64,000 nucleotides of DNA from Bradyrhizobium sp. LLZ17 (GTDB lineage: Bacteria; Pseudomonadota; Alphaproteobacteria; Rhizobiales; Xanthobacteraceae), in NCBI RefSeq assembly GCF_041200145.1, contig NZ_CP165734.1, positions 7,173,001 through 7,237,000 of the forward strand, given 5' to 3'. Position 1 is the stretch's first letter. Each line of letters starts with the position of its first letter. The translations under genes were made by a program, and so were the position numbers. This document shows positions 1 to 64,000 of the stretch, piece after piece. The notes below the pieces were generated by a model. It searched no databases, had not been told where the DNA came from, and saw nothing but the letters and a program-made list of their open reading frames with translations.

Positions 1-146
1 CAATACGCGGCGAAATTTCTTTCGAACGAGGCAAGCGCCTCGCCGCCTACGTACTGCGCGGAGTCGAGAACGCCTCGAATTGCTTCGGCCACTTCATCTT
101 TTAGCGTCTCGTATTGCGCTTTGAGATCGACAAACGGAACGTGCAT
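1..146 (-). CDS. DegT/DnrJ/EryC1/StrS-family sugar aminotransferase, N-terminal fragment at window edge
   Basis: Reading leftward from the ATG at 146, the first 48 residues match the start of PLP-dependent nucleotide-sugar aminotransferases: VPFVDLKAQY near residue 3, then a helix and SAQYVGGE. The gene runs off the left edge, so the catalytic Lys is not visible. A GTGAGGT ribosome-binding site lies about 7 bases upstream of the start. It follows the sugar transferase and Gfo/Idh oxidoreductase on the same strand. An oxidoreductase plus DegT aminotransferase pair is the usual way to make a 3-amino sugar nucleotide (WbpB/WbpE type), so that role is inferred. Confidence 0.8.
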   Translation of the reverse strand, partial: MHVPFVDLKAQYETLKDEVAEAIRGVLDSAQYVGGEALASFERNFAAY

Positions 147-187
147 TTTTCGAACCTCACTAGAATCCAGCTTGTTTCTAGAGAACG

Positions 188-904
188 TCATCGAGCACCG
201 TGCCCCCGCAGCACCGCGGGAAATGTCAAGGCAATCAACTTCAGATCGGTCCATAAGGTCCAGTTCATTGCATAGTCGACGTCCATCTCGAGCATCACCT
301 CGGGGCTGACACGACCCCGACCGCGCACCTGGCAAATTCCGGTTATTCCGGGCTTCACAACGTGACGCTTATGGTGCCAGTCGCGGAAGTGTTCGAGCTC
401 ATAAGGAATCGCCGGCCGTGGACCGACGATGCTCATTTCGCCGCGCAACACATTGAGGAACTGAGGCAGCTCGTCGAGGCTGGTTCTCCGCAGCCACCGT
501 CCCACGCGCGTCACGCGAGGATCGTCTGTCAGCTTGTACGGGGCGGCGGGGTCGTTCGAAAGGGGCTCCTTTGCCCAAGCCCTCCGGATTGCCTCACGAT
601 GGATGCTTTCGTCGGCGTTGTAGTGGAGTGTCCGGAATTTGAAGCAGTTGAACGGCTTCTCGTCTCGCCCGATGCGACGTTGGCGAAACACCGCTGGTCC
701 GGGACTGTCGAGATGGATTGCTATCCACACCACCACGAAGACGAGGGCCAGCAACACGATCCCGAGAACGCTGATCGCGACGTCGAGCGCCCGCTTGCCA
801 AACTCCCGCGGGGTCGCCTTCCGTCGCGTGTCTTCATGCGACGGCAATTTCGGGACCTCCCGCCGGCATGTTCCGCCGCCGAAAAATCCGTTCATCCTTG
901 CCAT
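188..904 (-). CDS. Polyprenyl-phosphate sugar-1-phosphate transferase (ExoY/WcaJ/PglC-type priming enzyme)
   Basis: Catalytic core of a bacterial sugar transferase that moves a sugar-1-phosphate from a nucleotide sugar onto undecaprenyl phosphate at the inner membrane, the first step of EPS or O-antigen assembly. Visible are KRALD and one hydrophobic segment (about residues 38-64), the DSPGP..FRQ motif (66-75), FKFRT (89-92), DELPQ..NVLRG (144-155), SIVGPRP (158-164) and KPGITG. At 238 aa it is the short form without the N-terminal four-helix domain. Its start overlaps the end of the upstream oxidoreductase by 71 bases, suggesting coupled translation. The sugar it uses cannot be read from sequence. 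Confidence 0.9.
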   Translation of the reverse strand: MARMNGFFGGGTCRREVPKLPSHEDTRRKATPREFGKRALDVAISVLGIVLLALVFVVVWIAIHLDSPGPAVFRQRRIGRDEKPFNCFKFRTLHYNADESIHREAIRRAWAKEPLSNDPAAPYKLTDDPRVTRVGRWLRRTSLDELPQFLNVLRGEMSIVGPRPAIPYELEHFRDWHHKRHVVKPGITGICQVRGRGRVSPEVMLEMDVDYAMNWTLWTDLKLIALTFPAVLRGHGAR

Positions 905-1958
905 TGCTACGGTGCTTGTGCTTCAGCCGTAGACACGCCGATGCCGCCTCGAGCGCTTCGACAACGCGCAGCCCGTGCAGTCCGTCCGCGCGCGGCCGTT
1001 CCCCGGTCACGATCGCATTGACAAAGTCGAGTATCTCGAGCTTGAGCGGTTCGCTGCTGGATATCGCGGGGATATGCACGTCGCCATGATGGTAGGCCGA
1101 CTGGAAGTCGGCGTAGGAGTCGCCGTTGATCTGCGGCCTGAATCGCTTCTGGTAAACGCGCACCTTTTCGGACGGCTGCACGTCGTCGAACACCAGCATC
1201 GCATCGCTTCCGACGATCGTGATCTGGCGCACCTTGACCGGGTCCAACCAGGAAACGTGCACGTGGGCGGTCGGGCCGCTCTTAAAGCCCATCTTGGCGT
1301 AAACAACGTCCTCGACATTGGGCAGAACGTGCGCGCACCCCCAGGCCCCGATGGTTTGCGGTACCTCCTCCAGCAAGGAGAAGATGATCGAGAGGTCGTG
1401 CGGCGCCAAATCCCAAAGGACATTGGCGTCCTGTCGGTAGAGACCGAGATTAAGACGCCGCGAATCAATGTAGTAAAGCTCGCCGAGAGAGCCGCTCTTG
1501 ATCATCTGGCGCATGACACCGACCGCCGGATGATACTCGAATGTATGTCCGACCATCAGCACGCTCTTGCGCTGTTCGGCGATCGCATTCAACTCGCGGC
1601 ATTGCGCGCTCGTCATGGCCATCGGCTTCTCGACGAGCGCGTGCTTTCCGGCCTGGAGCACCGCTCGCGCCAATTCAAAGTGCGTCTCCACAGGGGTGGC
1701 GATAATGACACCGTCTATAGAAGGGTTATTCAGTACCGCGCTGATATCACGCGAAACAGCGACAGAAGGATATTGTGAACGGATGTATTCCAACCTGTCG
1801 AGACGCGGATCCACGGCCATCGACAACCTTGCACCGCGTATATCGCAGCTGACGCGGATATGTTTCGAGCCCCAGTAGCCGCAACCGATGACCGCGAGCG
1901 ACGGGCCTCCGGTCGCGATCTGAGCTTTCACGTCCTGACGGTCACGGGTATTCGCCAT
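834..1958 (-). CDS. Gfo/Idh/MocA-family sugar-nucleotide oxidoreductase
   Basis: 374 aa NAD(P)-dependent oxidoreductase. The N-terminal Rossmann fold carries GCGYWG near residue 26; the EKP motif (about 110), whose Lys acts in catalysis, is intact, followed by GHTFEYHPAV and the C-terminal alpha/beta domain. An AAGGAG site precedes the ATG at 1958. With the downstream priming transferase and DegT aminotransferase it fits a WlbA/WbpB-like 3-dehydrogenase making a 3-keto sugar nucleotide for transamination; this assignment is contextual. It is the first gene of a leftward operon whose promoter must lie in the gene-poor stretch above 1958. Confidence 0.85.
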   Translation of the reverse strand: MANTRDRQDVKAQIATGGPSLAVIGCGYWGSKHIRVSCDIRGARLSMAVDPRLDRLEYIRSQYPSVAVSRDISAVLNNPSIDGVIIATPVETHFELARAVLQAGKHALVEKPMAMTSAQCRELNAIAEQRKSVLMVGHTFEYHPAVGVMRQMIKSGSLGELYYIDSRRLNLGLYRQDANVLWDLAPHDLSIIFSLLEEVPQTIGAWGCAHVLPNVEDVVYAKMGFKSGPTAHVHVSWLDPVKVRQITIVGSDAMLVFDDVQPSEKVRVYQKRFRPQINGDSYADFQSAYHHGDVHIPAISSSEPLKLEILDFVNAIVTGERPRADGLHGLRVVEALEAASACLRLKHKHRSNGKDERIFRRRNMPAGGPEIAVA

Positions 1959-3398
1959 GTTGGCTCCTTATTCGCGTGCGTTGATTCAAGATAGCCGATC
2001 GAGTGTGCGCGCTGCGGAAGAACACGGGTTACGATCTGCGCTCTTTCGGGGTACACAGGTCGGAATACCCCCCCGTGCTTGCGCGGGCTGTGGCCTTGAC
2101 AAGGCGAGGCCTGGCGACGCAGCCGCGGGCTGCGGGGTAGACCCCAACATGTCTTTTTGCCATCAAATTGCGCCGGGATCGGTCCACGCGCCGCAGCATC
2201 GAAATCAGGCTGCTATCCTTGCGGCGGGTCTGACGAACTGGGACCTGCCTAGCCTGCCGCTTCGCGCAAGAATGGGATCAGCGTGCGGCCGTTCGACTGC
2301 CATCCGGTCGAGGTCAGAAAAAGGCGCTGAAGACCGACCTTGTTCGTTGCTTCGCGCACAAAATCGTCCGTCTTGGCAATTGCGGCGAGCGAATTGATCT
2401 GCAGGTTCGCTGATGCAATGTGATCCCAGGCGCCGAGGGCCGGCAGAAAGACGACAACCATCACGATTTTGCATTATGCAGTACTCCAACCAATTGTCGT
2501 GGCAAGCAGCAGCTGCAACTCCGTTCTCTCCACGGTCGCGGCTCGCATTCCTCAGCAGTCGTTCGGCTTCGGCGGACATCGTGGCGCTTCGACAGGCATG
2601 GAGCGTCTCGCCGGCGAGAAGCTCCTGGGCCACTTTTTAGCATGATTGGCGTTTTGCCGATTACCCACAAATGGGTACTCAATCAGCCCGGTACGCTATG
2701 CGTAGGGTCATGATTGCATTCAGCTACGCCATTCAGACGAAGATCGGATGGAGAGTTGACTGTTCGGGCGATTACGAAACATCGGGATGGAAATCACATG
2801 CGGGACTTGTGTGCCGGGAGCATCGCAGATGCACTGAATGCATGGAAGGAGGCACCAGTCATTCTGGAGACATGCGAACCAATGTCGTTCTTGATCACGT
2901 CGAATTACCTCTGGCAACAAGCGATCCAGTGCGCCATCGACAACCATGCCTCTCAGTTTAACGACAAGAATGGCGCGGTCCCTGGGGTAATTCACCCCGC
3001 CGTGAGGACATGATTACATAGCTCCGCCACCCTTCGTGCTCACTCGCGCGGTTTCCAAAATCGGTAGGCGGTCAGCGCGAGCTTTGAGCTCAATTGAATT
3101 GGATGAAAAAGGGAATGCTCCGACGTATTTCGATCGACCAAGTACGGATCGGCACCCGAGCCTTCGAATCCGCAATTTCCATTAAACGCGTTCTTCCCAG
3201 ACGCGCACGAGGTCACAACGATTGACACGCGAGGTCTGGCTGCTGACGCGCAACCGTGCAGAGCGGTCTCGCCGCGGCCGGGAGCCAAGATCTGGACATT
3301 ACGTTCGCGCTCCAAGGGGCTGGTTTTTGGCACGCTCCCGGCGACCTCGCGATCAGTGGCAGCAGTTCACGCGCTCCACTGCATGGTTGCTTCCGCTC
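1959..3398. other. Gene-poor stretch, about 1.4 kb
   Basis: Open frames here are short, lack convincing ribosome-binding sites and resemble no family I know. It must contain the promoter of the leftward operon starting at 1958. The reading on the minus strand between 3040 and 3333 looks protein-like towards its end but is not identifiable. Probably decayed DNA. Confidence 0.5.
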
Positions 3399-4664
3399 TC
3401 AGCGAGCATCCGTATCAGCCGCTGACCCTGCATTCCGCGCGCGCCTCGGCACCAACGTCGCATAGGCGGCGAGAAGCGAGCGCTTTTCGATCTCCCATTG
3501 GAATTCGCCGTAGGCGCGCTCCCTGCCGTAGTTCCGCATACGCTCTCGCCCGGCCTCGTCCTCAAGCAGCGCCACGATTCCTTCGCCAAGGGCCTGCGCC
3601 GTCGGTTTCCCCACCACCACGGCGGCGTCGCCTGCATCACGCCTCGCTTGCGGCAAGTCGAACAGGACGAACGGCAGCCCGATGGCCATGTATTCAAAGA
3701 CCTTGATCATCGACATAACGACGTTGCAGGCATTGGGCGGATCCGGAACGACGCCGATATCGCAAGCCGCCAGCATGGCGGGAAGCGGATCGCCCGAAAT
3801 GTATCCGGCAAATTCGACATTGTCGGTGATCCCGAGTTCGCCCGTGAGAGTCCTAAGCCGACCTGCCTCCGGCCCGTCGCCGATAATCAGGCAGGCGATA
3901 TCTGTTCGATGAAGGTGCTTAACGATGTGTTCCATCGCCTTGACCAGGAGGTCTACACCATCCTGCTCGGCAATCATTCCCACATAGCCCACGAGATATC
4001 GAAAGGTCCGTCTGACCGACAGCTCGGGCTTTGCCTGCGTGAAGCGCCCAAGATCGGGGACGCTTCTGACGATCCAGACCCTGTCTGGGGGCATTCCGCC
4101 TCGCTTCACGGCTTGCTGCTTCAGCGTAAGGTTTGTCGCGAGGCCACCGTCGGCCGATCGAAACGTCCAGCGTTCAAGCAGGAGCAGGAGACTGTAAAAG
4201 AAATCCTGGCGGCCGAACTTGACCTCATAAAGCTCGGGCGCGGGATCATGCTGATCAAATAGAAATTTCTTGCCAAAAAAGAACTTGTAAAAAATTCCGA
4301 TCAAAAAGATAAGGTCCGGCGGATTGCACGCATGAAGAACATCGAATCCATGGCGATACGCCACCTTCAACGAGAGAACGAACTCCCAAAAGAGAGCGAC
4401 GGCATATTCGAAAAGATAAGTTACGGCGCTCGAGCCTTCCACACCCCGTCGATGGCGGTAGATATGCACGCCGTCGATCTGCTCGTATGCCTTGTCATAT
4501 CCCTTCCCTTTCGGACAAATGACCGAAACGGTGTAACCAGCCTGGTGCAGCGCTGTGGCCTCCTGCCAAACCCGGCGATCGGCCGGCACCGGCAGGTTTT
4601 CAACGATGATAAGGACCGCGCCGGTCGCATCACCTACCGCAGATATGTTGTCCGACAAATCCAT
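3399..4664 (-). CDS. GT4-family (GT-B) glycosyltransferase
   Basis: 421 aa cytoplasmic glycosyltransferase. The N-terminal domain shows ENLPVPADRRVWQEA and VICPKG; the C-terminal nucleotide-sugar domain shows VGYVGMIAEQDGVDLLVKA, LIIGDGPE..RL, VEFAGYI and a donor-site segment ending KVFEYMAIGLPFV, as in GT4 enzymes of EPS clusters. It probably adds a sugar to the lipid-linked repeat unit. The ATG at 4664 has only a weak site (GTAGG). It is divergent from the deacetylase-like gene, with a shared promoter region of about 140 bases. Acceptor and donor are unknown. Confidence 0.88.
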   Translation of the reverse strand: MDLSDNISAVGDATGAVLIIVENLPVPADRRVWQEATALHQAGYTVSVICPKGKGYDKAYEQIDGVHIYRHRRGVEGSSAVTYLFEYAVALFWEFVLSLKVAYRHGFDVLHACNPPDLIFLIGIFYKFFFGKKFLFDQHDPAPELYEVKFGRQDFFYSLLLLLERWTFRSADGGLATNLTLKQQAVKRGGMPPDRVWIVRSVPDLGRFTQAKPELSVRRTFRYLVGYVGMIAEQDGVDLLVKAMEHIVKHLHRTDIACLIIGDGPEAGRLRTLTGELGITDNVEFAGYISGDPLPAMLAACDIGVVPDPPNACNVVMSMIKVFEYMAIGLPFVLFDLPQARRDAGDAAVVVGKPTAQALGEGIVALLEDEAGRERMRNYGRERAYGEFQWEIEKRSLLAAYATLVPRRARNAGSAADTDAR

Positions 4665-4801
4665 TGCGCCTACGTCCGTCAGTTGAAACCCGGCGACCTT
4701 TCGTATAGGACCTCAAGGAGGAGCACAATCTCGAGGTCGCGGACGATCCGCAGGATGCCCGGAGGCCTTGCCCGACAACCTGAGGAGGGAACGTCGACGC
4801 C

Positions 4802-6549
4802 ATGGACACGGGCTCTTCGATTGCGCTCCTGCTTCGCAGCGGCACTCCATTACCCGACGATTGCAACCTGGGAGAATCCTCGAGTTTTTCGGAATTCCCT
4901 GGACGGCGCTGACAGTCAGCGAAGCGAACGAGGGTAATGTAGCCTCGCTGATGGCAACTCATCCGCGGTTCTCCGTCCTGACTTCCGCGCCCTGTCTCGC
5001 CGAAACCCTGCGGCCCTGCAAGGCCGGAACTTTTCCGGCCTGGTTGGCGGCAGCCACTTCCGTGTTCGTCTATGGATTTCAACCTGCGGATCGCTGCAGG
5101 GCTCTGCTGCGCCAGATCACTGGAGACTCGGAGGCGGACATCCTCGGCATTGATGCGCGGCCGATAACCGTGTCCGTGACTGATGCTTTTCCAGACATGT
5201 GCGGCCCAATGTCGGCCCTGCGGATCCAACTCGAGCCAGGCGCCGCGGATGCGGCGCTGGTCATCCGGGATGATGGCGAATTGCAGAGCATCCTTGGGGC
5301 ACACGAGGGGCACCTGTTCGCCGGATTTGCTTGTTCCGGCGTGCGCTTTTTTGCCGATGCGTCACTGGCGATGGTGGACATTCGCGAACGCACTGCGACC
5401 TCTTACGATGTGAAGAAGCGTTTTGCCGGTGCGGTCCCAGTCGTGATGTATCTGAAGTGGTCGTTCCGCGACGTCTGCTGGACCACCCCCGAAACAAACG
5501 CGTGCCTGATCATCGACGATCCACCTCTGTGGCCACGGTATGGCTTTCTCGATTTTGGCGAACTATTGCAATTGGCCGACAAGCAGATGTTCGCGACGAC
5601 TATCGCCTTCATTCCGTGGAACTGGCAACGAACAAATCGCGACACCGTTGCCACCTTTCGGCAAAATAGCGGAAAACTTTCTGTCTGTGTGCACGGCTGT
5701 GATCACACCCGCGGCGAATTTGCAGCCCGTTTGGCCGACCTGCTCGACAGAAAGCTGAAGATCGCCAGGAGTCGGATGCAATCCCTTCTCAATAAGTCCG
5801 CACTGGATTATGAAAACGTGATGGTTTTCCCGCAAGGGGCATTCTCACCCGAGGCCGCGTCCGCTCTCAAGCGAAATGGCTTCTTAGCGGCAGTAAACAC
5901 GGAAGTCGCACCAGCCGATGATGCATCGAACGAAACGACACTCGCAGATCTGTGGAGTGTCGCCATCGTCCGGTATGGCGGATTCTCGATTTATACTCGG
6001 CGGTACATCGACCACGGCATAGAAAACTTCGCATTTGACGGAATCCTGGGCAAGCCGTGCTTCATTGCCGGGCATCACGATATTTTCCGAAACCACGGTA
6101 GCGAACTGGCGAAGTTCCTCCAACGCCTGGCATCCTTGCGATGGAAACTCTGTTGGCGCGCTCTCGGGAGCGCCGTTTGCCGCAGCTACAGCATTAGACC
6201 GGACGGTGGAACCATCACCGTAAAGATGTTTGCTGAACAACTTCGCATCGAAAACGTGGAGGCGATTCCGCGACGGATCCGAGTTGTGAAGCAAGAATCG
6301 CAGGTCGTCTCCTTGAAAAATGTTACAGTCAACCAAGAGATCGTTGCGCACGAATGCATGGATGGATGTCTTCGAGTGATCGTCGATATCCCGCCCGGCG
6401 CAACGGCTGATATATGCTGCGTTTATCACGAACAGCCGGGTGCTTTTTCGGATTCAGAATCGGTCTCATACCGATTTGGAGTAGCGATTCGGCGATATCT
6501 GTCCGAACTTCGTGACAATTACGGGCACCTCTTTCGTTTTGGCGCTTAG
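4802..6549 (+). CDS. Polysaccharide-deacetylase-like (NodB-fold) protein, apparent frameshift near its start
   Basis: About 580 aa with a central NodB-like barrel: an LIIDDPPLWPRYG segment (metal-binding Asp pair), HGCDHTRGEF (metal-binding His) and VMVFPQGAFS..A..ALKRNGF. Such proteins remove acetyl groups from polysaccharides or are inactive relatives. The ATG at 4802 has a strong AGGAGGG site and opens a plausible N-terminus (MDTGSSIALLLRSG), but that frame stops after about 36 codons, while the long frame has only a TTG at 4768. Joining the two near 4860-4875 gives one continuous protein, so a one-base deletion is suspected. No signal peptide is seen, which is odd for a secreted deacetylase. 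Confidence 0.7.
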
Positions 6550-6556
6550 CCGGGGG

Positions 6557-6584
6557 GACCGCAACGATTGCGGTCATGTTGTTT
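6557..6584 (+). terminator. Possible intrinsic terminator after the deacetylase-like gene
   Basis: A perfect 8-bp stem with a 3-base loop (GACCGCAA-CGA-TTGCGGTC, 6557-6575) lies 8 bases past the stop codon and is followed by a T-rich but interrupted tract (ATGTTGTTT). Position and shape fit a rho-independent terminator; the broken T run lowers confidence. Confidence 0.45.
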
Positions 6585-7289
6585 CGGCTCAGGCGCGAGG
6601 CTCCTAGCAAGGTCAGGCTGGTTCGCTACCACTCGCGGACAAGAGCTTCACGTTCAGCCAAGACGTAGGTCTTTTCCCCGCGCGGAGGGTGTGACTGCTG
6701 CCGTGGCGAGCTTCGAACCGGGCATTCGCGCGCAGATCGCTTTGCCGATGATTAAAAAAGTCTCAGGTGTCCCTTCGCCACAACCGGAATAGCTAACTCA
6801 GAAAAGAAAGCTCAGGGCGGATGAAAGAATACGCTCGGGTACCGGGCTTCAAGTCCTGATGATTAGGATCCGATCCTGAGAAAAACACGACGCGTTTTTG
6901 CGGATGGAGTTGGAGACGGGTGAAAACGTCTTCGGGCGCCGATCGGCATGTTATCCCCCAATAAAGGCGTCGATCTTGCAGTCAAACTCAAGAGTGACCG
7001 CCGGCATTATGGCATTTTATGCGGCAAAAGCGGTGCCGTGGATCGGCACTTGCAAAAAGAAGGCAAGATGGTGCTCATCGAAACCAGCGTCGACGTCCAG
7101 AACTAGGTCCTGCTTCAACGCCGCGACCGCAAAGCGGCGGTTAATGGCGCGGCCCCCGCCGCGCTTTGAGCGACATCGTTCGCGAAGTGGAAGGCATCGT
7201 TCGCGCCGATTGTCGCAAACGACTCTGTGCCGCACGCCGCAGCGGCCACGGGAGAATGGTTCAGACGCCCTTATCGTTATTTCGTTCAG
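6585..7289. other. Unassigned degenerate stretch
   Basis: No intact gene is visible. Short readable segments occur on the plus strand (for example KMVLIETSVDVQN near 7065-7105, ended by a stop), suggesting decayed coding DNA, but I do not recognise the family. It lies just downstream of the wecC relic on the minus strand and may hold further remains of that operon. Confidence 0.4.
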
Positions 7290-8102
7290 GAAATGCTGGT
7301 GATCGAAAGATTAACCGCCTCAGAAGTGGCTGTTCGCTTCGCGCACCCTGTATGCCTTGCGCTCGCCTCTCGAACCAGCGACGGCGATTCCCGGTTGCGA
7401 AAGTTGACGCGCGGATGTTAGTTCGTGAGCTCGATTGCACCCGAGATGTCGAACCTGAACTTGCCGGCGATTAGGGAAAATTCGTTGGCGAGAGCGATGT
7501 TGACCTCGCGGAAAGAGTTTTCCAGAGCTTAGGCGCACTCCGCGGTCACGGGGTTGTCTTGTGAGTCACCCTTGGTGAACGTCGAATAGAGGAGTTCCGC
7601 TCTCTGTGCAGCTTCCGGCGACGTGGCGCCGACGATGCGATCGTTGTGCACGATTTCATGCAAGGTATTGCCGGAATGGCGCGCTCCGGGCAATGCGCGA
7701 CGTCGATTTTCAGATGTTTCGATTGGAGGATTGGAAGTACTAAGATGTTTTCACAGGTCTTCGGCTTGATCGTAGAGTCGATGATGAGGGAAGCAGGCTA
7801 TTCGCGGCCGAAAGAACAAAGGACAAATCGCATTTTTGTTTTCGTGCGGAGTCGGTACGGCCATAGCGAAAACGTCCTCTGGGCGCAGGCCCGTCTGAGC
7901 CTTGAAACGTCCAGTCTTCAAGGCTGCAGTCAGCAATTCCGCAATGCCTTTTTCTTCAAACGGGCAGTGGCAGCTGTTAATCTCATTTGCTTTTGTTCTC
8001 GTTGAGATCAAACCCAGTAACCGTTACGCCCGCGTTCGCAAATAAGAGCGAAGTCGAAAGTCTTAGATAGCCAAAGCCTGCAACGCAAACGGTGTCCTGC
8101 AT
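7290..8102 (-). pseudogene. Relic of UDP-N-acetyl-mannosamine dehydrogenase (WecC-like), multiply frameshifted
   Basis: Read leftward from the ATG at 8102, the start CVAGFGYLRLSTS..FANAGVTVTGFDLNEN is the Rossmann N-terminus of a UDP-sugar dehydrogenase. A frame change then gives PFEEKGIAELLTAAL..GR and DVFAMAVPTPHENK. At about 7620-7400 another frame gives HEIVHNDRIVGATSPEAAQRA, then after an in-frame stop NSFREVNIALANEFSLIAGKF..DI..AIEL and HPRVN, all hallmarks of WecC. Several stops and frameshifts make it non-functional. In the living pathway this enzyme oxidises UDP-ManNAc to UDP-ManNAcA for surface polysaccharide. Confidence 0.75.
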
Positions 8103-8114
8103 TCGCGGGACGGC

Positions 8115-8330
8115 TGCACATGTTGGCCCGTGACGATGTCGAGAATTCTTTCGGCCGCCTCCAAATGGATTTGTCCAAGGGGTTATCGGGCGATTGAGAG
8201 CCGCGACCATCGCCTCCGCGTCTCGCGTACTAAAGCATTTGCGACGACATCGACGGTTTCGTGCCGTCCGCGCAATCAACGTTCCACTCCGCCGATCGTC
8301 CGTTGCTGCACCCGCGCCAGTTGATGAAAG
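8115..8330 (-). pseudogene. Relic of UDP-GlcNAc 2-epimerase (WecB-like) C-terminus
   Basis: Immediately upstream of the wecC relic on the same strand, fragments in different frames read ETVDVVANALV, TRDAEAMVAALNRP, NPFGGG and AAERILDIVTGQ. This is the order seen at the C-terminus of UDP-GlcNAc 2-epimerases. The bulk of the gene is gone. Epimerase followed by dehydrogenase is the normal wecB-wecC pair for UDP-ManNAcA, supporting both calls. Confidence 0.6.
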
Positions 8331-8419
8331 TTCAGTGGCAGGTCATTGTTGTTCTAGCGTGATCGGATCTAGCGCGCGCTAGCGTGGTCGTGTTGCCAGC
8401 GAAGCTGCACACCCGTCAG

Positions 8420-9445
8420 TCAGGGTCGTCGTGACGAGACGGGCGTCGACGAGTCGATTGTTAACATCAAAGTGCGGTAACGGACGGCACTCGTCTCGGC
8501 CGCTCTCGAGCGATAGATGCCATATTCCCAATAGGTGCCCTGCCCAAAGCCCAAAGCACCCTGATAATTCGCAACCTGCTTGCCGTTGATCCAGACATTC
8601 AGGTACCCGTTGCCACTGTTAGAAAAATTCGCTCGAACGCGAATGTCGTTGTAGACGCCTGTCTGAATCGGATTCGGGTCGGTCCAGAGCGTGAGCATAT
8701 GGAGAGCGGATGAGGAATTGCGGGGATTGCCACCGGGCAGAACATAGCGGGCAACAATTTGCAGACGTTCGCCGTCCATCTGGACGGCGAACGGCGGTGA
8801 GGTCGGTACGCCGCTCGCAATGTCGTCATTGTGCATCTGCCCGACGACAAAAAAGCCGTTCGAATGGTTCTGCGTGTTGACGAAGGTCCCGTTGGAGTTG
8901 GCCTCCACCATGAACTGGTAGTCCAAGCCAATCGGGGTACCGGCCGGGATCACAGCACCCCAGCTGGTCGCGACGCCCGTCGAGTCATTTTGAATTTCAG
9001 AGCGATCGACCCCAGAACCATCACCCCCTGCTGCCCAATTATCGCCCCTGTGTACCTCGAACCGCAGAGTCTGCGGGTCGGGGCTGGCTATACTATAGCT
9101 CTTAGCCGCTGTCTCAATTTGGTAGACGTCGCCACCAATAAGAAGTGTTTGCGACTCAGCCGAAAACGACGCAATCGACGGAGCAGCTGTTCTAGTTCTA
9201 TCTACAGGCTGCGATGCGGCGCTCGTATTGTCTGCCGTATTGCTGTGGGCACCAGCAGAGCTGTGAGTATCGTCTGACAGGCTCTGGGCCCGCAGGTAGC
9301 ACGAACCACCTGCGCCCGCTATCTTCGCATCGAGGGATGTCGATCCATCAGAGATGTTCGCGACGCTGCCAGCCAGCGCGAGGATAAGGGGTATCGATAT
9401 TGTCACTGCTATCCCTTTTGTCTGTTCGACTTGTAGCCTGAGCAA
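8420..9445 (-). CDS. Polysaccharide lyase of the heparin-lyase-I/jelly-roll type
   Basis: 341 aa. An N-terminal hydrophobic segment (about residues 13-32) suggests export, then an Ser/Thr/Ala-rich linker, then a concanavalin-like lyase domain: RFEVHRGDNW, DRSEIQ, LDYQFMVEAN, HNDD, HMLTLWTDPNP, VWINGKQVANY and GTYWEYGIYR. These are the conserved strands of the Polysacc_lyase (PF14099-like) fold. It would cut uronic-acid-containing polysaccharide by beta-elimination in the periplasm or outside the cell, trimming or releasing the EPS made by neighbouring genes. It overlaps no neighbour and lies alone between relics. Exact substrate unknown. Confidence 0.8.
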   Translation of the reverse strand: MLRLQVEQTKGIAVTISIPLILALAGSVANISDGSTSLDAKIAGAGGSCYLRAQSLSDDTHSSAGAHSNTADNTSAASQPVDRTRTAAPSIASFSAESQTLLIGGDVYQIETAAKSYSIASPDPQTLRFEVHRGDNWAAGGDGSGVDRSEIQNDSTGVATSWGAVIPAGTPIGLDYQFMVEANSNGTFVNTQNHSNGFFVVGQMHNDDIASGVPTSPPFAVQMDGERLQIVARYVLPGGNPRNSSSALHMLTLWTDPNPIQTGVYNDIRVRANFSNSGNGYLNVWINGKQVANYQGALGFGQGTYWEYGIYRSRAAETSAVRYRTLMLTIDSSTPVSSRRP

Positions 9446-9639
9446 GATTACAGCAGCGCTCTATCGTGAAATCTGATCAGCCTCCTGCCGCATGAATTCT
9501 TGGCCCTTGTGACAATAGCTCATTCAAATCCCGATACAATTTTGGACTGATCCAATCGAAGGAAAATAAGAACTACCACCAGGTCACTAGGTCGAGGAAT
9601 GCATGATGGATTGTATGGTGATGTGCAGAATGCGAGGGA

Positions 9640-9697
9640 ACACGTGCGCACCGGGAGCATCACGCCGTGTGGCCGGACCCGAAAGAGCCGCGCCTGC
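9640..9697 (-). pseudogene. Scrap of the C-terminal tail of a GNAT-like protein homologous to the one at 50 kb
   Basis: The minus strand reads ARLFRVRPHGVMLPVRTC, nearly identical to ARLFPVRPRGVMLPLRTC near the end of the adenylation-ACP-GNAT protein (about 50800-50860). The DNA is also clearly alignable (GTGATGCTCCCG.TGCGCAC). The reading ends soon after and is fused on its upstream side to an IS3 transposase fragment. It is a remnant of a related gene. Confidence 0.65.
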
Positions 9698-9800
9698 GTC
9701 ATCAAGCGCCTTCAGCCGCTTAGCGTCGGAAACCGCCAGCCCGCCTTACTTGGCCTTCCACTTGTAGAACGTCGGGCTCGAAATCCCGTGCTTGCGGCAG
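9698..9800 (-). pseudogene. Relic of IS3-family transposase OrfA
   Basis: The minus strand reads GISSPTFYKWKAK, a stop, then GGLAVSDAKRLKALDD, the well-known junction of the helix-turn-helix and coiled-coil of IS407-type OrfA proteins. The internal stop and the abrupt end at ALDD show it is dead. Confidence 0.7.
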
Positions 9801-9868
9801 ACAATCAGCGGTCGCCGCACCCGTCTGCTGCTCCCGCAAGAGACCGCACCTCGTAGGTAACCCCTATT

Positions 9869-9908
9869 ATCCGCCAAAACGGCTTCTTAATCCGCCAAAA
9901 CGGCTTCT
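9869..9908. repeat. Two tandem copies of a 19-bp motif
   Basis: The 19-base word ATCCGCCAAAACGGCTTCT occurs at 9869-9887 and again at 9890-9908. It lies just outside the IS3 OrfA relic and could be the end of that element duplicated by nested insertion; no function is evident. The rest of 9909-10089 shows no gene. Confidence 0.6.
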
Positions 9909-10089
9909 GGAGTGCTGAACACCTGATATGCATTTGGCTATGCTCGCTTTTGATCGGCTACGAGCCTTATGACTTCGCGGGGGAAGAAATGACGTGCGTC
10001 GAGCAAATTGCTACGGCCCATATTTACGCGGCTGATTTATCGCCGCTTCTTCAATGTCGGTGATCGGATCCATTACGCAACAAAGCCCA

Positions 10090-10530
10090 TGTGGGAATCC
10101 CGCGGTATCAGGCTTGACCTTGGAAGATGCGATCGTCAGCGCGTTCGCGGGCACTCTATTCTTTCGCTTCACTATGCAGGAGGTACAAAAGCTTGCTGGA
10201 GGAAGCCGCACGCAGGAGGCGCGCGCGGAGATCGCGGATTCGGCAGCCAGTTGGCCCGCATGCAATTGAAGCAGTCGCCGCCCTTTGCGATGCTCAGCGG
10301 GTTTTTCGCCTTGCGCGCGCAGGCTGGTCAATGGGGCGTGGCAGCGAAGTTTCCGAACTCGGCCTTTGCGCTCTTCTCGATTGCATCAGCGGTCATGGCT
10401 ATCGGTACGTTGACCGGCCAGCCTCTGGGCAATTCGTTTCTGCCCAATATCAGTTCTCTGGTGGGCGAGGGTAACTTTGACGGCGCCCGCAAGCTGATAT
10501 CGGAAGCGTATCTGCTGTTAGCGCCGTGTT
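10090..10530 (+). pseudogene. Relic of a MurJ/Wzx-like flippase
   Basis: Pieces in shifting frames read TLFFRFTMQEVQKL, PFAMLSGFFALRAQAGQWG, IASAVMAIGTLTGQPLG and FLPNISSLVGEGNFDGARKLISEAYLLLAP. The last two match the conserved segment of MurJ/MVF-type transporters (small-residue helix, then PxxS..xxEGxxxxARxLxS). The frame breaks at both ends. It sits directly before an intact flippase gene, suggesting replacement of an older copy. Confidence 0.5.
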
Positions 10531-10542
10531 GTGGCCAAAACG

Positions 10543-10635
10543 GAGCATCTGCCGAAGGGCGCCGATCCACGCTTCAACGTGACCTCGCTCGCACGCGAGG
10601 CCATTGCAGCACAGAAGCTTTATGAGACAAATTGA
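10543..10635 (+). pseudogene. Relic of an IS1380-family transposase
   Basis: In the frame starting at 10543 the reading is EHLPKGADPRFNVTSLAREAIAAQKLYETN and stop. This corresponds to the conserved KGxNPRFVVTSL...LYE segment of IS1380-type DDE transposases. Only about 30 codons remain, directly abutting the next gene. Confidence 0.55.
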
Positions 10636-10637
10636 GC

Positions 10638-12257
10638 ATGAGTACATTCACAAACCTTGAGGAAACGGCTCCCCCGCGCGATGGCGCGCTCAAAAGCCGG
10701 GGGACCGTGATTCACGTTGGCCGCGCCATCTCGGTGGTCTTCTATGTCACCGTCGCCGCCCGGCTGCTTAGCATCGTCAGCCAGGTGCTGACGGCTTCGG
10801 CCTTTGGCGCTGGCCCAATCATGGACGCCTATACGGTGGCGCTGATCGTGCCCACAACCATTTCTGGCATCTTGACCGCGGCGGTAGGCGCGGCATTGAT
10901 TCCGGTCTTTGTGGACTACCGCGAAAACAAAGGCGAGGCGGAGTCCATTCGCCTGCTCTCGGCAGCGATGACGCTGGGCACGCTGATTACGCTGGTGGTG
11001 ACGGTGGCGCTGGCCGCGGGCGCGCCGCTGGTGGTGACGGTCTTCGCCCGGCAGATGGATGCCCCGACGCAGACGATGGCGGTCATCCTCGTGCGCTTGC
11101 TGATGCCCGTGCTCTTGCTGCAAGTGCTGGTGACGCTCATTGGCTCCGTTCTGAATGCCTATGGGCGGTTTGCTGTGCCATCTCTGGCTCCCGTCACGAT
11201 CACGCTGAGCACCATAGCGTTTCTGCTGTTTGCGCGTTCCTGGGGCATCTATGCCCTGGGCTTGGCCACGATTGTGGGTTATTCGCTGAATTTCTTGCTG
11301 CTCGTCGTTGCCTATCTGCGCATGGGGCTGCGCTTTCATTTTGCGTGTTCCTGGCGGCATCCGGGCATTCAGCGCATTGCCGCGCTTTCCGCGCCCATGC
11401 TGATCGGGGCGCTGCTGGTCAACGGCAATAATCTGGTCGATCAGTTTATGGCTTCGCTCTTGCCGCCCGGCAGCATTGCCTCGCTTAGTTACGCGATCAG
11501 GCTGGTGGAGACGCCCTCGGGGATCTTTTATACGGCGCTCTCCACGGTGCTTTTGCCGATCTTCGCGCTGCAAGTGGCCCGCCGCGAATTCACACTCCTA
11601 ACCACCACCTTCCGCCAGGTGGTCATTTTTTCCGCAATCATCCTGATGCCCGCTGGCGCGCTGCTGAGTTCGTTGTCGCGCCCGGTGGTGGAGATTTTCT
11701 ATCACCATGGCAATTTCAACGCGCAGGCCACGGATGTGGTGGCGTCCGCCGTGATGTTTCTCGCGCCGAATATGTTTATCGTGACCTACGGCTTTATCAA
11801 CGGACGGACCTACAACGCCCTGCAAGATAATCGCACGCTGCGCAACGTTGCCGTGCTTTCGCTGGTGCTCAACGCCGTCCTTGACTATCTGCTGATGCAA
11901 ATCTGGGGCGTGGCAGGTATAGCGTTCTCTACCACGCTGACTTATCTCATCGGCGCGCTGACGCTGCTGCTCATTCTTAACAAGCGGCTGCAAGGGCTGC
12001 GGCTTCCGCAGCTTGGCCTTTCGCTAGGCAAATCCGCGGTGGCGGCGACGTTCCTGTGGCTGACATGCTCGCTGCTGGTGATGCTGCCCCAGGTGGCCGC
12101 GCTGCCGCTGCTGGTACAGATCGCCTCGCTGACTGCCGCGGGCTTGGTGATCTATGCTGCGCTGCTGCTGGCCTTGCGCGTGCCAGAGGTCAGCGAGCTC
12201 TGGGCCATATTGTGCAGCCGGCTGCCCTGGGGCCGCGTGCGGCCAAAACCCGCATAG
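10638..12257 (+). CDS. MurJ/MVF-type lipid-linked oligosaccharide flippase
   Basis: 539 aa integral membrane protein with about 14 hydrophobic helices. It has the N-terminal VGRAISVVFYVTVAARLLSIV, ASAFGAGPIMDAYTVA and FVDYRENKGE segments, and later NNLVDQFMASLLPPGSIASLSYA and FYHHGNF, typical of MurJ-like MOP-superfamily transporters. In a polysaccharide cluster it most likely flips the undecaprenyl-linked repeat unit across the inner membrane (Wzx role); a role in lipid II transport is possible but less likely here. ATG 10638 is preceded only by a weak GAG. The end of an IS1380 relic overlaps its start, so it may have lost its native promoter. Confidence 0.85.
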   Translation: MSTFTNLEETAPPRDGALKSRGTVIHVGRAISVVFYVTVAARLLSIVSQVLTASAFGAGPIMDAYTVALIVPTTISGILTAAVGAALIPVFVDYRENKGEAESIRLLSAAMTLGTLITLVVTVALAAGAPLVVTVFARQMDAPTQTMAVILVRLLMPVLLLQVLVTLIGSVLNAYGRFAVPSLAPVTITLSTIAFLLFARSWGIYALGLATIVGYSLNFLLLVVAYLRMGLRFHFACSWRHPGIQRIAALSAPMLIGALLVNGNNLVDQFMASLLPPGSIASLSYAIRLVETPSGIFYTALSTVLLPIFALQVARREFTLLTTTFRQVVIFSAIILMPAGALLSSLSRPVVEIFYHHGNFNAQATDVVASAVMFLAPNMFIVTYGFINGRTYNALQDNRTLRNVAVLSLVLNAVLDYLLMQIWGVAGIAFSTTLTYLIGALTLLLILNKRLQGLRLPQLGLSLGKSAVAATFLWLTCSLLVMLPQVAALPLLVQIASLTAAGLVIYAALLLALRVPEVSELWAILCSRLPWGRVRPKPA

Positions 12258-12311
12258 GCCGCAGATGAGCGTGACGATGTTTGGGTCCTTCGCGAGCAAG
12301 GAAGAACTTCC

Positions 12312-13166
12312 ATGAGTGTACAAGCGGCTAGCTCCCGGCCCAAAAGCCTTAGCCTGGCAGACCTAGTCAGGCAGGCGCGTGGTATGGTCCATGTCATCAG
12401 ACGAACACGCTCGTGGACCTGCCTGCGCCTCTTCTGGTTGGGCGAGCGCAAGCCTCGCCGCGTCCCCGGCGCGTTTCGCTTTCCCTTCGGGCCGGTGCGC
12501 TATATGGACGCCCGGGTGATGCTGTCGCTCTATCGTGAGATTTTTCTGGACGGTGGCTATGAGGTCGACGGATTAGGCGACGCGCCCGTGATCCTTGATT
12601 GCGGGGGGAACATTGGCATGAGTGTGATCTGGTTCAAGCAGCGCTATCCGCGTGCCCGCATCACCGTCTTTGAGGCCGACCCGCAAACCGCCGACCTTCT
12701 GGAAGAGAATGTGCTCGCACTGGGCCTCACCTCGGTCACGGTGGTTCGCGCCGCCGTCAGCGATGCCGCTGGCAAGGTATCGTTTGTACCTGAGGGATCC
12801 CTGGGCGGTCATGTCGGGGATGGGGCAGGGGTGGTGGTGGACGCGGTGCGTTTAAGTGACCTGATTACCGAGCCGGTGGATTATCTCAAGGTCGACATTG
12901 AGGGCAGCGAATTTGGCGTGCTCAAAGATCTGTGTGCCACAGGCAAAATAGGATTGGTCAAATATCTTGCGTGCGAATTGCACGGCACTCCTGCTGTGCA
13001 AGACCAGGTTGCGGAACTGTGGACGGCGCTTTCAAAAGCGGGCTTCCGCATCACGGTTAGAGAGGCGAGGGTGTGTGAAGATCTGCCAGGGCCACCCATG
13101 CCAACGCCGTTTTTGGCGGCGCCGAGCGCCAAATATCTCGTCTGGCTCTATGCCTGGCCTGTGTAG
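12312..13166 (+). CDS. FkbM-family SAM-dependent methyltransferase
   Basis: 284 aa. The class I methyltransferase core shows DCGGNIG (SAM loop, residues 96-102), VFEADP (119-124) and VDIEGSE, the signature of FkbM enzymes. These O-methylate sugars or other small substrates; in EPS loci they usually modify a glycan residue. An AAGGAAG site precedes the ATG at 12312. It lies 54 bases after the flippase and is probably cotranscribed with it; the pair may have arrived together. Confidence 0.87.
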   Translation: MSVQAASSRPKSLSLADLVRQARGMVHVIRRTRSWTCLRLFWLGERKPRRVPGAFRFPFGPVRYMDARVMLSLYREIFLDGGYEVDGLGDAPVILDCGGNIGMSVIWFKQRYPRARITVFEADPQTADLLEENVLALGLTSVTVVRAAVSDAAGKVSFVPEGSLGGHVGDGAGVVVDAVRLSDLITEPVDYLKVDIEGSEFGVLKDLCATGKIGLVKYLACELHGTPAVQDQVAELWTALSKAGFRITVREARVCEDLPGPPMPTPFLAAPSAKYLVWLYAWPV

Positions 13167-13574
13167 GGATTCGGACCGCATCTTGCCGTGAGCGAAGAGG
13201 ACGTCGTTCAGCTTCATCGGGATGGTGACACGTGACTGCAACCCCTCTAGTGAACTCGCCGAACTGCTCAACCGCGCTTCACGTCTTAGGAACTTTGAAA
13301 ATGCCGACGCTGGACACGAACTCAGCCGCCTGGTCGACACAGATCCGTCCAGGCGGAGAACCAGTTCCCTCGCTCGGCGGATCCAGAGCTCTCCATGCCT
13401 TCCCGGCTTAGCGTTTTCCCCACTTTTGCGATCTGCTGGTCTGGGCTTTTCCTGTGATCGAGAATGGGTAATCCGAAAGGGTCGAGCCCGGACCGGTTCA
13501 AAATACTAGACTGCTAAGGTCTGACTTTGGATGCCGTGCGTTGACGTCCGCTCATCAGGGAGCCCTTTTCAAGC
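13167..13574. other. Intergenic region upstream of the asparagine-synthase-like gene
   Basis: About 400 bases with no convincing ORF. It presumably carries the promoter for the rightward set starting at 13575; no clear operator or terminator could be read. Confidence 0.5.
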
Positions 13575-15559
13575 ATGTGCGGAATTTCCGGTATTTGGGA
13601 GCGCAGTGGTTGCTCCCTGCAAGATCTGAAAAGGCGGGCGTCTGCAATGACGCAAACCTTGAGTCACCGCGGGCCGGACGACAGCGGAGTGTGGTTGAGT
13701 GAGCAAGCCGGAATTGCCTTCGGGCAGCGTCGCCTGGCAATTATCGACTTGTCCTCGATGGGACATCAACCAATGGTCTCGGCCAACGGCCGTTATACAA
13801 TTACGTTCAACGGTGAAGTATATAATTTCCGAGAACTGAAGGCCGAATTGGAGCGTTGCGGAGTTCAGTTTCGTGGGCATTCAGATACCGAAGTTATTGT
13901 CGAAGGATTCGCTCAATGGGGCGTCAAATCGACCATCGCCCGCTTGAACGGGATGTTCGCAATTGCAGCGTGGGACGCCGGAGAGCGTCAACTGTTCCTA
14001 GCTCGTGATCGAATGGGCGAAAAGCCGCTTTATTGGGCGGTTTTCGATGGACTAGTTTTGTTCGGATCAGAATTGAAGGCGCTGCGCGCTCATCCCGGTT
14101 GGAAACCAAGTCTCAATCGTGGAGCGATCGCCGCCTTTCTTCGGCACGGTTATGTGCCAGGTCCATTCACGATCTATGAGGGTGTCTACAAAGTGCCGCC
14201 CGCCGGGCTCGTCAAAATTGCGAGCGGCGGCGGTCCCGATCTGGGCGCGTACTGGGATCTGGCCGGTGTTGTTTCGCAGGGGCAACGCAATACATTGCGA
14301 GCCGACGAAGAGGGACTGGTCGATGAGCTTGAGGCGTTGCTGCATGATGCCGTATCGCGCCGCATGATAGCGGACGTTCCGCTTGGCGCCTTTCTGTCGG
14401 GCGGCTACGACTCGTCAACTGTCGTCGCACTGATGCAGAAAGCGTCTCCTACACCGGTCAGGACGTTTACCATCAGCTTTGAGAACCCGGAATTTGACGA
14501 AGCGAAATACGCCGAGGCTGTCGCGCGACATCTTGGGACCGACCACACAACGTTTCCCGTTAGCGGCGCTGACGCTCTCGATGTGGTGCCGAAGCTGGCC
14601 GAGATGTATGATGAGCCATTCGCCGACCCTTCCGAGATCCCGACCCATATTGTATCCGCTTTGACGAGAAAACGCGTCAAAGTGGCTCTGTCGGGAGATG
14701 GTGGAGACGAATTGTTTTCCGGGTACAACCGGTATCAATGGACGCAGAACGTTTGGCGACAAAGTGCGAAGATGCCGCTTGCGTTTCGCCGCCTCGCGTC
14801 TTCAAGCATTCGCGCAGTGCCGCCTAGCGCCTTCGATAGGATAGCGCGATGTGTACCATACTTTCGGCGCGTGCCACGGGTCGGCCAAAAGGCGCATCGG
14901 TTGGCGCAGATCCTTTCATTGCCATCGATCGATTCCTGTACCATCAAGTTATTGCCTCGCACCACCCGACCCCAGACAGTCTTGTAAAGGGGGCACAAGA
15001 GGTGCGGACGGCCTGCTGGGGTCAAAACCTCGAGGCCCTCTTGCCAAATCCGGTGGACCGTATGCGCTACCTGGATATGTGCACGTACTTGCCCGATGAC
15101 ATCCTGACCAAGGTTGATCGAGCCTCTATGGCTGTCGCTCTTGAGGTGCGTGTTCCGCTTCTCGACCATCGCGTGGTTGAATGGGTCTGGAAGCTGCCGG
15201 CGTCTCAGAACGCGCGTGCCCGGCGCCCCAAACATTTGCTCCGGCGTGTTCTTGCCCGCCATGTGCCCGATCATTTGGTCGAGCGCCCGAAAATGGGGTT
15301 TGGGGTTCCGCTCGCGGATTGGTTGCGCGGTCCGTTACGGAATTGGGCGGAAGACCTGATGAGCGAGGCTTGCCTGAGCGCCGGTGATATTTTTGACGTC
15401 GAGGGCATTCGCTCGCTCTGGACCGAATTCTTGAGCGGAGACAGCGAGCGGCAGTTCCTCATTTGGAATGTTCTAATGTTTCAGGCGTGGCATCGTCGGT
15501 GGGGCGAGGCGCCGGTGGCGGACACCGCAACAAGACGCGTGGCTCCGCTTTTGAATTGA
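13575..15559 (+). CDS. Asparagine synthase (glutamine-hydrolysing)-like amidotransferase, split by a frameshift
   Basis: The first reading (to 14987) begins MCGISG with the N-terminal nucleophile Cys2, then [25 protein letters not shown] and FNGEVYNF of the glutaminase domain, and SGGYDSS plus [15 protein letters not shown] of the ATP-pyrophosphatase domain. It goes out of frame near 14930. The homologous C-terminus ([38 protein letters not shown]) continues in the next frame to 15559. One indel restores a full-length AsnB of about 660 aa. In polysaccharide clusters such enzymes amidate sugar carboxyl groups. Either a real lesion or a sequencing error. Confidence 0.82.
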
Positions 15560-15598
15560 AGATTTGGCGATGCGGTCCCACTAGGCTCGGGGTGTCAG

Positions 15599-16777
15599 GT
15601 GCGTATTCTCTCGATAGATTTTTCCATTCCCTATCTATTGAAGGATGACAGCTATCCAATCGGTGGCTGGGCCGTCCAACTTTCAATATGGCTTCGCGCG
15701 CTTGAAAAGGCCGGTCACGAAGCCGCTCTTCTTACCTGGAAGGGTGCTTCGGCTCATGTAGGTTCGAGCCAGCAAATCAAGCTCATTGAAACCTATGATC
15801 CCGCGCACGGGGTGCGGGTCGCGAAGTATTTCTACTCATATGTCCCAAAAGTATTGGCGGCCGCCCGCGCCTATCATCCAGATGTTATGATCCAAGGCGC
15901 AAGTGCGGTCCATACCGCCATTATGGCTTTCGTCGCCGGCCGATTAGGGATTCCGTTCGTTCACCGCATTGTCAACGACGTAAACGTCGATGAACGATGG
16001 AAAACTGGTCTTCGATCTTATGAATGGCTCGCTTATTCCTGGGCTCGGCATCGAACAGCCGCGTTTCTCTGTCAAAACGAGTATCAACGCGCAAAGTTGG
16101 CAGCGCTTTTTCCAGGTAAGCCCATACACGTCATTCATAACGCCGTTGTCGTAGCAGAAGACGCGCCCCCTCCTTTGCCGCGCGCAGAACGACGATATGT
16201 CGGCTGGCTCGGTGTCTTCCGCAATGGAAAGAACCTGCCATTGTTGTTGCGAATCGCCCAGGAATTTCCGGCCATCAAATTCCGCGTGGCGGGGATGCCG
16301 GAGCGAGATGCTGATCAACCCTCGCTGGACGCCGTGAATGGCCTGCGCCATCTGCCAAACGTGGAAATGGTTGGCCATGTCCGGCGGGCAGACGTTCAAA
16401 AATTGCTATCAGAAGCGACGATGCTTCTCTGCACATCGGATTTCGAGGGCTTCTCGAACGTGTTCCTGGAGGCTCTCGCCGTGGGCACACCTGTCGTGAC
16501 GCGTCGGCAAGTCGATCCGGATCTGATCGTCGCGCGTCATTCCCTTGGCGCGTCGGCTGAGGACGAGTCGGCGCTTTCAAAATCCGTGAAGGCATTCTGG
16601 GACATGGACGAGAATGAATACGACGTGGTCGCCCGACGATGTCAGATCTATGTTAAGGCCAATCACTCGCCGACGGCAAAGGCTCGCGAGTTAATTGCGG
16701 CCTTGACGCCTCTTGTCCCTAAGTCAAAACGCACAGGGCAACCACTTTGTGACCCACTCGAAGTGGACGCCATTTGA
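15599..16777 (+). CDS. GT4-family glycosyltransferase
   Basis: 392 aa GT-B enzyme. The N-terminus shows IDFSIPYLLKDDSYPIGGWAVQL and HNAVV between the domains; the C-terminal domain shows GWLGVFRNGKNLPLLLRIA, VEMVGHV, LLCTSDFEGFSNVFLEALAVGTPVV, the donor-binding E-x7-E region of GT4. The start is GTG at 15599, 39 bases after the AsnB-like gene, with CGGGGTG upstream. It likely extends the lipid-linked repeat unit. Sugar specificity cannot be told. Confidence 0.87.
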   Translation: MRILSIDFSIPYLLKDDSYPIGGWAVQLSIWLRALEKAGHEAALLTWKGASAHVGSSQQIKLIETYDPAHGVRVAKYFYSYVPKVLAAARAYHPDVMIQGASAVHTAIMAFVAGRLGIPFVHRIVNDVNVDERWKTGLRSYEWLAYSWARHRTAAFLCQNEYQRAKLAALFPGKPIHVIHNAVVVAEDAPPPLPRAERRYVGWLGVFRNGKNLPLLLRIAQEFPAIKFRVAGMPERDADQPSLDAVNGLRHLPNVEMVGHVRRADVQKLLSEATMLLCTSDFEGFSNVFLEALAVGTPVVTRRQVDPDLIVARHSLGASAEDESALSKSVKAFWDMDENEYDVVARRCQIYVKANHSPTAKARELIAALTPLVPKSKRTGQPLCDPLEVDAI

Positions 16778-16961
16778 ACGAAATGTTCCCACGAGCAACG
16801 AAGAATGTCCTTCAGCACGCCAACCGACTTCGACAACAGCGTATTGCAGCCGTGATGCTCCAACAACGACATGCAGACGGGAGGACAAGAATGGTGATGG
16901 TTCTGCGCCGGCGAGACGAGATGTCGAGAGTTCATTCGACTGTGAGATCCGTAGGCCCACA

Positions 16962-18371
16962 ATGAGCGCATCTTTGACCCATAACGGACGGGCGCCTTAT
17001 CATCTCACGTTGCCGCGTTCGGTCGCGCAAGCTGGAACATTTTTCTTTCTGTTGTTTGTGTTCATGTGGCCCTTCCAACGCGCACCATTTCTGGCGGACA
17101 ATTTGTTCGGCATCCAAGGGTTTAAACCCTTCAACTTGTTGTCAGCCGTAGTCTTGGCTTATCTGCTGTTCGACACTGCGCTCCTACACGCGACCGACAA
17201 GATCGAACAAACATCCATCAGAATTTTTTTCCTGTACTTCGCAACTCTTGCCATTGCCCTCATTAGATCAATTCCAAACGCTCCACTTTTGCATAGCCGC
17301 GGCCCTGAGTCATTTCCAGAGCCCTACGTTGACTATGTACTATCGTGTTGCATTGTGCCGACGTTTTATATTCTATCCTTCCTGTTTATCCTTAAACGTA
17401 TGTGCTCCTTTCGGGAGCTCGAGAAGATAACGACGGTGATCTGCCTTTCGATACTATTGCTATCAATCGCCTTTGTCGCGCTCGTGCTGACGAATCCGTC
17501 AGTTCTGCTTTCAGGTCACGCGAACGGAATAGCTGATAGCGACCGGGACGAAATGGCCCAGTTGTGCATAGTGTATTTTGGAGCCCATTATAATGTGATT
17601 GGAAGCTTGTTCATTTGTACCGTGCCCTTGTTGCTCTACCGAGCTCTCGCGCGCGGCGGTCTTTGGATCGCACCCCTGTGTCTGTCGCTCCTGGCGGTTC
17701 TTCTCCTCGAGTCACGAACCGCGCTTCTCACAGTAGCAGCTTCGTGTTCCCTATTTCTGATCTTGCGGCGCAGCTTTGTCATCTTAGTTCTTGGTGCTGC
17801 GGCGGCTGGGCTCACATCGCTCATCTGGATCGGACCAACCGTTCAAGCTCTTCTTTCGATCGGGTTTGATAGTAGTTCCGGCGTTTCGGCCGATGCCTTG
17901 TTCACGGGGCGTGTTGATTCCATTTGGGCTCCGCTGCTGGAGGAATGGACGAGCGATACCCGCCTGTTCCTGTTTGGCGCTGGTCGCTACGGAATACAGA
18001 CGAGCCAACTTTGGGACTCTGGAGCCATGATAAGAGTCGGCCATGCGCACAATGCAATTATCAACTTCTTTCTCGACTGCGGGGTGATTCTAACCGGTGT
18101 GCTTCTAGTTTTTCTTTGCGTTGGAGCAGCTACCGCCTGGCGAGTTGGGCGAAGGTTGAATAGTGACCTTTATTGGGCTCTGTTCGCGAGCATGGTTGGT
18201 TGTGGGATTAGTATGGCGACTGGGCGTGACATCCTTCCAACAATTGAAAACATGTATGTATTTCCGATCATTGCGATGATGATCAACGTGGCGCGGCTGC
18301 GCTATCGGAACGCCTATTCACACTCGGTCCAGTCCGACAAAATTGTCCGACGTGACGCTTCAAAAGCCTAA
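16962..18371 (+). CDS. Wzy/O-antigen-ligase-like polymerase
   Basis: 469 aa membrane protein. About ten hydrophobic helices; the long periplasmic loop contains GRVDSIWAPLLEEW, LFLFGAGRYG and a following VGHAHNAIINFFLDCGV, the pattern of Wzy_C/WaaL proteins (GRxxxW then HNxxxxxxxxxG). It would polymerise repeat units on the periplasmic side. The frame is open from 16713, but the ATG at 16962, where homology-like sequence begins, with TAGG upstream, is the better start; the extra N-terminus is low in hydrophobicity and unlike the family. Confidence 0.83.
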   Translation: MSASLTHNGRAPYHLTLPRSVAQAGTFFFLLFVFMWPFQRAPFLADNLFGIQGFKPFNLLSAVVLAYLLFDTALLHATDKIEQTSIRIFFLYFATLAIALIRSIPNAPLLHSRGPESFPEPYVDYVLSCCIVPTFYILSFLFILKRMCSFRELEKITTVICLSILLLSIAFVALVLTNPSVLLSGHANGIADSDRDEMAQLCIVYFGAHYNVIGSLFICTVPLLLYRALARGGLWIAPLCLSLLAVLLLESRTALLTVAASCSLFLILRRSFVILVLGAAAAGLTSLIWIGPTVQALLSIGFDSSSGVSADALFTGRVDSIWAPLLEEWTSDTRLFLFGAGRYGIQTSQLWDSGAMIRVGHAHNAIINFFLDCGVILTGVLLVFLCVGAATAWRVGRRLNSDLYWALFASMVGCGISMATGRDILPTIENMYVFPIIAMMINVARLRYRNAYSHSVQSDKIVRRDASKA

Positions 18372-18758
18372 AGAAATCGTTGCGAAGCAAGCATGCACTC
18401 ACGCAGGATAGTGTTCGAGCTGGTCATTTGCCCCAGTGTACCGCTCCAGCGAAAGCGGCGCCACCGCTTACGTTCCAGTGAAGGCCGCCTTGCGGAGTGT
18501 GACGTTGAGTGAAGACATGGGCCTATGACTGACCACGCGCCTATGGCGACTCGCCCGCCACGGCTTCAAACCGGCAAATTTGACGGTCGCCAGCGGACAC
18601 TCGATCCTTGCGGGAAAAAGCGTGGCAGAGACCTTTGTGGAGAGAATCTGAGGTATCTCTGAAGGGCAATGGCGAGCAGCGAAGCGAGAGCCCATACTGG
18701 GAGTACTGCCAACGGCTGCCCACCCTACAGCTTTGGTTCGATGTGAGGAGCAGTCTAG
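18372..18758. other. Intergenic stretch with one unexplained readable segment
   Basis: On the plus strand about 18540-18650 reads LARHGFKPANLTVASGHSILAGKSVAETFVERI before a stop. It looks like protein but has no start or known family. No terminator is visible after the polymerase gene. Confidence 0.35.
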
Positions 18759-20344
18759 ATGTTGTCTAGTCGCTTGGCACCCCCTTCAGATCTTGGCAAG
18801 CAGTCCATTCTTTGGCTTGCTGGACTAGCTGCTGCGCTCGTTTACTTGAACTTACATCCGGTGTCCCTGCTTATGCCCGACTCGCCGGGTTACATCTATT
18901 TTGATGCAAGCCGGCCGGTCGGTTATCCTTTCTTTCTTGCCGTTAATAAACTTTTTGCTGGTAGCTACGAATTCGTCGGCCCAGTACAGATTGTCATGCT
19001 GGCCCTGAGTTCGGCTCTGGTCGGTTCGGTCGTTGCTCACACGACCCAGCGTTGGACCATAGCCGTCGTTCTTGAAATCGGATTGCTGGCCTATCCGGCG
19101 CTCTTCAAGTCGGCCAGTGCGATCGGTTCCGATCCCCTCTCGATATGTCTCTATCTATGGTTCATCGCTTCGCTGTTCTGGTTCGGTGCTCGCCCGTCGT
19201 TACGTCGATATTTGCCACTTTGCCTGATCGTCTTCCTCGGTATCACGGTCCGGCCGGTCAGCATTGCAATGGTTCCGGGCGCGCTCGCAGCGGGACTCTA
19301 TTTTCTTGGCCTCAAATCAGCAATCCGGTCCTCGGGGCCGATTCTCGCGGCGGCCATCCTGGGCATCTGCATTACCCCAGCAGCGAACTTTTTTTACACG
19401 GGAGCACTAGGTCCTCCACGCCGCTAGTGCAGGGCTTGTTTGGCAAAGCAATTTTGGGCACGCCACCGGAGCCATCGGTAGCGGATGATGCCGAATTGAC
19501 CTTTGTTACACAGTCCGTCTTGCCGCTCTACAATTATATTGAAAATGCGCCGCCAGAATTTCGTGATCTTTTGCGGATGAGTATTGACGCAGTTTTGCGC
19601 TTCGGTGTGATCTTCCCTACTCTGGTCGAGCGACATCGGCTTCAGCGTGGCGACGAGCTTGATCCTATTCTACTGAGATATACCCGCGTGCATATTAGAC
19701 GCCATCCTCTATATTTTCTCAGACAGATCGCTCGGGACTACTTCAATTTAGCGAGGAATTATACGTTTTTAACTCGTTATCAGCGTGATAAATATCAGGA
19801 ATTCCTGGAACACAACCCTCCGCCGCTTCCAGCGCTGGTTCCCGATCCAACGGACTATAATAAGCGCCTTCTCCCAACGGCTATCGCGGAGATGCGTAGC
19901 AACAGCTCATACTTTCCCGGCGACGCTGAGAAGATGAAAATCGAGGCACCCGAGGCTCGACCCATGGTGCTGATTTTGGCGATCGATGCCATCCAGGTCT
20001 TGGCGGTAGCTATTTCCTTGGGAAGCTTGCTTTTGCTGCCGATTCTGGCGTTCAAAAAGCGGGTCGAGTCAGTGTGGGCGATTATCGGAATCGCCTCGGT
20101 GACGATCCAGATCAACATGTTGGCCGTTGCGCTGTGCCAATTCGCTGAGCCACGATACATGTACCCGATTTGGCCGCTGCTGTGGCTGGTGCTTGTCTTA
20201 ACTGGTTGGAAGCTTTGGTCGATCGCCACCAGTTCGCGAATCGCCAGTGGTTCGACGTTTGACGAGCTTTTCGTGTTCGGATCCCGAGCGGGACATGCAG
20301 TTCCGGAGTTAAGGCATGCTGCGGCGGCCACTGCTATAGATTGA
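18759..20344 (+). CDS. Polytopic membrane protein of unknown function, split by a frameshift
   Basis: The first reading (ATG 18759 to 19427) has several hydrophobic helices; the second (to 20344) continues the protein with a soluble middle part and three or four C-terminal helices. Around 19400-19420 the two join as FFYTGA / SSTPLVQGLFGK, so one inserted base splits a protein of about 525 aa. The layout (helices, extended loop, helices, FAEPRYMYPIWPLLW near the end) resembles GT-C-type or dolichyl-mannosyltransferase-like proteins of EPS clusters, but no DD or other catalytic signature is secure. Confidence 0.6.
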
Positions 20345-20473
20345 ATTAGAGCGGCGAAAGCGATGCACTCTGCGAGGGAAGGGCGCAAGGTCTGAACAGA
20401 CTTCTGGGTGACTTGCCCCTGGCAGTTACTTCGTCACTCACGGGAGCAACCGCGGTTACAACCTCTCTTGCTT

Positions 20474-20489
20474 GAGCGCTCGAGCGCTC
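20474..20489. repeat. 16-bp perfect palindrome upstream of a methyltransferase gene
   Basis: GAGCGCTCGAGCGCTC is self-complementary over its full length and lies about 90 bases before the ATG at 20580. It could be an operator or chance in GC-rich DNA. Confidence 0.4.
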
Positions 20490-20579
20490 CGTGGGGGTAC
20501 GCCTTAATGGCAGTAGCCCGATCTGTCGTTGTTCGCGAGCATGGGCATCATGAGGCGCCGAACGCCGGGAGGCTAGACC

Positions 20580-21398
20580 ATGGCCCATGACCACCTTCTC
20601 GGTAACGGCGTGTTTGACGAATTAGCAGACAGGTTGCGTCGGACGCGCCTATTCACGGCTTGCATCAACATTGCGCGCCGGACCTTGCCGGCGCCGATCC
20701 TGACCTGGGTGCGTTCGCAGATGGTCCGCAATCTGCGTGGCGGACCGCGCGAGGTCTTTACCGAAATCCACCGGCGCAATATCTGGGGCTATCAGGAGAC
20801 GGTCTCTGGCGGCTCGTCGACGCTGCACTACACCCACAAGCTGCGCCAGCGCCTGCCTGGACTGATCGGCGATCTCAAGATCCGCACCCTGCTCGATCTG
20901 CCCTGCGGCGACTTCCATTGGATGTCCGAGATCGAGCTTCCCGTTGCTCACTACATCGGGGGCGACATCGTTCCGCGCCTGGTGCAGAACACGCGGATCC
21001 AGTATGGCCGGCCCGATCGCGAGTTTCGCACGGTCGACCTCTGCAACGATCGACTGCCGGACGCCGACCTGCTGCTGTGCCGCGACTGCTTCATCCACCT
21101 CTCCGAGGAGATGATCTTTCTTGCGATCGACAACATCCTCCGCTCGAAGATCAGATATCTCCTGACCACCACCTATCCCGACGGGCGCAACCGCGTCATC
21201 CACGTTGGTGACTTCTTCACCGTGAATTTGTGCGCGCCACCCTACAATTTCCCGTCGCCGCTCCGGGTGCTCGACGACTGGGTGCCGCCGTTCGACCGGC
21301 GGCAGCTCGGGCTGTGGCAGATCGAAAGCCTGCGCCAGCATCGCCCGAATGCGGCGCTGGTCCGGCAGCCGACGGCCACGGTGAGCGCCGGCGCTTGA
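20580..21398 (+). CDS. Class I SAM-dependent methyltransferase
   Basis: 272 aa. LLDLPCGDFHWM (about residues 104-115) is the SAM-binding loop; YIGGDIVPRLV and VDLCNDRLPDADLLLCRDCFIHLS supply the acidic ribose-binding residue and motif IV. A GGGAGG site lies 7 bases before the ATG at 20580. Codon use is more GC-biased at third positions than in the preceding polymerase and membrane-protein genes. It sits at the end of the rightward EPS set and likely methylates a glycan or lipid intermediate; the substrate is unknown. Confidence 0.83.
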   Translation: MAHDHLLGNGVFDELADRLRRTRLFTACINIARRTLPAPILTWVRSQMVRNLRGGPREVFTEIHRRNIWGYQETVSGGSSTLHYTHKLRQRLPGLIGDLKIRTLLDLPCGDFHWMSEIELPVAHYIGGDIVPRLVQNTRIQYGRPDREFRTVDLCNDRLPDADLLLCRDCFIHLSEEMIFLAIDNILRSKIRYLLTTTYPDGRNRVIHVGDFFTVNLCAPPYNFPSPLRVLDDWVPPFDRRQLGLWQIESLRQHRPNAALVRQPTATVSAGA

Positions 21399-21438
21399 CT
21401 GCTATTGGTCTCTCGGGCTGCTAGTCGGCGAGAGGCAA

Positions 21439-21705
21439 CTACCGAAATGCGGATCGAGTGGATCGAAGCGCGAGTTCTGCCGGATCTCGAGCAGTGCAGC
21501 GCAATTCAGCGATGACACTCAGCTGCGTTACGATCATGCCGGTGGCGACACAGAACTCGGCCTCCGGGCCATTCTCTTTCTCGAGCCAATCAAGAGCTCG
21601 AGCAGTGCAGCGTCGCTGGAATGCCCGCATCCGCCAGTAACGAATTTGCTTTCGCCCCCATGCCCCCGTCGTGTAGAGGTCAACGACGTACGATGCCGTA
21701 GTCAC
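21439..21705 (-). CDS. Small hypothetical protein
   Basis: 88 aa from GTG at 21705 with AAGG about 9 bases upstream. The middle (RALDWLEKENGPEAEFCVATGM) reads like a real soluble protein with a predicted helix. No family recognised. It lies 31 bases downstream of the GT2 gene on the same strand. Confidence 0.4.
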   Translation of the reverse strand: MTTASYVVDLYTTGAWGRKQIRYWRMRAFQRRCTARALDWLEKENGPEAEFCVATGMIVTQLSVIAELRCTARDPAELALRSTRSAFR

Positions 21706-21735
21706 GGCAATGGCCTTAACGCAGCGCCCTTCGGT

Positions 21736-22791
21736 TCACCGCTTCTTCCAAACCGGAACAAAGCTAAGATAGGCAAGCCGTTTTGCCTCCTGCCGCGCCG
21801 TTGCTATGACGTCCAGAATTAGCCCTGCAAACCAACTTAGCAGTCCTACGATGACCATTCCGACCACGAGTACCGCCGTCGGAATACGCGGCACCAAGCC
21901 GGTTTCGATGTACGTCTCGACCAGAGGAACCGACAGCAAAACCGCAGAAATGATCAAGCCAAATCCGACAGCGCCGAAAAACTGAAGAGGATGCTCGTTT
22001 TTTACCAGTGTGGCGATCAACAGTAAAATTCGAAATCCATCTCGGTAGGTACTTAGTTTGCTTGTAGACCCCGCGGCTCGCTCTCTGTAAGCCGCTACTT
22101 CTTCCGCGCATGGCATGCGAAGCTCAAGGGCATGGACCGTTAGCTCGGTTTCGATCTCGAACCCTCGCGACATTGCTGGAAAGGATTTCACAAACCGTCG
22201 CGAGAACACTTTGTAGCCGGATAGCATGTCTCGAAACTGGCGACCAAAAATACTCTCGACAAGACCACTCAGTATTCTGTTGCCGAGCCGGTGCCCTCGT
22301 CGGTAAGCCTCGATTTCCTCAGATGCTCGCGCGACGTTCAAGAAATCCAGTTCTTCATCAATGAGACGCTTGATCAGTCTCGGAGCGGCTTCCGCATCAT
22401 AGGTAGCATCTCCATCAACTAGCACGTAGACGTCAGCATCTACGTCTGCGAACATGCGCCGGACGACATTCCCTTTACCCTGGCGGCTCTCCTGCTTAAC
22501 CACCGCCCCGGCCGCTGCTGCAACCTCTCTCGTATTATCGACTGAGTTGTTATCGTATACATAGATTTTGGCGCTTGGAATCGCACTTCGAAACATTTCT
22601 ACTGTCGCGCCAACGGATACCTCTTCATTGTAGCACGGGATGAGAACAGCCAACCGGAGTTCATGAAGTTCATCAAGGCTCTGCGAACGGTCCAAGTTCA
22701 GGACTGGTCGAACGATATCCGGGCGCTCGCCTCGCAGACTGGGATTACCTTGCCGAAGCGGGAGAGACTGAAGATCCATTCGATTGCTCAT
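21736..22791 (-). CDS. GT2-family glycosyltransferase with C-terminal membrane helices
   Basis: About 351 aa, dolichyl-phosphate-mannose-synthase-like. LAVLIPCYNEE, VYDNNSVDNT, GKGNVVRRMF and LVDGDATYDAE (the DxD site) form the GT-A core; RDMLSGYKVFSRRFVKSFP and FEIETELTVHAL match the ArnC/GtrB/DPM1 group. Two hydrophobic helices follow near the C-terminus. It would load a sugar onto undecaprenyl phosphate for periplasmic decoration. The frame is open from a TTG at 22887, but the ATG at 22791 or 22779 is closer to where homology starts; neither has a strong ribosome-binding site. Confidence 0.85.
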   Translation of the reverse strand: MSNRMDLQSLPLRQGNPSLRGERPDIVRPVLNLDRSQSLDELHELRLAVLIPCYNEEVSVGATVEMFRSAIPSAKIYVYDNNSVDNTREVAAAAGAVVKQESRQGKGNVVRRMFADVDADVYVLVDGDATYDAEAAPRLIKRLIDEELDFLNVARASEEIEAYRRGHRLGNRILSGLVESIFGRQFRDMLSGYKVFSRRFVKSFPAMSRGFEIETELTVHALELRMPCAEEVAAYRERAAGSTSKLSTYRDGFRILLLIATLVKNEHPLQFFGAVGFGLIISAVLLSVPLVETYIETGLVPRIPTAVLVVGMVIVGLLSWFAGLILDVIATARQEAKRLAYLSFVPVWKKR

Positions 22792-23067
22792 CAGGAGACA
22801 CTCGGTTGCGCTTGCGTCGCAATCGGTAAATTCTAGCGCAATTGACGCGGAATGGCCTCCTTCCAAACGGAGTAATCCCTCCGGCAATTAGATTGGGCTG
22901 ACTGTTGCAGGTTACGATTGCAACAACTTGGAGTAACTGACAGCTGCATCCGGAAAACGCTTCGCTCCGGCGACGCGGGGCGCCTTGGCTCACTCCAGTT
23001 CATTGCCTTTAACGTAATCGCGTGCGAGCATGCCCCGCCTGAAAAACCCTGGGCCGAGGCGCAGAAG

Positions 23068-23694
23068 ATGCGACCTGGATCTGAAGAATGGTGGATGGGC
23101 ACGGCGTTTGGAGCCAATCTGTTTTTGGCGGCCATCATACTTGCGACTAATGGCTTCGGCGTTCACGGCACTTCAGTGGGGCTCGACGCCACGGCGCGCG
23201 TAGCTTTTCTTCTGTTCTGGTCGGCTTATTCCGGAGGGGCGTTGACGACCCTTTTTGGTGCGGCTTTTCTACCGCTGAAGCAACACGGGCGGGAGCTTGG
23301 CCTCGCTTTCGCGGCCGCGCTCCTGGTTCATCTCGCTCTAGTCAGCTGGCTTTGCTGGATCGGCTCGGCCCCGTCAATTGGCGTATTCCTCTTTTTCGGA
23401 CCTGTCGCGGCCCTCACATACAGTCTCGCACTCTTATCGTTTGGAAACCTACACACCGTCCTTGGCCCGAAGCTGTGGCAGGCGTTACGGACGATCGGGA
23501 TGAATGTCATCCTCTATGCTTTTCTCAAGGATCTCATGCAAAATCCGTTGCATCGCGGGATCTGGCATCTGGTTGAGTATCTGCCCTTTACCACAATGGC
23601 TATCGCAGCTCCTTTGCTGAAGCTCGCCGCATGGAGCTTGCGCCGGCGAGAAACAAGATTCAACTTGCATTCAGGGCATTGCGATCCTCGTTAA
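23068..23694 (+). CDS. Six-helix membrane protein, ferric-reductase-like
   Basis: About 208 aa with six hydrophobic segments. Features such as [32 protein letters not shown] and [19 protein letters not shown] resemble the ferric-reductase-like transmembrane family (MsrQ/YedZ relatives), with His residues placed for haem binding in the third helix. The frame is open from 22918, but the first 50 residues are not membrane-like, so the ATG at 23068 is preferred. It is just upstream of the IS3 element. Function not established. Confidence 0.6.
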
Positions 23695-23789
23695 GCTTAA
23701 AACGCAGCACGCAACAAGAACTCGTCTGCCGAAGCATAGTGAACCGCCCCGGGTTTGCCGGAGGCTCCAACTCCTGAGAGGATGGAGCC

Positions 23790-24105
23790 ATGACGAGCAA
23801 GACGACGAACAAGTTTTCACCCGAGGTCCGGACCCGAGCGGTTCGGATGGTTCTGGATCACGCCAGCGAGCACCCGTCGCGCTGGGGCAGTGACGTCGAT
23901 CGCGGCCAAGATCGGCTGCACGCCGCAGACGCTGCATGACTGGGTCAAGAAGGCCGAGGTCGACAGCGGGCAGCGGGCTGGCGTTCCGACCGACACGGCC
24001 GCGCTCGAACGAGAGAACCGCGAGCTTCGGCAGGCCAATGAGATCCTGCGCAAGGCAAGCGCCTATTTTGCGATAGCGGAGCTCGACCGCCGGTCCAAGC
24101 CATGA
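23790..24105 (+). pseudogene. IS3 transposase OrfA, frameshifted
   Basis: Starts [24 protein letters not shown] at the ATG 23790, then leaves frame at a GGGG run near 23884-23887. The rest ([42 protein letters not shown]) continues from 23890 in the next frame. This is the helix-turn-helix plus leucine-zipper protein of IS3 elements. The element cannot make normal OrfA unless the indel is a sequencing error. Confidence 0.85.
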
Positions 24106-25007
24106 TCGCCTTTATCGACGATCATCGTGGGGCGCATGGGGTCGAGCCGATCTGCAAGGTCTTGCCGATCGCCCCCTCGACCTACCACGCCCATGTGGCC
24201 AAGCGGCGCGATCCCGCCAAGCGGTCGGCGCGCGCCAGGCAGGCCGCCGCGCTGAAGATCGAGGTTCGGCGCGTCTTCGATCAGAACTTCTCCGTCTATG
24301 GCGTGCGCAAGGTCTGGCGCCAGCTCAAGCGCGAAGGCTTCGATGTTGCCGGTTGCACGGTGTCGCGACTGATGCGGGACATGGGCTTGCAAGGGGTAAT
24401 CCGCGGCAAACCCATCAAGACCACGATCAGCGACAAGGCCGCGCCATGCCCGCTGGATCACGTCAACCGCCAGTTCAAGGCGCCAAGGCCGAACGTTCTC
24501 TGGCTCTCCGACTTCACCTATGTCGCGACCTGGACCGGCTTCGTCTACGTCGCCTTCGTCATCGACGCCTATGCCCGCAGGATCGTGGGCTGGCGGGCCT
24601 CGCGCACGGCGGATGCAGGCTTCGTGCTCGATGCGCTGGAGCAGGCATTACACAATCGGCGGCCGGTCCGTCGTGGCGGGCTCGTGCACCACAGCGACAG
24701 GGGCAGCCAATACGTATCCATTAAGTACACCGAGCGCCTGGCTGAAGCTGGCGTGGAGCCTTCTGTCGGCAGCGTCAGAGATTCCTACGACAACGCTCTC
24801 GCCGAAACCATCAACGGCCTCTACAAGGCTGAGGTGATCCATCGGCGCGGGCCATGGCGAAACTTCGAGGCCGTCGAGTTCGCGACCCTGGAATGGGTCG
24901 ACTGGTTCAACAACCGGCGGCTCCTGGTGCCCATCGGCAACATCCCGCCGGCCGAAGCTGAGCAACGCTACTACGCCATGCTGGAATACCCCGCCATGGC
25001 GGCTTAA
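24102..25007 (+). CDS. IS3 transposase OrfB (DDE integrase core)
   Basis: 301 aa. HTH_21-like N-terminus ([19 protein letters not shown]), [14 protein letters not shown], then the rve core with the catalytic triad: D in LSDFTYV, D in HHSDRGSQY and E in [13 protein letters not shown]. The ATG overlaps the OrfA stop (ATGA at 24102-24105), the layout used for programmed frameshifting into an OrfAB fusion. Intact. Confidence 0.92.
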
Positions 25008-25116
25008 CTTAAACCAAATGGCCTCCGGCAAACCCGGGGCGGTTCATAATGGCATTGCAGCACTTGGTGTAGATCAAGCACCGAAAACCCAACTACTCCG
25101 TCTCGCATAACTCTCA

Positions 25117-25660
25117 ATGCGCAAGACACACACAAAGAGCTTCCGACCGATATTCGACGCGCTGCAGGTGCTGGTAGCCGCGACGCGCGCGGCGCGCGAC
25201 GCTGCGATCGTAAGGTGCGGCGCTGCGATCGCCGCGCGCGACCATGCGCTGTCGCAGATGGATCGGTTGCGCCACCTCTTGCGGCACTGCAAAGCGCAGT
25301 TCAGCCGCTGCTCGGAGAAGCTCGATCGGAACGACTCCTGTTGGCGATCGAGGACATCGAGCAGACCCTTGCGGGAACCACGCGACTGGACAGGAAGGAT
25401 CCTGGGGCATCGGCTGCTCTATCGGCAGGCCCGGATACCCGTGCAGGGCATCGACATCGAGCGCCGGTGCTTGCGTTCTGGGTCGGATTTGCAGCCGCAG
25501 AGCGTCATCCCTCTGCTGCGGCTACGCGAGATCATCCTGATCGCGGGCAAGATCGTGGTCGACAAGATCAGGACACCGGTGCTGGATCCCGCACCAAGAA
25601 GGGCTTCTTTTTGAGCGATCATGTGGCGGCGCGGCGGAGGCCGATCGTCGGTGAAGAGGG
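25117..25660 (+). pseudogene. IS66-family transposase (TnpC) relic
   Basis: Across three frames the reading gives RDHALSQMDRLRHLLRHCKAQF, CSEKLD, LLAIEDIEQTLAG, VLAFWVGFAAAE, REIILIAGKIVVDKIRTPVLDP and GSRTKKGFF, in the order of IS66 TnpC (zinc-finger/coil region into the DDE domain). Multiple frameshifts. Its 3-prime end runs into the truncated chain-length gene on the other strand. Confidence 0.75.
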
Positions 25661-25666
25661 CTGTCT

Positions 25667-26773
25667 TCACCCCGAACTCGGGAGGCGCACTGGCTTTGTC
25701 CTTGCCGATGCGTCAAATTGATGATCAGGTCGAATCCCGTCCGGAAGAGGTCGCTCGATCCTGCCATCCTCCGCGCTTGGACCGGCTTTCTGTCCAATGG
25801 TGCGGAAACGTTCAGATAGATCGCGCAGCATTCCTGCAGCAAGTCCAAGAAGCAGGCTTCCAACGATCGCTATACCAAGCACGATTCTAGGTTTTGGCCA
25901 GCTTGCCCTCAAAGGGGACGACGCCCCGGTGACGAGACTCGCGTCAAACACCGGCGAGGATTGTTGTTGCGTCGCTTCTGCCTTACGCACCACGTGGCGA
26001 AAACTATCATAAGCGGTTTTTGATGATTCAGCAGCAGCGGCCAATTTATCTCGAGTATCAGCGGCATCAGCTGTATCTTTCGTCTTGTTCCTATCGTAGT
26101 CCTTCAAGGCTGTTTCCGCGGCCAATGCTTGAGTGTTCAACTCGTTCAGTCGATCCGCAACCCATTTCTCGTCTTGTAGGCTTGTCTTGTCCAATTGATG
26201 AGTAATGTATTTTTCCGCAACGGCGTTCAGGATCTGCGCCGCCCGTTCCGGATTTCTGGAGTCGAAGGTAATCTCGACAAGATATGTAGGCCCGACACGC
26301 TTGGCCGAAAGCTTACGTTCGAACGGTTCAACGGCATAGCGCGCGGCGTTAGCTTCCGTCTTCGGCTTACTCCAGCCGAGCAGTCGGGAAATCATGCCGC
26401 TACCTTGGCCAGTTGCAAATTCCGGGTCTTGAGCAAGGCCGAGCTTCTCAATCACGGCATTGGCGATGCTCTCAGACTTTATGATTGCGATCTGACTTTC
26501 CACGACCGTCGACACCGCCGCAGCGTCCGCTAAGGTCATTTTCGAGTTTACGATGAGTTCCGCCTTGGCGGTGAACGTCGGTACTACGGCGATGAGGAAC
26601 AGGACGGCAATGCCAAGACCCGCAACACACGTCACCAGCATGATGGGTAGATGTCGTCGCATGAAGGCCAACACGGCCAGCACTTCTGCTAGCGAGATGA
26701 CCGGCCCCGGGCGAAAGTCGGGCGGCATATTGTCACGACCTACCCAATCATCTGTGCTGTTGGTCTGGAGCAT
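25667..26773 (-). CDS. Wzz/GumC-type polysaccharide chain-length protein, C-terminally truncated
   Basis: Inner-membrane polysaccharide co-polymerase. First helix about residues 43-65, Wzz-type segment TFTAKAELIVNSKMTLADAAAV, VESQIAIIKSESIANAVIEKLGL, a long coiled-coil part (KTSLQDEKWVADRLNELNTQALAAETAL), PRASWPKPRI-like turn and the second helix (about 294-314). In rhizobia such proteins often continue into a cytoplasmic tyrosine-kinase domain of some 250 aa; here the natural reading ends at SERFRT (about 25799) and the last 43 residues come from IS66-relic DNA. Start is ATG 26773 or 26728; the latter has GGTAGGT upstream. Confidence 0.75.
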   Translation of the reverse strand: MLQTNSTDDWVGRDNMPPDFRPGPVISLAEVLAVLAFMRRHLPIMLVTCVAGLGIAVLFLIAVVPTFTAKAELIVNSKMTLADAAAVSTVVESQIAIIKSESIANAVIEKLGLAQDPEFATGQGSGMISRLLGWSKPKTEANAARYAVEPFERKLSAKRVGPTYLVEITFDSRNPERAAQILNAVAEKYITHQLDKTSLQDEKWVADRLNELNTQALAAETALKDYDRNKTKDTADAADTRDKLAAAAESSKTAYDSFRHVVRKAEATQQQSSPVFDASLVTGASSPLRASWPKPRIVLGIAIVGSLLLGLAAGMLRDLSERFRTIGQKAGPSAEDGRIERPLPDGIRPDHQFDASARTKPVRLPSSG

Positions 26774-26895
26774 TTTAGCATTTCATCGCGGTTTGGAATG
26801 GCGTGCGGGCGAATGGTGAGTCGAACTGTAACCTCGCGGCGGTGCGGCTCAATGGACCATCATAGTTACCTATTTTTTGCCGGGCTCAGACTGCG

Positions 26896-27642
26896 ATGGA
26901 TTTGCAGTTCTCACACGGTCGGCGATTTCGGAAGTCGTCAACGCGGAAATGGAATTATCTAAAACCATGCAGAGTGACTATCAGCAGGAAATGCGTTCCT
27001 CCAGAGCGGTATCCGAATTGGCGCGTAAGTAAGGCTCATGCTGCCATTGATTTGGCGCGCGTACGGCGCCCAACGTTGCGTCTTGAACCGCGATGTCGTT
27101 GCCGAGCGAGGTGAAGTTATAGATCTGACCGTCAAAGCGAATAATCCTGGGGCCCCCGCCGATGCAGACGCGCTGATGGCGCGCGCAGCGTCACAGCTCG
27201 CCACTCACTGTGGGAGGCGTGGTGACAGCGGCCAACCATCATGGTTCCAAGCGAGAGCCGGCTCGAGAGATCGAGGCCATGGTCTCAAGCCGCGACGTCG
27301 GCTTTGTATTCCGACAGAAGGCGGAGTTGGAGATCGATACGTTCAACTTCACCCCGCTATGGCCTCGATGCGCTAGCGCCGCGCGACGCCATTTACGGTG
27401 AACAGGCCACGACGAATCGACCGCAGATCGCGCGCGGGAAGTCAGCAGCGAGCCGAAGGACAGGAGCTGGAACATGCTGCGCACATTCGCTCGAGCGCAT
27501 GCACATGCACATGCAAGGGAGGACAAGTGAAGCTCGGCCCGGGTATGGCGGTGACGGCCGAGGTCAAGATCGCCGTCAGATCATCGACTACCTTCTCTCA
27601 TCGCTGGCGAGATACAGGCAGGAATCGCTACGGGACCGATAA
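26896..27642 (+). pseudogene. Relic of an HlyD/PrsE-type secretion membrane-fusion protein
   Basis: Fragments in changing frames read EVVNAEMELSKTM (coil), TVGGVVTAA, VPSESRLE, IEAMVSSRDVGFVF, AELEIDTFNFTP, VKLGPGMAVTAEVK and IIDYLLSSLARYRQESLRDR-stop. This order matches the beta-barrel and conserved C-terminus of type I secretion adaptors. The N-terminal membrane part is missing. It would once have exported an RTX- or VCBS-type protein or an EPS-processing enzyme. Confidence 0.65.
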
Positions 27643-27839
27643 AATCCCGCTCCCCAGGCATCAGCGCTCCGCGTCCTCCTCCCGGGGAGTGTCCGCGCGA
27701 TCTCTAATCGACACTCATGCAGGAGCAGCAGGGAACATGCTGCCGTCCACCTGGACGTCGCGGAGGTAACGAAAGCGTCGCCGCTCTACTCCGCAATCTG
27801 ACCGTTCGAGCGACGGCAGCCGTTTCCGAATCCCAGCGT

Positions 27840-28733
27840 CTACTTGTAGAGCCGTGCCGCCGCGCGAGTCCCTCGGTCCACGCTCTTGCGGAATAGGCCG
27901 TCGTTAGGGGGTACCACGACGTGACTAGAGTGGGGAACCAGTGGAGCAGGCTCGTTGAGCTGCCCCATTTCGGAGATCACCTCGAGAGGCTTCGAGATCC
28001 CTCTTCCTGCATCGACGACTGTGGGCGCGCGGTCGTTCGCCGCGCGCACCAGCGATCCATGGTTCATTCCCCAGATTGCTGCCTGAGTCCGGTTCTGAAC
28101 TCGGATCTTGCGCAGGATCGCCTTTACGTGGACCTTCACGGTCGCCTCGGCGATCTTGATCTTTCGGGCAATGCACTTGTTGGAATCGCCTTCGATAAGG
28201 CAGGACAGAATTGCCTTTTCTCGCGGAGAGAGCTGCGGCGAGATCGCGTCCTCTGTAGCGGCGAGGATTGCCTGTTCGCATTCGCTGGGATCCGCAGTTT
28301 CGCGTTCGCGATTGGCATCAAGGGCGAATGACAGGAATGCAGGCGGGAAGACGGTCTCGCCCATCGTCACGAGCTCGACGGATTTGATGAATGCGTCGCA
28401 CGAATTAACGTTCACGAAGTAGCCGTTGGCGCCGGCACGAAACGCAGATGCAAGATCAACCGGCCGGTAATTGTCGCATACGATCGCAATGCGCGCGTCC
28501 GGATAACGATCCTTCACAAATCCGATTTGCGCTATCGCGAGATTGAAGCCTTCGCCCGAATGGACGATGAGGAACATCAGTTTGTCGGCTTGAAGTGAAC
28601 TCGGCAATTCCTCGGGGCTCGACGCCGAAACCGGGATATGAAAATTTGCCGCGTGCAGAATTTTAGCGATGCCTTCTCTAATTAAGACGTTCTTTCCAAT
28701 AAGAACGGTCTCGCAAGACTGCCGCCTCCTCAT
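27840..28733 (-). CDS. LuxR/NarL-type transcription regulator with a degenerate receiver domain
   Basis: 297 aa. Residues about 8-125 have receiver-domain shape, but the acidic pocket (normally DD) is LIGKN at 11-15 and the phospho-acceptor strand ends IVHSGEG rather than D, so phosphorylation by a histidine kinase is unlikely. The LuxR HTH follows (LSPREKAILSCLIEG, NKCIARKIKIAEATVKVHVKAILRKI). A C-terminal tail of about 70 residues follows the HTH, unusual for this family. A GGAGGG site precedes the ATG at 28733. It faces away from the second regulator across 680 bases and may control EPS genes. Confidence 0.85.
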   Translation of the reverse strand: MRRRQSCETVLIGKNVLIREGIAKILHAANFHIPVSASSPEELPSSLQADKLMFLIVHSGEGFNLAIAQIGFVKDRYPDARIAIVCDNYRPVDLASAFRAGANGYFVNVNSCDAFIKSVELVTMGETVFPPAFLSFALDANRERETADPSECEQAILAATEDAISPQLSPREKAILSCLIEGDSNKCIARKIKIAEATVKVHVKAILRKIRVQNRTQAAIWGMNHGSLVRAANDRAPTVVDAGRGISKPLEVISEMGQLNEPAPLVPHSSHVVVPPNDGLFRKSVDRGTRAAARLYK

Positions 28734-29412
28734 TTAACCCTCCAGCCAACTACGCAGTGACACAACAGCGATGCAGTTAAACTTATTGGTTTATAATTTC
28801 CCGCCGGACGAACGAGCCCGTGTTCGTTTGGTCGTTCTCCGTCGGTTTCTGGTCTTCAGAACTATCGAGGTACCTCGATCGAGATCCTTCTTTCTTGTCT
28901 TGCCTATCCTTTCGCTGTGGATTTCGGGAAATCCATGTTGCTTAAGCTTTTATAAATGGTAGACGCGAATTTTAGATTGCCCTATATATCGTTCGTTATA
29001 GGAGGTCGCACTGCGTAAGAGCCGTGCCAGACGGTTTCGGCACAATCTGTACGTGAACTAAATGAGCGTGTTCATTTGATGTTGAAAAAATTCAACGTAG
29101 TTCGTTACATGAGCAACGTGTGCTCGAACACAGGCGCCTAGGCGAGCCATCGTTGCCTCTATTTTAGGTTGAGTGGCGCTGCTGTTTACCGCGTCCGTCA
29201 GCAAGCATTCGCCCAGCGCAGTCTGAGCGCGTGATTCTATTCGTGATTCTATTGAAGTGCAGATTGCTGGCTGACAGTTGGGACGCGAACTGCGTCGGGC
29301 GCCGACCATGCTTGTATTAGGAGAAATTTCGGATGATTCTTCTTCAGCAGCTGAAATAGCAGAAGGTGCACGGAGTTTATGGTTGGGGGAGCGACTGGCT
29401 TAGGAGCGCCCG
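28734..29412. promoter_or_regulatory. AT-rich region between two divergent LuxR-type regulators
   Basis: About 680 bases with markedly higher AT than the surroundings, holding the start regions of both regulators. Short ORFs inside lack support. A TATATAT/TATAGGAGG patch occurs near 28983-29006 with no start codon at a suitable distance, and the 12-base word CGTGATTCTATT is repeated in tandem near 29230-29255. Exact promoters cannot be assigned. Confidence 0.45.
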
Positions 29413-30054
29413 ATGCGACCTACTAGAGTAGTCATTGCAGACCGGCATCCGGTGGTCTTGCAGGGACTGAGTGACATGCTCGGTGCCGCGGCCGATTTCA
29501 ATATAGTTGCATCTTGTAGCGACGCCACGAGTTGCATCGAAGCGATCCGGAACTTGGCGCCCGATATCGCGATTGTCGATCCCGCGATGCCTGAGCTTGC
29601 CGCCGCGAGAATTCTTTCGGCCGTCCATTCAGAAAATGGATCGACCCATTTGGTGTTTTTCGCCGCGAGTGAACATTGCGAACTGGTACTCGCGGCAACG
29701 GCCGTGACCTATAGTATCATCCTGAGAGACACCGATATCAGGTCGCTGGTGCAGTCGTTGCGGCATATCGCCGATAGTCACAGGCTGCTGCCCTCGGCCC
29801 CATCCGAGCCGATCGTGTCGCACGAGCAGGGCTCCAACTCGGGGAATGGGCTGACAGCGCTGACCGAACGCGAGCGTCAGATCATGCGTCTGGTTTCGGA
29901 AGGATTGTCGAACAAGGAAATCGGGCGGCGCTTGAACATTGTCGACGGCACCATCAAGGTGCACCTTCACAACATCTTTCAAAAGCTTGAAATCAGCAAT
30001 CGGACGGCCCTCGCAGCTCTCGCCATTTCGCAACAAGATCGCGTGGAACGCTGA
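29413..30054 (+). CDS. NarL/FixJ-type response regulator
   Basis: 213 aa. Receiver domain with Asp10 (VIADRHP) and phospho-acceptor Asp56 (IAIVDPAMP); the usual switch Lys is replaced by Arg in ILRDTD. The C-terminal LuxR HTH is intact (LTERERQIMRLVSEGLSNKEIGRRLNI, GTIKVHLHNIFQKL). A TAGGAGCG site precedes the ATG at 29413. No histidine kinase gene is near, so its input is unknown. It may act with the receiver-defective paralogue at 27840-28733. Confidence 0.88.
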   Translation: MRPTRVVIADRHPVVLQGLSDMLGAAADFNIVASCSDATSCIEAIRNLAPDIAIVDPAMPELAAARILSAVHSENGSTHLVFFAASEHCELVLAATAVTYSIILRDTDIRSLVQSLRHIADSHRLLPSAPSEPIVSHEQGSNSGNGLTALTERERQIMRLVSEGLSNKEIGRRLNIVDGTIKVHLHNIFQKLEISNRTALAALAISQQDRVER

Positions 30055-30600
30055 GAAGATCTTCACGCACCGCCATTTTTCGTCTTCGCGGGGTAGATGG
30101 CGTGAAATTGGAGCCTCGGCTCGGGCCGAAGGCGCTGTCTCAGTCACGATGCGGCAGGGGCACGCCGACACGATTGATCCGAGCAACCTATTTAAGCACC
30201 AAAGATGATTTCAAGCGCGGCTCGATCGACGTGGTCGATGCTCGGAAGCTTATTGGGTAGCCCCCCAGGGCTGGGAGTTGATCCAAAATCGCAGCCAAGC
30301 CGGCGGGAGGGCTGTGTAATTATTCGTCATCTGCAGCTCTGGGTCGACCGCAGTTTGTCCGTTGTCAGGTAACGAAGTCGCGGGCAACAGATCGGCTCCA
30401 GATGCGGTCGCAGAGGTGTGCCGACTGAATTTCGGCAGATCTAGAGCAGCGGCCCTGACCCTTCCTGCCCTGCCCCCAAAAGTGGTCAGGGCCGTCCTCT
30501 GGCGTTGCCCTGGCAACAGGACTCAAAAGCGTGTGGTTGAACTGAAAGCGTGTGCGGCCGCATCTTGATGTCCCTTCAGTTTCATCGTGCCGTGGAGGAC
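30055..30600. other. Intergenic stretch without recognisable genes
   Basis: Only short overlapping frames on both strands, none with a good start or family resemblance. No terminator after the response regulator could be seen. Confidence 0.5.
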
Positions 30601-30820
30601 ATGGAAATTTGGAGCGCGACCGGCGACGGTTCTCCTTTGTGATCACGTATGAGACCCCCACCGGTGCCGGCTTGGCTATGTCGCTTCGTGCCGGCCCCTT
30701 TACCGGGGTAACGGCGCGGCGTTTGCGAGTTTCGCGGAGGCGCACGAGGCCTGCGACCTGATGCTTGAGCATCTGAAGGGGCTGTCGCTGAATGAAGCGT
30801 CCAGCTTGCGGTCAGGCTAA
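30601..30820 (+). pseudogene. Frameshifted small protein
   Basis: The ATG at 30601, after a GGAGG, opens MEIWSATGDG..FSFVITYETPTGAG, and after one or more frame changes the end reads GNGAAFASFAEAHEACDLMLEHLKGL to a stop at 30820. The two halves look like one small soluble protein of a kind frequent in Bradyrhizobium; I know no function. Confidence 0.4.
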
Positions 30821-30887
30821 GGTCGACATTCGAGTACTTTGGATCCGACAGAACAGGCCGCGACGGCGGATGTCCGATTCTCGGCGG

Positions 30888-31613
30888 TCAGGCGGTGCTA
30901 CCGGCGTCGACCGTTACTACGGTACCGGTGATGTTCCGGCCGCCTTCGCCGAGAAGATATTCGACCATGGAAGCGACGTCGTCGGCTTCGGGCAGGTGGC
31001 GCAATGCGCTGCGGCTGGCAATGCGTCGACGGCCTTCTTGGTCCAAGGAGCTGGTCAATTCCGTGTCGATGAAGCCGGGCGCGATCGCGTTCACGGTGAT
31101 GCCGACCCTGCCGACTTCTCGGGCCAGCGAACGGGTGAAGCCGGCAACGGCGGCTTTGGACGCGGCATACACAGACAGGCCGCTGTAGCCTGTCGAGGCG
31201 ATGATAGAGGAAATGTTGACGATCCGCCCCGCGCCGTCGGCCATCATATGGCGCGCCACGTATTTGGTCAGGATAATCGGCGACAGTACGTTCAGGCGGA
31301 TCAAGGCCTCAATCTCGGAATTGTGCATGGTGGCCAGCAGCCCGTCGGTACCAATCCCGGCATTGTTGACGAGGCCGTAGATCGGGCCGAATTCGTCGCG
31401 CACTGATTTCGCGAAGCCCGAGATCGTTTCAGTGACCCCAAGGTCACAGGCGCGGAAATGCAGACGCCGTTGTGCTTCGCCGGCTGCAGCTGCAAGCTGT
31501 TCGCTCTCGCGGCGGGCCACCGCGACTACATTGTAGTCGCCGGATGCGGCGAGCCGGTGCGCGATGGCAAGACCAATACCGCGGCTGCCGCCGGTGACGA
31601 GGACGTTACGCAT
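30888..31613 (-). CDS. SDR-family 3-oxoacyl-ACP reductase-like enzyme (FabG-type)
   Basis: 241 aa NAD(P)H-dependent reductase. GGSRGIG (8-14), NNAG (83-86) and the catalytic Ser136-Tyr149-Lys153 are intact; the C-terminus (GTVVTVDAG) is FabG-like. Its ATG overlaps the end of the AMP-ligase gene by 8 bases, so it is the last gene of the leftward five-gene operon and translationally coupled. In that setting it would reduce a beta-keto acyl group on one of the two carrier proteins. Substrate inferred only from context. Confidence 0.88.
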   Translation of the reverse strand: MRNVLVTGGSRGIGLAIAHRLAASGDYNVVAVARRESEQLAAAAGEAQRRLHFRACDLGVTETISGFAKSVRDEFGPIYGLVNNAGIGTDGLLATMHNSEIEALIRLNVLSPIILTKYVARHMMADGAGRIVNISSIIASTGYSGLSVYAASKAAVAGFTRSLAREVGRVGITVNAIAPGFIDTELTSSLDQEGRRRIASRSALRHLPEADDVASMVEYLLGEGGRNITGTVVTVDAGSTA

Positions 31614-32991
31614 CGGTGCGCGCCAGTTTGCCCGCTGCCGTGACGTCGAGCCGCTCGACGAACCGGATCACCGCCGGCACCTTCCATGCTGCCAGGCAAT
31701 CTTTGCAGCGCCCGAGGATCTCAGCGCGAATCGTGTCGTGGCGCTCCGCATCGGTGCAGTTGGCGAGGACGACGTCCGCGACCACAATGGCGCCGGTGAT
31801 CGGGCTCCTGCGCGATCGCGCGCGCGACATCTGGACGGAGGCATGTCGGTTGATCACGGCTTCCACTTCCTCCGGATGCACCTTTAACCCGCCGATGTTG
31901 ATGATGCCGCCTCGCCGGCCGATGAAGTGGTATCGCTCGCCGCGCAGCTCGACCATATCGCCGGTATCGACGAAGCCCTCGGCGTCGGCGAGCGGCGGCG
32001 CGTCGGCGCCGACATAGGAGCGCGCGGTACGATGGGAGCGGATCCGCAGCGAGCCGTCGACCACCTTCATTTCAACGCCGGCATGATTCTGCCCGATCAA
32101 GTGGGCAGGAAAACCCTCGCGCCCATCGTCCACGCTGAAACCGACGCCGGCCTCGGTCGAGGCATAGGCGTGCCCGATTGACGCATGCGGAAATGCCCTG
32201 GCCAGGCCGTCCAGCACCGGCTGGTCGGCGATTTCGCCGGACAGACGGACATAGTCCGGCGAGAAGTTGGCGGACGCGCCGCTCATCAGGAGCTTGCGCC
32301 AGTGCGACGGGGTCCCGGAGATGTGGGTGACGCCGCCCGCGCGCAGCCGCGCCACATAGGCAGCGACGGCTTCCCCGGGTTCCGACAGCACCATCGATCC
32401 GCCGCCGATCACGGCCCGCAGGAAAATTTGCAGGCCGCCGTAGCGGCGGATGTCGTAGAACGTCGCCCAGGTTGCGTTCCGGTGGCGCGCAGGCACGTCG
32501 GCGATGATCGCGCCAGCGAGCCCATCGAGCGTATGTCGGACAATCTTCGGCAGCCCTGATGTGCCTGACGTCAGCATGAGCCACTCGGTCGCGCGATCGA
32601 CCTCCGATCCCATGGCCCTCCGTTGCGGCAGGTCGACGCCGATAACGATGTACTTGCCAGCCCGGCTTCGGTGGAACGGCCGATCGGTGACGATCGTGTC
32701 GATATCGGCCTGTTCGAGCAGGACCTCCAGGCGATCCCAATCGAGGTCAGGCGGGCATAGAAGCACGCGGCGGGCAACGCCGTCGAGCTCGATCATCGCT
32801 AGTGCGGAGAGCAGCTGTCCCGACGTCGCAAGCAGCACCGAGCGGCCGGACAGCTCGCAGGATCTACCGCTCAGGCAGCTGTGCTGGATGATGTCGGTCA
32901 GCGATACAACGTGCAGGCCATCGGAAATCGTGCGGCTCTTCAGCTCTGGGCCGAGGTATTGGCGCAGCGCGATGATATCAGGCGGGGACAT
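31606..32991 (-). CDS. Acyl-AMP ligase (ANL superfamily), probably loading the adjacent ACP
   Basis: About 461 aa. The P-loop LMLTSGTSGLPK, the A5-like YASTEAG, the GFVDTGDMVELRGERYHFIGRRGGIINIGGLKVHPEEVE hinge region and the C-terminal TAAGKLARTD Lys are all present. The N-terminal part is shorter than in standard acyl-CoA synthetases. The frame is open further up, but the ATG at 32991, which overlaps the ACP stop by 14 bases, fits an operon start. Likely activates a carboxylic acid and passes it to ACP 2 encoded just upstream. Confidence 0.82.
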   Translation of the reverse strand: MSPPDIIALRQYLGPELKSRTISDGLHVVSLTDIIQHSCLSGRSCELSGRSVLLATSGQLLSALAMIELDGVARRVLLCPPDLDWDRLEVLLEQADIDTIVTDRPFHRSRAGKYIVIGVDLPQRRAMGSEVDRATEWLMLTSGTSGLPKIVRHTLDGLAGAIIADVPARHRNATWATFYDIRRYGGLQIFLRAVIGGGSMVLSEPGEAVAAYVARLRAGGVTHISGTPSHWRKLLMSGASANFSPDYVRLSGEIADQPVLDGLARAFPHASIGHAYASTEAGVGFSVDDGREGFPAHLIGQNHAGVEMKVVDGSLRIRSHRTARSYVGADAPPLADAEGFVDTGDMVELRGERYHFIGRRGGIINIGGLKVHPEEVEAVINRHASVQMSRARSRRSPITGAIVVADVVLANCTDAERHDTIRAEILGRCKDCLAAWKVPAVIRFVERLDVTAAGKLARTDA

Positions 32992-33223
32992 TCTCGTAGG
33001 CTCTGACAAACTCGCCGAGGGTAGACGGGAAGGCTGCGTCCTCGGCGACAGTGAAGGGATCGACACCGAGCTCGTCCTCCAGCCGCGCTACCAGGATGGC
33101 GAATGCCAGCGAATCGAACCCGGTTTCATTCAGTGACAGATCGTCCTCAAGCGGCGGAAGCGTGACCTTCTGTTCCTCGGCAATTTGTATCATCGCGGAG
33201 AAAATTTTCGATTTGACCGACAT
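32978..33223 (-). CDS. Acyl carrier protein 2
   Basis: 81 aa four-helix carrier protein. The phosphopantetheine site is Ser38 in TGFDSLAF, followed by the acidic helix LVARLEDELGVDPF. The ATG at 33223 has GTGAGGTG upstream; a longer open frame above it is ignored because it lies inside the ligase spacer. It is sandwiched between two AMP-forming ligases, either of which could load it. Confidence 0.88.
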   Translation of the reverse strand: MSVKSKIFSAMIQIAEEQKVTLPPLEDDLSLNETGFDSLAFAILVARLEDELGVDPFTVAEDAAFPSTLGEFVRAYENVPA

Positions 33224-33257
33224 AGTACACCTCACATCTCGGCTTTCCGAGCCGATG

Positions 33258-35075
33258 TTAGAGCCTGATTTCACCCGCGACAATGCGGCCGTAGACCGCG
33301 CGGTCCATCGAAACATAGTCGCCGGTCGTTGGATCACGCAGGAACAGCGGATCGTCCACGGCCGAAGGATCAAATCCCTCGCGGATCAGCCGCTGCTTCT
33401 TCTGCTTAAATGTGTCGGTCGCTTCGAGCGCCTGGCACAACCTGACGAAGGCTGGAACTGCATAGCGCGGAAGCCGATACGAGACATGTTCTCTGAATAT
33501 CCCGAAATCGAAACGTCGGTCCACGACCAAGGCCACCATGCCGGCGCGACCATCGGCCCCGGACACCGCAACCCCATAGGTCGAGGCGTCGAGAACACCG
33601 GGGCAGTCCCTGATTGCATCGTTTACTTCGCTCGTCGAGACGTTCTCGCCCTTCCAGCGGAAGGTGTCGCCCACGCGATCGACAAAGTGTAAGTAGCCCT
33701 GCTCATCGCGCAGCATCAGATCACCGGTGCGGAACCACGCGTCGCCCTCGGTAAAGGCGTTGCGCAAGATCTTTTTCTCGGTCTCGGCCGGATCCGTGTA
33801 GCCCTCGAAAGGTACGCCGTCGCGATCGGCGCTGCCGATGCGCCCAATAGCTTCACCCGTCTCGCCAGGGGCGCAAGCGATGCAGAGCCCAGCCTCGCTG
33901 CGGAGTGGGCCGCCGCTGTCAGCATCGACCTTGATGATCGAGGCGGGAAAGCGATGCGCCAGCACCGGTGGGATCCGGCCGATCGACCCGGGTTTTCCTT
34001 CGACATTGAACAACGAAAGATTGCCTTCCGTTGCGGCGTAGAATTCGAGGATCTGCGGAATCGCGAATCGGCTCGCGAACACCTCCCAGATGTCGCCGCG
34101 CAATCCGTTGCCGACAGCCAGTCGCAGCCGGTGTCGGGCCTCTGGCTCGGACGACTGCGCCTTCAGCAGATAGCGGCAGAGCTCGCCAATATATTGGAAG
34201 ATGGTGCAGTCGAAACGCACGATGTCGTGCCAGAATCTGCTCGCAGAGAATTTCTCCGCAATCACCACCGATGCGCCGGCGCAGAGCATGCTGCAGGGGG
34301 CCGCGACACCGCCCACCGAGTGATGGAGCGGCAGGCAATCGTAGAGACGATCATCGATGGAGGCGTCCGTCACTCCGGCAAACCATCCGCCCCAGGTGAG
34401 AATGCGGCGATGACTGATGTTCGCTGCCTTCGGTAGTCCCGTAGTGCCCGAGGTATAGATTAGGAGCGCGCGTTGATCAATAGTGACGTCGCCGCGTTCG
34501 GCGGAGGACAGCGGACTTGGCTCGAACGCGGCGAGCGCCGCATCCAGATCGCCGCTTGCGTCATCGGTGCCAAGGATCCAACTTTGCGGCACGCGGCGCA
34601 GGTGGGGACGGGCGCTCTCAAACGCGTCCACGCAATCCGCAGCGAGGATGAGGTGATCCGCATCCGCGAGGTCGATGCAATGGGCGAGAGATCGGCCGAC
34701 CAGCTTGGTATTGATCAGTGCCACTGTCGCGCCGACGTTGCTGATGCCGAGCCAGCAGGCGAGGTAGTCCGGCTGGTTGGGCATCAGCAGACAGACGGTG
34801 CGGCCGGCTTGGAGGCCGAGGCCCCGCGCCCAGCGCGCATACCGGTTGATGCGGGCGGTGAGTTCGCCATAGGTGAACGATTGGCGGTCCGAGAGCAAGG
34901 CAGGTCGTTCGGGCTGATGCTGTGCCCATTCTTGCACAATGTCGGCGAGCAACCGCCGCGGTTGGGCTTCGACCCGCGCCGTTTGTGCAATTGCCTGGAG
35001 CCAGGTCTTAGCGGCGGAGCGTCTGCGCCGCGGACCGCCGGGTTTGGTCGCGCGCCGGATCGCGGCTGTTTTCAC
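33258..35075 (-). CDS. FATP-type long-chain acyl-CoA synthetase
   Basis: About 605 aa ANL enzyme. P-loop LLIYTSGTTGLPKAANISH, EFYAATEGNLSLFN, and the strictly conserved FATP/VLACS stretch HFVDRVGDTFRWKGENVSTSEV, with YAVPAFVRL and FKQKKQ near the C-terminus (Lys region). This subgroup activates long-chain fatty acids. The start is uncertain: GTG at 35075 gives the usual family length, TTG at 35159 adds an Arg-rich extension. It lies between carrier protein 1 and ACP 2, suggesting the pathway involves a fatty-acyl group. Confidence 0.85.
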   Translation of the reverse strand: MKTAAIRRATKPGGPRRRRSAAKTWLQAIAQTARVEAQPRRLLADIVQEWAQHQPERPALLSDRQSFTYGELTARINRYARWARGLGLQAGRTVCLLMPNQPDYLACWLGISNVGATVALINTKLVGRSLAHCIDLADADHLILAADCVDAFESARPHLRRVPQSWILGTDDASGDLDAALAAFEPSPLSSAERGDVTIDQRALLIYTSGTTGLPKAANISHRRILTWGGWFAGVTDASIDDRLYDCLPLHHSVGGVAAPCSMLCAGASVVIAEKFSASRFWHDIVRFDCTIFQYIGELCRYLLKAQSSEPEARHRLRLAVGNGLRGDIWEVFASRFAIPQILEFYAATEGNLSLFNVEGKPGSIGRIPPVLAHRFPASIIKVDADSGGPLRSEAGLCIACAPGETGEAIGRIGSADRDGVPFEGYTDPAETEKKILRNAFTEGDAWFRTGDLMLRDEQGYLHFVDRVGDTFRWKGENVSTSEVNDAIRDCPGVLDASTYGVAVSGADGRAGMVALVVDRRFDFGIFREHVSYRLPRYAVPAFVRLCQALEATDTFKQKKQRLIREGFDPSAVDDPLFLRDPTTGDYVSMDRAVYGRIVAGEIRL

Positions 35076-35213
35076 GGACTGTTCTTGCAGTAGGGTTGGA
35101 CCGACATCGGGGCGCACCTGCTCGCTGGTTGGCGAGTCACGGCCGGAGCGACGTTGCAATCACTCTCGACCGGCTCGCGAGCTTGTCGAAGTAGAATCTC
35201 TTTTCGGCCGACG

Positions 35214-35483
35214 TTATCCCGATCCAGGTCCGAGCTGGTTAAGGATCATTCGCTGAACGGTCTTCACCGACTGGAAATTTTCTGGCGTGATCTCGAGTTG
35301 AGGAAGGACGAGATCGAATTCGGCTTCAACCTTGAGCATCAGCTCGACCATACCCACCGAGCTCAGCCCGATATCCACCAGCCGTGACTCTGGGTGGAGA
35401 TCGGCAGTGATGGCGTTCTGCTGGAGGACGCTCCTGACGACGGATAGAACACGGTTTTGAACGTTGACGACAATGTCGTGCAT
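35214..35483 (-). CDS. Carrier protein 1, likely partner of the amino acid:[carrier protein] ligase
   Basis: 89 aa. Helix-rich protein with DIGLSSVGMVELMLKVEAEF; Ser42 occupies the phosphopantetheine position, but the preceding residue is Ser rather than the usual Asp, as I recall for carrier proteins served by aaRS-like ligases. The ATG at 35483 follows AAGGGGGCC at good spacing. First gene of the leftward operon, divergent from the flavoprotein and ligase genes that probably use it. Confidence 0.82.
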   Translation of the reverse strand: MHDIVVNVQNRVLSVVRSVLQQNAITADLHPESRLVDIGLSSVGMVELMLKVEAEFDLVLPQLEITPENFQSVKTVQRMILNQLGPGSG

Positions 35484-35717
35484 TTCACTGGCCCCCTTGG
35501 CGCAGTAGGGAGTGATCACAATCGGGGAGGACGATACCCAACTGCTCCTCGGCTCAATAGCTCTGCTTCGGAGGTACCTCGCCTGGGAGTGGAACTAGCC
35601 TGACACCCTCTTCTGCGCCAACGACGCAGCAACGGAAGTAGGCTAGCTGTTCATTTTGAGCGGAATTCATTTCGAGCTGGTCGCGTCGTTCAAATATAAA
35701 AACAGGAGGCTTTGGCC
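35484..35717. promoter_or_regulatory. Divergent promoter region of the carrier-protein gene cluster
   Basis: 234 bases separate the first genes of the two divergent operons. The part nearest 35680-35705 is AT-rich (CAAATATAAAAACAGGAGG), giving the rightward operon an AGGAGG site. No operator could be assigned. Confidence 0.55.
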
Positions 35718-36935
35718 ATGAGTGTGCAGGAGGTCAAGCTCCGCAACTTCGCTTTGGAAGTCGGCCGAGCGGGTTATGGTTCCTCATTTCGGCAGCGGAT
35801 GGCAAATGTCGCCGAGGTCGCTGCGACGGAGGCTGAGGCGGTCGATCGCGAGGCGCGCTTCCCGCAGAAAGCGATCGACGCTGCGCGCGAGGAGAGACTT
35901 TTGGGCGCTCAGATTCCGATCGAGCTCGGTGGGGACGGCGCGTCTATCTCCGAGGTGACCGATATGTGTTACGGGCTCGGCCGCGCTTGCGCCTCCGCCG
36001 GAATGATCTTCGCGATGCATCAGACCAAGATCGCGTGTCTGGTCCGCCACGGCGCGGGCAGCGATTGGCACGAAAGTCTCATGCGCCGCGTGGCCGCCGA
36101 ACAGTTGCTGCTTGCATCCTCGACGACGGAAGGTCAGAACGGCGGAAACATACGCTTCAGCTCGGCCGCAGTAGAACGCGCTGATAACGAGATTTCGCTC
36201 GTGCGCGACGCGACGGTGATTTCGTACGGTGCCGAGGCGGACGGCATCGTCACTGTCGCCCGCCGCTCTGACTCTTCCGCTGGATCGGATCAGGTGCTGC
36301 TCGCCATCACCCGCGACGATTATACGCTGGAGCCCACTCTCGCGTGGGAAACGCTTGGCATGCGAGGGACCTGCAGCGCGGGGTTCAAGTTGAACTTCAG
36401 GGGCACCGCGGACCAGATATTCCCTGTGCCATACGAAAAGATCCATGCGCAGACGATGACGCCCGTCGCCCACTTGTGCTGGTCCTCGGTCTGGGCTGGG
36501 ATCGCGGCTGCGGCGGTGGACCGCGCGCAGCTCTTCATCCGCAAGGCCGCCCGCGGGTCGGGCGGCAATATGCCTCCCGGCGCTGCGCATTTCACCGCTG
36601 CCAAAATGACGCTGACGAAATTGCGCGCCATCATCGCCGCAGATCTCCAGCTCTACGAGGTTCGCGAACGGGACGAGCGTGCGCTGTCGTCCGTCGACTT
36701 CCAGTCCTCGATCAATCTTCTGAAGGTGGAGGCCTCCGAGCTCGCGGTCACGGCCGTCATGCACGCGATGCGCGCCTGCGGCCTATCAGGTTATCGCAAC
36801 GACACCGACGTAAGTATCGGCCGCCATCTGCGCGACGTGCTTTCCGCTCCGATAATGATCAACAATGACCGGATCCTCGCCAGTGTCGGTAGCGCCACGC
36901 TGATGAGCACCGTCCCAGAGTCCCTGCGCGATTGA
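35718..36935 (+). CDS. Acyl-CoA-dehydrogenase-like flavoprotein
   Basis: 405 aa with the ACAD plan: N-terminal helical domain (YGLGRACASAGMIFAMHQTK), beta domain with LLASSTTEGQNGGN and LAWETLGMRGTCSAGFKL (flavin and substrate contacts), and C-terminal four-helix domain. The catalytic Glu cannot be placed with certainty. ATG 35718 has AGGAGG 8 bases upstream. Next to an aminoacyl carrier-protein ligase, the nearest functional parallel is the prolyl-carrier-protein dehydrogenases of pyrrole pathways, so oxidation of a carrier-bound aminoacyl or acyl thioester is inferred. Confidence 0.85.
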   Translation: MSVQEVKLRNFALEVGRAGYGSSFRQRMANVAEVAATEAEAVDREARFPQKAIDAAREERLLGAQIPIELGGDGASISEVTDMCYGLGRACASAGMIFAMHQTKIACLVRHGAGSDWHESLMRRVAAEQLLLASSTTEGQNGGNIRFSSAAVERADNEISLVRDATVISYGAEADGIVTVARRSDSSAGSDQVLLAITRDDYTLEPTLAWETLGMRGTCSAGFKLNFRGTADQIFPVPYEKIHAQTMTPVAHLCWSSVWAGIAAAAVDRAQLFIRKAARGSGGNMPPGAAHFTAAKMTLTKLRAIIAADLQLYEVRERDERALSSVDFQSSINLLKVEASELAVTAVMHAMRACGLSGYRNDTDVSIGRHLRDVLSAPIMINNDRILASVGSATLMSTVPESLRD

Positions 36936-36960
36936 TTTTTCCCCAGAAGGAATAGGCTTG

Positions 36961-37965
36961 ATGAACGTGGCCATTGTTGAAGCACCCGGGGATGCCACTC
37001 CGACTCCGGTCGATCCGTTAGACCATCTCGCCGATGCGCTGTTTCACGAGATGGGCTCTCCCGGGATCTATGGCCGCACCGCCCTCTATGAAGGCGTCGT
37101 GGAGCGAATTGGGACGGTGATCTCACGGAATCGCGAAACGAATACTGAGGTGATGCGCTTCCCGCCCGTGATGAACCGTGCCCAGCTTGAGAAGTCAGGC
37201 TATCTGAAGAGCTTTCCCAACCTCCTCGGCTGCGTCTGTGGCCTGCACGGCACGGAAAGCGAGATTGACGCGGCGGTCAGCCGTTTCGATGCCGGCGGTG
37301 ACTGGACCGCGTCGCTATCGCCGGCTGATCTCGTTCTGTCGCCGGCCGCCTGCTATCCGGTCTATCCGATCGCGGCGAGCCGAGGTCCGGTGCCGGCAGG
37401 CGGCTGGAGCTTCGACGTGGCCGCCGATTGTTTCCGTCGTGAGCCCTCGCGCCATCTCGACCGGCTGCAGTCCTTCAGGATGCGCGAATTCGTTTGCATC
37501 GGTAGTCCCGATCACGTCTCGGCGTTCCGCGAGCGCTGGATCATGCGCGCCCAGAAGATGGCGCGAGATCTGGGGCTAACCTTCAGGGTCGACTATGCCA
37601 ACGACCCGTTCTTCGGCCGGGTCGGTCAGATGATGGCGGTGAGCCAAAAGCAGCAGTCACTGAAGTTCGAACTGCTGGTGCCTCTGCGCTCCGAGGAGCG
37701 ACCGACCGCCTGCATGAGCTTCAACTACCACCGGGATCATTTCGGCACCGCCTGGGGCATCGTCGATGCGGCCTCTGAGCCGGCCCACACCGCCTGCGTC
37801 GCCTTCGGAATGGACCGTCTCGCCGTCGCCATGTTCCATACCCACGGCAAAGACGTCGCACTGTGGCCGATCGCGGTGCGGGAGCTGCTGGGCTTCGCGC
37901 AGACCGATTATGGGACGCCGCCAGTGTTCGAGGAGTTCCGATGCGCCAGGGAAGTCGCGAGCTAG
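36961..37965 (+). CDS. Amino acid:[carrier protein] ligase (class II seryl-tRNA-synthetase-like)
   Basis: 334 aa. Catalytic core of class II aminoacyl-tRNA synthetases without tRNA-binding domain: motif 2 CFRREPSRHLDRLQSFRMREF (157-177), motif 3 FGMDRL (282-287). Zinc ligands Cys131, Glu176 and Cys279 stand at the positions I recall for Bll0957 of B. japonicum, which loads glycine onto a dedicated carrier protein instead of tRNA. ATG 36961 with GAAGGAAT upstream is supported by this numbering. It starts 25 bases after the flavoprotein gene. The amino acid used here is likely Gly or another small one, untested. Confidence 0.92.
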   Translation: MNVAIVEAPGDATPTPVDPLDHLADALFHEMGSPGIYGRTALYEGVVERIGTVISRNRETNTEVMRFPPVMNRAQLEKSGYLKSFPNLLGCVCGLHGTESEIDAAVSRFDAGGDWTASLSPADLVLSPAACYPVYPIAASRGPVPAGGWSFDVAADCFRREPSRHLDRLQSFRMREFVCIGSPDHVSAFRERWIMRAQKMARDLGLTFRVDYANDPFFGRVGQMMAVSQKQQSLKFELLVPLRSEERPTACMSFNYHRDHFGTAWGIVDAASEPAHTACVAFGMDRLAVAMFHTHGKDVALWPIAVRELLGFAQTDYGTPPVFEEFRCAREVAS

Positions 37966-37998
37966 CCCGGGATCGAAAGGCCGCGGGGCCAGCCTCCA

Positions 37999-39270
37999 TG
38001 AGGAGAGACTCTCGCGGTCCACGGCGGCTTCGAGTGCGATCCGGCAACCAAGGCCGTTGCCGTACCTATCTACCAGACCGCCTCGTATGCATTCGACAGC
38101 GCCGACCATGGAGCTGCGCTCTTCAACCTCGAAGTAGACGGCTTCCGCTACACCCGGATTGGCAATCCGACCAACGCCGTGCTGGAGAAGCGCGTCGCCG
38201 CCCTTGAAGGAGGCATCGAGGCACTCAGCGTAGCCTGTGGTCAGGCCGCGGTGAATTATGCGGTGGTCAACATCGCGGAGATGGGCACCAACATCGTCTC
38301 GGTTCCGCAACTTTACGGCACCACGCATACGCTGTTCGCGCACATCCTGCCGAGGCAGGGCATCACCGTCCGGTTTTCGGAAGACGACCGGCCGGAGAAC
38401 GTGGAAAGACTGATCGACGACGATACGAGAGCGGTGTTCTGCGAGAGCGTCGGAAATCCGGCTGGAAACGTCTGCGACATCGAAGCGATGGCTGACGTCG
38501 CGCACAGGCACGGCGTTCCGCTCATCGTCGACAACACGGTACCGACACCGATCCTGCTCAGGCCGATCGAATACGGCGCAGACATCGTCGTGGAGTCGCT
38601 AACGAAATTCATGGGCGGGCATGGCACCACACTCGGCGGAATTATCATCGACAGCGGCAGGTTCCCGTGGGCGGAGCATCGCCGGCGCTTCCCAATGATG
38701 AACGAGCCGGAGAATTCCTACCACGGTCTGGTCTTCACCGAGCGGTACGGAGCTGCCGCCTACATTGCCCGTTGCCGCGCCGTCTCCCAGAGGACCATCG
38801 GCGCCGTCCTGGCGCCGATGAACGCTTTCCTGCTGCTCCAGGGCATTGAGACCGTCGCGCTCCGGATCGAGCGGCACGTCGAAAATGGCGCCAAGGTCGC
38901 GCGGTTCTTGCGCGATGACCCCCGTGTCGGGTGGGTGAATTATGCGGGCTTTCACGACAGCCGCTATTTCGCGCTGACACAGAAGTATTTAGGTGGCCGG
39001 GGCTGTTCGCTGCTGACGTTTGGCGTGGCTGGTGGCTTCGAGGCGGGCAAGCGGTTTTACGACGCGCTGAAGCTGTGCAAGCGGCTGGTCAATATTGGCG
39101 ACGCGAAATCGCTCGCCTGCCACCCTGCATCGACAACGCACCGCCAAATGTCGCCTGAAGAACAGGACAAAGCCGGCGTGCGGCCCGAGATGATCAGGCT
39201 GAGCGTCGGAATCGAGCACATCGACGACATCATCGCGGATCTCGATCAGGCCCTCAGTGCCGCGAACTGA
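37999..39270 (+). CDS. MetY/O-acetylhomoserine-sulfhydrylase-like PLP enzyme, N-terminus disturbed by a frameshift
   Basis: The family N-terminus is readable as ETLAVHGGFE..PATKAVAVPIYQTASYAFDSADHGAALF..YTRIGNPTNAVLE, but in that frame no ATG, GTG or TTG occurs between the stop at about 37999 and 38179; an ATG at 37999 lies in another frame, so a frameshift near 38000-38008 is suspected. PLP Lys is in ESLTKFMGGHG (codon 38605); HPASTTH near the C-terminus is conserved. Such enzymes replace the gamma substituent of acyl-homoserine. With the MetA-like gene next to it, it probably makes a gamma-substituted amino acid or takes part in methionine-type chemistry. Confidence 0.85.
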
Positions 39271-39297
39271 TGTTTCGTCAACCATGAAGGCATTCGG

Positions 39298-40404
39298 ATG
39301 ACTGTCTTGATCGACATAGATCCGCAAGAACACCACCTCTTCTCGAGAGCGCGGATTGGAGGCGCTGATGCCACGGCGTCAATTGAAAACCAGGCGGAGT
39401 GCCTTGACATCGCGATTATCAACAATATGTCGGATGCTGCCTTGATGTCGACCGAGCGCCAACTGTTCGACCTACTCGATGCGGCGGCCGGACGACTTTG
39501 CGTCAGGCTGCATTTCTATACGATGGCGGCGACACCCCGTTCGGAATGGGGGCACGATTACGTCGGTCGATATTACCGTGGCATCGACGATCTGTTGAAC
39601 AGGCGTCTGGATGGGGTGATCGTGACCGGCGCCGAACCCAAGGCCGCCAGTCTGACGGAAGAGCCATATTGGAACACTTTCGCAGAGATCGTCGACTGGG
39701 CCGGGGAAAATACCGTGTCGTCGGTGTTTTCCTGTCTGGCTGTCCATGGGGCCGTCCTCCACACGGACGGCGTTCCGCGCCACAAGCTGCCTACCAAGTG
39801 CTTCGGTGTCTTTGCTCAAACAAAGACGCGACGTCATCCCTTGATGCAAGATGTGCCCAAGACCTTCAGAATACCGCACGCCAGGTGGAACGAGGTGGAG
39901 GAGGGGAATCTCGCGAGCTGCGGATACTCGGTTCTCACCTGGTCGGCCGAGGCCGGCGTCGATTGCTTCGTCAAGCAGCGGAAGAAGAGCCTGTTCGTCC
40001 ATTTCCAGGGCCACCCGGAATACGAAACGCAGAGCCTGCTCGGCGAATACAGGCGAGATATGGGTCGCTTCCTCCGGGGAGAGAACGAAGTCTGTCCGAC
40101 GCTACCGAAGGGCTACTTCGGCGAGGAGGCGGAAGCGATCCAGGTCGCTTTCCGACAGAAAGCCCTTTCCGACAGGCACCCTGGGCTTTTCGCCGACTTT
40201 CCAGCCGATCAAATAGCGAAGGACCTGAACAACGTCTGGCATCTGCCGGCCAAGCGCATCTATCGCAACTGGTTGCTGTACCTGGCGTCGCAGCGAGTTG
40301 GACGCTCAAAGCCGCTCGGGACGCGAGAGGCGGCTCTGTCCGTAGCCGGAATTTCGGCACCTCGCCATGTTGCCGCTCGATCCGCTCGCGCTCGCCAAGC
40401 CTGA
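39298..40404 (+). CDS. Homoserine O-acyltransferase of the MetA family
   Basis: 368 aa. MetA fold with LDIAIINNMSDAAL, VTGAEP, catalytic Cys146 (SCLAVHGAV), RIPHARWNEV and FQGHPEYE giving His239 and Glu241; spacing matches the Cys142-His235-Glu237 triad of E. coli MetA. The enzyme transfers a succinyl or acetyl group to the homoserine hydroxyl. The C-terminus is longer than usual. GAAGGC precedes the ATG at 39298, 28 bases after the MetY-like gene; the pair would activate homoserine and then substitute it. Probably a pathway-specific copy rather than the housekeeping metA. Confidence 0.87.
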   Translation: MTVLIDIDPQEHHLFSRARIGGADATASIENQAECLDIAIINNMSDAALMSTERQLFDLLDAAAGRLCVRLHFYTMAATPRSEWGHDYVGRYYRGIDDLLNRRLDGVIVTGAEPKAASLTEEPYWNTFAEIVDWAGENTVSSVFSCLAVHGAVLHTDGVPRHKLPTKCFGVFAQTKTRRHPLMQDVPKTFRIPHARWNEVEEGNLASCGYSVLTWSAEAGVDCFVKQRKKSLFVHFQGHPEYETQSLLGEYRRDMGRFLRGENEVCPTLPKGYFGEEAEAIQVAFRQKALSDRHPGLFADFPADQIAKDLNNVWHLPAKRIYRNWLLYLASQRVGRSKPLGTREAALSVAGISAPRHVAARSARARQA

Positions 40405-40447
40405 TGACCAAGACGCGGCTCGGATTTTATGAGTGAGAATTCGGACC

Positions 40448-41302
40448 ATGATCCGTTGCCGCGAGATGGGCATAGCTGATCTTGACGCCATCGCCGATCT
40501 TCTCGCAAGCGGTTTTCCGATGCGATCGCGCGACTACTGGGTCGACGGACTCCGGCGCATGTCAGTGCGTGAGGTACCCGAGGGCTTCCCGCGCTTCGGC
40601 TACCTGCTTGACCATGATGGAACGCCCGTCGGCGCTCTGCTGTTGATCCACTCGGCACGGAACGATGACGGCTGTACCTCGATCCGCTGCAATCTCTCCA
40701 GCTGGTATGTGGAACCTGCCTTTCGCAGCTACGCTCCGATGCTGGCCAGGGTCGCGCAGCGTCACAAGGACGTCACCTACATCAATATCAGTGCGGCGCA
40801 ATGGACTTGGCGAGCCATCGAAGCTCAGGGATTCCGCCGCTATTGCGGCGGCATGTTCTTCTCATTTCCAGCGGTGTCGCGTCCCGCCAAGGCTATGCGT
40901 GTCGAAGTCGTCGGGCAAGACGCGCAGGCGGTCGCCGGCTTGTCCGAAGCTGACGCCACGCTGCTTGCACGTCACGCAGCCTACGGCTGCCTCAGCTTGG
41001 TATGCCGCGCCGCCGATGGCCGCGCCTTTCCGTTCGTCCTGCAGCCGATGCGAATCCGCAGGATCGCACCTCTCGCCATGCAGCTGATCTATTGCGCCCA
41101 TGTGGCTGACTACGTCGCGTGCGCCGGCGCGATCGGCCGCTTCCTGCTCTGGCGTGGCCGAATCTCCGTCGCTTTGGAGGCCAACGGCCGCATGGAGAAC
41201 CTGGTCGGGCTCTACAGGGAACGTCGCAAATACTTCAAGGGTCCGCATCGCCCCCGGCTTGCCGATCTGTCGGATTCCGAGCTGGTGATCTACGGACCAT
41301 AA
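40448..41302 (+). CDS. GNAT-like N-acyltransferase, paralogue of the GNAT domain at 50 kb
   Basis: About 284 aa. N-terminal GNAT half (CREMGIADLDAIADLLASGFP, GALLLIH, IRCNLSSWYVEPAFRSYAPML, VTYINISAAQWTWRAIEAQGF) and a second half of unknown fold. CNLSSW followed by a short insert and an arginine is shared with the C-terminal domain of the fused protein at 47.8-50.9 kb and replaces the usual R/Q-x-x-G-x-G/A acetyl-CoA loop, so the acyl donor may be a carrier protein. GTG at 40433 is an alternative start. Lies between MetA-like and aminotransferase genes. Confidence 0.72.
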   Translation: MIRCREMGIADLDAIADLLASGFPMRSRDYWVDGLRRMSVREVPEGFPRFGYLLDHDGTPVGALLLIHSARNDDGCTSIRCNLSSWYVEPAFRSYAPMLARVAQRHKDVTYINISAAQWTWRAIEAQGFRRYCGGMFFSFPAVSRPAKAMRVEVVGQDAQAVAGLSEADATLLARHAAYGCLSLVCRAADGRAFPFVLQPMRIRRIAPLAMQLIYCAHVADYVACAGAIGRFLLWRGRISVALEANGRMENLVGLYRERRKYFKGPHRPRLADLSDSELVIYGP

Positions 41303-41330
41303 CTCCGTCGTCCCGGAATGGAGGTTCGCC

Positions 41331-42218
41331 ATGGTTTCCAACACGAGGTCCGTCAGCCATTCGCGGACATGGACATTCTTCCACGGCCAATGGCACGACG
41401 GCAATGTGCCGATCATGGGGCCGCGTACCCATGGGCTGTGGCTCGGTTCGACCATCTTTGATGGCGGACGTGCCTTTGAAGGCGTTACACCTGACCTCGA
41501 TCGTCATTGCGCCCGCGTCAACCAATCTGCGGTCAACTTTGGGCTGAAACCGGTCGTTGATCTCGACATGTGGCTGGGATTGGCGCGTGAGGGTATCGCC
41601 CGTTTCCCGACCAATGCTGAACTCTACATTCGCCCGATGTACTGGCCGCAGAGCGGCATCGGCGGCGGCGTGCTTTTCGATCCGGAGACAACGGACTGGT
41701 GCCTTTGCATCTACGAATCGCCGATCCCGGAGCCTAAGGGCAGCGCGATCACGCTGTCGCCGTTCCGCAGGCCGACCACCGAATGCGCGCCCGCCGATGC
41801 CAAAGCATCATGTCTTTACCCGAACAGTTCCCGTGCGCTCGTGGAGGCCGCATCGCGGGGCTTCCAGAATTGCTTAATGTTGGACATGCTCGGCAACGTG
41901 GCGGAGTTCGGCAATTCCAACGTGTTCATGGCGAAAGAGGGCGTTGTCTATACGCCGGCGCCGAATGGCACGTTCCTGAACGGAATCACGCGGCAACGGG
42001 TGATCGAACTTTTGCGCGGTGACGGCAGCACGGTGCTCGAGACAACGCTGCGCTATGCCGATTTCGTCGCCGCGGACGAGATCTTTTCGACCGGAAATTT
42101 CGCCAAGGTTGCGCCCGTGATCCGGATTGATGATCGGCAACTCTTGCCCGGGCGCTTTTATGCGCGTGCACGAAAGCTGTATTGGGATTTCGCACACGGG
42201 ATGAAGCTTGTGGCGTGA
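41331..42218 (+). CDS. Class IV aminotransferase (branched-chain-type)
   Basis: 295 aa fold-type IV PLP enzyme. The PLP Lys158 is in DAKASCLYPNSSRAL; NVAEFGNSNVF and NGITRQRVIELL bind the cofactor phosphate, as in IlvE. Near-full length for the family. GGAGG precedes the ATG at 41331. Last gene of the rightward operon; in context it probably aminates a keto acid built by, or deaminates an amino acid entering, the pathway. A housekeeping branched-chain role cannot be excluded. Confidence 0.87.
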   Translation: MVSNTRSVSHSRTWTFFHGQWHDGNVPIMGPRTHGLWLGSTIFDGGRAFEGVTPDLDRHCARVNQSAVNFGLKPVVDLDMWLGLAREGIARFPTNAELYIRPMYWPQSGIGGGVLFDPETTDWCLCIYESPIPEPKGSAITLSPFRRPTTECAPADAKASCLYPNSSRALVEAASRGFQNCLMLDMLGNVAEFGNSNVFMAKEGVVYTPAPNGTFLNGITRQRVIELLRGDGSTVLETTLRYADFVAADEIFSTGNFAKVAPVIRIDDRQLLPGRFYARARKLYWDFAHGMKLVA

Positions 42219-42560
42219 GAGGGGCTCGTCGCCCCCGAACTGGCACGGATGTTCTGTTAGCGGCTGGTCTTTTGATGGCGCGTCCAATTTGCGAGCCTTT
42301 TCGCTCAGGATAAGCGCGGTACGGTAACCGATCCCAAACCAGAAGACGATGCGCGCAGCACGTGCCAATCGCTGGGCGTGCGCCGAAGTTCTAGGTGAGA
42401 CATCAGGATCTCTTATGCGCGCAATGTTCTTTGCCGCGTTCACGCTACGAAGACAATAAACCGGGGGCCATCGGCTGCTCTCCTGAAAGAAACCGTCCTT
42501 TCCGCGTTGAGGCCCCAAAGGATTCCGCACCGAGCCGGTCACCAGGAAGGAGGATCTATG
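42219..42560. other. Intergenic region after the carrier-protein operon
   Basis: A GGGGC-TCGT-GCCCC stem-loop (about 42222-42235) follows the aminotransferase stop but has no T run. On the minus strand about 42280-42400 reads ARAARIVFWFGIGYRTALILSEKARKLDAPSKD, protein-like but with no reliable start; possibly another small rhizobial ORF. Confidence 0.4.
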
Positions 42561-42767
42561 TCAGTTCTCGTCGGGCGGATATTCTGCCAAGTACCCGTCT
42601 GGCATTGCGGGAAGGTCGTTTGGATCGGAGAGATCTGTCTGGTTGCATGTCAGACAGAGCATGCCGGCGCCTCCACAGGTTGGAGCGCGGTCACCTAGCC
42701 ATGGACGCTTCGGTTGGTTCTCGCAAGCCCAACAGACTTCTGCAGCGTGGGCAAACTTCATGCCCAT
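42561..42767 (-). CDS. Small Cys-rich zinc-ribbon-like protein
   Basis: 68 aa with CWACENQPKRPW, CGGAG and CLTCN: paired cysteines suited to binding one zinc, then an acidic Pro-rich tail (DPNDLPAMPDGY). This arrangement is familiar from small uncharacterised Bradyrhizobium proteins. No function known. Confidence 0.62.
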   Translation of the reverse strand: MGMKFAHAAEVCWACENQPKRPWLGDRAPTCGGAGMLCLTCNQTDLSDPNDLPAMPDGYLAEYPPDEN

Positions 42768-42896
42768 TCTACGTTCTGCGGCCGAAAAGGCTTCCCGTAC
42801 GCCCGCCTTGCATCTCGAAAGGCGGGAAAATTTGGCGAATTCGCCGTCGACGTGTTACCTTTTTCCCTCTGAGGCTGTGGGGTCGGGGGTCGCGTT

Positions 42897-43178
42897 ATGA
42901 GTGGTGATTGGAAAGCTCAGTTGGATGCGTTGGTCACTGAAACTAAGGCGCACACCGAGGCGCTGAATGGGGAAGCCGGGCGACCGCGTGCTCAGCCTCG
43001 CGAGGCAGTCGAATGGATTGGCCTCAATCCCCTCGACTACGGCGGCAGCGAACGCGATGAAATTAGAAAACGCGTGGAGAACTTCAGGAAGCACCAGGAG
43101 CGGTTCTCGCGTGAGCGCGAGGAGTACGCTTCCTCGATCCTGCGGATATTGCGGACCATCAGTCCGGTTGCGAAGTGA
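42897..43178 (+). CDS. Small hypothetical protein
   Basis: 93 aa, hydrophilic and largely helical (RDEIRKRVENFRKHQERFSREREEY looks coiled-coil). ATG 42897 follows a GGGGG tract at fitting distance. The NPLDYGGSERDE segment gives it the look of a real conserved protein. No known family. Confidence 0.62.
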   Translation: MSGDWKAQLDALVTETKAHTEALNGEAGRPRAQPREAVEWIGLNPLDYGGSERDEIRKRVENFRKHQERFSREREEYASSILRILRTISPVAK

Positions 43179-43548
43179 CGTCACCAAGGTGGTATTTCGG
43201 GCCGGTAGCGTCCGTCACAGCTCACGCTTCATGACTGGTGCGGGAGTCCAGCGCGTTGAACTGGGAGCTGCCATCGACCGTAGATTACCGCTCCGATGCT
43301 TCTGCCGGTTCTTCACCACAGCCGGGGGGTCCAGGCCTAGCGCTTGGAAAAGGAGCCGCACGCGCTCGTTGTCCCGGATGAACGGCCGTGGCCGTCGTGC
43401 TTCACCTCATGCCCGGTCTCGAGCGACCGGCCGGCAGGCGCCAGGCAGAGCTCGTACGGCATACGCATAACATTCGATATAGGCGTCGGCTCGCGAATAT
43501 GCGAGTCTTGCCGCATTTCATGGCGTGTCGGAACCAGGGAGGGAGCCG
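43179..43548. other. Unassigned stretch
   Basis: On the minus strand the segment near 43270-43380 reads RPFIRDNERVRLLFQALGLDPP, which may be decayed coding DNA. No intact gene recognised. Confidence 0.35.
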
Positions 43549-43827
43549 ATGTGCACAGTATTGCCTTACGTGGGAATTGGCGTCTGCGTGTCTCTTACGG
43601 CGTGGTTGGCGTTGGGGCTGGTGTTCGGAGCGTGGGGACGCTCGAAGTGGCATGCATCTGTGAAGGAACGCGCCATGAATGGACCGCGGGAGAACGTGTG
43701 GTCGTTTGCGATGCGGGCGGGACCGCGTCTCAGCGGCAAGCAAGGAGTCGTTCTCGGGTTCGGCGCTACGCGGAGCAGGCTCGCGTCTTGCTCGGCGGTT
43801 CGAAGGGGCCGATCACGCTGCACGTGA
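43549..43827 (+). CDS. Small protein with one N-terminal membrane helix
   Basis: 92 aa from ATG 43549, preceded by GGGAGCC. Residues 5-27 form a hydrophobic helix (VGIGVCVSLTAWLALGLVFGAW) followed by basic residues. The rest is Arg-rich and less protein-like, so the true C-terminus may lie earlier or be frameshifted. Unknown function. Confidence 0.4.
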   Translation: MCTVLPYVGIGVCVSLTAWLALGLVFGAWGRSKWHASVKERAMNGPRENVWSFAMRAGPRLSGKQGVVLGFGATRSRLASCSAVRRGRSRCT

Positions 43828-43913
43828 CCTTCGTCAACCAAGCGACGCAGCTCGATGGAGCGTCAGAACGATGCGAGGGTAGCGGCGGCGCGCGGCTGCC
43901 TGTTGGGGGGTGA

Positions 43914-44090
43914 CTATGCCTTGTTCTTTGATTTAGGGTTGATGAGCGGCAAAGCCGGCAAATCGATCGGCTCGTCTGGCGGTGGATCGATCTCGTCCGC
44001 TTTCCTTCTGCTGACAAGGACACCAATAGAGCCGGCCCCCACCAGCAGGGCCCCTGCAATCGTCAGCCAGCGGTATTCCAATAATGCCAT
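43914..44090 (-). CDS. 58-residue single-pass membrane protein
   Basis: From the ATG at 44090: MALLEYRWLTIAGALLVGAG, a hydrophobic helix, then SRRKADEIDPPPDEPIDLP and a short basic C-terminus to a TAG at 43914. The charge pattern (positive after the helix, then Pro/Asp-rich tail) is that of a genuine small membrane protein. No clear ribosome-binding site. Similar in plan to the protein at 53251-53469. Confidence 0.55.
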   Translation of the reverse strand: MALLEYRWLTIAGALLVGAGSIGVLVSRRKADEIDPPPDEPIDLPALPLINPKSKNKA

Positions 44091-44282
44091 CGTTGAGTAC
44101 GCTGTTGAGCAAGTTCAAAACGCACCCGCGTCAAACTGGTCGACTTTGCCCAGTCTCTGGCATGGAAGCTGGTAGGCGGCTTACATGTTTCATGACCCAC
44201 TCCACTTCATGACGGCTTGCCGGACTCGTGCGACAACATTTGGGCAATTCTGGCTCGACTCCTTCAGCGCGCAGTTCAAGCA

Positions 44283-44702
44283 TTATCTGGAATAATCTAT
44301 TGTTTCGCTGCCTGTCCCGAGAGTTTCTCTTCTTGGGGCCGACCATAGCGATGCAAGTAAATAGCGTTGGACTTCTGCGATATCTCTTCCGCAAATGCGC
44401 TCTTCCATCTCGTCCGTCTCGTCGTCGGAGTCGTGCCATGAATCCAATCGATAGCCATTTTGAAGCGCGCGGCGATTGAACACGAGTACAGCTCCCTCGT
44501 CCTCGTCATTATCCCTCTCGATTGAGGCGACATAGGCGGCCACCTCAGGCGAGCGGGTGAAAGATATTTGTTTTTCCCCGGGGTACGAGCAGAAGAGTGT
44601 GTTCACCCGAAGCACGGAGCGGAGGTGTCTTGTCCCGTGGTAGAGGACCTCCCTACGCCCCGCGATCGTCCGTGCCTCCTTCAAGCACTCATCCTGGTAC
44701 AT
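44283..44702 (-). CDS. Uncharacterised protein with ADP-ribosyltransferase-like motifs
   Basis: 139 aa from the ATG at 44702, which has a strong AGGAGGAG site 6 bases upstream. LYHGTRHL near residue 20, ISFTRSPEVAAYV about 45 and an acidic stretch ending DEMEERICGRDI resemble the H-x-T, S-(F/L)-(S/T)-R and E motifs of the ART/KptA-like fold. The middle has RDNDEDEGAVLVFNRRAL. It could be a toxin-like or phage-derived ART. The fold call is tentative; the gene itself is well supported. Confidence 0.72.
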   Translation of the reverse strand: MYQDECLKEARTIAGRREVLYHGTRHLRSVLRVNTLFCSYPGEKQISFTRSPEVAAYVASIERDNDEDEGAVLVFNRRALQNGYRLDSWHDSDDETDEMEERICGRDIAEVQRYLLASLWSAPRRETLGTGSETIDYSR

Positions 44703-44935
44703 CAGCTCTCCTCCTGTGGGCGGCTGTATTCGGGTGCAGTGAGCTGCTGCCGGTTTGATGGACACCCGGTTAAGCTAATCCCACCTTGCGCTCGAACTCA
44801 ACTGGAGTGACTGAGCTGCGAGTGCGGTCGCGTAACCGCACCGGGACCTTACGGGCTTTCGCTCCACCATAATGCCTCATTAGGCATGATCATCATACTT
44901 GAACGCGTTTTCATCGAGCGCTTCTGGGAGGCCAT

Positions 44936-45142
44936 GTGTCACCGAACAACAATTCATCCTTTAAGCCGGAAGCCCACTCATGTTCAGCATGTGGCAGCTC
45001 CATGACCCATCTAGCTGACCTGCCCGCCATGGCTCTCCACGACTGCCTACGGGTGTTCCGCTGTATCGGCTGCAGCAATGTTACAACCGCACGAATAGGC
45101 GCGCCGATGTTGTTGAGAAAGGATGCGGCACTCGCCCCCTAA
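44936..45142 (+). CDS. Small zinc-ribbon protein
   Basis: 68 aa from GTG 44936 with GGGAGG 6 bases upstream. Two CxxC pairs (CSACGSSMTHLADLP and CIGCSNVTT) make a zinc ribbon; the LADLPA..LRVFRC layout recurs in small Bradyrhizobium proteins. No known function. Confidence 0.62.
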   Translation: MSPNNNSSFKPEAHSCSACGSSMTHLADLPAMALHDCLRVFRCIGCSNVTTARIGAPMLLRKDAALAP

Positions 45143-46047
45143 GCTGCACCATGTGTCCACAGTGTCGGCACCAAGAACAACCGCGCGCTTGGATCGCCGA
45201 AATGTCCATTCCTTCACCAACCGGCAGGGAGATTTTGATGGCAAGGCAGTTCGGCTTGAAGCCGCTTTCCCCAACCCGCCTCTCTCGCTCAGAGGTGGCC
45301 TCGAAATCGTCTCTCGCCGGTCTCAAGCAAGCAACTCAGGACCAGGAGCTTCCTTACGCACCTGCCAGTTGGCGCGGGTCAGCGGTTCGCCGCTCTATGT
45401 CGGCTACATACCAGCCACACCTTGCGAGAGCACCCGAGCCGTAAGTCTGGCGGCGTCGATCCGTTCAATTCCACAGATTGAAATCGGGACGGCGGGGGTG
45501 GCTAGACTAGGATCCAGTGCGCTCGGAGAGGCTCATCAAGGGAGCCTCAGCCTGGGGAAGAAGAGAGTTTCTTCCGCAGTGGGGTCGAATGATCGGATCT
45601 GCGACACCTGACCTGAACCGGTCCGCGGCGGTGAAGCCGACGTTCGTCAGCTTACGGAAGCGCTGCTCCGCCTTGGTCAGTTGTCGTGCATCCGTTCGCG
45701 TCGAAAAAAGTGACGGCTGTCGCCGCTACGGTCCATTACAACCTGGATGGGCATGCGGATTTCTCGTGACTGAATGTTGTTGAAGCTCCGAAGTTCCTCG
45801 CCGGTACAAAGGTCGTCCTTCGCGCGTCGCAACAAATGCTTATGTTGGGACGCAGACGGCGGCTAGGCATGCGCAGTTTCGTGGCGTTCGGCGAACAGCA
45901 TCAGCCGCCAGAGGCTCGCCCGAATGCCCACGGTCGAGCGGCGGTCCGCACCTTCCCGTAAAACGGAGTTCGCATTCACATACGATAATCAACCTGATGG
46001 GGAGCTCAGTTACACTGACGTGGGCGCGTGCGAGTTCAGAGGCTTTC
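45143..46047. other. Gene-poor stretch, about 0.9 kb
   Basis: Overlapping short frames only. A CPQC..P start near 45151 could be a fragment of another zinc-ribbon gene. Nothing else recognised. Confidence 0.4.
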
Positions 46048-46308
46048 ATGCCGTACTACGAATTCGAGCTTGTCACCGATGCAACATGCCAGCATCAGGG
46101 CGGAATGATCTTAGAAGATCAACAGGGAGCGGAGGACCAAGCAGAACGTCTCGCGGCAGAGCTCACGCTCGTGCGACCAGAACTGATGTCCCACAATTCT
46201 GCAATCCGGGTTCGAGATCAAAGCAACGCTGAAATCTATCGCGCTCTCGATACTCTTGCAATCCGGAAACGCCACCCCGGTCCGAACAGATCTTCGTACT
46301 CACGATAA
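46048..46308 (+). CDS. DUF6894-like small protein
   Basis: 86 aa from ATG 46048 (MPYYEFELVTDATC), AGAGG upstream. The order strand-acidic turn-helix (GMILEDQQGAEDQAERLAAELTL) matches the DUF6894 type, whose members usually start MPxYxF. The end is Arg/Pro-rich and may be altered. Function unknown. Confidence 0.52.
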   Translation: MPYYEFELVTDATCQHQGGMILEDQQGAEDQAERLAAELTLVRPELMSHNSAIRVRDQSNAEIYRALDTLAIRKRHPGPNRSSYSR

Positions 46309-46373
46309 CATAGTTCGTGCTGCTCGAAGACGTCGATCAGGCAGATCATCAACGCCAAAGCTGCAACCGAAGC

Positions 46374-46607
46374 TCACCGAGGCGGGGTTAACTCCCCTGC
46401 CAGCCAGCCGACCGCATCTGTCTTCATTGGATCCACAGCGAAGGATGCCACTTCAGTACATCCGCAGGTCGAGCATTCGAAAGTGCGCTTCTCGAATCCG
46501 ACTTTGCCGGGAGAGATGCGGGCCAACCTCATCCGGTGCTTACATACCGGACACATCGGCCGTTCGTTAATGGAGGCAGTCCTCCACGACCCCCGAAACA
46601 TACTCAT
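46374..46607 (-). CDS. Small zinc-ribbon protein
   Basis: 77 aa. CPVCKHRMRL and CSTCGCTEV give a four-Cys ribbon, joined by GKVGFEKRTFEC, then FAVDPMKTDAVGWLAGEL. This is a recurrent small-protein type in Bradyrhizobium. ATG 46607 or 46601, with a G-rich tract upstream. Possibly nucleic-acid binding; unknown. Confidence 0.7.
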   Translation of the reverse strand: MSMFRGSWRTASINERPMCPVCKHRMRLARISPGKVGFEKRTFECSTCGCTEVASFAVDPMKTDAVGWLAGELTPPR

Positions 46608-46652
46608 TTACCCGCCCCGCAATTTGATTTTGAAACGAGAATTGGCGAACGT

Positions 46653-46838
46653 TTAAGCAGCAGCTAAGCCATCCTGACTAAGGGTGAAGCAGTCTTCGAT
46701 ATGCGCTGGGAGCGCCGTAGCCGCCAAATGCTCCCAGTATTCTGCCTCCGCGAGCAGTTTCCAGCTTCTGTCAGGATGAAGCGCGGCGCTCTGTCGACAA
46801 AGCGTGGCCATCGCGCGGAAGCGCTGTGCGGTTTCCAT
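46653..46838 (-). CDS. Small helical hypothetical protein
   Basis: 61 aa from ATG 46838 with GGGAGGT 4-5 bases upstream. Sequence METAQRFRAMATLCRQSAAL and SWKLLAEAEYWEHLA resembles small uncharacterised rhizobial proteins. A longer frame to 46904 is less likely because the ribosome site fits the internal ATG. Confidence 0.65.
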   Translation of the reverse strand: METAQRFRAMATLCRQSAALHPDRSWKLLAEAEYWEHLAATALPAHIEDCFTLSQDGLAAA

Positions 46839-47264
46839 TGTTACCTCCCGTGTTTTCCCCACCTTATTTTTTGTTTTTGCGTTGGAGTCATTATCATTAT
46901 GCATCAGAACAAATTTTTAATTTTCCCGTCTCCGACAGCGACTCGGTGCGCGCTTGCTGCAGTTGGTTTTCGCTTCCAGCTCCAATCCCGTCTTATGCCG
47001 AAATCTTCTGACTGGCCCGCCGTTCTTAGCGCCGACGGGCGGCCCAAAATGTTCAGCAGGAACGCGACCGCGAGCGACTGCAAGGGCGCCTTCTTGGTCA
47101 AATGAGCAGTTGATCGGCCAAGCGCAGCTCGAGATCTGACGGAGACGACTGAAGCGCCCGAGGTCCCTTTGCCTTGCAGTTTCGGCGGTCATCTGACGCC
47201 GGCAGCCCGTCCGAGTTTGAAATCCATCCCGCACCGGGCTCCGCCATGTAGGCCGGACGCCGTT
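46839..47264. other. Intergenic stretch
   Basis: A minus-strand reading (46904-47101, from TTG) has a hydrophobic start but no good translation signal. No other structure recognised. Confidence 0.35.
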
Positions 47265-47546
47265 TCAAGGATCACAGCATGCGTCCGCGGCGGCGGATTG
47301 AGCATAGGCCAAGAGCCGAAGGTCAGCTTCAGCATGCGCGTCGCAAAAGCGATCGATGGCTTGCGTCGCCTGCTCGCTATAATCTCGTTGCCAGTGTCCC
47401 GGGCAGTGTAGAGCGCTCTCCTGACAAGCAATCGAGTTGAGGTGAAGGATGCGCTCCATCGTACGCAGCGCGCAATCGCGCATATCCGGGCGGCCGCTGG
47501 ATAAGGCGTCGTACTGGACGCCCTGGCATGCTGCCGCCCACACCAA
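47265..47546 (-). CDS. Small hypothetical protein
   Basis: 93 aa from TTG 47546, or shorter from an internal ATG. The segment RTMERILHLNSIACQESALHCPGHW and AIDRFCDAHAEADLRLLAYAQ looks conserved and folded, with regularly placed His and Cys. Family unknown; start weak. Confidence 0.45.
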   Translation of the reverse strand: MVWAAACQGVQYDALSSGRPDMRDCALRTMERILHLNSIACQESALHCPGHWQRDYSEQATQAIDRFCDAHAEADLRLLAYAQSAAADACCDP

Positions 47547-47757
47547 CGCTTGTTCCAGATTTAACTTTTTCTGGCGACATTAAGCTTAATCCGCGGTTTC
47601 GATTTCACCGGGGCTGCTGAGCGGTAGCCTCTCTGCACCTGCCATTGCCCCCGTCCGCGTTCACCACGGCGAGGTCGTCGCCCCAACATACTCGGCGCGG
47701 CAGCTTTGCTGATCCAGTTCAGCGACAGCTGCGGTGTGACGGAGAGCGACAGGCAAA

Positions 47758-50700
47758 ATGGTGGTGGCGAGTTCAGAGGAAGCAGTGGTGCACGGTCCCG
47801 ATGACCAGGTTCTTGCGCATTCGCAACTCACGGCCTTCAGGAAATGGTGTGAGGCCCGAACGGGGCGCATCTTGCTCGATCATGCTGCCATGGACGCTTT
47901 CTCGGTGCAGGACTTCCGCAGCTTTTGGCGCCTCTTCCTGGAGTGGTCTGAACTGCCGCGGGACGGCTTGGCCGAGCCGGTCTGCGTGGGCGATACGTGC
48001 GAGACCGCGCGCTTCTTCCCAGATCTTCGTCTCAACTACGCTGAGTGCCTTCTCTCCGGCAGTCCCGCCCAGCGAGTCCTGACGGCCTGCCATGCTGATG
48101 GCACGCGCGACCACTTCACGAGGGACGCACTGCGCGTCGCGGTTGATCGGCTGGCGAGGTCGATGCAGCGGCTCGGTGTGTGCCGTGGCGACCATGTCGT
48201 CGCGATCGGACGCAACAATGCCGAGGCGGTCATCGCCTGCCTGGCAACCGCTGCGATCGGCGCGATCTTCGCCAGCTGTGCGCCCGACATCGGCGTGCCC
48301 GCCATCCTCATGCGCTTCGTTCCCCTCAAGCCTAAGGTGCTGTTCGGCTGCCTTCGAGCGGAGCCACGGGACCCCGGAGTCCCGGTTGCCAAGCGCGTCC
48401 TCGAAACGGCGGCCCGGCTGCCGGGCCTCGCAGCGATCATTGCGCTGGACAATGGCTCGATTGCCGTAGACGAGGACACGACGTCTCTGCTCAGACTTGC
48501 GGACTTGCTTTGCGGTGATGATGGTGACAAGGACGGTCCCGGCTGGCCTCGCCACCCGTTCAATCATCTTCTGTTCACGATGTTCTCGTCCGGCACCACG
48601 GGCGCGCCGAAGTGCATCCAGCACGGCGCCGGCGGCACTCTGCTGGAACATGTAAAGGAGCACCGGCTGCACTGCGATCTCGGGCCGGGCGACAAGCTGT
48701 TCTTCCAGACCTCCTGCGGCTGGATGATGTGGAACTGGCAGCTCTCAGCCCTTGCCTCTGGCGTGGAGATCGTCCTGTACGATGGGCCGCTCGAGGGACC
48801 GGATACCTTCTGGCGGATCGTTGCCGAGGAGCGCGTGACAGTGTTCGGAACCAATCCTGCCTATCTACGCTTCTGCGAGCACGCACGCTTTTCGCCAGGC
48901 CGCATGTTCGACCTTTCAGCCCTGCGCACTGTGCTCTCCACCGGCTCCATCCTTCATCCCGACCAATACGACTGGGTCCGCGAGCAGGTGAAGGCGGCGA
49001 TGCCGCTGCAGTCGATCTCGGGCGGCACCGACATCATCGGCTGCTTTGTCCTCGGCAATCCGAACCTGCCCGTCCATCGCGGCGAGATACAGTGCCGCAG
49101 TCTCGGCCTCGATGTTCGCTCGCTGCCGCCGCCTGACCATCCGGAGGCGCAGATCGGCGAGCTGGTCTGCGCCAACCCTTTTCCCCTCGCGTCCCCTGGG
49201 TTTTCACGGTGATGTCGACGGCACGCGCTTTCATGCCGCCTATTTCGCCCAGACCCCCGGCTTCTGGACGCATGGCGATCTGATCGAGGCCACGCCCCAT
49301 GGTGGGTGGCGGCTGCATGGCCGTTCCGACGGGGTTCTCAATGTCCGTGGCATCCGTGTTGGCACCGCGGAGATCTACCGCATCCTCGATGATATCGACG
49401 AGATCCTCGAGGCAATGGCTGTCGAGCAGCAGGCCGAGGAGGAGCCCGGCGGTACGCGTATGGTTCTTCTGGTCGTGCTGCGCGAAGGCCTCGTGCTCGA
49501 CAACACGCTGGCGAAGCACATCCGCTCCGAACTTGCCCGCTGCGGCTCTCCGGCCTTCGTCCCGGCGCGCATCGCACAGGTCGAAGCCCTTCCCGTTACC
49601 TTCAATGGCAAGCGGTCCGAAGCCGCGGCGCGCGATGCGGTGAATGCCCGACCTGTGCGGAATCGTGACGCCCTGCAAAATCCAGCATGCCTCGATGCCA
49701 TCGCCATTCATCCAGTTCTTCGCGCACCGGCAGCCGTGAGGGTATCCCGCGGGTCGGCGCCGGACCGTGCCGTGGTCATAGATCGTGACCGACTGCGGCA
49801 GGATTTGCAGGATATCTGCGAGCGTGTGCTGGGTGTCGCGCCCATCGCCTGGTCGGATAATCTTCTTGGCTTCGGCGCAGACTCGCTTGCGCTGTTGAAC
49901 CTACTGCTCGAGATCGAGCATTATACTGGGCATGCGCTACCCCTCTCGGCCTTTCTGGCGGCGCCGTCGATCGAAGGCTTAGCCACGAGCCGGGACCTCG
50001 GTGCGGCGGAAATGGCCGCGCAGCAGGATGTTCGGTCGGGCCCGCGTGTCCGTGCCGTGGGTCCGGACGACTGCGAGCCGGTCTGCCACTTCCTTGAGCA
50101 AATCTTCCCAGAATCGGGTATCGAGGCGGCCAGCTGGCGCCGCCTGTTCGAGCATGGCTGGTCCGATCACAAGCGCGGTTTTGTGCTCCTCGACGGCAAC
50201 GCGATCGTGGGCTTCCTTGGCACAATCGTCGCCCGGCGGCAGGTGAACGGGGAGGCAGCGCTCGTCTGCAATCTTTCCTCGTGGTCGGTGCATGCAAAAT
50301 ACCGTGGCTGGGGCATGGCCCTGCTCGCCGCGCTGTTGCGAGACCAGAGCCTGACTTACACGGCGTTCACCCCGCAGCCGATTTCCTGGGCTGCCTTGCT
50401 TGCGCAGCGTTTCACGACACTGGATTCGCACAGGATCGTCATGCTGCCATTGCTGCACGCCGAGACGCTGTTGGCGCACCGGCCGGTCATCAGCTTCGAT
50501 CCAGCCGCAGTCCGCGCGAGGCTGACCAGTCAGCAACGGCAGATCTTTGATGATCACGCACCATATGACTGCCTGCAATTCACCGTCAGCGATGGCCCCG
50601 ATCATGCCTATCTCGTGGTGAAGCGCCGTGCGCACCGGCTCAATGCAAGGCGACTGGGCGGACCGGACAAAGTCCTGCCGGTGCGGATCCCCTATTCGGA

Positions 50701-50926
50701 TATCCTGCATTGTAGTGAGCCAGAGCTGCTGCTGCGGCATCTCGAGCGCGTCAAGCTGGCAATCCTGCGCCGACAGCGGACGGCGGCGCTCGTCGTGGAA
50801 GCGCGACTTTTTCCGGTCCGGCCGCGAGGAGTGATGCTCCCGCTGCGCACCTGTTACCGTTCCTCGCTCCTCGCCGCCGGCGACATCGACAGGCTGTATT
50901 CGGAAATCGTGCTCCTGCCGGTTTGA
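47758..50926 (+). CDS. Fused acetoacetyl-CoA-synthetase-like adenylation domain, acyl carrier domain and GNAT domain, split by one frameshift
   Basis: First reading (ATG 47758 to 49212): AACS-like ANL domain with LNYAECLL, FSSGTTGAPKCIQHG, TSCGWMMWNWQLSAL and SISGGTDIIGCF. It leaves frame at CCCC 49183-49186; removing one C continues FPSRPLGFHGDVDG, THGDLIEATPHGGWRLHGRSDGVLNVRGIRVGTAEIY and the C-terminal Lys (FNGKRSE) in the next frame. Then come an ACP domain (GFGADSLALLNLLLEIEHY) and a GNAT-like domain with CNLSSWSVHAKYRGWG, ending at 50926. A single polypeptide of about 1055 aa would activate an acid, hold it on its own carrier and transfer it to an amine. Standalone AACS enzymes end after the first domain. 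Confidence 0.82.
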
Positions 50927-51517
50927 GGCACTGAAATGATGATCCGTGCATTGCGGGTTGCTCGACTTTGCGGACGGATGTTCCACCAGCTCACGAGCGC
51001 AACGATCCGCGATGCGACCCAAACTTTCCGCCCGTCGGTTTTGAAAGGGGCGGACAGCTGCCCGGAGTTGCCCGATCACTTCGGCCGTGGTGCCGTTCGC
51101 CATGGTTCGCCTTGCATCGCAACGGGGAAGGCATTCTCCAGGAGCTAGTCACACGAGATGTGTCAGGCTTTCTCCGAGAGAGGTCCATTCTTCAGCCGCC
51201 CTCTTCTTTTATCCTTCTCAGTTATGAAGCGGATACCAACGTGTGGTCCATGGACCCAAACCAGTTCGCACCGTCGGAATGCCAGCCCCACAGAGGACAG
51301 GACCAGGAAAAACTCTTGGGCCTTCAGTGCCTCTGTGGCCCCCTCCACCTCCAGCTTGGCCCCCCCTCTCAGAGACGTCAAGGAGGATGCAGCTTCGTCG
51401 CCGCGTGCCATCGACACCCATGACGTTGACGGGACGTTTGTGTTCAAAGGCGACGCGACCTGCTTGTCGCTTGTCCCCAATCATTGTGATTCCCAAAATG
51501 CAGGAGCAAGCATGCGG
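50927..51517. other. Intergenic stretch after the fusion gene
   Basis: Several overlapping short frames of low credibility. No terminator with a T run is seen after the stop at 50926. Confidence 0.4.
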
Positions 51518-51823
51518 CTAAAACAGATTTCCGGATTCAGTGCGCACGCCCTCGATGAGCTGATCGATCCGCGCGGACTGTCCTAACAATAAATTTCGCG
51601 ACGCCGGACTATCGATCTGCCGAATAAACAGGCGGATGCAGGTGTTGGCGAGTTCAAGAAGGAAGAAGGCCTGGCGCATGTCGGCGGCCGTATGAATCTC
51701 CAGACGCTCAACTTGTGACAAGAGCGCGGCGACGTTGCTCAAGATCTGGGACGCTGAGGGCGGCGAGGGGCTCGCTACGGATGTTCGTTCCTTGCGGCGG
51801 CCGAATTTTATGATCGCACCCAT
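51518..51823 (-). CDS. Conserved hypothetical helical protein
   Basis: 101 aa. MGAIIKFGRRKERT start, then helices SASQILSNVAALLSQVERLEIHTAADMRQAFFLLELANTCIRLFIRQI. GAGGCG site before the ATG at 51823. Resembles small proteins frequent in Bradyrhizobium; function unknown. Confidence 0.72.
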   Translation of the reverse strand: MGAIIKFGRRKERTSVASPSPPSASQILSNVAALLSQVERLEIHTAADMRQAFFLLELANTCIRLFIRQIDSPASRNLLLGQSARIDQLIEGVRTESGNLF

Positions 51824-52861
51824 CTTAGCGCGCCTCTTTCAAATGTCCGCTTCGTTAGTTGGAAGCGATGATAAAAAATAATGGCCAACGTTAAGCGGCT
51901 GAGTTTCACGCCAAAGTTGTTAACATCGCCTTACGTTCGGGACGGTACCGGGTGCTGTGGTACCTAGCCCTCTAAGACGGAAGTCGGAATTCGTCGGCTG
52001 CGGCGATACGACCTAATGCTCGAGTTCTTCGGCAAAGTGATGTCGCTCGTGGGGCAAGATGCGCAAGTGAGGCTCGATGCGCGGCGATGCGCCACCAACC
52101 CAGCGGCTTACATGCATCAGCGACTCGCGGCGGTTCGGCACACCCTGTCCAACGACACCATCAAGGCCAAGCCGGAGTCGGACATGAACGGCGATGAGGT
52201 TGGCAGACTGCTACAAAAGGCTGCGGCGTTGCCACCGAACACGAAGCTCCTCGTCATCGACAACGATAGCGGCGAGCGGTTGTACCCCGGTCCCCAAAAT
52301 GATTTGTGCCCGCTGTTCTGCAGTTGCTCCCGAGCGTTTGTTCTTGACATGGGACACGTGTCGTCCCCAGCAGCATGCGATGGTCGGCGCTGCGGATGCC
52401 CAGCCGAGCGAGTGCATCATGCAAGGCCAGCTCGACTCACCGTCGACCGGCGAGGCGCTGTCCCGCTAATGCGCGCAACACCGGCGTGCCCAGCAGCCAC
52501 CCTGCAGCCGCAAAGGGACGCCCGGGCCGGGCGCCCAACCACCTGCGCCAGAGGCCCCCGCCCGGCCCAGATTCCGGCCGGTGGTGCGACGAACTCTCGG
52601 CCGGGTACCTAACGGGGTGCGCACGTCCCGGAACGCCAGTTCGGCCGGTGCCATGCGTTGCGAGCGCGCCTGCTCGGACCTGCCGGGCGGGCCGGCGAGG
52701 TGCTACGGCGTCTTGTGCGGTGGGCGTACTAGGCCTCTCATGGGCGGGGCCACCGCTTGCGGCGGCAGCCCCTAGCCGCGAAGGCGGCCTTTACGCGATA
52801 CATGGGCACCTCCGCGGGTACAGGTAAGCCTCAACCCGGCGATCCCCTTGCGCAATGTGAT
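51824..52861. other. About 1 kb without a secure gene
   Basis: A plus-strand frame from ATG 52016 begins plausibly (to about residue 95, LLVIDNDSGERLYPG) but has no ribosome site and ends in a Pro/Ala/Arg-rich run typical of random GC-rich DNA. The stretch 52480-52800 is extremely GC-rich with CCGGC-type repeats. Probably decayed. Confidence 0.4.
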
Positions 52862-53080
52862 CTACTTGTTAGCCTTACCTGAGAGCTCGCCGACGGCTTT
52901 CGTGACGTGCCTCTGGACATCCGCGATCGTTCTGGCGAACGCTTCGCGCAGCTTCTGCGCGTGAGCTGCGCTCTCCGGCTCACTGAGATATGCAATCTTG
53001 ATCAGCAGCCTATTCAACAGATAGGTAATGCGTATATTTTCCGAATGCCGGGATCGCAGGGCCGTGATCTGCCGCCGCAT
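52862..53080 (-). CDS. Small helical hypothetical protein
   Basis: 72 aa from ATG 53080 (GGCGAG upstream): MRRQITALRSRHSENIRITYLL, then KIAYLSEPESAAHAQKLREAFA. Amphipathic helices, no known family. The frame extends upstream, but that part looks non-coding. Confidence 0.42.
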   Translation of the reverse strand: MRRQITALRSRHSENIRITYLLNRLLIKIAYLSEPESAAHAQKLREAFARTIADVQRHVTKAVGELSGKANK

Positions 53081-53250
53081 CTCGCCGAGATCGAGCGTCT
53101 CGTGTTTCGACGGCCTCTTCAAAATGATACTCGCGCGAGGCCAGCGAACGAACGTGACGCGCCGAGTATGATGCCGCGAAGGCTCGCCGGGGTGAACCCG
53201 GACGGGGCAATGTCCGGTGAGCAAACCTAACAGCCCAGTACGCCCCGCAA

Positions 53251-53469
53251 TCAAAGCGTCATATTAAGATTGATGTCCGTGCTGCGGGTTAATTCTGGAA
53301 CTGCTTGCTCAGGCTCAGTCTGCTCAGCAGGCTTCTCCGGTGCGAGATGGATTCTGCTTCGCCGCGACGCTCGCGAATTGATCCAAAGCAGCACCGCGCC
53401 TGCGATGATGAAGAAGACTGTCAGAAAATTCAGCAAAAGCGGGATCATGGAACTGATCTCGATCCTCAT
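53251..53469 (-). CDS. Small single-pass membrane protein
   Basis: 72 aa. After MRIEISSM a hydrophobic helix (IPLLLNFLTVFFIIAGAVLLW), then RRSRIHLAPEKPAEQ and an acidic, Pro-rich cytoplasmic tail. AGGCCGG precedes the ATG at 53469. Same layout as the 58-residue protein at 43914-44090. Unknown function. Confidence 0.55.
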   Translation of the reverse strand: MRIEISSMIPLLLNFLTVFFIIAGAVLLWINSRASRRSRIHLAPEKPAEQTEPEQAVPELTRSTDINLNMTL

Positions 53470-53675
53470 GTCCGGCCTATGCACGGCGCTGTGGCCTGTC
53501 TAAAATCAAGCATGTTTGCAGTCTAGCAATAACCACTAGCACGTTCTGCCTTCATGATGGCCTTCATCCGGTCAGTCATATGACCAGCGAGACCGGCTAG
53601 GTTCGGCACATTGTTTCGGCGCGCCTGTGCCGCGCCGCCTGCTCCCCGCTTGTGCGCGCCACGGAAGCACATTCT

Positions 53676-53941
53676 CTAGTTGCCGACCAGCCGATGCTGA
53701 TCGATGAGCCCCAGCGCGGTCCATACGTTCGACGCCTGAGCTATGTAGTTTCCGGCATCGTCTGCCACCTTGAGGGACATGTCGGCGATCAGACGGCTGG
53801 TGTCTATTGCTGCGGAATCGTGTCGCGCACCAGACCGGTCTGAACGGCTGTCGTGAGGAGTTCGACAGCGCCAGAGCTGTCCATGCTCCTCTCGACGTGC
53901 TGTCGAACGAAGTCAAAGTACTCGCGAGAGACCCCGTTCAT
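53676..53941 (-). pseudogene. Frameshifted small protein
   Basis: From ATG 53941 the reading is MNGVSREYFDFVRQHVERSM, ELLTTAVQTGLVRDTIPQ, then a stop; the next frame continues AAIDTSRLIADMSLKVADDAGNYIAQASNVW to 53676. Joined near 53818 they give an 87-88 aa helical protein. No known family. Confidence 0.4.
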
Positions 53942-54178
53942 GCCTTTGCGGCAGTCGCCGAATACCTAGCGCCGATCAGCGGAGCTAAGGGCCGCTGGGA
54001 AAACTACGCTGAGGGAGCTTGCAGCAGCTCTTAAGAACTTTGGCATTCCGACTCGGCGAAAGGGTAAATGGCTGCAGTTCAGTGCAGCTCGGTATGCATC
54101 GCCTGCAGCTATGAGCTACCACAGCGCGCGCGTCGGGGCGGCGGTGGCATTCTCCGACGAGCACGCGTTGAGGACGGA

Positions 54179-55007
54179 CTACCGTACGCCGTAGCGCGCG
54201 AATTCCTCGCCGATGTCGCTCCGAACAGCTTTCGCGGCCGCAACATCGGCTTCTCCCGAGGCCGTCTCGCCTCTGCTGATCTTCGCCCGGCCGCGGCCAT
54301 ATAGCGCTGCGGCAAACGCCGGGTCGATGCGCAGTGCGGCGTCGTAGTCGGCGATGGCCGCGTCGGTCCGTCCGGCCTTCAGGTGGGCGAGCGCGCGGGA
54401 ATCGTAGGTCGCGGCCGTATGCGCGCCCGACCCGATCGCCCTGTCGCAGGCTTCCACCGCGCCTTGCGGGTCGCCCGTGCTCGCCCGGATCCAGCAAAGG
54501 CCGCTCCAGGCCCCTTCGATGTCGGCGTTCAGACGAGTCGCCGCGGCGTAGTCGCTTTCGGCGCGTACGAGATCGCCCTTCTTCAGCCAGACCTCGGCGC
54601 GGTTAACGAAGGCGCCGGGGTAGGCCGGCTGGAGCGCGATGGCCCGGTCGAAATCCTCCATCGCGGCGTCGTAGTCCCCTGTCCTCAGTCTCGCCGCGCC
54701 GCGGTTGTTGACGGGCTTGGCAAAGCTCGGATCAATGTCGATGGCCGCGTCGAAGTCGGCGATGGCGCGGTCGTAGTCGGCCTTCGCCGCGTAGGCGATG
54801 CCGCGGTTGTTGTGGGCGATGGCCATGGCCTGCGGCCCACCACGGCCGCCTACGATCTAAGGCTGAACAGGCCTCGATCCTGCGGTCGGGCGATGAGGTG
54901 GCGTTGCAGAGCTCGACGTTCCGGAATTGACCTTCCGGCTTCTGCGCCGACGCGGGGGCGACCAGTAACAGGATCATCACCGGCGCCGTCCCGAAGACCT
55001 TCAGCAT
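54179..55007 (-). CDS. Exported tetratricopeptide-repeat protein, frameshifted near its start
   Basis: From ATG 55007 a signal peptide (VFGTAPVMILLLVAPASAQ) and CNATSSPDRRIEACSAL are read in one frame. Near 54850 the reading passes to another frame (from 54826) with five or six TPR units: AIAHNNRGIAYAAKADYDRAIADFDAAI, RTGDYDAAMEDFDRAI and similar. Together this is a standard secreted TPR protein of about 275 aa. Its start overlaps the end of the FecR-domain gene, so the two are probably cotranscribed. A role in assembling or displaying the VCBS protein is a guess. Confidence 0.75.
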
Positions 55008-55621
55008 CCCCGGCAGACGCCGAGCGCGCGGTCGGCCCTCCGCTGCCGGGGAGGCGCAACAGCCGGACCGGCCTTCCGCTTCATGACGGCGTCCTTGCCC
55101 TCCTCGATCAGGGTGGCGAACTTGACCGTGCCGTCGTCGGAGATCTCGATGTGAGGCGTGGTGCCCCGGATCCCCAACGTCGCCACGGGCGTGTCCACCT
55201 TCATGCTTCCGGTCTTGGCGACGCTGCCGGCGACGAAGGTGAAGGTGCCTCTGGTCAGGCTGATCAAGGTTGAATTGTCCTTGCCGTCCGGATCGTAGAC
55301 GAACTCGTTCATTTCCATGCTGGCGTTGCTCGACAGGCTGAAGGAGCTGCCGTCCGCGAAATTGATGCCGAGGCGGCCGTCGGCGCCGGTCCTGACGACG
55401 TCGCCCCGATAGATTGGATCGCCGACCTTCGCGCTGGCCCCATCGTCGGACAGTCTCGCCTGCACAACCGCGGCATCGATATGCTCGATCATTGCCTTGC
55501 CAGCGACGGTCACGACCTTGCCGATCGGCTTGACGTCCTGCGCCCGAACCGGCGCAGGCGAACACGCCACCGTCACGAGCAAAAGGCCCAGAAGTCCTGC
55601 AACCGTCCTTTGTCCGCGCAT
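55001..55621 (-). CDS. FecR-domain protein with signal sequence
   Basis: 206 aa from ATG 55621. Hydrophobic signal VAGLLGLLLVTVACSPAPVRA (a Cys at TVAC could be a lipobox), then a FecR/DUF-type beta domain: GKAMIEH, VGDPIYRGDVVRTGADGRLGINFADGSSFSLSSNASM, LTRGTFTFVAG and TPVATLGIRGTT. Such periplasmic domains in alphaproteobacteria often accompany large repeat adhesins. A further open frame upstream to 55702 is unlikely to be used. Divergent from the VCBS gene, so the 295 bases between may drive both. Confidence 0.82.
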   Translation of the reverse strand: MRGQRTVAGLLGLLLVTVACSPAPVRAQDVKPIGKVVTVAGKAMIEHIDAAVVQARLSDDGASAKVGDPIYRGDVVRTGADGRLGINFADGSSFSLSSNASMEMNEFVYDPDGKDNSTLISLTRGTFTFVAGSVAKTGSMKVDTPVATLGIRGTTPHIEISDDGTVKFATLIEEGKDAVMKRKAGPAVAPPRQRRADRALGVCRGC

Positions 55622-55915
55622 GCGGCCGCTCCCGTCAGTTGAGAGCCCGATCCACCCCGGCGCCAATGATGCCAGAGCCGCGCCCGGCGCACCATATCGC
55701 AAAATGTGACTACCCCTTTTTAGTCAAGGCGGACGGCGGTCCTGACCGCTCCGCGCTAACAAAAGAGCGCATTTGCGCGTACTGAGTTGACATTGCGGTG
55801 CAGGGGCGCCGGGACGAGAAAGCCTACTTTGGGGCGTCGATCCGGAAACCCCGACGCGTTGACTCACGCTAGATCGATCTCTTCGGCGGAAGCGGCAGTA
55901 TGCGAGGCGTTCAGG

Positions 55916-58131
55916 ATGTCGCTCGCACGTGTGTTCAGTGGTCTTTGGCCGGCGCCGGACCAACGCAGTCCGCCGTCCGTCCGCGGCCGCCGCGCTGTGG
56001 AGTCGACCGTCGTCGCGGGACTCGGATGGGCCGGAGGGCTGTCCTTCGTCGCGTTGATCCTGTCGGCGGTGAAAGAAGCGTCGGCGGCTGATCCTGATCT
56101 CGCCGTGTTCGACGACGCCTCCATCACCTACAAAGGGTTTGAGCATGGCACCTTCGAACTCGTCACGAAGGAGGCGGTGCCGCGACACATCATCGTCGAC
56201 GATCCAGGGCAGACGGTCGTCCTGAGCAAGACCGGATCGTCCGTCAGCTTCGCGCAGATCGGCAACAACGCGTCACGGATGGAGGACCTGCAGCGCCAGC
56301 AGCAGGACGTGCTTGCCAACTACTCGAAGGACCATGGGCCGGCCGGATCGGGCACGCCTCCGGGCGAAGCGGTCGATCAGACGTTGCAGCCGATCGATTT
56401 CCAGGCGCCGGACGGGCCCAGTCCCCAACATGCCCTTCCCGGGCTGGTGGTGCCGGCCAGCATCGTGCCGGATGGGCCCTTGATCCATTCGCCACCGACA
56501 CTAACGCTCGGGTCGGGCCCGGTCGAGATCGACACAGTCGCGTTCGATAAGTTCTCGGCGAGCAGCGGCAGCTTCTCGGCCACGAGCTTCGGCTCCGGCA
56601 CGACGCCGACCTTTGGCATCGCGGGCGGCGCGGTCGGCCCCTTCACCGTCGCGGGCGCAAGTTATGATGTCGAGAAGGCCGGCTCGTTCGGAATCCTGTA
56701 CTTGAACAGTGCGACCGGCTCCTACGCCTACGTACCGAACAACGACGCCATCAACGCGCTGAAGGCGCCGAACGCCGACAGCTTCATAATCACGGCGTCC
56801 GACGGCTTCGCCTCGGCGAGCCAGACCTTCACGATCGACATCGCCGGCACCGACGACGCGGCGGCGATAAGCGGCGAGACCGGCGGATCCGTCGCCGCGA
56901 TCGCCATGACTGCCGCCGCAATCGCGGCGGCGGCCATGGCGCACGACGTCCCAACCGCGACCGGCAAGCTCGCCGACACCGATGTCGACGATCCGGCCAA
57001 CACGTTTACGGCGGTGAGTTCTCCGCAGGCCAGCGACAAAGGCTATGGCAGCTTTACGATGACGTCCGATGGGCACTGGACCTACGCGCTTGATTCCGCC
57101 AGCGCCGCGGTGCTGGCGCTTACAGCGCACCAGACCCTGACCGACACCTTCACCGTGACCACGATCGGCGGCACGCCGCAGGTCGTCACGATGACCATCC
57201 AAGGCGCCGACGATCCGGCCGTCATCTCCGGGGACACGCATGGTCGCGTGGTCGAAGCGGGCGGGGTCCACAATTCCGCGCAGGGCGTCCCAACCGCGTG
57301 CGGCCTTCTGACCGCGACCGACGTCGACGGCCCGTCGAACGCGTTCGTTCCCGTCAAATGTCCAGAGCCGAGCGACCACGGTTACGGCAGCTTCACCATG
57401 ACCGCGGACGGGCACTGGAGCTTCGCGCTCGACAACGGCAATTGCGCGGTGCAGGCGCTGAACGCAGGTCAGTCGCTCACTGACGATTTCACCGTGAGGG
57501 CCGCGGACGGCACGGCACAGACGGTAACCGTCACCATCGAGGGCAGCAACGACGCCGCGGTCGTCTGCGGCGATATTTGCGGACGCGTGACCGAACCAAG
57601 CAACTCCTGCGACCCCCCGCCACGCGCCAGCGGCACTCTGTCCGACCGGGACGTCGATAATCCCGACGACACCTTCACAGCCACGACATGCCCGCAGGGG
57701 AGCGACCACGGCTACGGGAATTTCACCATGACCACCTGCGGCACGTGGACATATGTCCTCAATTCCGACAACCCTGCGGTCCAGGCCTTGAGGTCTTGTG
57801 ACGCGCTGACCGACACCTTCACCGTGACCACGATCGACGGCACCCCCAGGTCGTGACCGTGGTCATCCACGGCGCCGACAATCTCGGCTTAGCCGACCGG
57901 GTCGAGTCCGCGTTCCATTTCGACACGAGTTTGGAACAACAACATGCAAGCCCGACGTCCCCGGGGGTCGCTTCCTCGGTCCCCGTCTCCGGGCTCGATC
58001 CGGAGCACGATTCCGCCGCGGCCGCATGGCCCCATCGGGCCGATCCAACGCCGGAGGGTTGGCGTTTCGGCGAGCAGGAGGCTGCTGGCCAGGGCGGACA
58101 CCCACCCTTCCAACACGATCTCATCCTCTGA
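55916..58131 (+). CDS. VCBS-repeat surface protein with Cys-rich repeats, frameshifted near its end
   Basis: From ATG 55916 a basic N-terminus, one hydrophobic segment and an Ala/Pro-rich region lead into VCBS units of about 110 aa. GYGSFTM or its variant recurs at about 57042, 57381 and 57711 with DGHWTYALD and TDTFTVTT. The reading stops at 57856 at a CCCCC run (57843-57847); one more C continues VVTVVIHGADNLGLADRVESAFHFD to 58131. Repeats 2 and 3 carry many Cys, unusual for this family. Likely exported by type I secretion as an adhesin; the only adaptor nearby is the HlyD relic at 27 kb. Confidence 0.78.
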
Positions 58132-58498
58132 GAGCCGCCGACACCTTCGTCGCGTCCGGGCGGATTTGCGTTTTCCGGAGGCGCTCCTATGGTTTGCGCT
58201 GATCACTTTCACGCACACCGCGATCAGCCGCACGGCCATCAGCGATAATTTAAGTGCGTCCGCTAAGGTGAATGAAGCAATCAAAGTGGCAACTGAGCGA
58301 CATGCTCGTCTTCCGGAGTGCCTTGCCCGGTTTGTTAGTGCGGCGTTGTTGCTGCGATTTCCAATTGGCGATTGGATAACTGAAGGCGCGCAGGAGCTAG
58401 AGCGTGCAAGAGCGCTAATGCTAGAAACCGGACGAAGCGTTTCGAAGGCTTCATCATAGGTATAGAGCTGGTCCCGGTTGTCTGAACAGATTTTCGGC
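58132..58498. other. Stretch between the VCBS gene and the IS3 element
   Basis: A plus-strand reading (about 58260-58459) gives IKVATERHARLPECLARFVSAALLL..WITEGAQELERARAL, possibly the tail of an unknown protein, without a start. Otherwise empty. Confidence 0.35.
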
Positions 58499-58524
58499 GT
58501 CGATAAGTGGAGCCTCTGCCGGGG

Positions 58525-59352
58525 TTAGGCCGCCGCGCGGAGCGGCGGAAGGTTGAAGTAGGCTTGATCCGGGGTCATGTCGTCAAGACTCGAATGCGGA
58601 CGTCGTCCGTTGTAAAAATCGAGATACCGGCCAATCGAATGTCGTGCCTCGCCGACGGTTTCGTAGGCTCGCAGATAGACCTCCTCGTATTTGATGCTGC
58701 GCCACAGCCGTTCGACGAACACATTGTCCCGCCATGCGCCCTTGCCGTCCATGCTGATTGCGATGCCGTTGTCGGCGAGCACGCCGGTGAAGGCCGCACC
58801 GGTGAACTGCGAGCCCTGGTCGGTGTTGAAGATGTCCGGCTTGCCGTGACGAGCCAAGGCATCCTCCAGCGTCTCGACGCAGAAGGCTGCTTCCATGGTG
58901 ATCGACAGCCGCCAGGACAAAACCCGGCGCGTCGCCCAGTCGAGCACGACGGCGAGATAGACGAAGCCGCGCGCCATCGGGATGTAGGTGATGTCCATGG
59001 CCCAGACCTGGTTCGGCCGTGTGATCTCCATGCCGCGCAGCAGATACGGATGGACCTTGTGGCCGGGTTCCGGCTTCGTCGTGCGCGGACGGCGATAGAG
59101 CGCCTCTATCCCCATCCGCCGCATCAGCGTCTTGACATGCCGGCGGCCGATCTTGCACCCCTCGGCAGCCAGCAGGCCTCTCAACATTCGCGAACCGGCG
59201 AAGGGAAACTCCAGATGCAGCCGGTCGAGACGCCCCATGATCGCGAGATCGGCGTCCGGCACCGGACGCGGCAGGTAATAAACGCTGCCACGGCTGATCT
59301 GCAAAACCTCCGCCTGCCTAGTGATCGACAGATCGTGCTCACGGTCGATCAT
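58525..59352 (-). CDS. IS3 transposase OrfB
   Basis: 275 aa. HTH_21-like start (VLQISRGSVYYLPRPV), GRRHVKTLMRRMGIEALYRRP, then the rve core with Asp in VWAMDITYIPM, Asp in FNTDQGSQF and Glu in NVFVERLWRSIKYEEVYL. Intact; its start overlaps OrfA by four bases. Confidence 0.92.
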   Translation of the reverse strand: MIDREHDLSITRQAEVLQISRGSVYYLPRPVPDADLAIMGRLDRLHLEFPFAGSRMLRGLLAAEGCKIGRRHVKTLMRRMGIEALYRRPRTTKPEPGHKVHPYLLRGMEITRPNQVWAMDITYIPMARGFVYLAVVLDWATRRVLSWRLSITMEAAFCVETLEDALARHGKPDIFNTDQGSQFTGAAFTGVLADNGIAISMDGKGAWRDNVFVERLWRSIKYEEVYLRAYETVGEARHSIGRYLDFYNGRRPHSSLDDMTPDQAYFNLPPLRAAA

Positions 59353-59657
59353 CGCTTTGCGCTCAGCAATCCCGCCTTGGTGAGCGCTCCTTCTAAAAAA
59401 TCGTTCTCCAGCGTCAGTTCTCCGATCTTGGCGTGCAGCGACTTCACGTCGATCGCAGGCGCGGCGGGCGACATGCTGCCCGAGCCGAAAACCCCGGAAG
59501 CGCCGCCTTCCAATTGGGCCTTCCAGGCCGTGATCTGATTGGGATGGACATCAAAGTGTTCGGCCAGTTGGGCTATCGTCCGGTCGCCCTTGACCGCGGC
59601 AAGCGCCACCTTCGCCTTGAAGGCCGGTGTGTGGTTCCGGCGTGCTCGTCTGCTCAT
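59349..59657 (-). CDS. IS3 transposase OrfA
   Basis: 102 aa from ATG 59657 (MSRRARRNHTPAFKAKVALAA). Helix-turn-helix QLAEHFDVHPNQITAWKAQLEGGA and a leucine zipper near LHAKIGELTLENDFLEGAL. A longer frame runs to 59711 but enters the terminal repeat. Intact, so this copy may still be mobile. Confidence 0.88.
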   Translation of the reverse strand: MSRRARRNHTPAFKAKVALAAVKGDRTIAQLAEHFDVHPNQITAWKAQLEGGASGVFGSGSMSPAAPAIDVKSLHAKIGELTLENDFLEGALTKAGLLSAKR

Positions 59658-59719
59658 CGTCGCTCCTGATTCGCAGGCATCAGCGTGCCCGCTGTCAGGC
59701 AGAAACTCCACTTATCGAC

Positions 59720-60090
59720 CCGTTCAGATTTGCGGAGCCGGCTCTTATTGAACATAGTGACATGGGCCAAATATCGAGGAGGGCTGGCTGACCAGAACGT
59801 TTTCGCCTAGTGCAAATGACTCCGCCCTATATGGAGCGCAGGCGCTTCAAGAGGTAAGGCAGTGCGCAAGTGAGCCCTGCTTAGTAGCGTCAAAAATCAA
59901 AGCCCGCTGCCTCGCGCTCGGTGGGCGACTCTGCTAGCTCAATGCAGTGATCGGTGCCCGCCGATCGCCAACAATCTCAATCAAACTCCGCCGGCTCCGG
60001 AGCCGGCGGGTTTTTGCGTGCCAATTACTGCGGTAAGTCCTTGTTTTGTGCGCTTCGAGACAAGCCCCCTCCAGGCCCATCACCCGCCCG
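59720..60090. ncRNA. Intergenic region with a candidate small RNA ending in a strong terminator
   Basis: No protein gene seen. About 59890-59985 contains possible stems (for example GATCGG-TGCCC-GCCGATC at 59949-59966 approximately) and leads straight into the intrinsic terminator at 59988-60015. Such a layout fits a small RNA on the plus strand, but no known family is recognised and no promoter was located. Confidence 0.3.
59988..60015 (+). terminator. Strong intrinsic terminator
   Basis: A 22-base perfect palindrome (CCGCCGGCTCC and its complement, 59988-60009) followed by G and TTTTT at 60011-60015. Textbook rho-independent shape. No annotated plus-strand gene ends nearby, so it implies an unannotated transcript or residual operon end. 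Confidence 0.75.
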
Positions 60091-60369
60091 TCAGGTCGGT
60101 TTGTCCGGACTTGTGGAGTTGAAGTCCCGCGCAGCGAGCTCCAGCTCAAGTTCGGTAATCCTTTCGAATATGTGGGCAGCAATCGCCTCTGATTCGTCGA
60201 TGGTCAGCGATCGGATACCCCGCAAGGCAAGCTCGTCTCTGAGGAGTTTCGCCACAATCAAATGCACGGCCACGGATTCAAAATCCCGAAAGCCATGATC
60301 CAATCGCACCTTTAGGGTGAGCACAACGGCCATTAAGGGGCACCGACGGCGGCCAGAGCAGCGGGACAT
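60091..60369 (-). CDS. Small hypothetical protein
   Basis: 92 aa from ATG 60369 (GAAGGG upstream) or 80 aa from 60333. LDHGFRDFESVAVHLIVAKLLRDELALRG and SEAIAAHIFERITELELELAARD form a helical protein. No known family; convincing amino-acid composition. Confidence 0.55.
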   Translation of the reverse strand: MSRCSGRRRCPLMAVVLTLKVRLDHGFRDFESVAVHLIVAKLLRDELALRGIRSLTIDESEAIAAHIFERITELELELAARDFNSTSPDKPT

Positions 60370-60513
60370 TGGCAGCCCTTCAGCCAGGCGGAATGAGCTG
60401 TGGATTTTCGGCCGCGCACAACGGCCCTGGTGAATCTTGTCTGGCGCTGCTTGCGATTCCGCGGTTCTAATCAAAGAAAAACACTGACGAACTAATTCAC
60501 GGGGAAACGGGAC

Positions 60514-60603
60514 ATGCTTGAAGCGATCCAGATCAGCTGTGCGCTGTGGGGAATGATCGTCTGCGGCGCCATCAAGGCCGCGCAACTGGCCCAGTATTTC
60601 TAG
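60514..60603 (+). CDS. 29-residue membrane micropeptide
   Basis: ATG 60514 after GGGGAAACGGGAC: MLEAIQISCALWGMIVCGAI then KAAQLAQYF and stop. One short hydrophobic helix, good spacing to a purine-rich site. I believe similar peptides occur in Bradyrhizobium, but this needs checking. Confidence 0.45.
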   Translation: MLEAIQISCALWGMIVCGAIKAAQLAQYF

Positions 60604-60764
60604 GATATCAGCCAGATCACCAATGCTGCTCCGCCCCAGATCAGACCACCAATCCAGGCGGTCATGGCAACACCGGCCGTAGCAAGATAGACCACGCCGA
60701 GCAGGTCGGAGCCCCGACGCGACATCTGCGTGTCGGTGGCTGCTGTGTTGACGTCGTGAGTCAT
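60600..60764 (-). CDS. Small membrane protein
   Basis: 54 aa from ATG 60764. A polar N-terminus (MTHDVNTAATDTQMSRRGSD) then one or two hydrophobic helices (LLGVVYLATAGVAMTAWIGG, GGAALVIWLIS). The longer frame to 60854 is less likely. The stop overlaps the stop region of the micropeptide on the other strand. Confidence 0.57.
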   Translation of the reverse strand: MTHDVNTAATDTQMSRRGSDLLGVVYLATAGVAMTAWIGGLIWGGAALVIWLIS

Positions 60765-60981
60765 GGTGTCGGGCCCGTCGGGATAGTTGTCGGAGGTATT
60801 GCAACCCCCGGTTCCTGGACGGCGCATCCCCCTCGTGTAGCGGAGGAAGCGCACGTCCCCATTTGATGCAATTCACGCCGATGTCGGTGCGGCGTGAACG
60901 GGCCGTCAACACGATCCGAGCATCGCCTTTGATCAGGACCGTCCGCAGTCCGTCGATTGCTGGCGACCCGGGTAAACGGCC

Positions 60982-61245
60982 TCAGGCCGCGCGCTCTGAT
61001 GTCGGTGGGAGGATGGTCTCCAGTTGTTTTTGCAGGGTGGCGACGGTCGTCTGCAGGTTGTCGCGACGTTCGCGCAAGCTCAGAGCCAGCATCGGGTAGG
61101 AATGGTTGGCGTGGTCGAATACGCGAGACTTGCGCTCTTCCTCCTCAATGTCGGCATCGAGGAGTTTGACGCGCCATCGCAGGTCGGAGATCAGCGTATG
61201 GAGCTGGGCTGGTGCGGTCGCTTCGAAACGGGGCATCGGTTGCAT
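60982..61245 (-). CDS. Conserved hypothetical coiled-coil protein
   Basis: 87 aa, GAGGCG site before ATG 61245. LHTLISDLRWRVKLLDADIEEEERKSRVFDH and LRERRDNLQTTVATLQKQLE form a helical hairpin. Common small-protein style in Bradyrhizobium; function unknown. Confidence 0.7.
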   Translation of the reverse strand: MQPMPRFEATAPAQLHTLISDLRWRVKLLDADIEEEERKSRVFDHANHSYPMLALSLRERRDNLQTTVATLQKQLETILPPTSERAA

Positions 61246-62050
61246 CGGCTCGCCTCAATATGAAACAGGCCCACCTTGGGTCTGAGGGGTTGGGCATTGC
61301 AGAGCAAGGGGAATGCCAGTCCGCACGCGAGGCTCGAAAAGCTGACAGCACAGTTAAAATGGAGATTGCGTCGTCTCGAACGAGAGGCTGCTCACCACAC
61401 TCAGCTGGAGCGGGCAGATTCATAGAACAGCGTTCCAGAATTAACGTGCAACGCTGACGTCAAGCTTAACAAGGGAGTTAGGTTGTCGGTGATCGCGAGC
61501 CTTCTATTGTGCTCACAAACCGTGGCACCATCCGATGTGGCGAAATTTTCCTTACCGTACCAACCGTTGCGGCCAAGTCATTCTGGCTGGGCTCACTCCA
61601 GACGAGACTTTCGAATTTGAGTGGTTAGCCAATCAGATTCACAGAACCCCGGCCGACGAAATGCGCTTTCAATCATTGGCTATGAAGTGCGGTGTGGCAG
61701 AAGCGGGTCTAGGCGCAACTCCCGTAGAGATCAGGAGCTAGAGAAGCAACACCCAGTCCCGCCCCAGCAAAAGCCGGCGCCCGCCAGCAGGGCCACTGCG
61801 ATCGAGTCTCGAACCTGGGCTCTCGGTTCCAGATTCCTTAGACTTCGCTGGCCACATAAATCCGGGGGATAAACCAAAGGATGACTTTCGCTCAGTCGCC
61901 GGTTTCTCACAAATGGGCGTGTCGCAGGCGGAGCTTGATTCGCAATGCTGGAAAGCATTCTCGTGTTGCTCGGTGGGGTCATGCGTGGCGGATCGAGCAG
62001 CCGACTCTGAATCGACCTGGCGCTTCTCGGTTATTGGATAGGAGCTCGGC
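61246..62050. other. Gene-poor stretch with one weak ORF
   Basis: A plus-strand frame 61535-61741 contains VILAGLTPDETFEFEWLANQIHRTPADEMRF, a phrase seen in small rhizobial proteins, so a short or damaged gene may be present. Nothing else recognised. Confidence 0.4.
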
Positions 62051-62326
62051 ATGTCGGGATGTTCCTGCTTGAAGCGCGGCGATCCGGTGATGCTGACAGA
62101 GGATGGCGTGCGCTGGATGGCGGCTAATCCAAAGCTTCAAGCGCGATGGAGACATCGCCGCGGGGTCATCGAAAGCAATTCTAAGAGCGGCTGGCATCGC
62201 GTGCGTTGGGACGGCAACAAATCGTCTACCGAGGCAATACCGGCGAAGTTCCTGCTAACGGAAGCGTTGGAGGCGGCACGAGCGGCATCAGTGTCAATGT
62301 TCAATCGAAGTTTTGGGCCGAACTGA
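62051..62326 (+). CDS. Small basic hypothetical protein
   Basis: 91 aa, GGAG before the ATG at 62051. MSGCSCLKRGDPVMLTEDG, RRGVIES and GWHRVRWDGNKSSTEAIPAKFL suggest an SH3/KOW-like barrel. No known family. Confidence 0.57.
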   Translation: MSGCSCLKRGDPVMLTEDGVRWMAANPKLQARWRHRRGVIESNSKSGWHRVRWDGNKSSTEAIPAKFLLTEALEAARAASVSMFNRSFGPN

Positions 62327-62433
62327 GGAAGCAAATCGTCACGGGCCGACCCGCGCGCAAGCTGCGAGCGCTGGCTTCTAGCTTGGCCGGCCTTCTCCTC
62401 GAGATCTTGCAAAGCGTTCACCATTGCTTTCGC

Positions 62434-62673
62434 TCAGATGGCGCCAATCTTCAGGCAGATCACATAAACAACCATGAACACGGTAAGAGCACCGAAAAAC
62501 CAGACCACATTGTCCGCACCGCGGTCGGATGCAAACTCGCGGTTCGCATCCATCTCTCTAGCATGAGGCACGATCGAGAAGACCTGACTTGCACGCATGC
62601 GTTTGGATGCCCGCCTGAGAAGCTGTTTGACAGTGGCTTCTTGCGCGCTCGTGACGTGGGGATGGATGGTCAT
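62434..62673 (-). CDS. Small C-tail-anchored membrane protein
   Basis: 79 aa from ATG 62673, GAGAGGGG upstream. Basic soluble part (VKQLLRRASKRMRASQVF) followed by a C-terminal helix NVVWFFGALTVFMVVYVICL. Unknown function. Confidence 0.62.
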   Translation of the reverse strand: MTIHPHVTSAQEATVKQLLRRASKRMRASQVFSIVPHAREMDANREFASDRGADNVVWFFGALTVFMVVYVICLKIGAI

Positions 62674-62717
62674 CGACGTACCCCTCTCACCTAAACTCTG
62701 GGAAGATCAAGCCGGCG

Positions 62718-62975
62718 CTACTGCTTCTCAGCAGGAGCGCTAGCGCCTCTCGGCGGCTCCGGCGGAGCTACGGCCGGACTGTCCAGCGCCGCCGGTGCCG
62801 CAGCAATGCAGTCGCCCGCCCAGATCTTGGTGCCTCTGACCGTGCCAACGAGCTTGCATCCCAATGGCGCCTGCTGCTTGGCCTGCGCGGGCGGCTTTTT
62901 AGCGGGGTTCGGGGGAGATTGAGCAAGGGCGGCAGTTGTAAAGAGCAGCACGACAAGTCCGATTAGCGGCTTCAT
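62718..62975 (-). CDS. DUF6719-like small exported protein
   Basis: 85 aa from ATG 62975 (GAGGGAAC upstream). Signal peptide MKPLIGLVVLLFTTAALAQ, a Pro/Lys/Ala spacer, then LGCKLVGTVRGTKIWAGDCIA with two Cys, and a Pro-rich tail. The GCKLVGTVRGTKIWAGDC core is typical of small periplasmic proteins of Bradyrhizobium. Function unknown. Confidence 0.68.
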   Translation of the reverse strand: MKPLIGLVVLLFTTAALAQSPPNPAKKPPAQAKQQAPLGCKLVGTVRGTKIWAGDCIAAAPAALDSPAVAPPEPPRGASAPAEKQ

Positions 62976-62994
62976 GTTTCGTTCCCTCAGCACT

Positions 62995-63210
62995 TCATTT
63001 CCCCTTCGCCTTGGGCTTAAACCATTTCAAAGGGAGCCCGATTGCGTAGGCGCGTGCCTTGACAGCGTGAACTGACCGATTCAGCGCTTCCGCGATCAGT
63101 TCAGGGCGAATGTTTGCCTCTGCCATCTTCCGAAAGGTATCGTCCTCTGCTGGTGTCCACCGATTGCTGTGGGCAGACGTCATCTCACCAGCTTTTTGGG
63201 TATCTCTCAT
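62995..63210 (-). CDS. Small Myb/SANT-like DNA-binding protein
   Basis: 71 aa. RWTPAEDDTFRKMAEANIRPELIAEALNRSVHAVKARAYAIGLP has the Trp-spaced three-helix pattern of SANT/Myb-like domains. Its ATG overlaps the upstream stop (ATGA at 63207-63210), so it is coupled to the RHH gene. Possibly a regulator pair. Confidence 0.66.
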   Translation of the reverse strand: MRDTQKAGEMTSAHSNRWTPAEDDTFRKMAEANIRPELIAEALNRSVHAVKARAYAIGLPLKWFKPKAKGK

Positions 63211-63405
63211 TTCCCCTTCGCCTTCAGCCCTATCTGGACCAGCCGGCGAATGGCTTCAGGGCGGCCGGGCAGATCGGGCTGTTTCCTGCGCCAATCGTCT
63301 AAATGCTGCAGCGCGTCCGTCACCATGCGGACGGTAACCGGCTCACTCTCGACGGGTGGGCGGCCACGCTTGGATTTTTTTAATGTCAGATATTCTTGAC
63401 GCCAT
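63207..63405 (-). CDS. Ribbon-helix-helix-type small regulator, frame shift at an A7 run
   Basis: From ATG 63405 the reading MASRISDIKK reaches a run of seven A (63375-63381 on the complement); dropping one A continues KRGRPPVESEPVTVRMVTDALQHLDDWRRKQPDLPGRPEAIRRLVQ, the classical RHH layout (about 66 aa). With seven A the start is out of frame. Either a sequence error or slippage at the A run. Antitoxin-like, but no toxin is beside it. Confidence 0.62.
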
Positions 63406-63517
63406 GAATTAATAATGTCATGAGCCGAGCAAGTGTTGGAAACACCTGCCCGGGTCGATCGCCACCCGGTCTTTCCGGCGGCGCGGCTGCATCTCCCGAG
63501 CTTGAGGAGGTGCTGTC

Positions 63518-63667
63518 GTGAAGCACGTTCCCCCATCAGCCGGAGTGCCCGTTGCCGCCACAGAACTGCCCGCGCAGGATAGGATTGCCAGACTGGCACG
63601 TCAGGAGCGGCAGCGTGCAAGAGCCGTCATGCGAGTCCGAGAACTGCGGCAAAAGGCCATCGTTTAA
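63518..63667 (+). CDS. 49-residue basic hypothetical protein
   Basis: GTG 63518 is preceded by GAGGAGG at ideal spacing. VKHVPPSAGVPVAATELP then a basic helix ARLARQERQRARAVMRVRELRQ. No known family; the strong ribosome site is the main support. Confidence 0.42.
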   Translation: MKHVPPSAGVPVAATELPAQDRIARLARQERQRARAVMRVRELRQKAIV

Positions 63668-64000
63668 ATCGATCGGCTGATTGCCTTCCGGACCAATCCG
63701 ATCCCTACGCGACCGAGCTGGAGGACGCCTGCGATGACGAGGGCGCCGCCATGGGCTACATGGCGCTACGAGGCCAGCCTGCGCTGCGACTGGCAAATCG
63801 AGTGATTTGCTTGTTGAGCCGGACCTCTGTTAGAGGCTTTCGAGGTTGGCGGGCATTGGCCAAGCATGACAATTCGGGCAATCACGGAGCACATGATCTG
63901 GAGAGAGCACAGTCGATCTCCGAACAGACTGGAGCACGCCCTGCATTTTCGGATCGTTCCGATAAAAGACCGAAACCATTTTGTAATCGACGACGAGCCC
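63668..64000. other. Right end of the window
   Basis: A reading IDRLIAF followed in another frame by DPYATELEDACDDEGAAMGYMAL (about 63670-63770) resembles acidic small rhizobial ORFs broken by a frameshift. Nothing secure beyond that. Confidence 0.35.

Follow-up and report, generated by a model that had tools for sequence, protein, structure and literature searches.

An eleven-gene carrier-protein cluster in Bradyrhizobium sp. LLZ17 as a candidate second class of amino acid:[carrier protein] ligase system

Gene content of the cluster

We identified eleven genes between positions 30888 and 42218 of the window, the 64,000-nucleotide stretch of the Bradyrhizobium sp. LLZ17 genome analysed here (Table 1). 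The genes of the cluster described in the initial annotation are real and its coordinates right, and ten of the eleven genes are intact. The exception is metY, whose reading frame, on comparison of starts, is broken soon after the start codon but intact from 38179 on. The nearest relative has 2 bp more, so that the break is possibly an assembly error. The start of LigB is uncertain (its longest frame begins with TTG at 35159), and the ATG at 32991, with which LigA begins, overlaps the stop of ACP2. For the SDR, as for LigA, all 25 listed NCBIfam models scored below cut-off.

Table 1. Genes and sites of the cluster and its surroundings, in window coordinates
Feature	Position	Strand	Evidence
LuxR-type regulator, possible cluster regulator	27840..28733	-	PF00196
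LuxR-type response regulator, possible cluster regulator	29413..30054	+	PF00196, PF00072
SDR, FabG-like reductase	30888..31613	-	PF00106, E 6e-55
LigA, AMP-forming ligase, MenE-like; marker of the LigA class	31606..32991	-	PF00501/PF13193
ACP2, carrier protein, DSL site	32978..33223	-	PF00550, E 2e-6, and sequence
LigB, long-chain acyl-CoA-synthetase-like AMP ligase	33258..35159	-	NF006134, 756 bits, cut-off 625
ACP1, aminoacyl carrier protein, GLSS site	35214..35519	-	4h2s chain C, E 5e-29
Palindrome GAGGTACCTC in divergent promoter region	35571..35580	.	site form GRGGTACCYC
ACAD-fold flavoprotein	35718..36935	+	PF02771, E 5e-10; profile against solved structures; conservation
aaRS-like amino acid:[carrier protein] ligase (aaCPL)	36961..37965	+	NF005479, 474 bits, cut-off 357; Bll0957/3mey, E 6e-175
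MetY, O-acylhomoserine sulfhydrylase family	38000..39270	+	TIGR01326, 514 bits, cut-off 495
MetA, homoserine O-acyltransferase	39298..40404	+	NF003776, 467 bits, cut-off 358
Probable GNAT acyltransferase	40448..41302	+	names of relatives, weak structure model, acetyltransferase matches
Class IV aminotransferase (PRK13356)	41331..42218	+	NF009896, 470 bits, cut-off 262; PF01063

The metY break raises the question of whether the cluster works in LLZ17 or is decaying. Copies of ACAD, MetY and MetA dispersed elsewhere in this genome are likewise frame-split, and decayed compact clusters in two other genomes (G001 and G023) provide a precedent. Against this stand the ten intact genes and a further frame split in this assembly, in a 338-aa reading frame that is not part of the set (94% identity), which points to assembly indels. 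We regard a non-working cluster as somewhat unlikely.

The ligase exceeds the curated cut-off for amino acid:[carrier protein] ligases and aligns with Bll0957 (PDB 3mey) over 312 residues. A carrier of the cognate type adjoins it, as ACP1 matches ‘Aminoacyl carrier protein 1’ (4h2s chain C) over 89 residues. These matches support the proposal in the initial annotation of one functional unit centred on carrier proteins. The ligase and carrier types are those of the Bradyrhizobium pair with solved structures (3mey and 4h2s), but those structures cover the ligase and carrier alone, whereas the LLZ17 cluster ties nine more genes to them. To our knowledge, aaRS-like ligases of this kind still have no known purpose. 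Their characterisation dates from 2010 on. In a phaR mutant, bll0957 is listed as raised together with the acd gene bll0958 (PMC10888616).

The initial annotation proposed that the flavoprotein acts in the manner of prolyl-carrier-protein dehydrogenases, which is not specifically supported. Its score with the L-prolyl carrier-protein dehydrogenase model is 27 bits against a curated cut-off of 650 (NF045652), and we rejected this assignment; prolyl-ACP dehydrogenase (4irn) reaches only 55 bits with the family profile. Of the solved structures, two short-chain acyl-CoA dehydrogenases score highest with this profile, at 98 and 84 bits. The nitrososynthase group (3m9v, 4zxv and 3mxl), which comprises flavin N-oxygenases of the ACAD fold, scores 69-72 bits and is interspersed with other dehydrogenases at 72 bits and below. 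Short-chain type acyl-CoA dehydrogenases carry a C-terminal catalytic Glu motif, and other types have the catalytic base elsewhere. The flavoprotein lacks Glu at this catalytic-base position, which is I or V in all 22 sequences compared (the register being that of the sequence alignment only), and His101, His252, Trp255 and Trp259 are invariant in the same 22. Given the mixed profile scores and the replaced Glu, either dehydrogenation or oxygenation is possible. The structure model (mean pLDDT 43, from a shallow alignment) is too poor to place residues.

Conservation in compact and dispersed forms

The initial annotation named a lack of neighbourhood conservation as a refuting result. It was not refuted on this count, as the gene set proved to be conserved in both compact and dispersed forms. 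Among 13 compact loci of Bradyrhizobium (L066-L078), seven have the full set of eleven genes, which is also complete, in a different order, in Bauldia litoralis (L165) and in a genome of another family (L089). Ten of the eleven occur in L110, L111, L177 and L183, and loci from Methylocystis, Beijerinckiaceae and Xanthobacteraceae hold 7-10 of the genes. Of the 98 Bradyrhizobium genomes, 15 carry the compact form, which has decayed in two; the 13 compact loci exclude the decayed cluster of G001 (L203), the fourteenth other compact-bearing genome. Most other Bradyrhizobium genomes that have the genes hold them in dispersed form, usually split over unlinked loci. By comparison, the eleven genes thus belong together, whether compact or dispersed.

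Within the 98 Bradyrhizobium genomes the ligase was found in 65 and LigA, MetA and GNAT in 66 each. All four occur in 63 genomes, none in 30 and a mixture in five, and this agreement of 93 of 98, counted irrespective of kinship, overstates the number of independent events. In the 20 genomes with listed positions, about 430-3100 kb separate the ligase from LigA; MetA is within 7 kb of the ligase in five of these genomes and at a distance of ~0.6-2 Mb in the other 15. With LigA, and often MetA, hundreds of kilobases away, a survey of ligase neighbours alone would miss them. Nine of the 15 compact-bearing genomes also carry dispersed ligase, LigA and MetA; four lack all three dispersed copies, and these four, in which the compact set would replace the dispersed genes, may represent a single clade.

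The ligase is present in all 47 searched named genomes with LigA and in eight of 11 others (55 of 58 in total); it was not found in two Methylocystis metagenome-assembled genomes (MAGs) and one Acidobacteria MAG with LigA loci, and MAGs may be incomplete. LigA and the ligase are on different contigs in three genomes (G155 and G101, with L090 and L091, and G249, with L086). The two co-occur in many named Bradyrhizobium strains, several of which are legume symbionts. In 71 of 80 loci the block LigB-ACP2-LigA-SDR has no other member of the set within about 21 kb, which leaves room for a separate function. We also considered the thiamine-diphosphate enzyme PRK08199, which lies near the cluster in five of the 13 compact Bradyrhizobium loci and in L089, L109-L112, L165 and L177. 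It was rejected as a general member and looks accessory, as it is found in only eight of 98 Bradyrhizobium genomes (E <= 1e-130) and none was found in the window.

Sites of the form GRGGTACCYC, as in the LLZ17 palindrome, occur in the same divergent region of 11 of the 13 compact relatives (GGGGTACCCC in two of these) and are absent from that of L073 and of the truncated L078; 2.36 Mb of 118 other fetched loci contain three. The GGTACC core was not found between ACP1 and ACAD (extended by 150 bases at either end) in any of 18 loci checked that are dispersed or from outside Bradyrhizobium, which confines the palindrome to the compact cluster. The LuxR gene has a 16-bp form of it upstream, at 28864-28879, but an alignment of five relatives shows no conservation there. 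Homologues (above 50%) of the LuxR-type regulator and of the response regulator were found in the fetched stretches of seven and eight, respectively, of the 13 compact relatives. A sigma-54 promoter was rejected for the divergent region, which has no site with two or fewer mismatches between 35519 and 35718; the whole window holds 38 such sites against 28 expected.

Two gene sets tied to one ligase

A search of 397 genomes of the phylum returned 33 with a clear ligase (44 matches minus 11 weak ones with E above 1e-33 and 29-35% identity, none of which fell among the DUF1839 or LigA genomes). These comprise 18 with DUF1839 only, 14 with LigA only, one with both and none with neither, the LigA absences being soft as only the best four LigA candidates per genome were scored. 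DUF1839 was not found in the LLZ17 genome, nor in 97 of the 98 Bradyrhizobium genomes searched, and LLZ17 thus lies outside a class defined by a DUF1839 gene in the genome. The two classes have a front end in common (carrier, ACAD-fold flavoprotein and ligase), but the DUF1839 class has DUF1839 and a glycoside hydrolase instead of LigA, ACP2, SDR, GNAT, MetA and MetY. One loading enzyme is therefore tied to two different downstream gene sets.

DUF1839 is papain-like (PMC10318531). The note in proof of PMC2922099 mentions an Atu2574-type operon; with Atu2574 inferred to be a DUF1839 protein, this is apparently the DUF1839 class, which was thus apparently already noted in 2010. The same paper describes the core in outline, which had escaped the initial annotation. 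In the open-licence literature searched we found no description of the LigA class and recognised no paper describing the full eleven-gene set. On balance, we favour the view that the eleven genes form one biosynthetic unit and represent a second class of amino acid:[carrier protein] ligase system, the LigA class. The comparison names LigA-ACP2-SDR, GNAT and MetA-MetY as candidate partner genes of the ligase.

A possible two-carrier pathway and its alternatives

The best reading of the gene set is a two-carrier assembly line making one small amino-acid-derived metabolite. The aaRS-like ligase would load glycine, the substrate of Bll0957, onto ACP1, and the flavoprotein would oxidise or oxygenate the resulting glycyl-S-ACP1. 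LigA, perhaps with LigB, is predicted to load a carboxylate onto ACP2, where the SDR would reduce it. MetA and MetY may convert homoserine, by way of O-acylhomoserine and a nucleophile, to a gamma-substituted 2-aminobutyrate, which the class IV aminotransferase could interconvert with its keto acid; a MetY-type enzyme also acts in the rhizobitoxine pathway (rtxA, rtxC). The GNAT would join an acyl group to an amine for product release or capping, and the ACP1 and ACP2 lines would converge on the one metabolite. The product is possibly acylated, which would fit the two AMP ligases, ACP2 and GNAT as judged from sequence. The GNAT structure model (pLDDT 54, shallow alignment) is too poor to place residues.

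As a tentative extension, a two-carrier pathway with genes spread over the chromosome may operate in most Bradyrhizobium species that have a Bll0957-type ligase. It would join a glycyl thioester, modified by the flavoprotein, to an ACP2-bound acid and to a four-carbon amino-acid unit derived from O-acylhomoserine, yielding a new class of natural product. The genes for it would hardly ever occur together with those for the glycan-type use of this ligase in the DUF1839 class.

By enzyme roles, the proposed pathway resembles the hydrazinoacetyl carrier steps of azaserine and triacsin biosynthesis (AzsF/Tri22; PMC10445470). These involve a carrier-bound glycine-like acid, an N-acyltransferase, an AMP ligase and a carrier, with ACAD-family dehydrogenation; they differ in a class I tRNA-ligase-like enzyme, in the mode of loading and in the lack of MetA and MetY. 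No hydrazinoacetate-forming enzymes were found among the families of the eleven genes. ACP1 and LigA also show weak similarity to AmcB and AmcH, respectively, of cispentacin biosynthesis (PMC10698177). A cispentacin-like pathway was rejected because the scores are far below cut-offs (AmcB 36.6 of 80 bits; AmcH 44.5 of 370 bits) and the ketosynthase pair was not found among the families of the eleven genes.

Alternatively, the cluster may make a lipoamino acid or N-acyl amino acid signal, with LigB activating a fatty acid, ACP2 carrying it, GNAT acylating an amino acid made by MetA and MetY, and glycine on ACP1 as a side branch. The LigB score above the long-chain acyl-CoA synthetase cut-off, the GNAT-like fold of the weak structure model and the adjoining LuxR-type regulators are consistent with such a signal. 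However, LigB is missing from the fetched stretches (the stretches only) of L087, L088, L110, L162 and L181, and the near-constant presence of the ligase in LigA genomes is unexpected for a side branch, and we consider this alternative somewhat unlikely.

Surface-glycan decoration was predicted for the ligase family in 2010 (PMC2922099): a carrier-bound aminoacyl group would undergo monooxygenation and then be attached to a polysaccharide of the cell surface, at one of its amino sugars. The glycoside hydrolase beside DUF1839 relatives agrees with this prediction, as do two LigA-class loci (L087 and L088) that adjoin a Wzz-type chain-length protein and a GINT1_N/GH43-like protein. Yet DUF1839, taken as the predicted joining enzyme, is missing from LLZ17 and nearly all Bradyrhizobium genomes and is nearly exclusive with LigA, and decoration would leave MetA, MetY, the aminotransferase and ACP2 unexplained; for the LigA class we judge it unlikely. 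Least probable, to the point of being very unlikely, is that MetA and MetY, both of methionine families and with MetA mostly remote from the ligase, are ordinary methionine genes nearby by chance in a pathway of carrier genes only, as 32 of the 98 Bradyrhizobium genomes lack this MetA (E <= 1e-30) and its presence profile is identical to that of GNAT in all 98.

Conservation of an eleven-gene set

The eleven genes described in the initial annotation as a divergent cluster were all placed in two operons, with intergenic spacings of -14 to +54 bases within operons and 198 bases between their first genes. Ten of the genes are intact; the frame of metY appears broken in this assembly.

Features of the gene set and related elements (positions in the window unless a contig is named)
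Feature	Position	Strand	Details
Window	7173001-7237000		single 7.80 Mb contig
Two divergent operons	30888-42218
Minus-strand operon		-	ACP1, LigB, ACP2, LigA, SDR
Plus-strand operon		+	ACAD-fold flavoprotein, aaCPL (the ligase), MetY, MetA, probable GNAT, class IV aminotransferase
Promoter palindrome	35571-35580		form GRGGTACCYC among compact relatives
Palindrome upstream of LuxR gene	28864-28879		ATCGAGGTACCTCGAT, 16 bp
Second GNAT copy	G012:C125:28182-29048		72% identical, ~21 kb from cluster copy

Conservation of the neighbourhood, set beforehand as a check, was borne out: all eleven genes were retained in 7 of 13 compact loci (gene set clustered in one locus) from other Bradyrhizobium genomes, a gene being scored if more than 40% was covered and identity exceeded an analyst-set floor. 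Four more retain nine or ten genes, L068 eight and the truncated L078 six; a fourteenth compact locus, L203 of G001, is decayed. All eleven, in changed order, also occur in L089 (from a genome of another family) and in Bauldia litoralis L165. Ten genes each were found in Methylocystis L110, Methylocystaceae L111, a Beijerinckiaceae MAG (L177) and a Xanthobacteraceae MAG (L183), eight each in L109, L112 and Lichenibacterium L181, and seven in L162. Genes that are reordered but still linked are strong evidence of shared function, and that the eleven belong together as a unit is well supported.

The Methylocystis MAGs L109 and L112 retain LigB, MetY, MetA, the aminotransferase, GNAT, ACP2, LigA and SDR; the ligase was not found anywhere in their genomes. 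A thiamine-diphosphate enzyme, of subfamily PRK08199 in the three tested, lies near the aminotransferase in L071, L072, L076, L077, L078, L089, L109-L112, L165 and L177, and none was found in the window. An alpha/beta hydrolase (PF07859), a candidate release enzyme, recurs near the set in L080, L082, L083, L087, L088 and L165.

Dispersed copies and co-occurrence

More usually, the same genes occur at unlinked chromosomal loci. Scanning for LigA relatives yielded 345 confirmed matches; the best 80 loci were analysed, and in 71 of them LigB-ACP2-LigA-SDR stand alone within the fetched stretch. Other Bradyrhizobium loci hold ACP1-ACAD-ligase-GNAT together, with MetY, MetA and the aminotransferase nearby in L080-L083 and distant elsewhere. 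Among 20 genomes with positions listed, ligase and LigA are ~430-3100 kb apart; the distance between ligase and MetA is 0.6-2 Mb in 15 of them and no more than 7 kb in the other 5 (chromosomes taken as circular, some sizes rounded).

Across 98 Bradyrhizobium genomes, the ligase (E <= 1e-3) is present in 65, and LigA (1e-60), MetA (1e-30) and GNAT (1e-30) in 66 each, the MetA and GNAT profiles being identical. All four occur in 63 genomes, none in 30 and a mixture in 5 (G001, G010, G023, G048 and G090), counts that ignore relatedness. When copies are sorted by sequence type, 59 genomes have the dispersed forms of ligase, LigA and MetA together, and just two more have some of the three. The ligase was found in 47/47 genomes searched of the 69 named LigA genomes, which partly overlap the 98, and in 8/11 further LigA genomes (not in L109, L112 or L137); these figures are species counts, uncontrolled for relatedness, and not events. 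Nine of 15 compact-bearing genomes also have dispersed ligase, LigA and MetA, four have none of the three, and in the remaining two the compact set is decayed and the dispersed set absent. G012, which bears the second GNAT copy, has lost the dispersed set.

Reading upstream from 38179, the window's metY frame contains no start codon. In 20 relatives examined the in-phase frame reaches an ATG, and L066 has, relative to the window copy, 2 extra bases in a GA repeat directly after the start ATG. In the same assembly (G000), the dispersed set at L079, L199 and L007 has frame-split ACAD, MetY and MetA copies and a LigB with an internal stop: either this redundant set is decaying or the assembly carries indels. 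Beyond the gene set, a reading frame of 338 aa is likewise frame-split, at 94% identity. Our frame-split test also picked up antisense shadow frames, and its raw count of 19/60 was therefore set aside.

LigA and DUF1839 classes

The ligase is present in 44/397 genomes of the phylum, 33 of these at E < 1e-80; the 11 weaker matches, none of which is in the DUF1839 or LigA list, were excluded from class counts. DUF1839, which marks another gene set using this ligase type, occurs in 19/397 genomes, every one inside the 33. Scoring the best 4 candidates per genome, LigA occurs in 17/397, with 15 inside the 33 and two distant matches (33-35% identity) outside; the 33 comprise 18 with DUF1839 only, 14 with LigA only, one with both and none with neither. 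In the genome with both, G262, DUF1839 adjoins the ligase and LigA is on a different contig. The sole Bradyrhizobium genome with DUF1839, G010, has a ligase 50% identical to that of the window and no LigA, MetA or GNAT.

The DUF1839 class, found with a glycoside hydrolase in three annotated plasmids, is apparently the system outlined in the note in proof of PMC2922099, which proposed that an amino acid is ligated to an amino sugar on the cell surface and that the redox enzyme acts as a monooxygenase. Later work assigned DUF1839 to papain-like proteins (PMC10318531). We recognised no description of the LigA class in the open-licence literature searched; the system is genuine and conserved, a variant of a type already known. 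Genes for a Wzz-type chain-length protein and a GINT1_N/GH43-like protein adjoin the LigA-class loci L087 and L088, a hint that the set is connected with surface polysaccharide in these two genomes.

Predicted chemistry and regulation

Against the NCBIfam model of amino acid:[carrier protein] ligase, the ligase scores above the cut-off, and its alignment with Bll0957 (PDB 3mey) spans 312 residues; ACP1 matches the 4h2s carrier (chain C; E 5e-29), serine region included. LigB, MetA, MetY and the aminotransferase each exceed the cut-off of their own model, and LigA and the flavoprotein fall below every cut-off among the NCBIfam models listed. GNAT had no match in family-model searches; its probable identity rests on its relatives' name and fold matches of a weak structure model. 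With a profile of the flavoprotein family, short-chain dehydrogenases reach 98 and 84 bits; the nitrososynthase group, at 69-72 bits, is interspersed with other dehydrogenases, and prolyl-ACP dehydrogenase has 55 bits. Where the catalytic Glu is usually found, 22/22 sequences have I or V.

Glycine is the substrate of Bll0957, and the ligase, because of its family, would load glycine onto ACP1. A review table gives glycine, alanine and serine as substrates of ligases of this kind (PMC9437257). The flavoprotein may act on the carrier-bound aminoacyl group, by dehydrogenation or oxygenation, because of its gene position and by analogy with AzsF/Tri22, described as dehydrogenating hydrazinoacetyl held on a carrier (PMC10445470). 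A second carrier line would consist of ACP2, LigA and SDR. The presence of MetA and MetY points to O-acylhomoserine as a possible four-carbon donor; some MetY-family enzymes form C-N or C-O bonds. We infer the step order, joining reaction and product, and offer the chemistry as a testable proposal.

Two LuxR-type genes are situated beyond SDR, with homologues in the fetched stretch of 7/13 (first) and 8/13 (second) compact relatives. The palindrome in the divergent promoter region is kept in 11/13, and both its arms are altered together in L071 and L072. In the five relatives aligned, the 16-bp copy ahead of the LuxR gene is either imperfect or missing. In listings of PMC10888616, bll0957 and bll0958 are raised in transcript and protein in a B. 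diazoefficiens phaR mutant. The core of ATCGAGGTACCTCGAT is common to the promoter palindrome.
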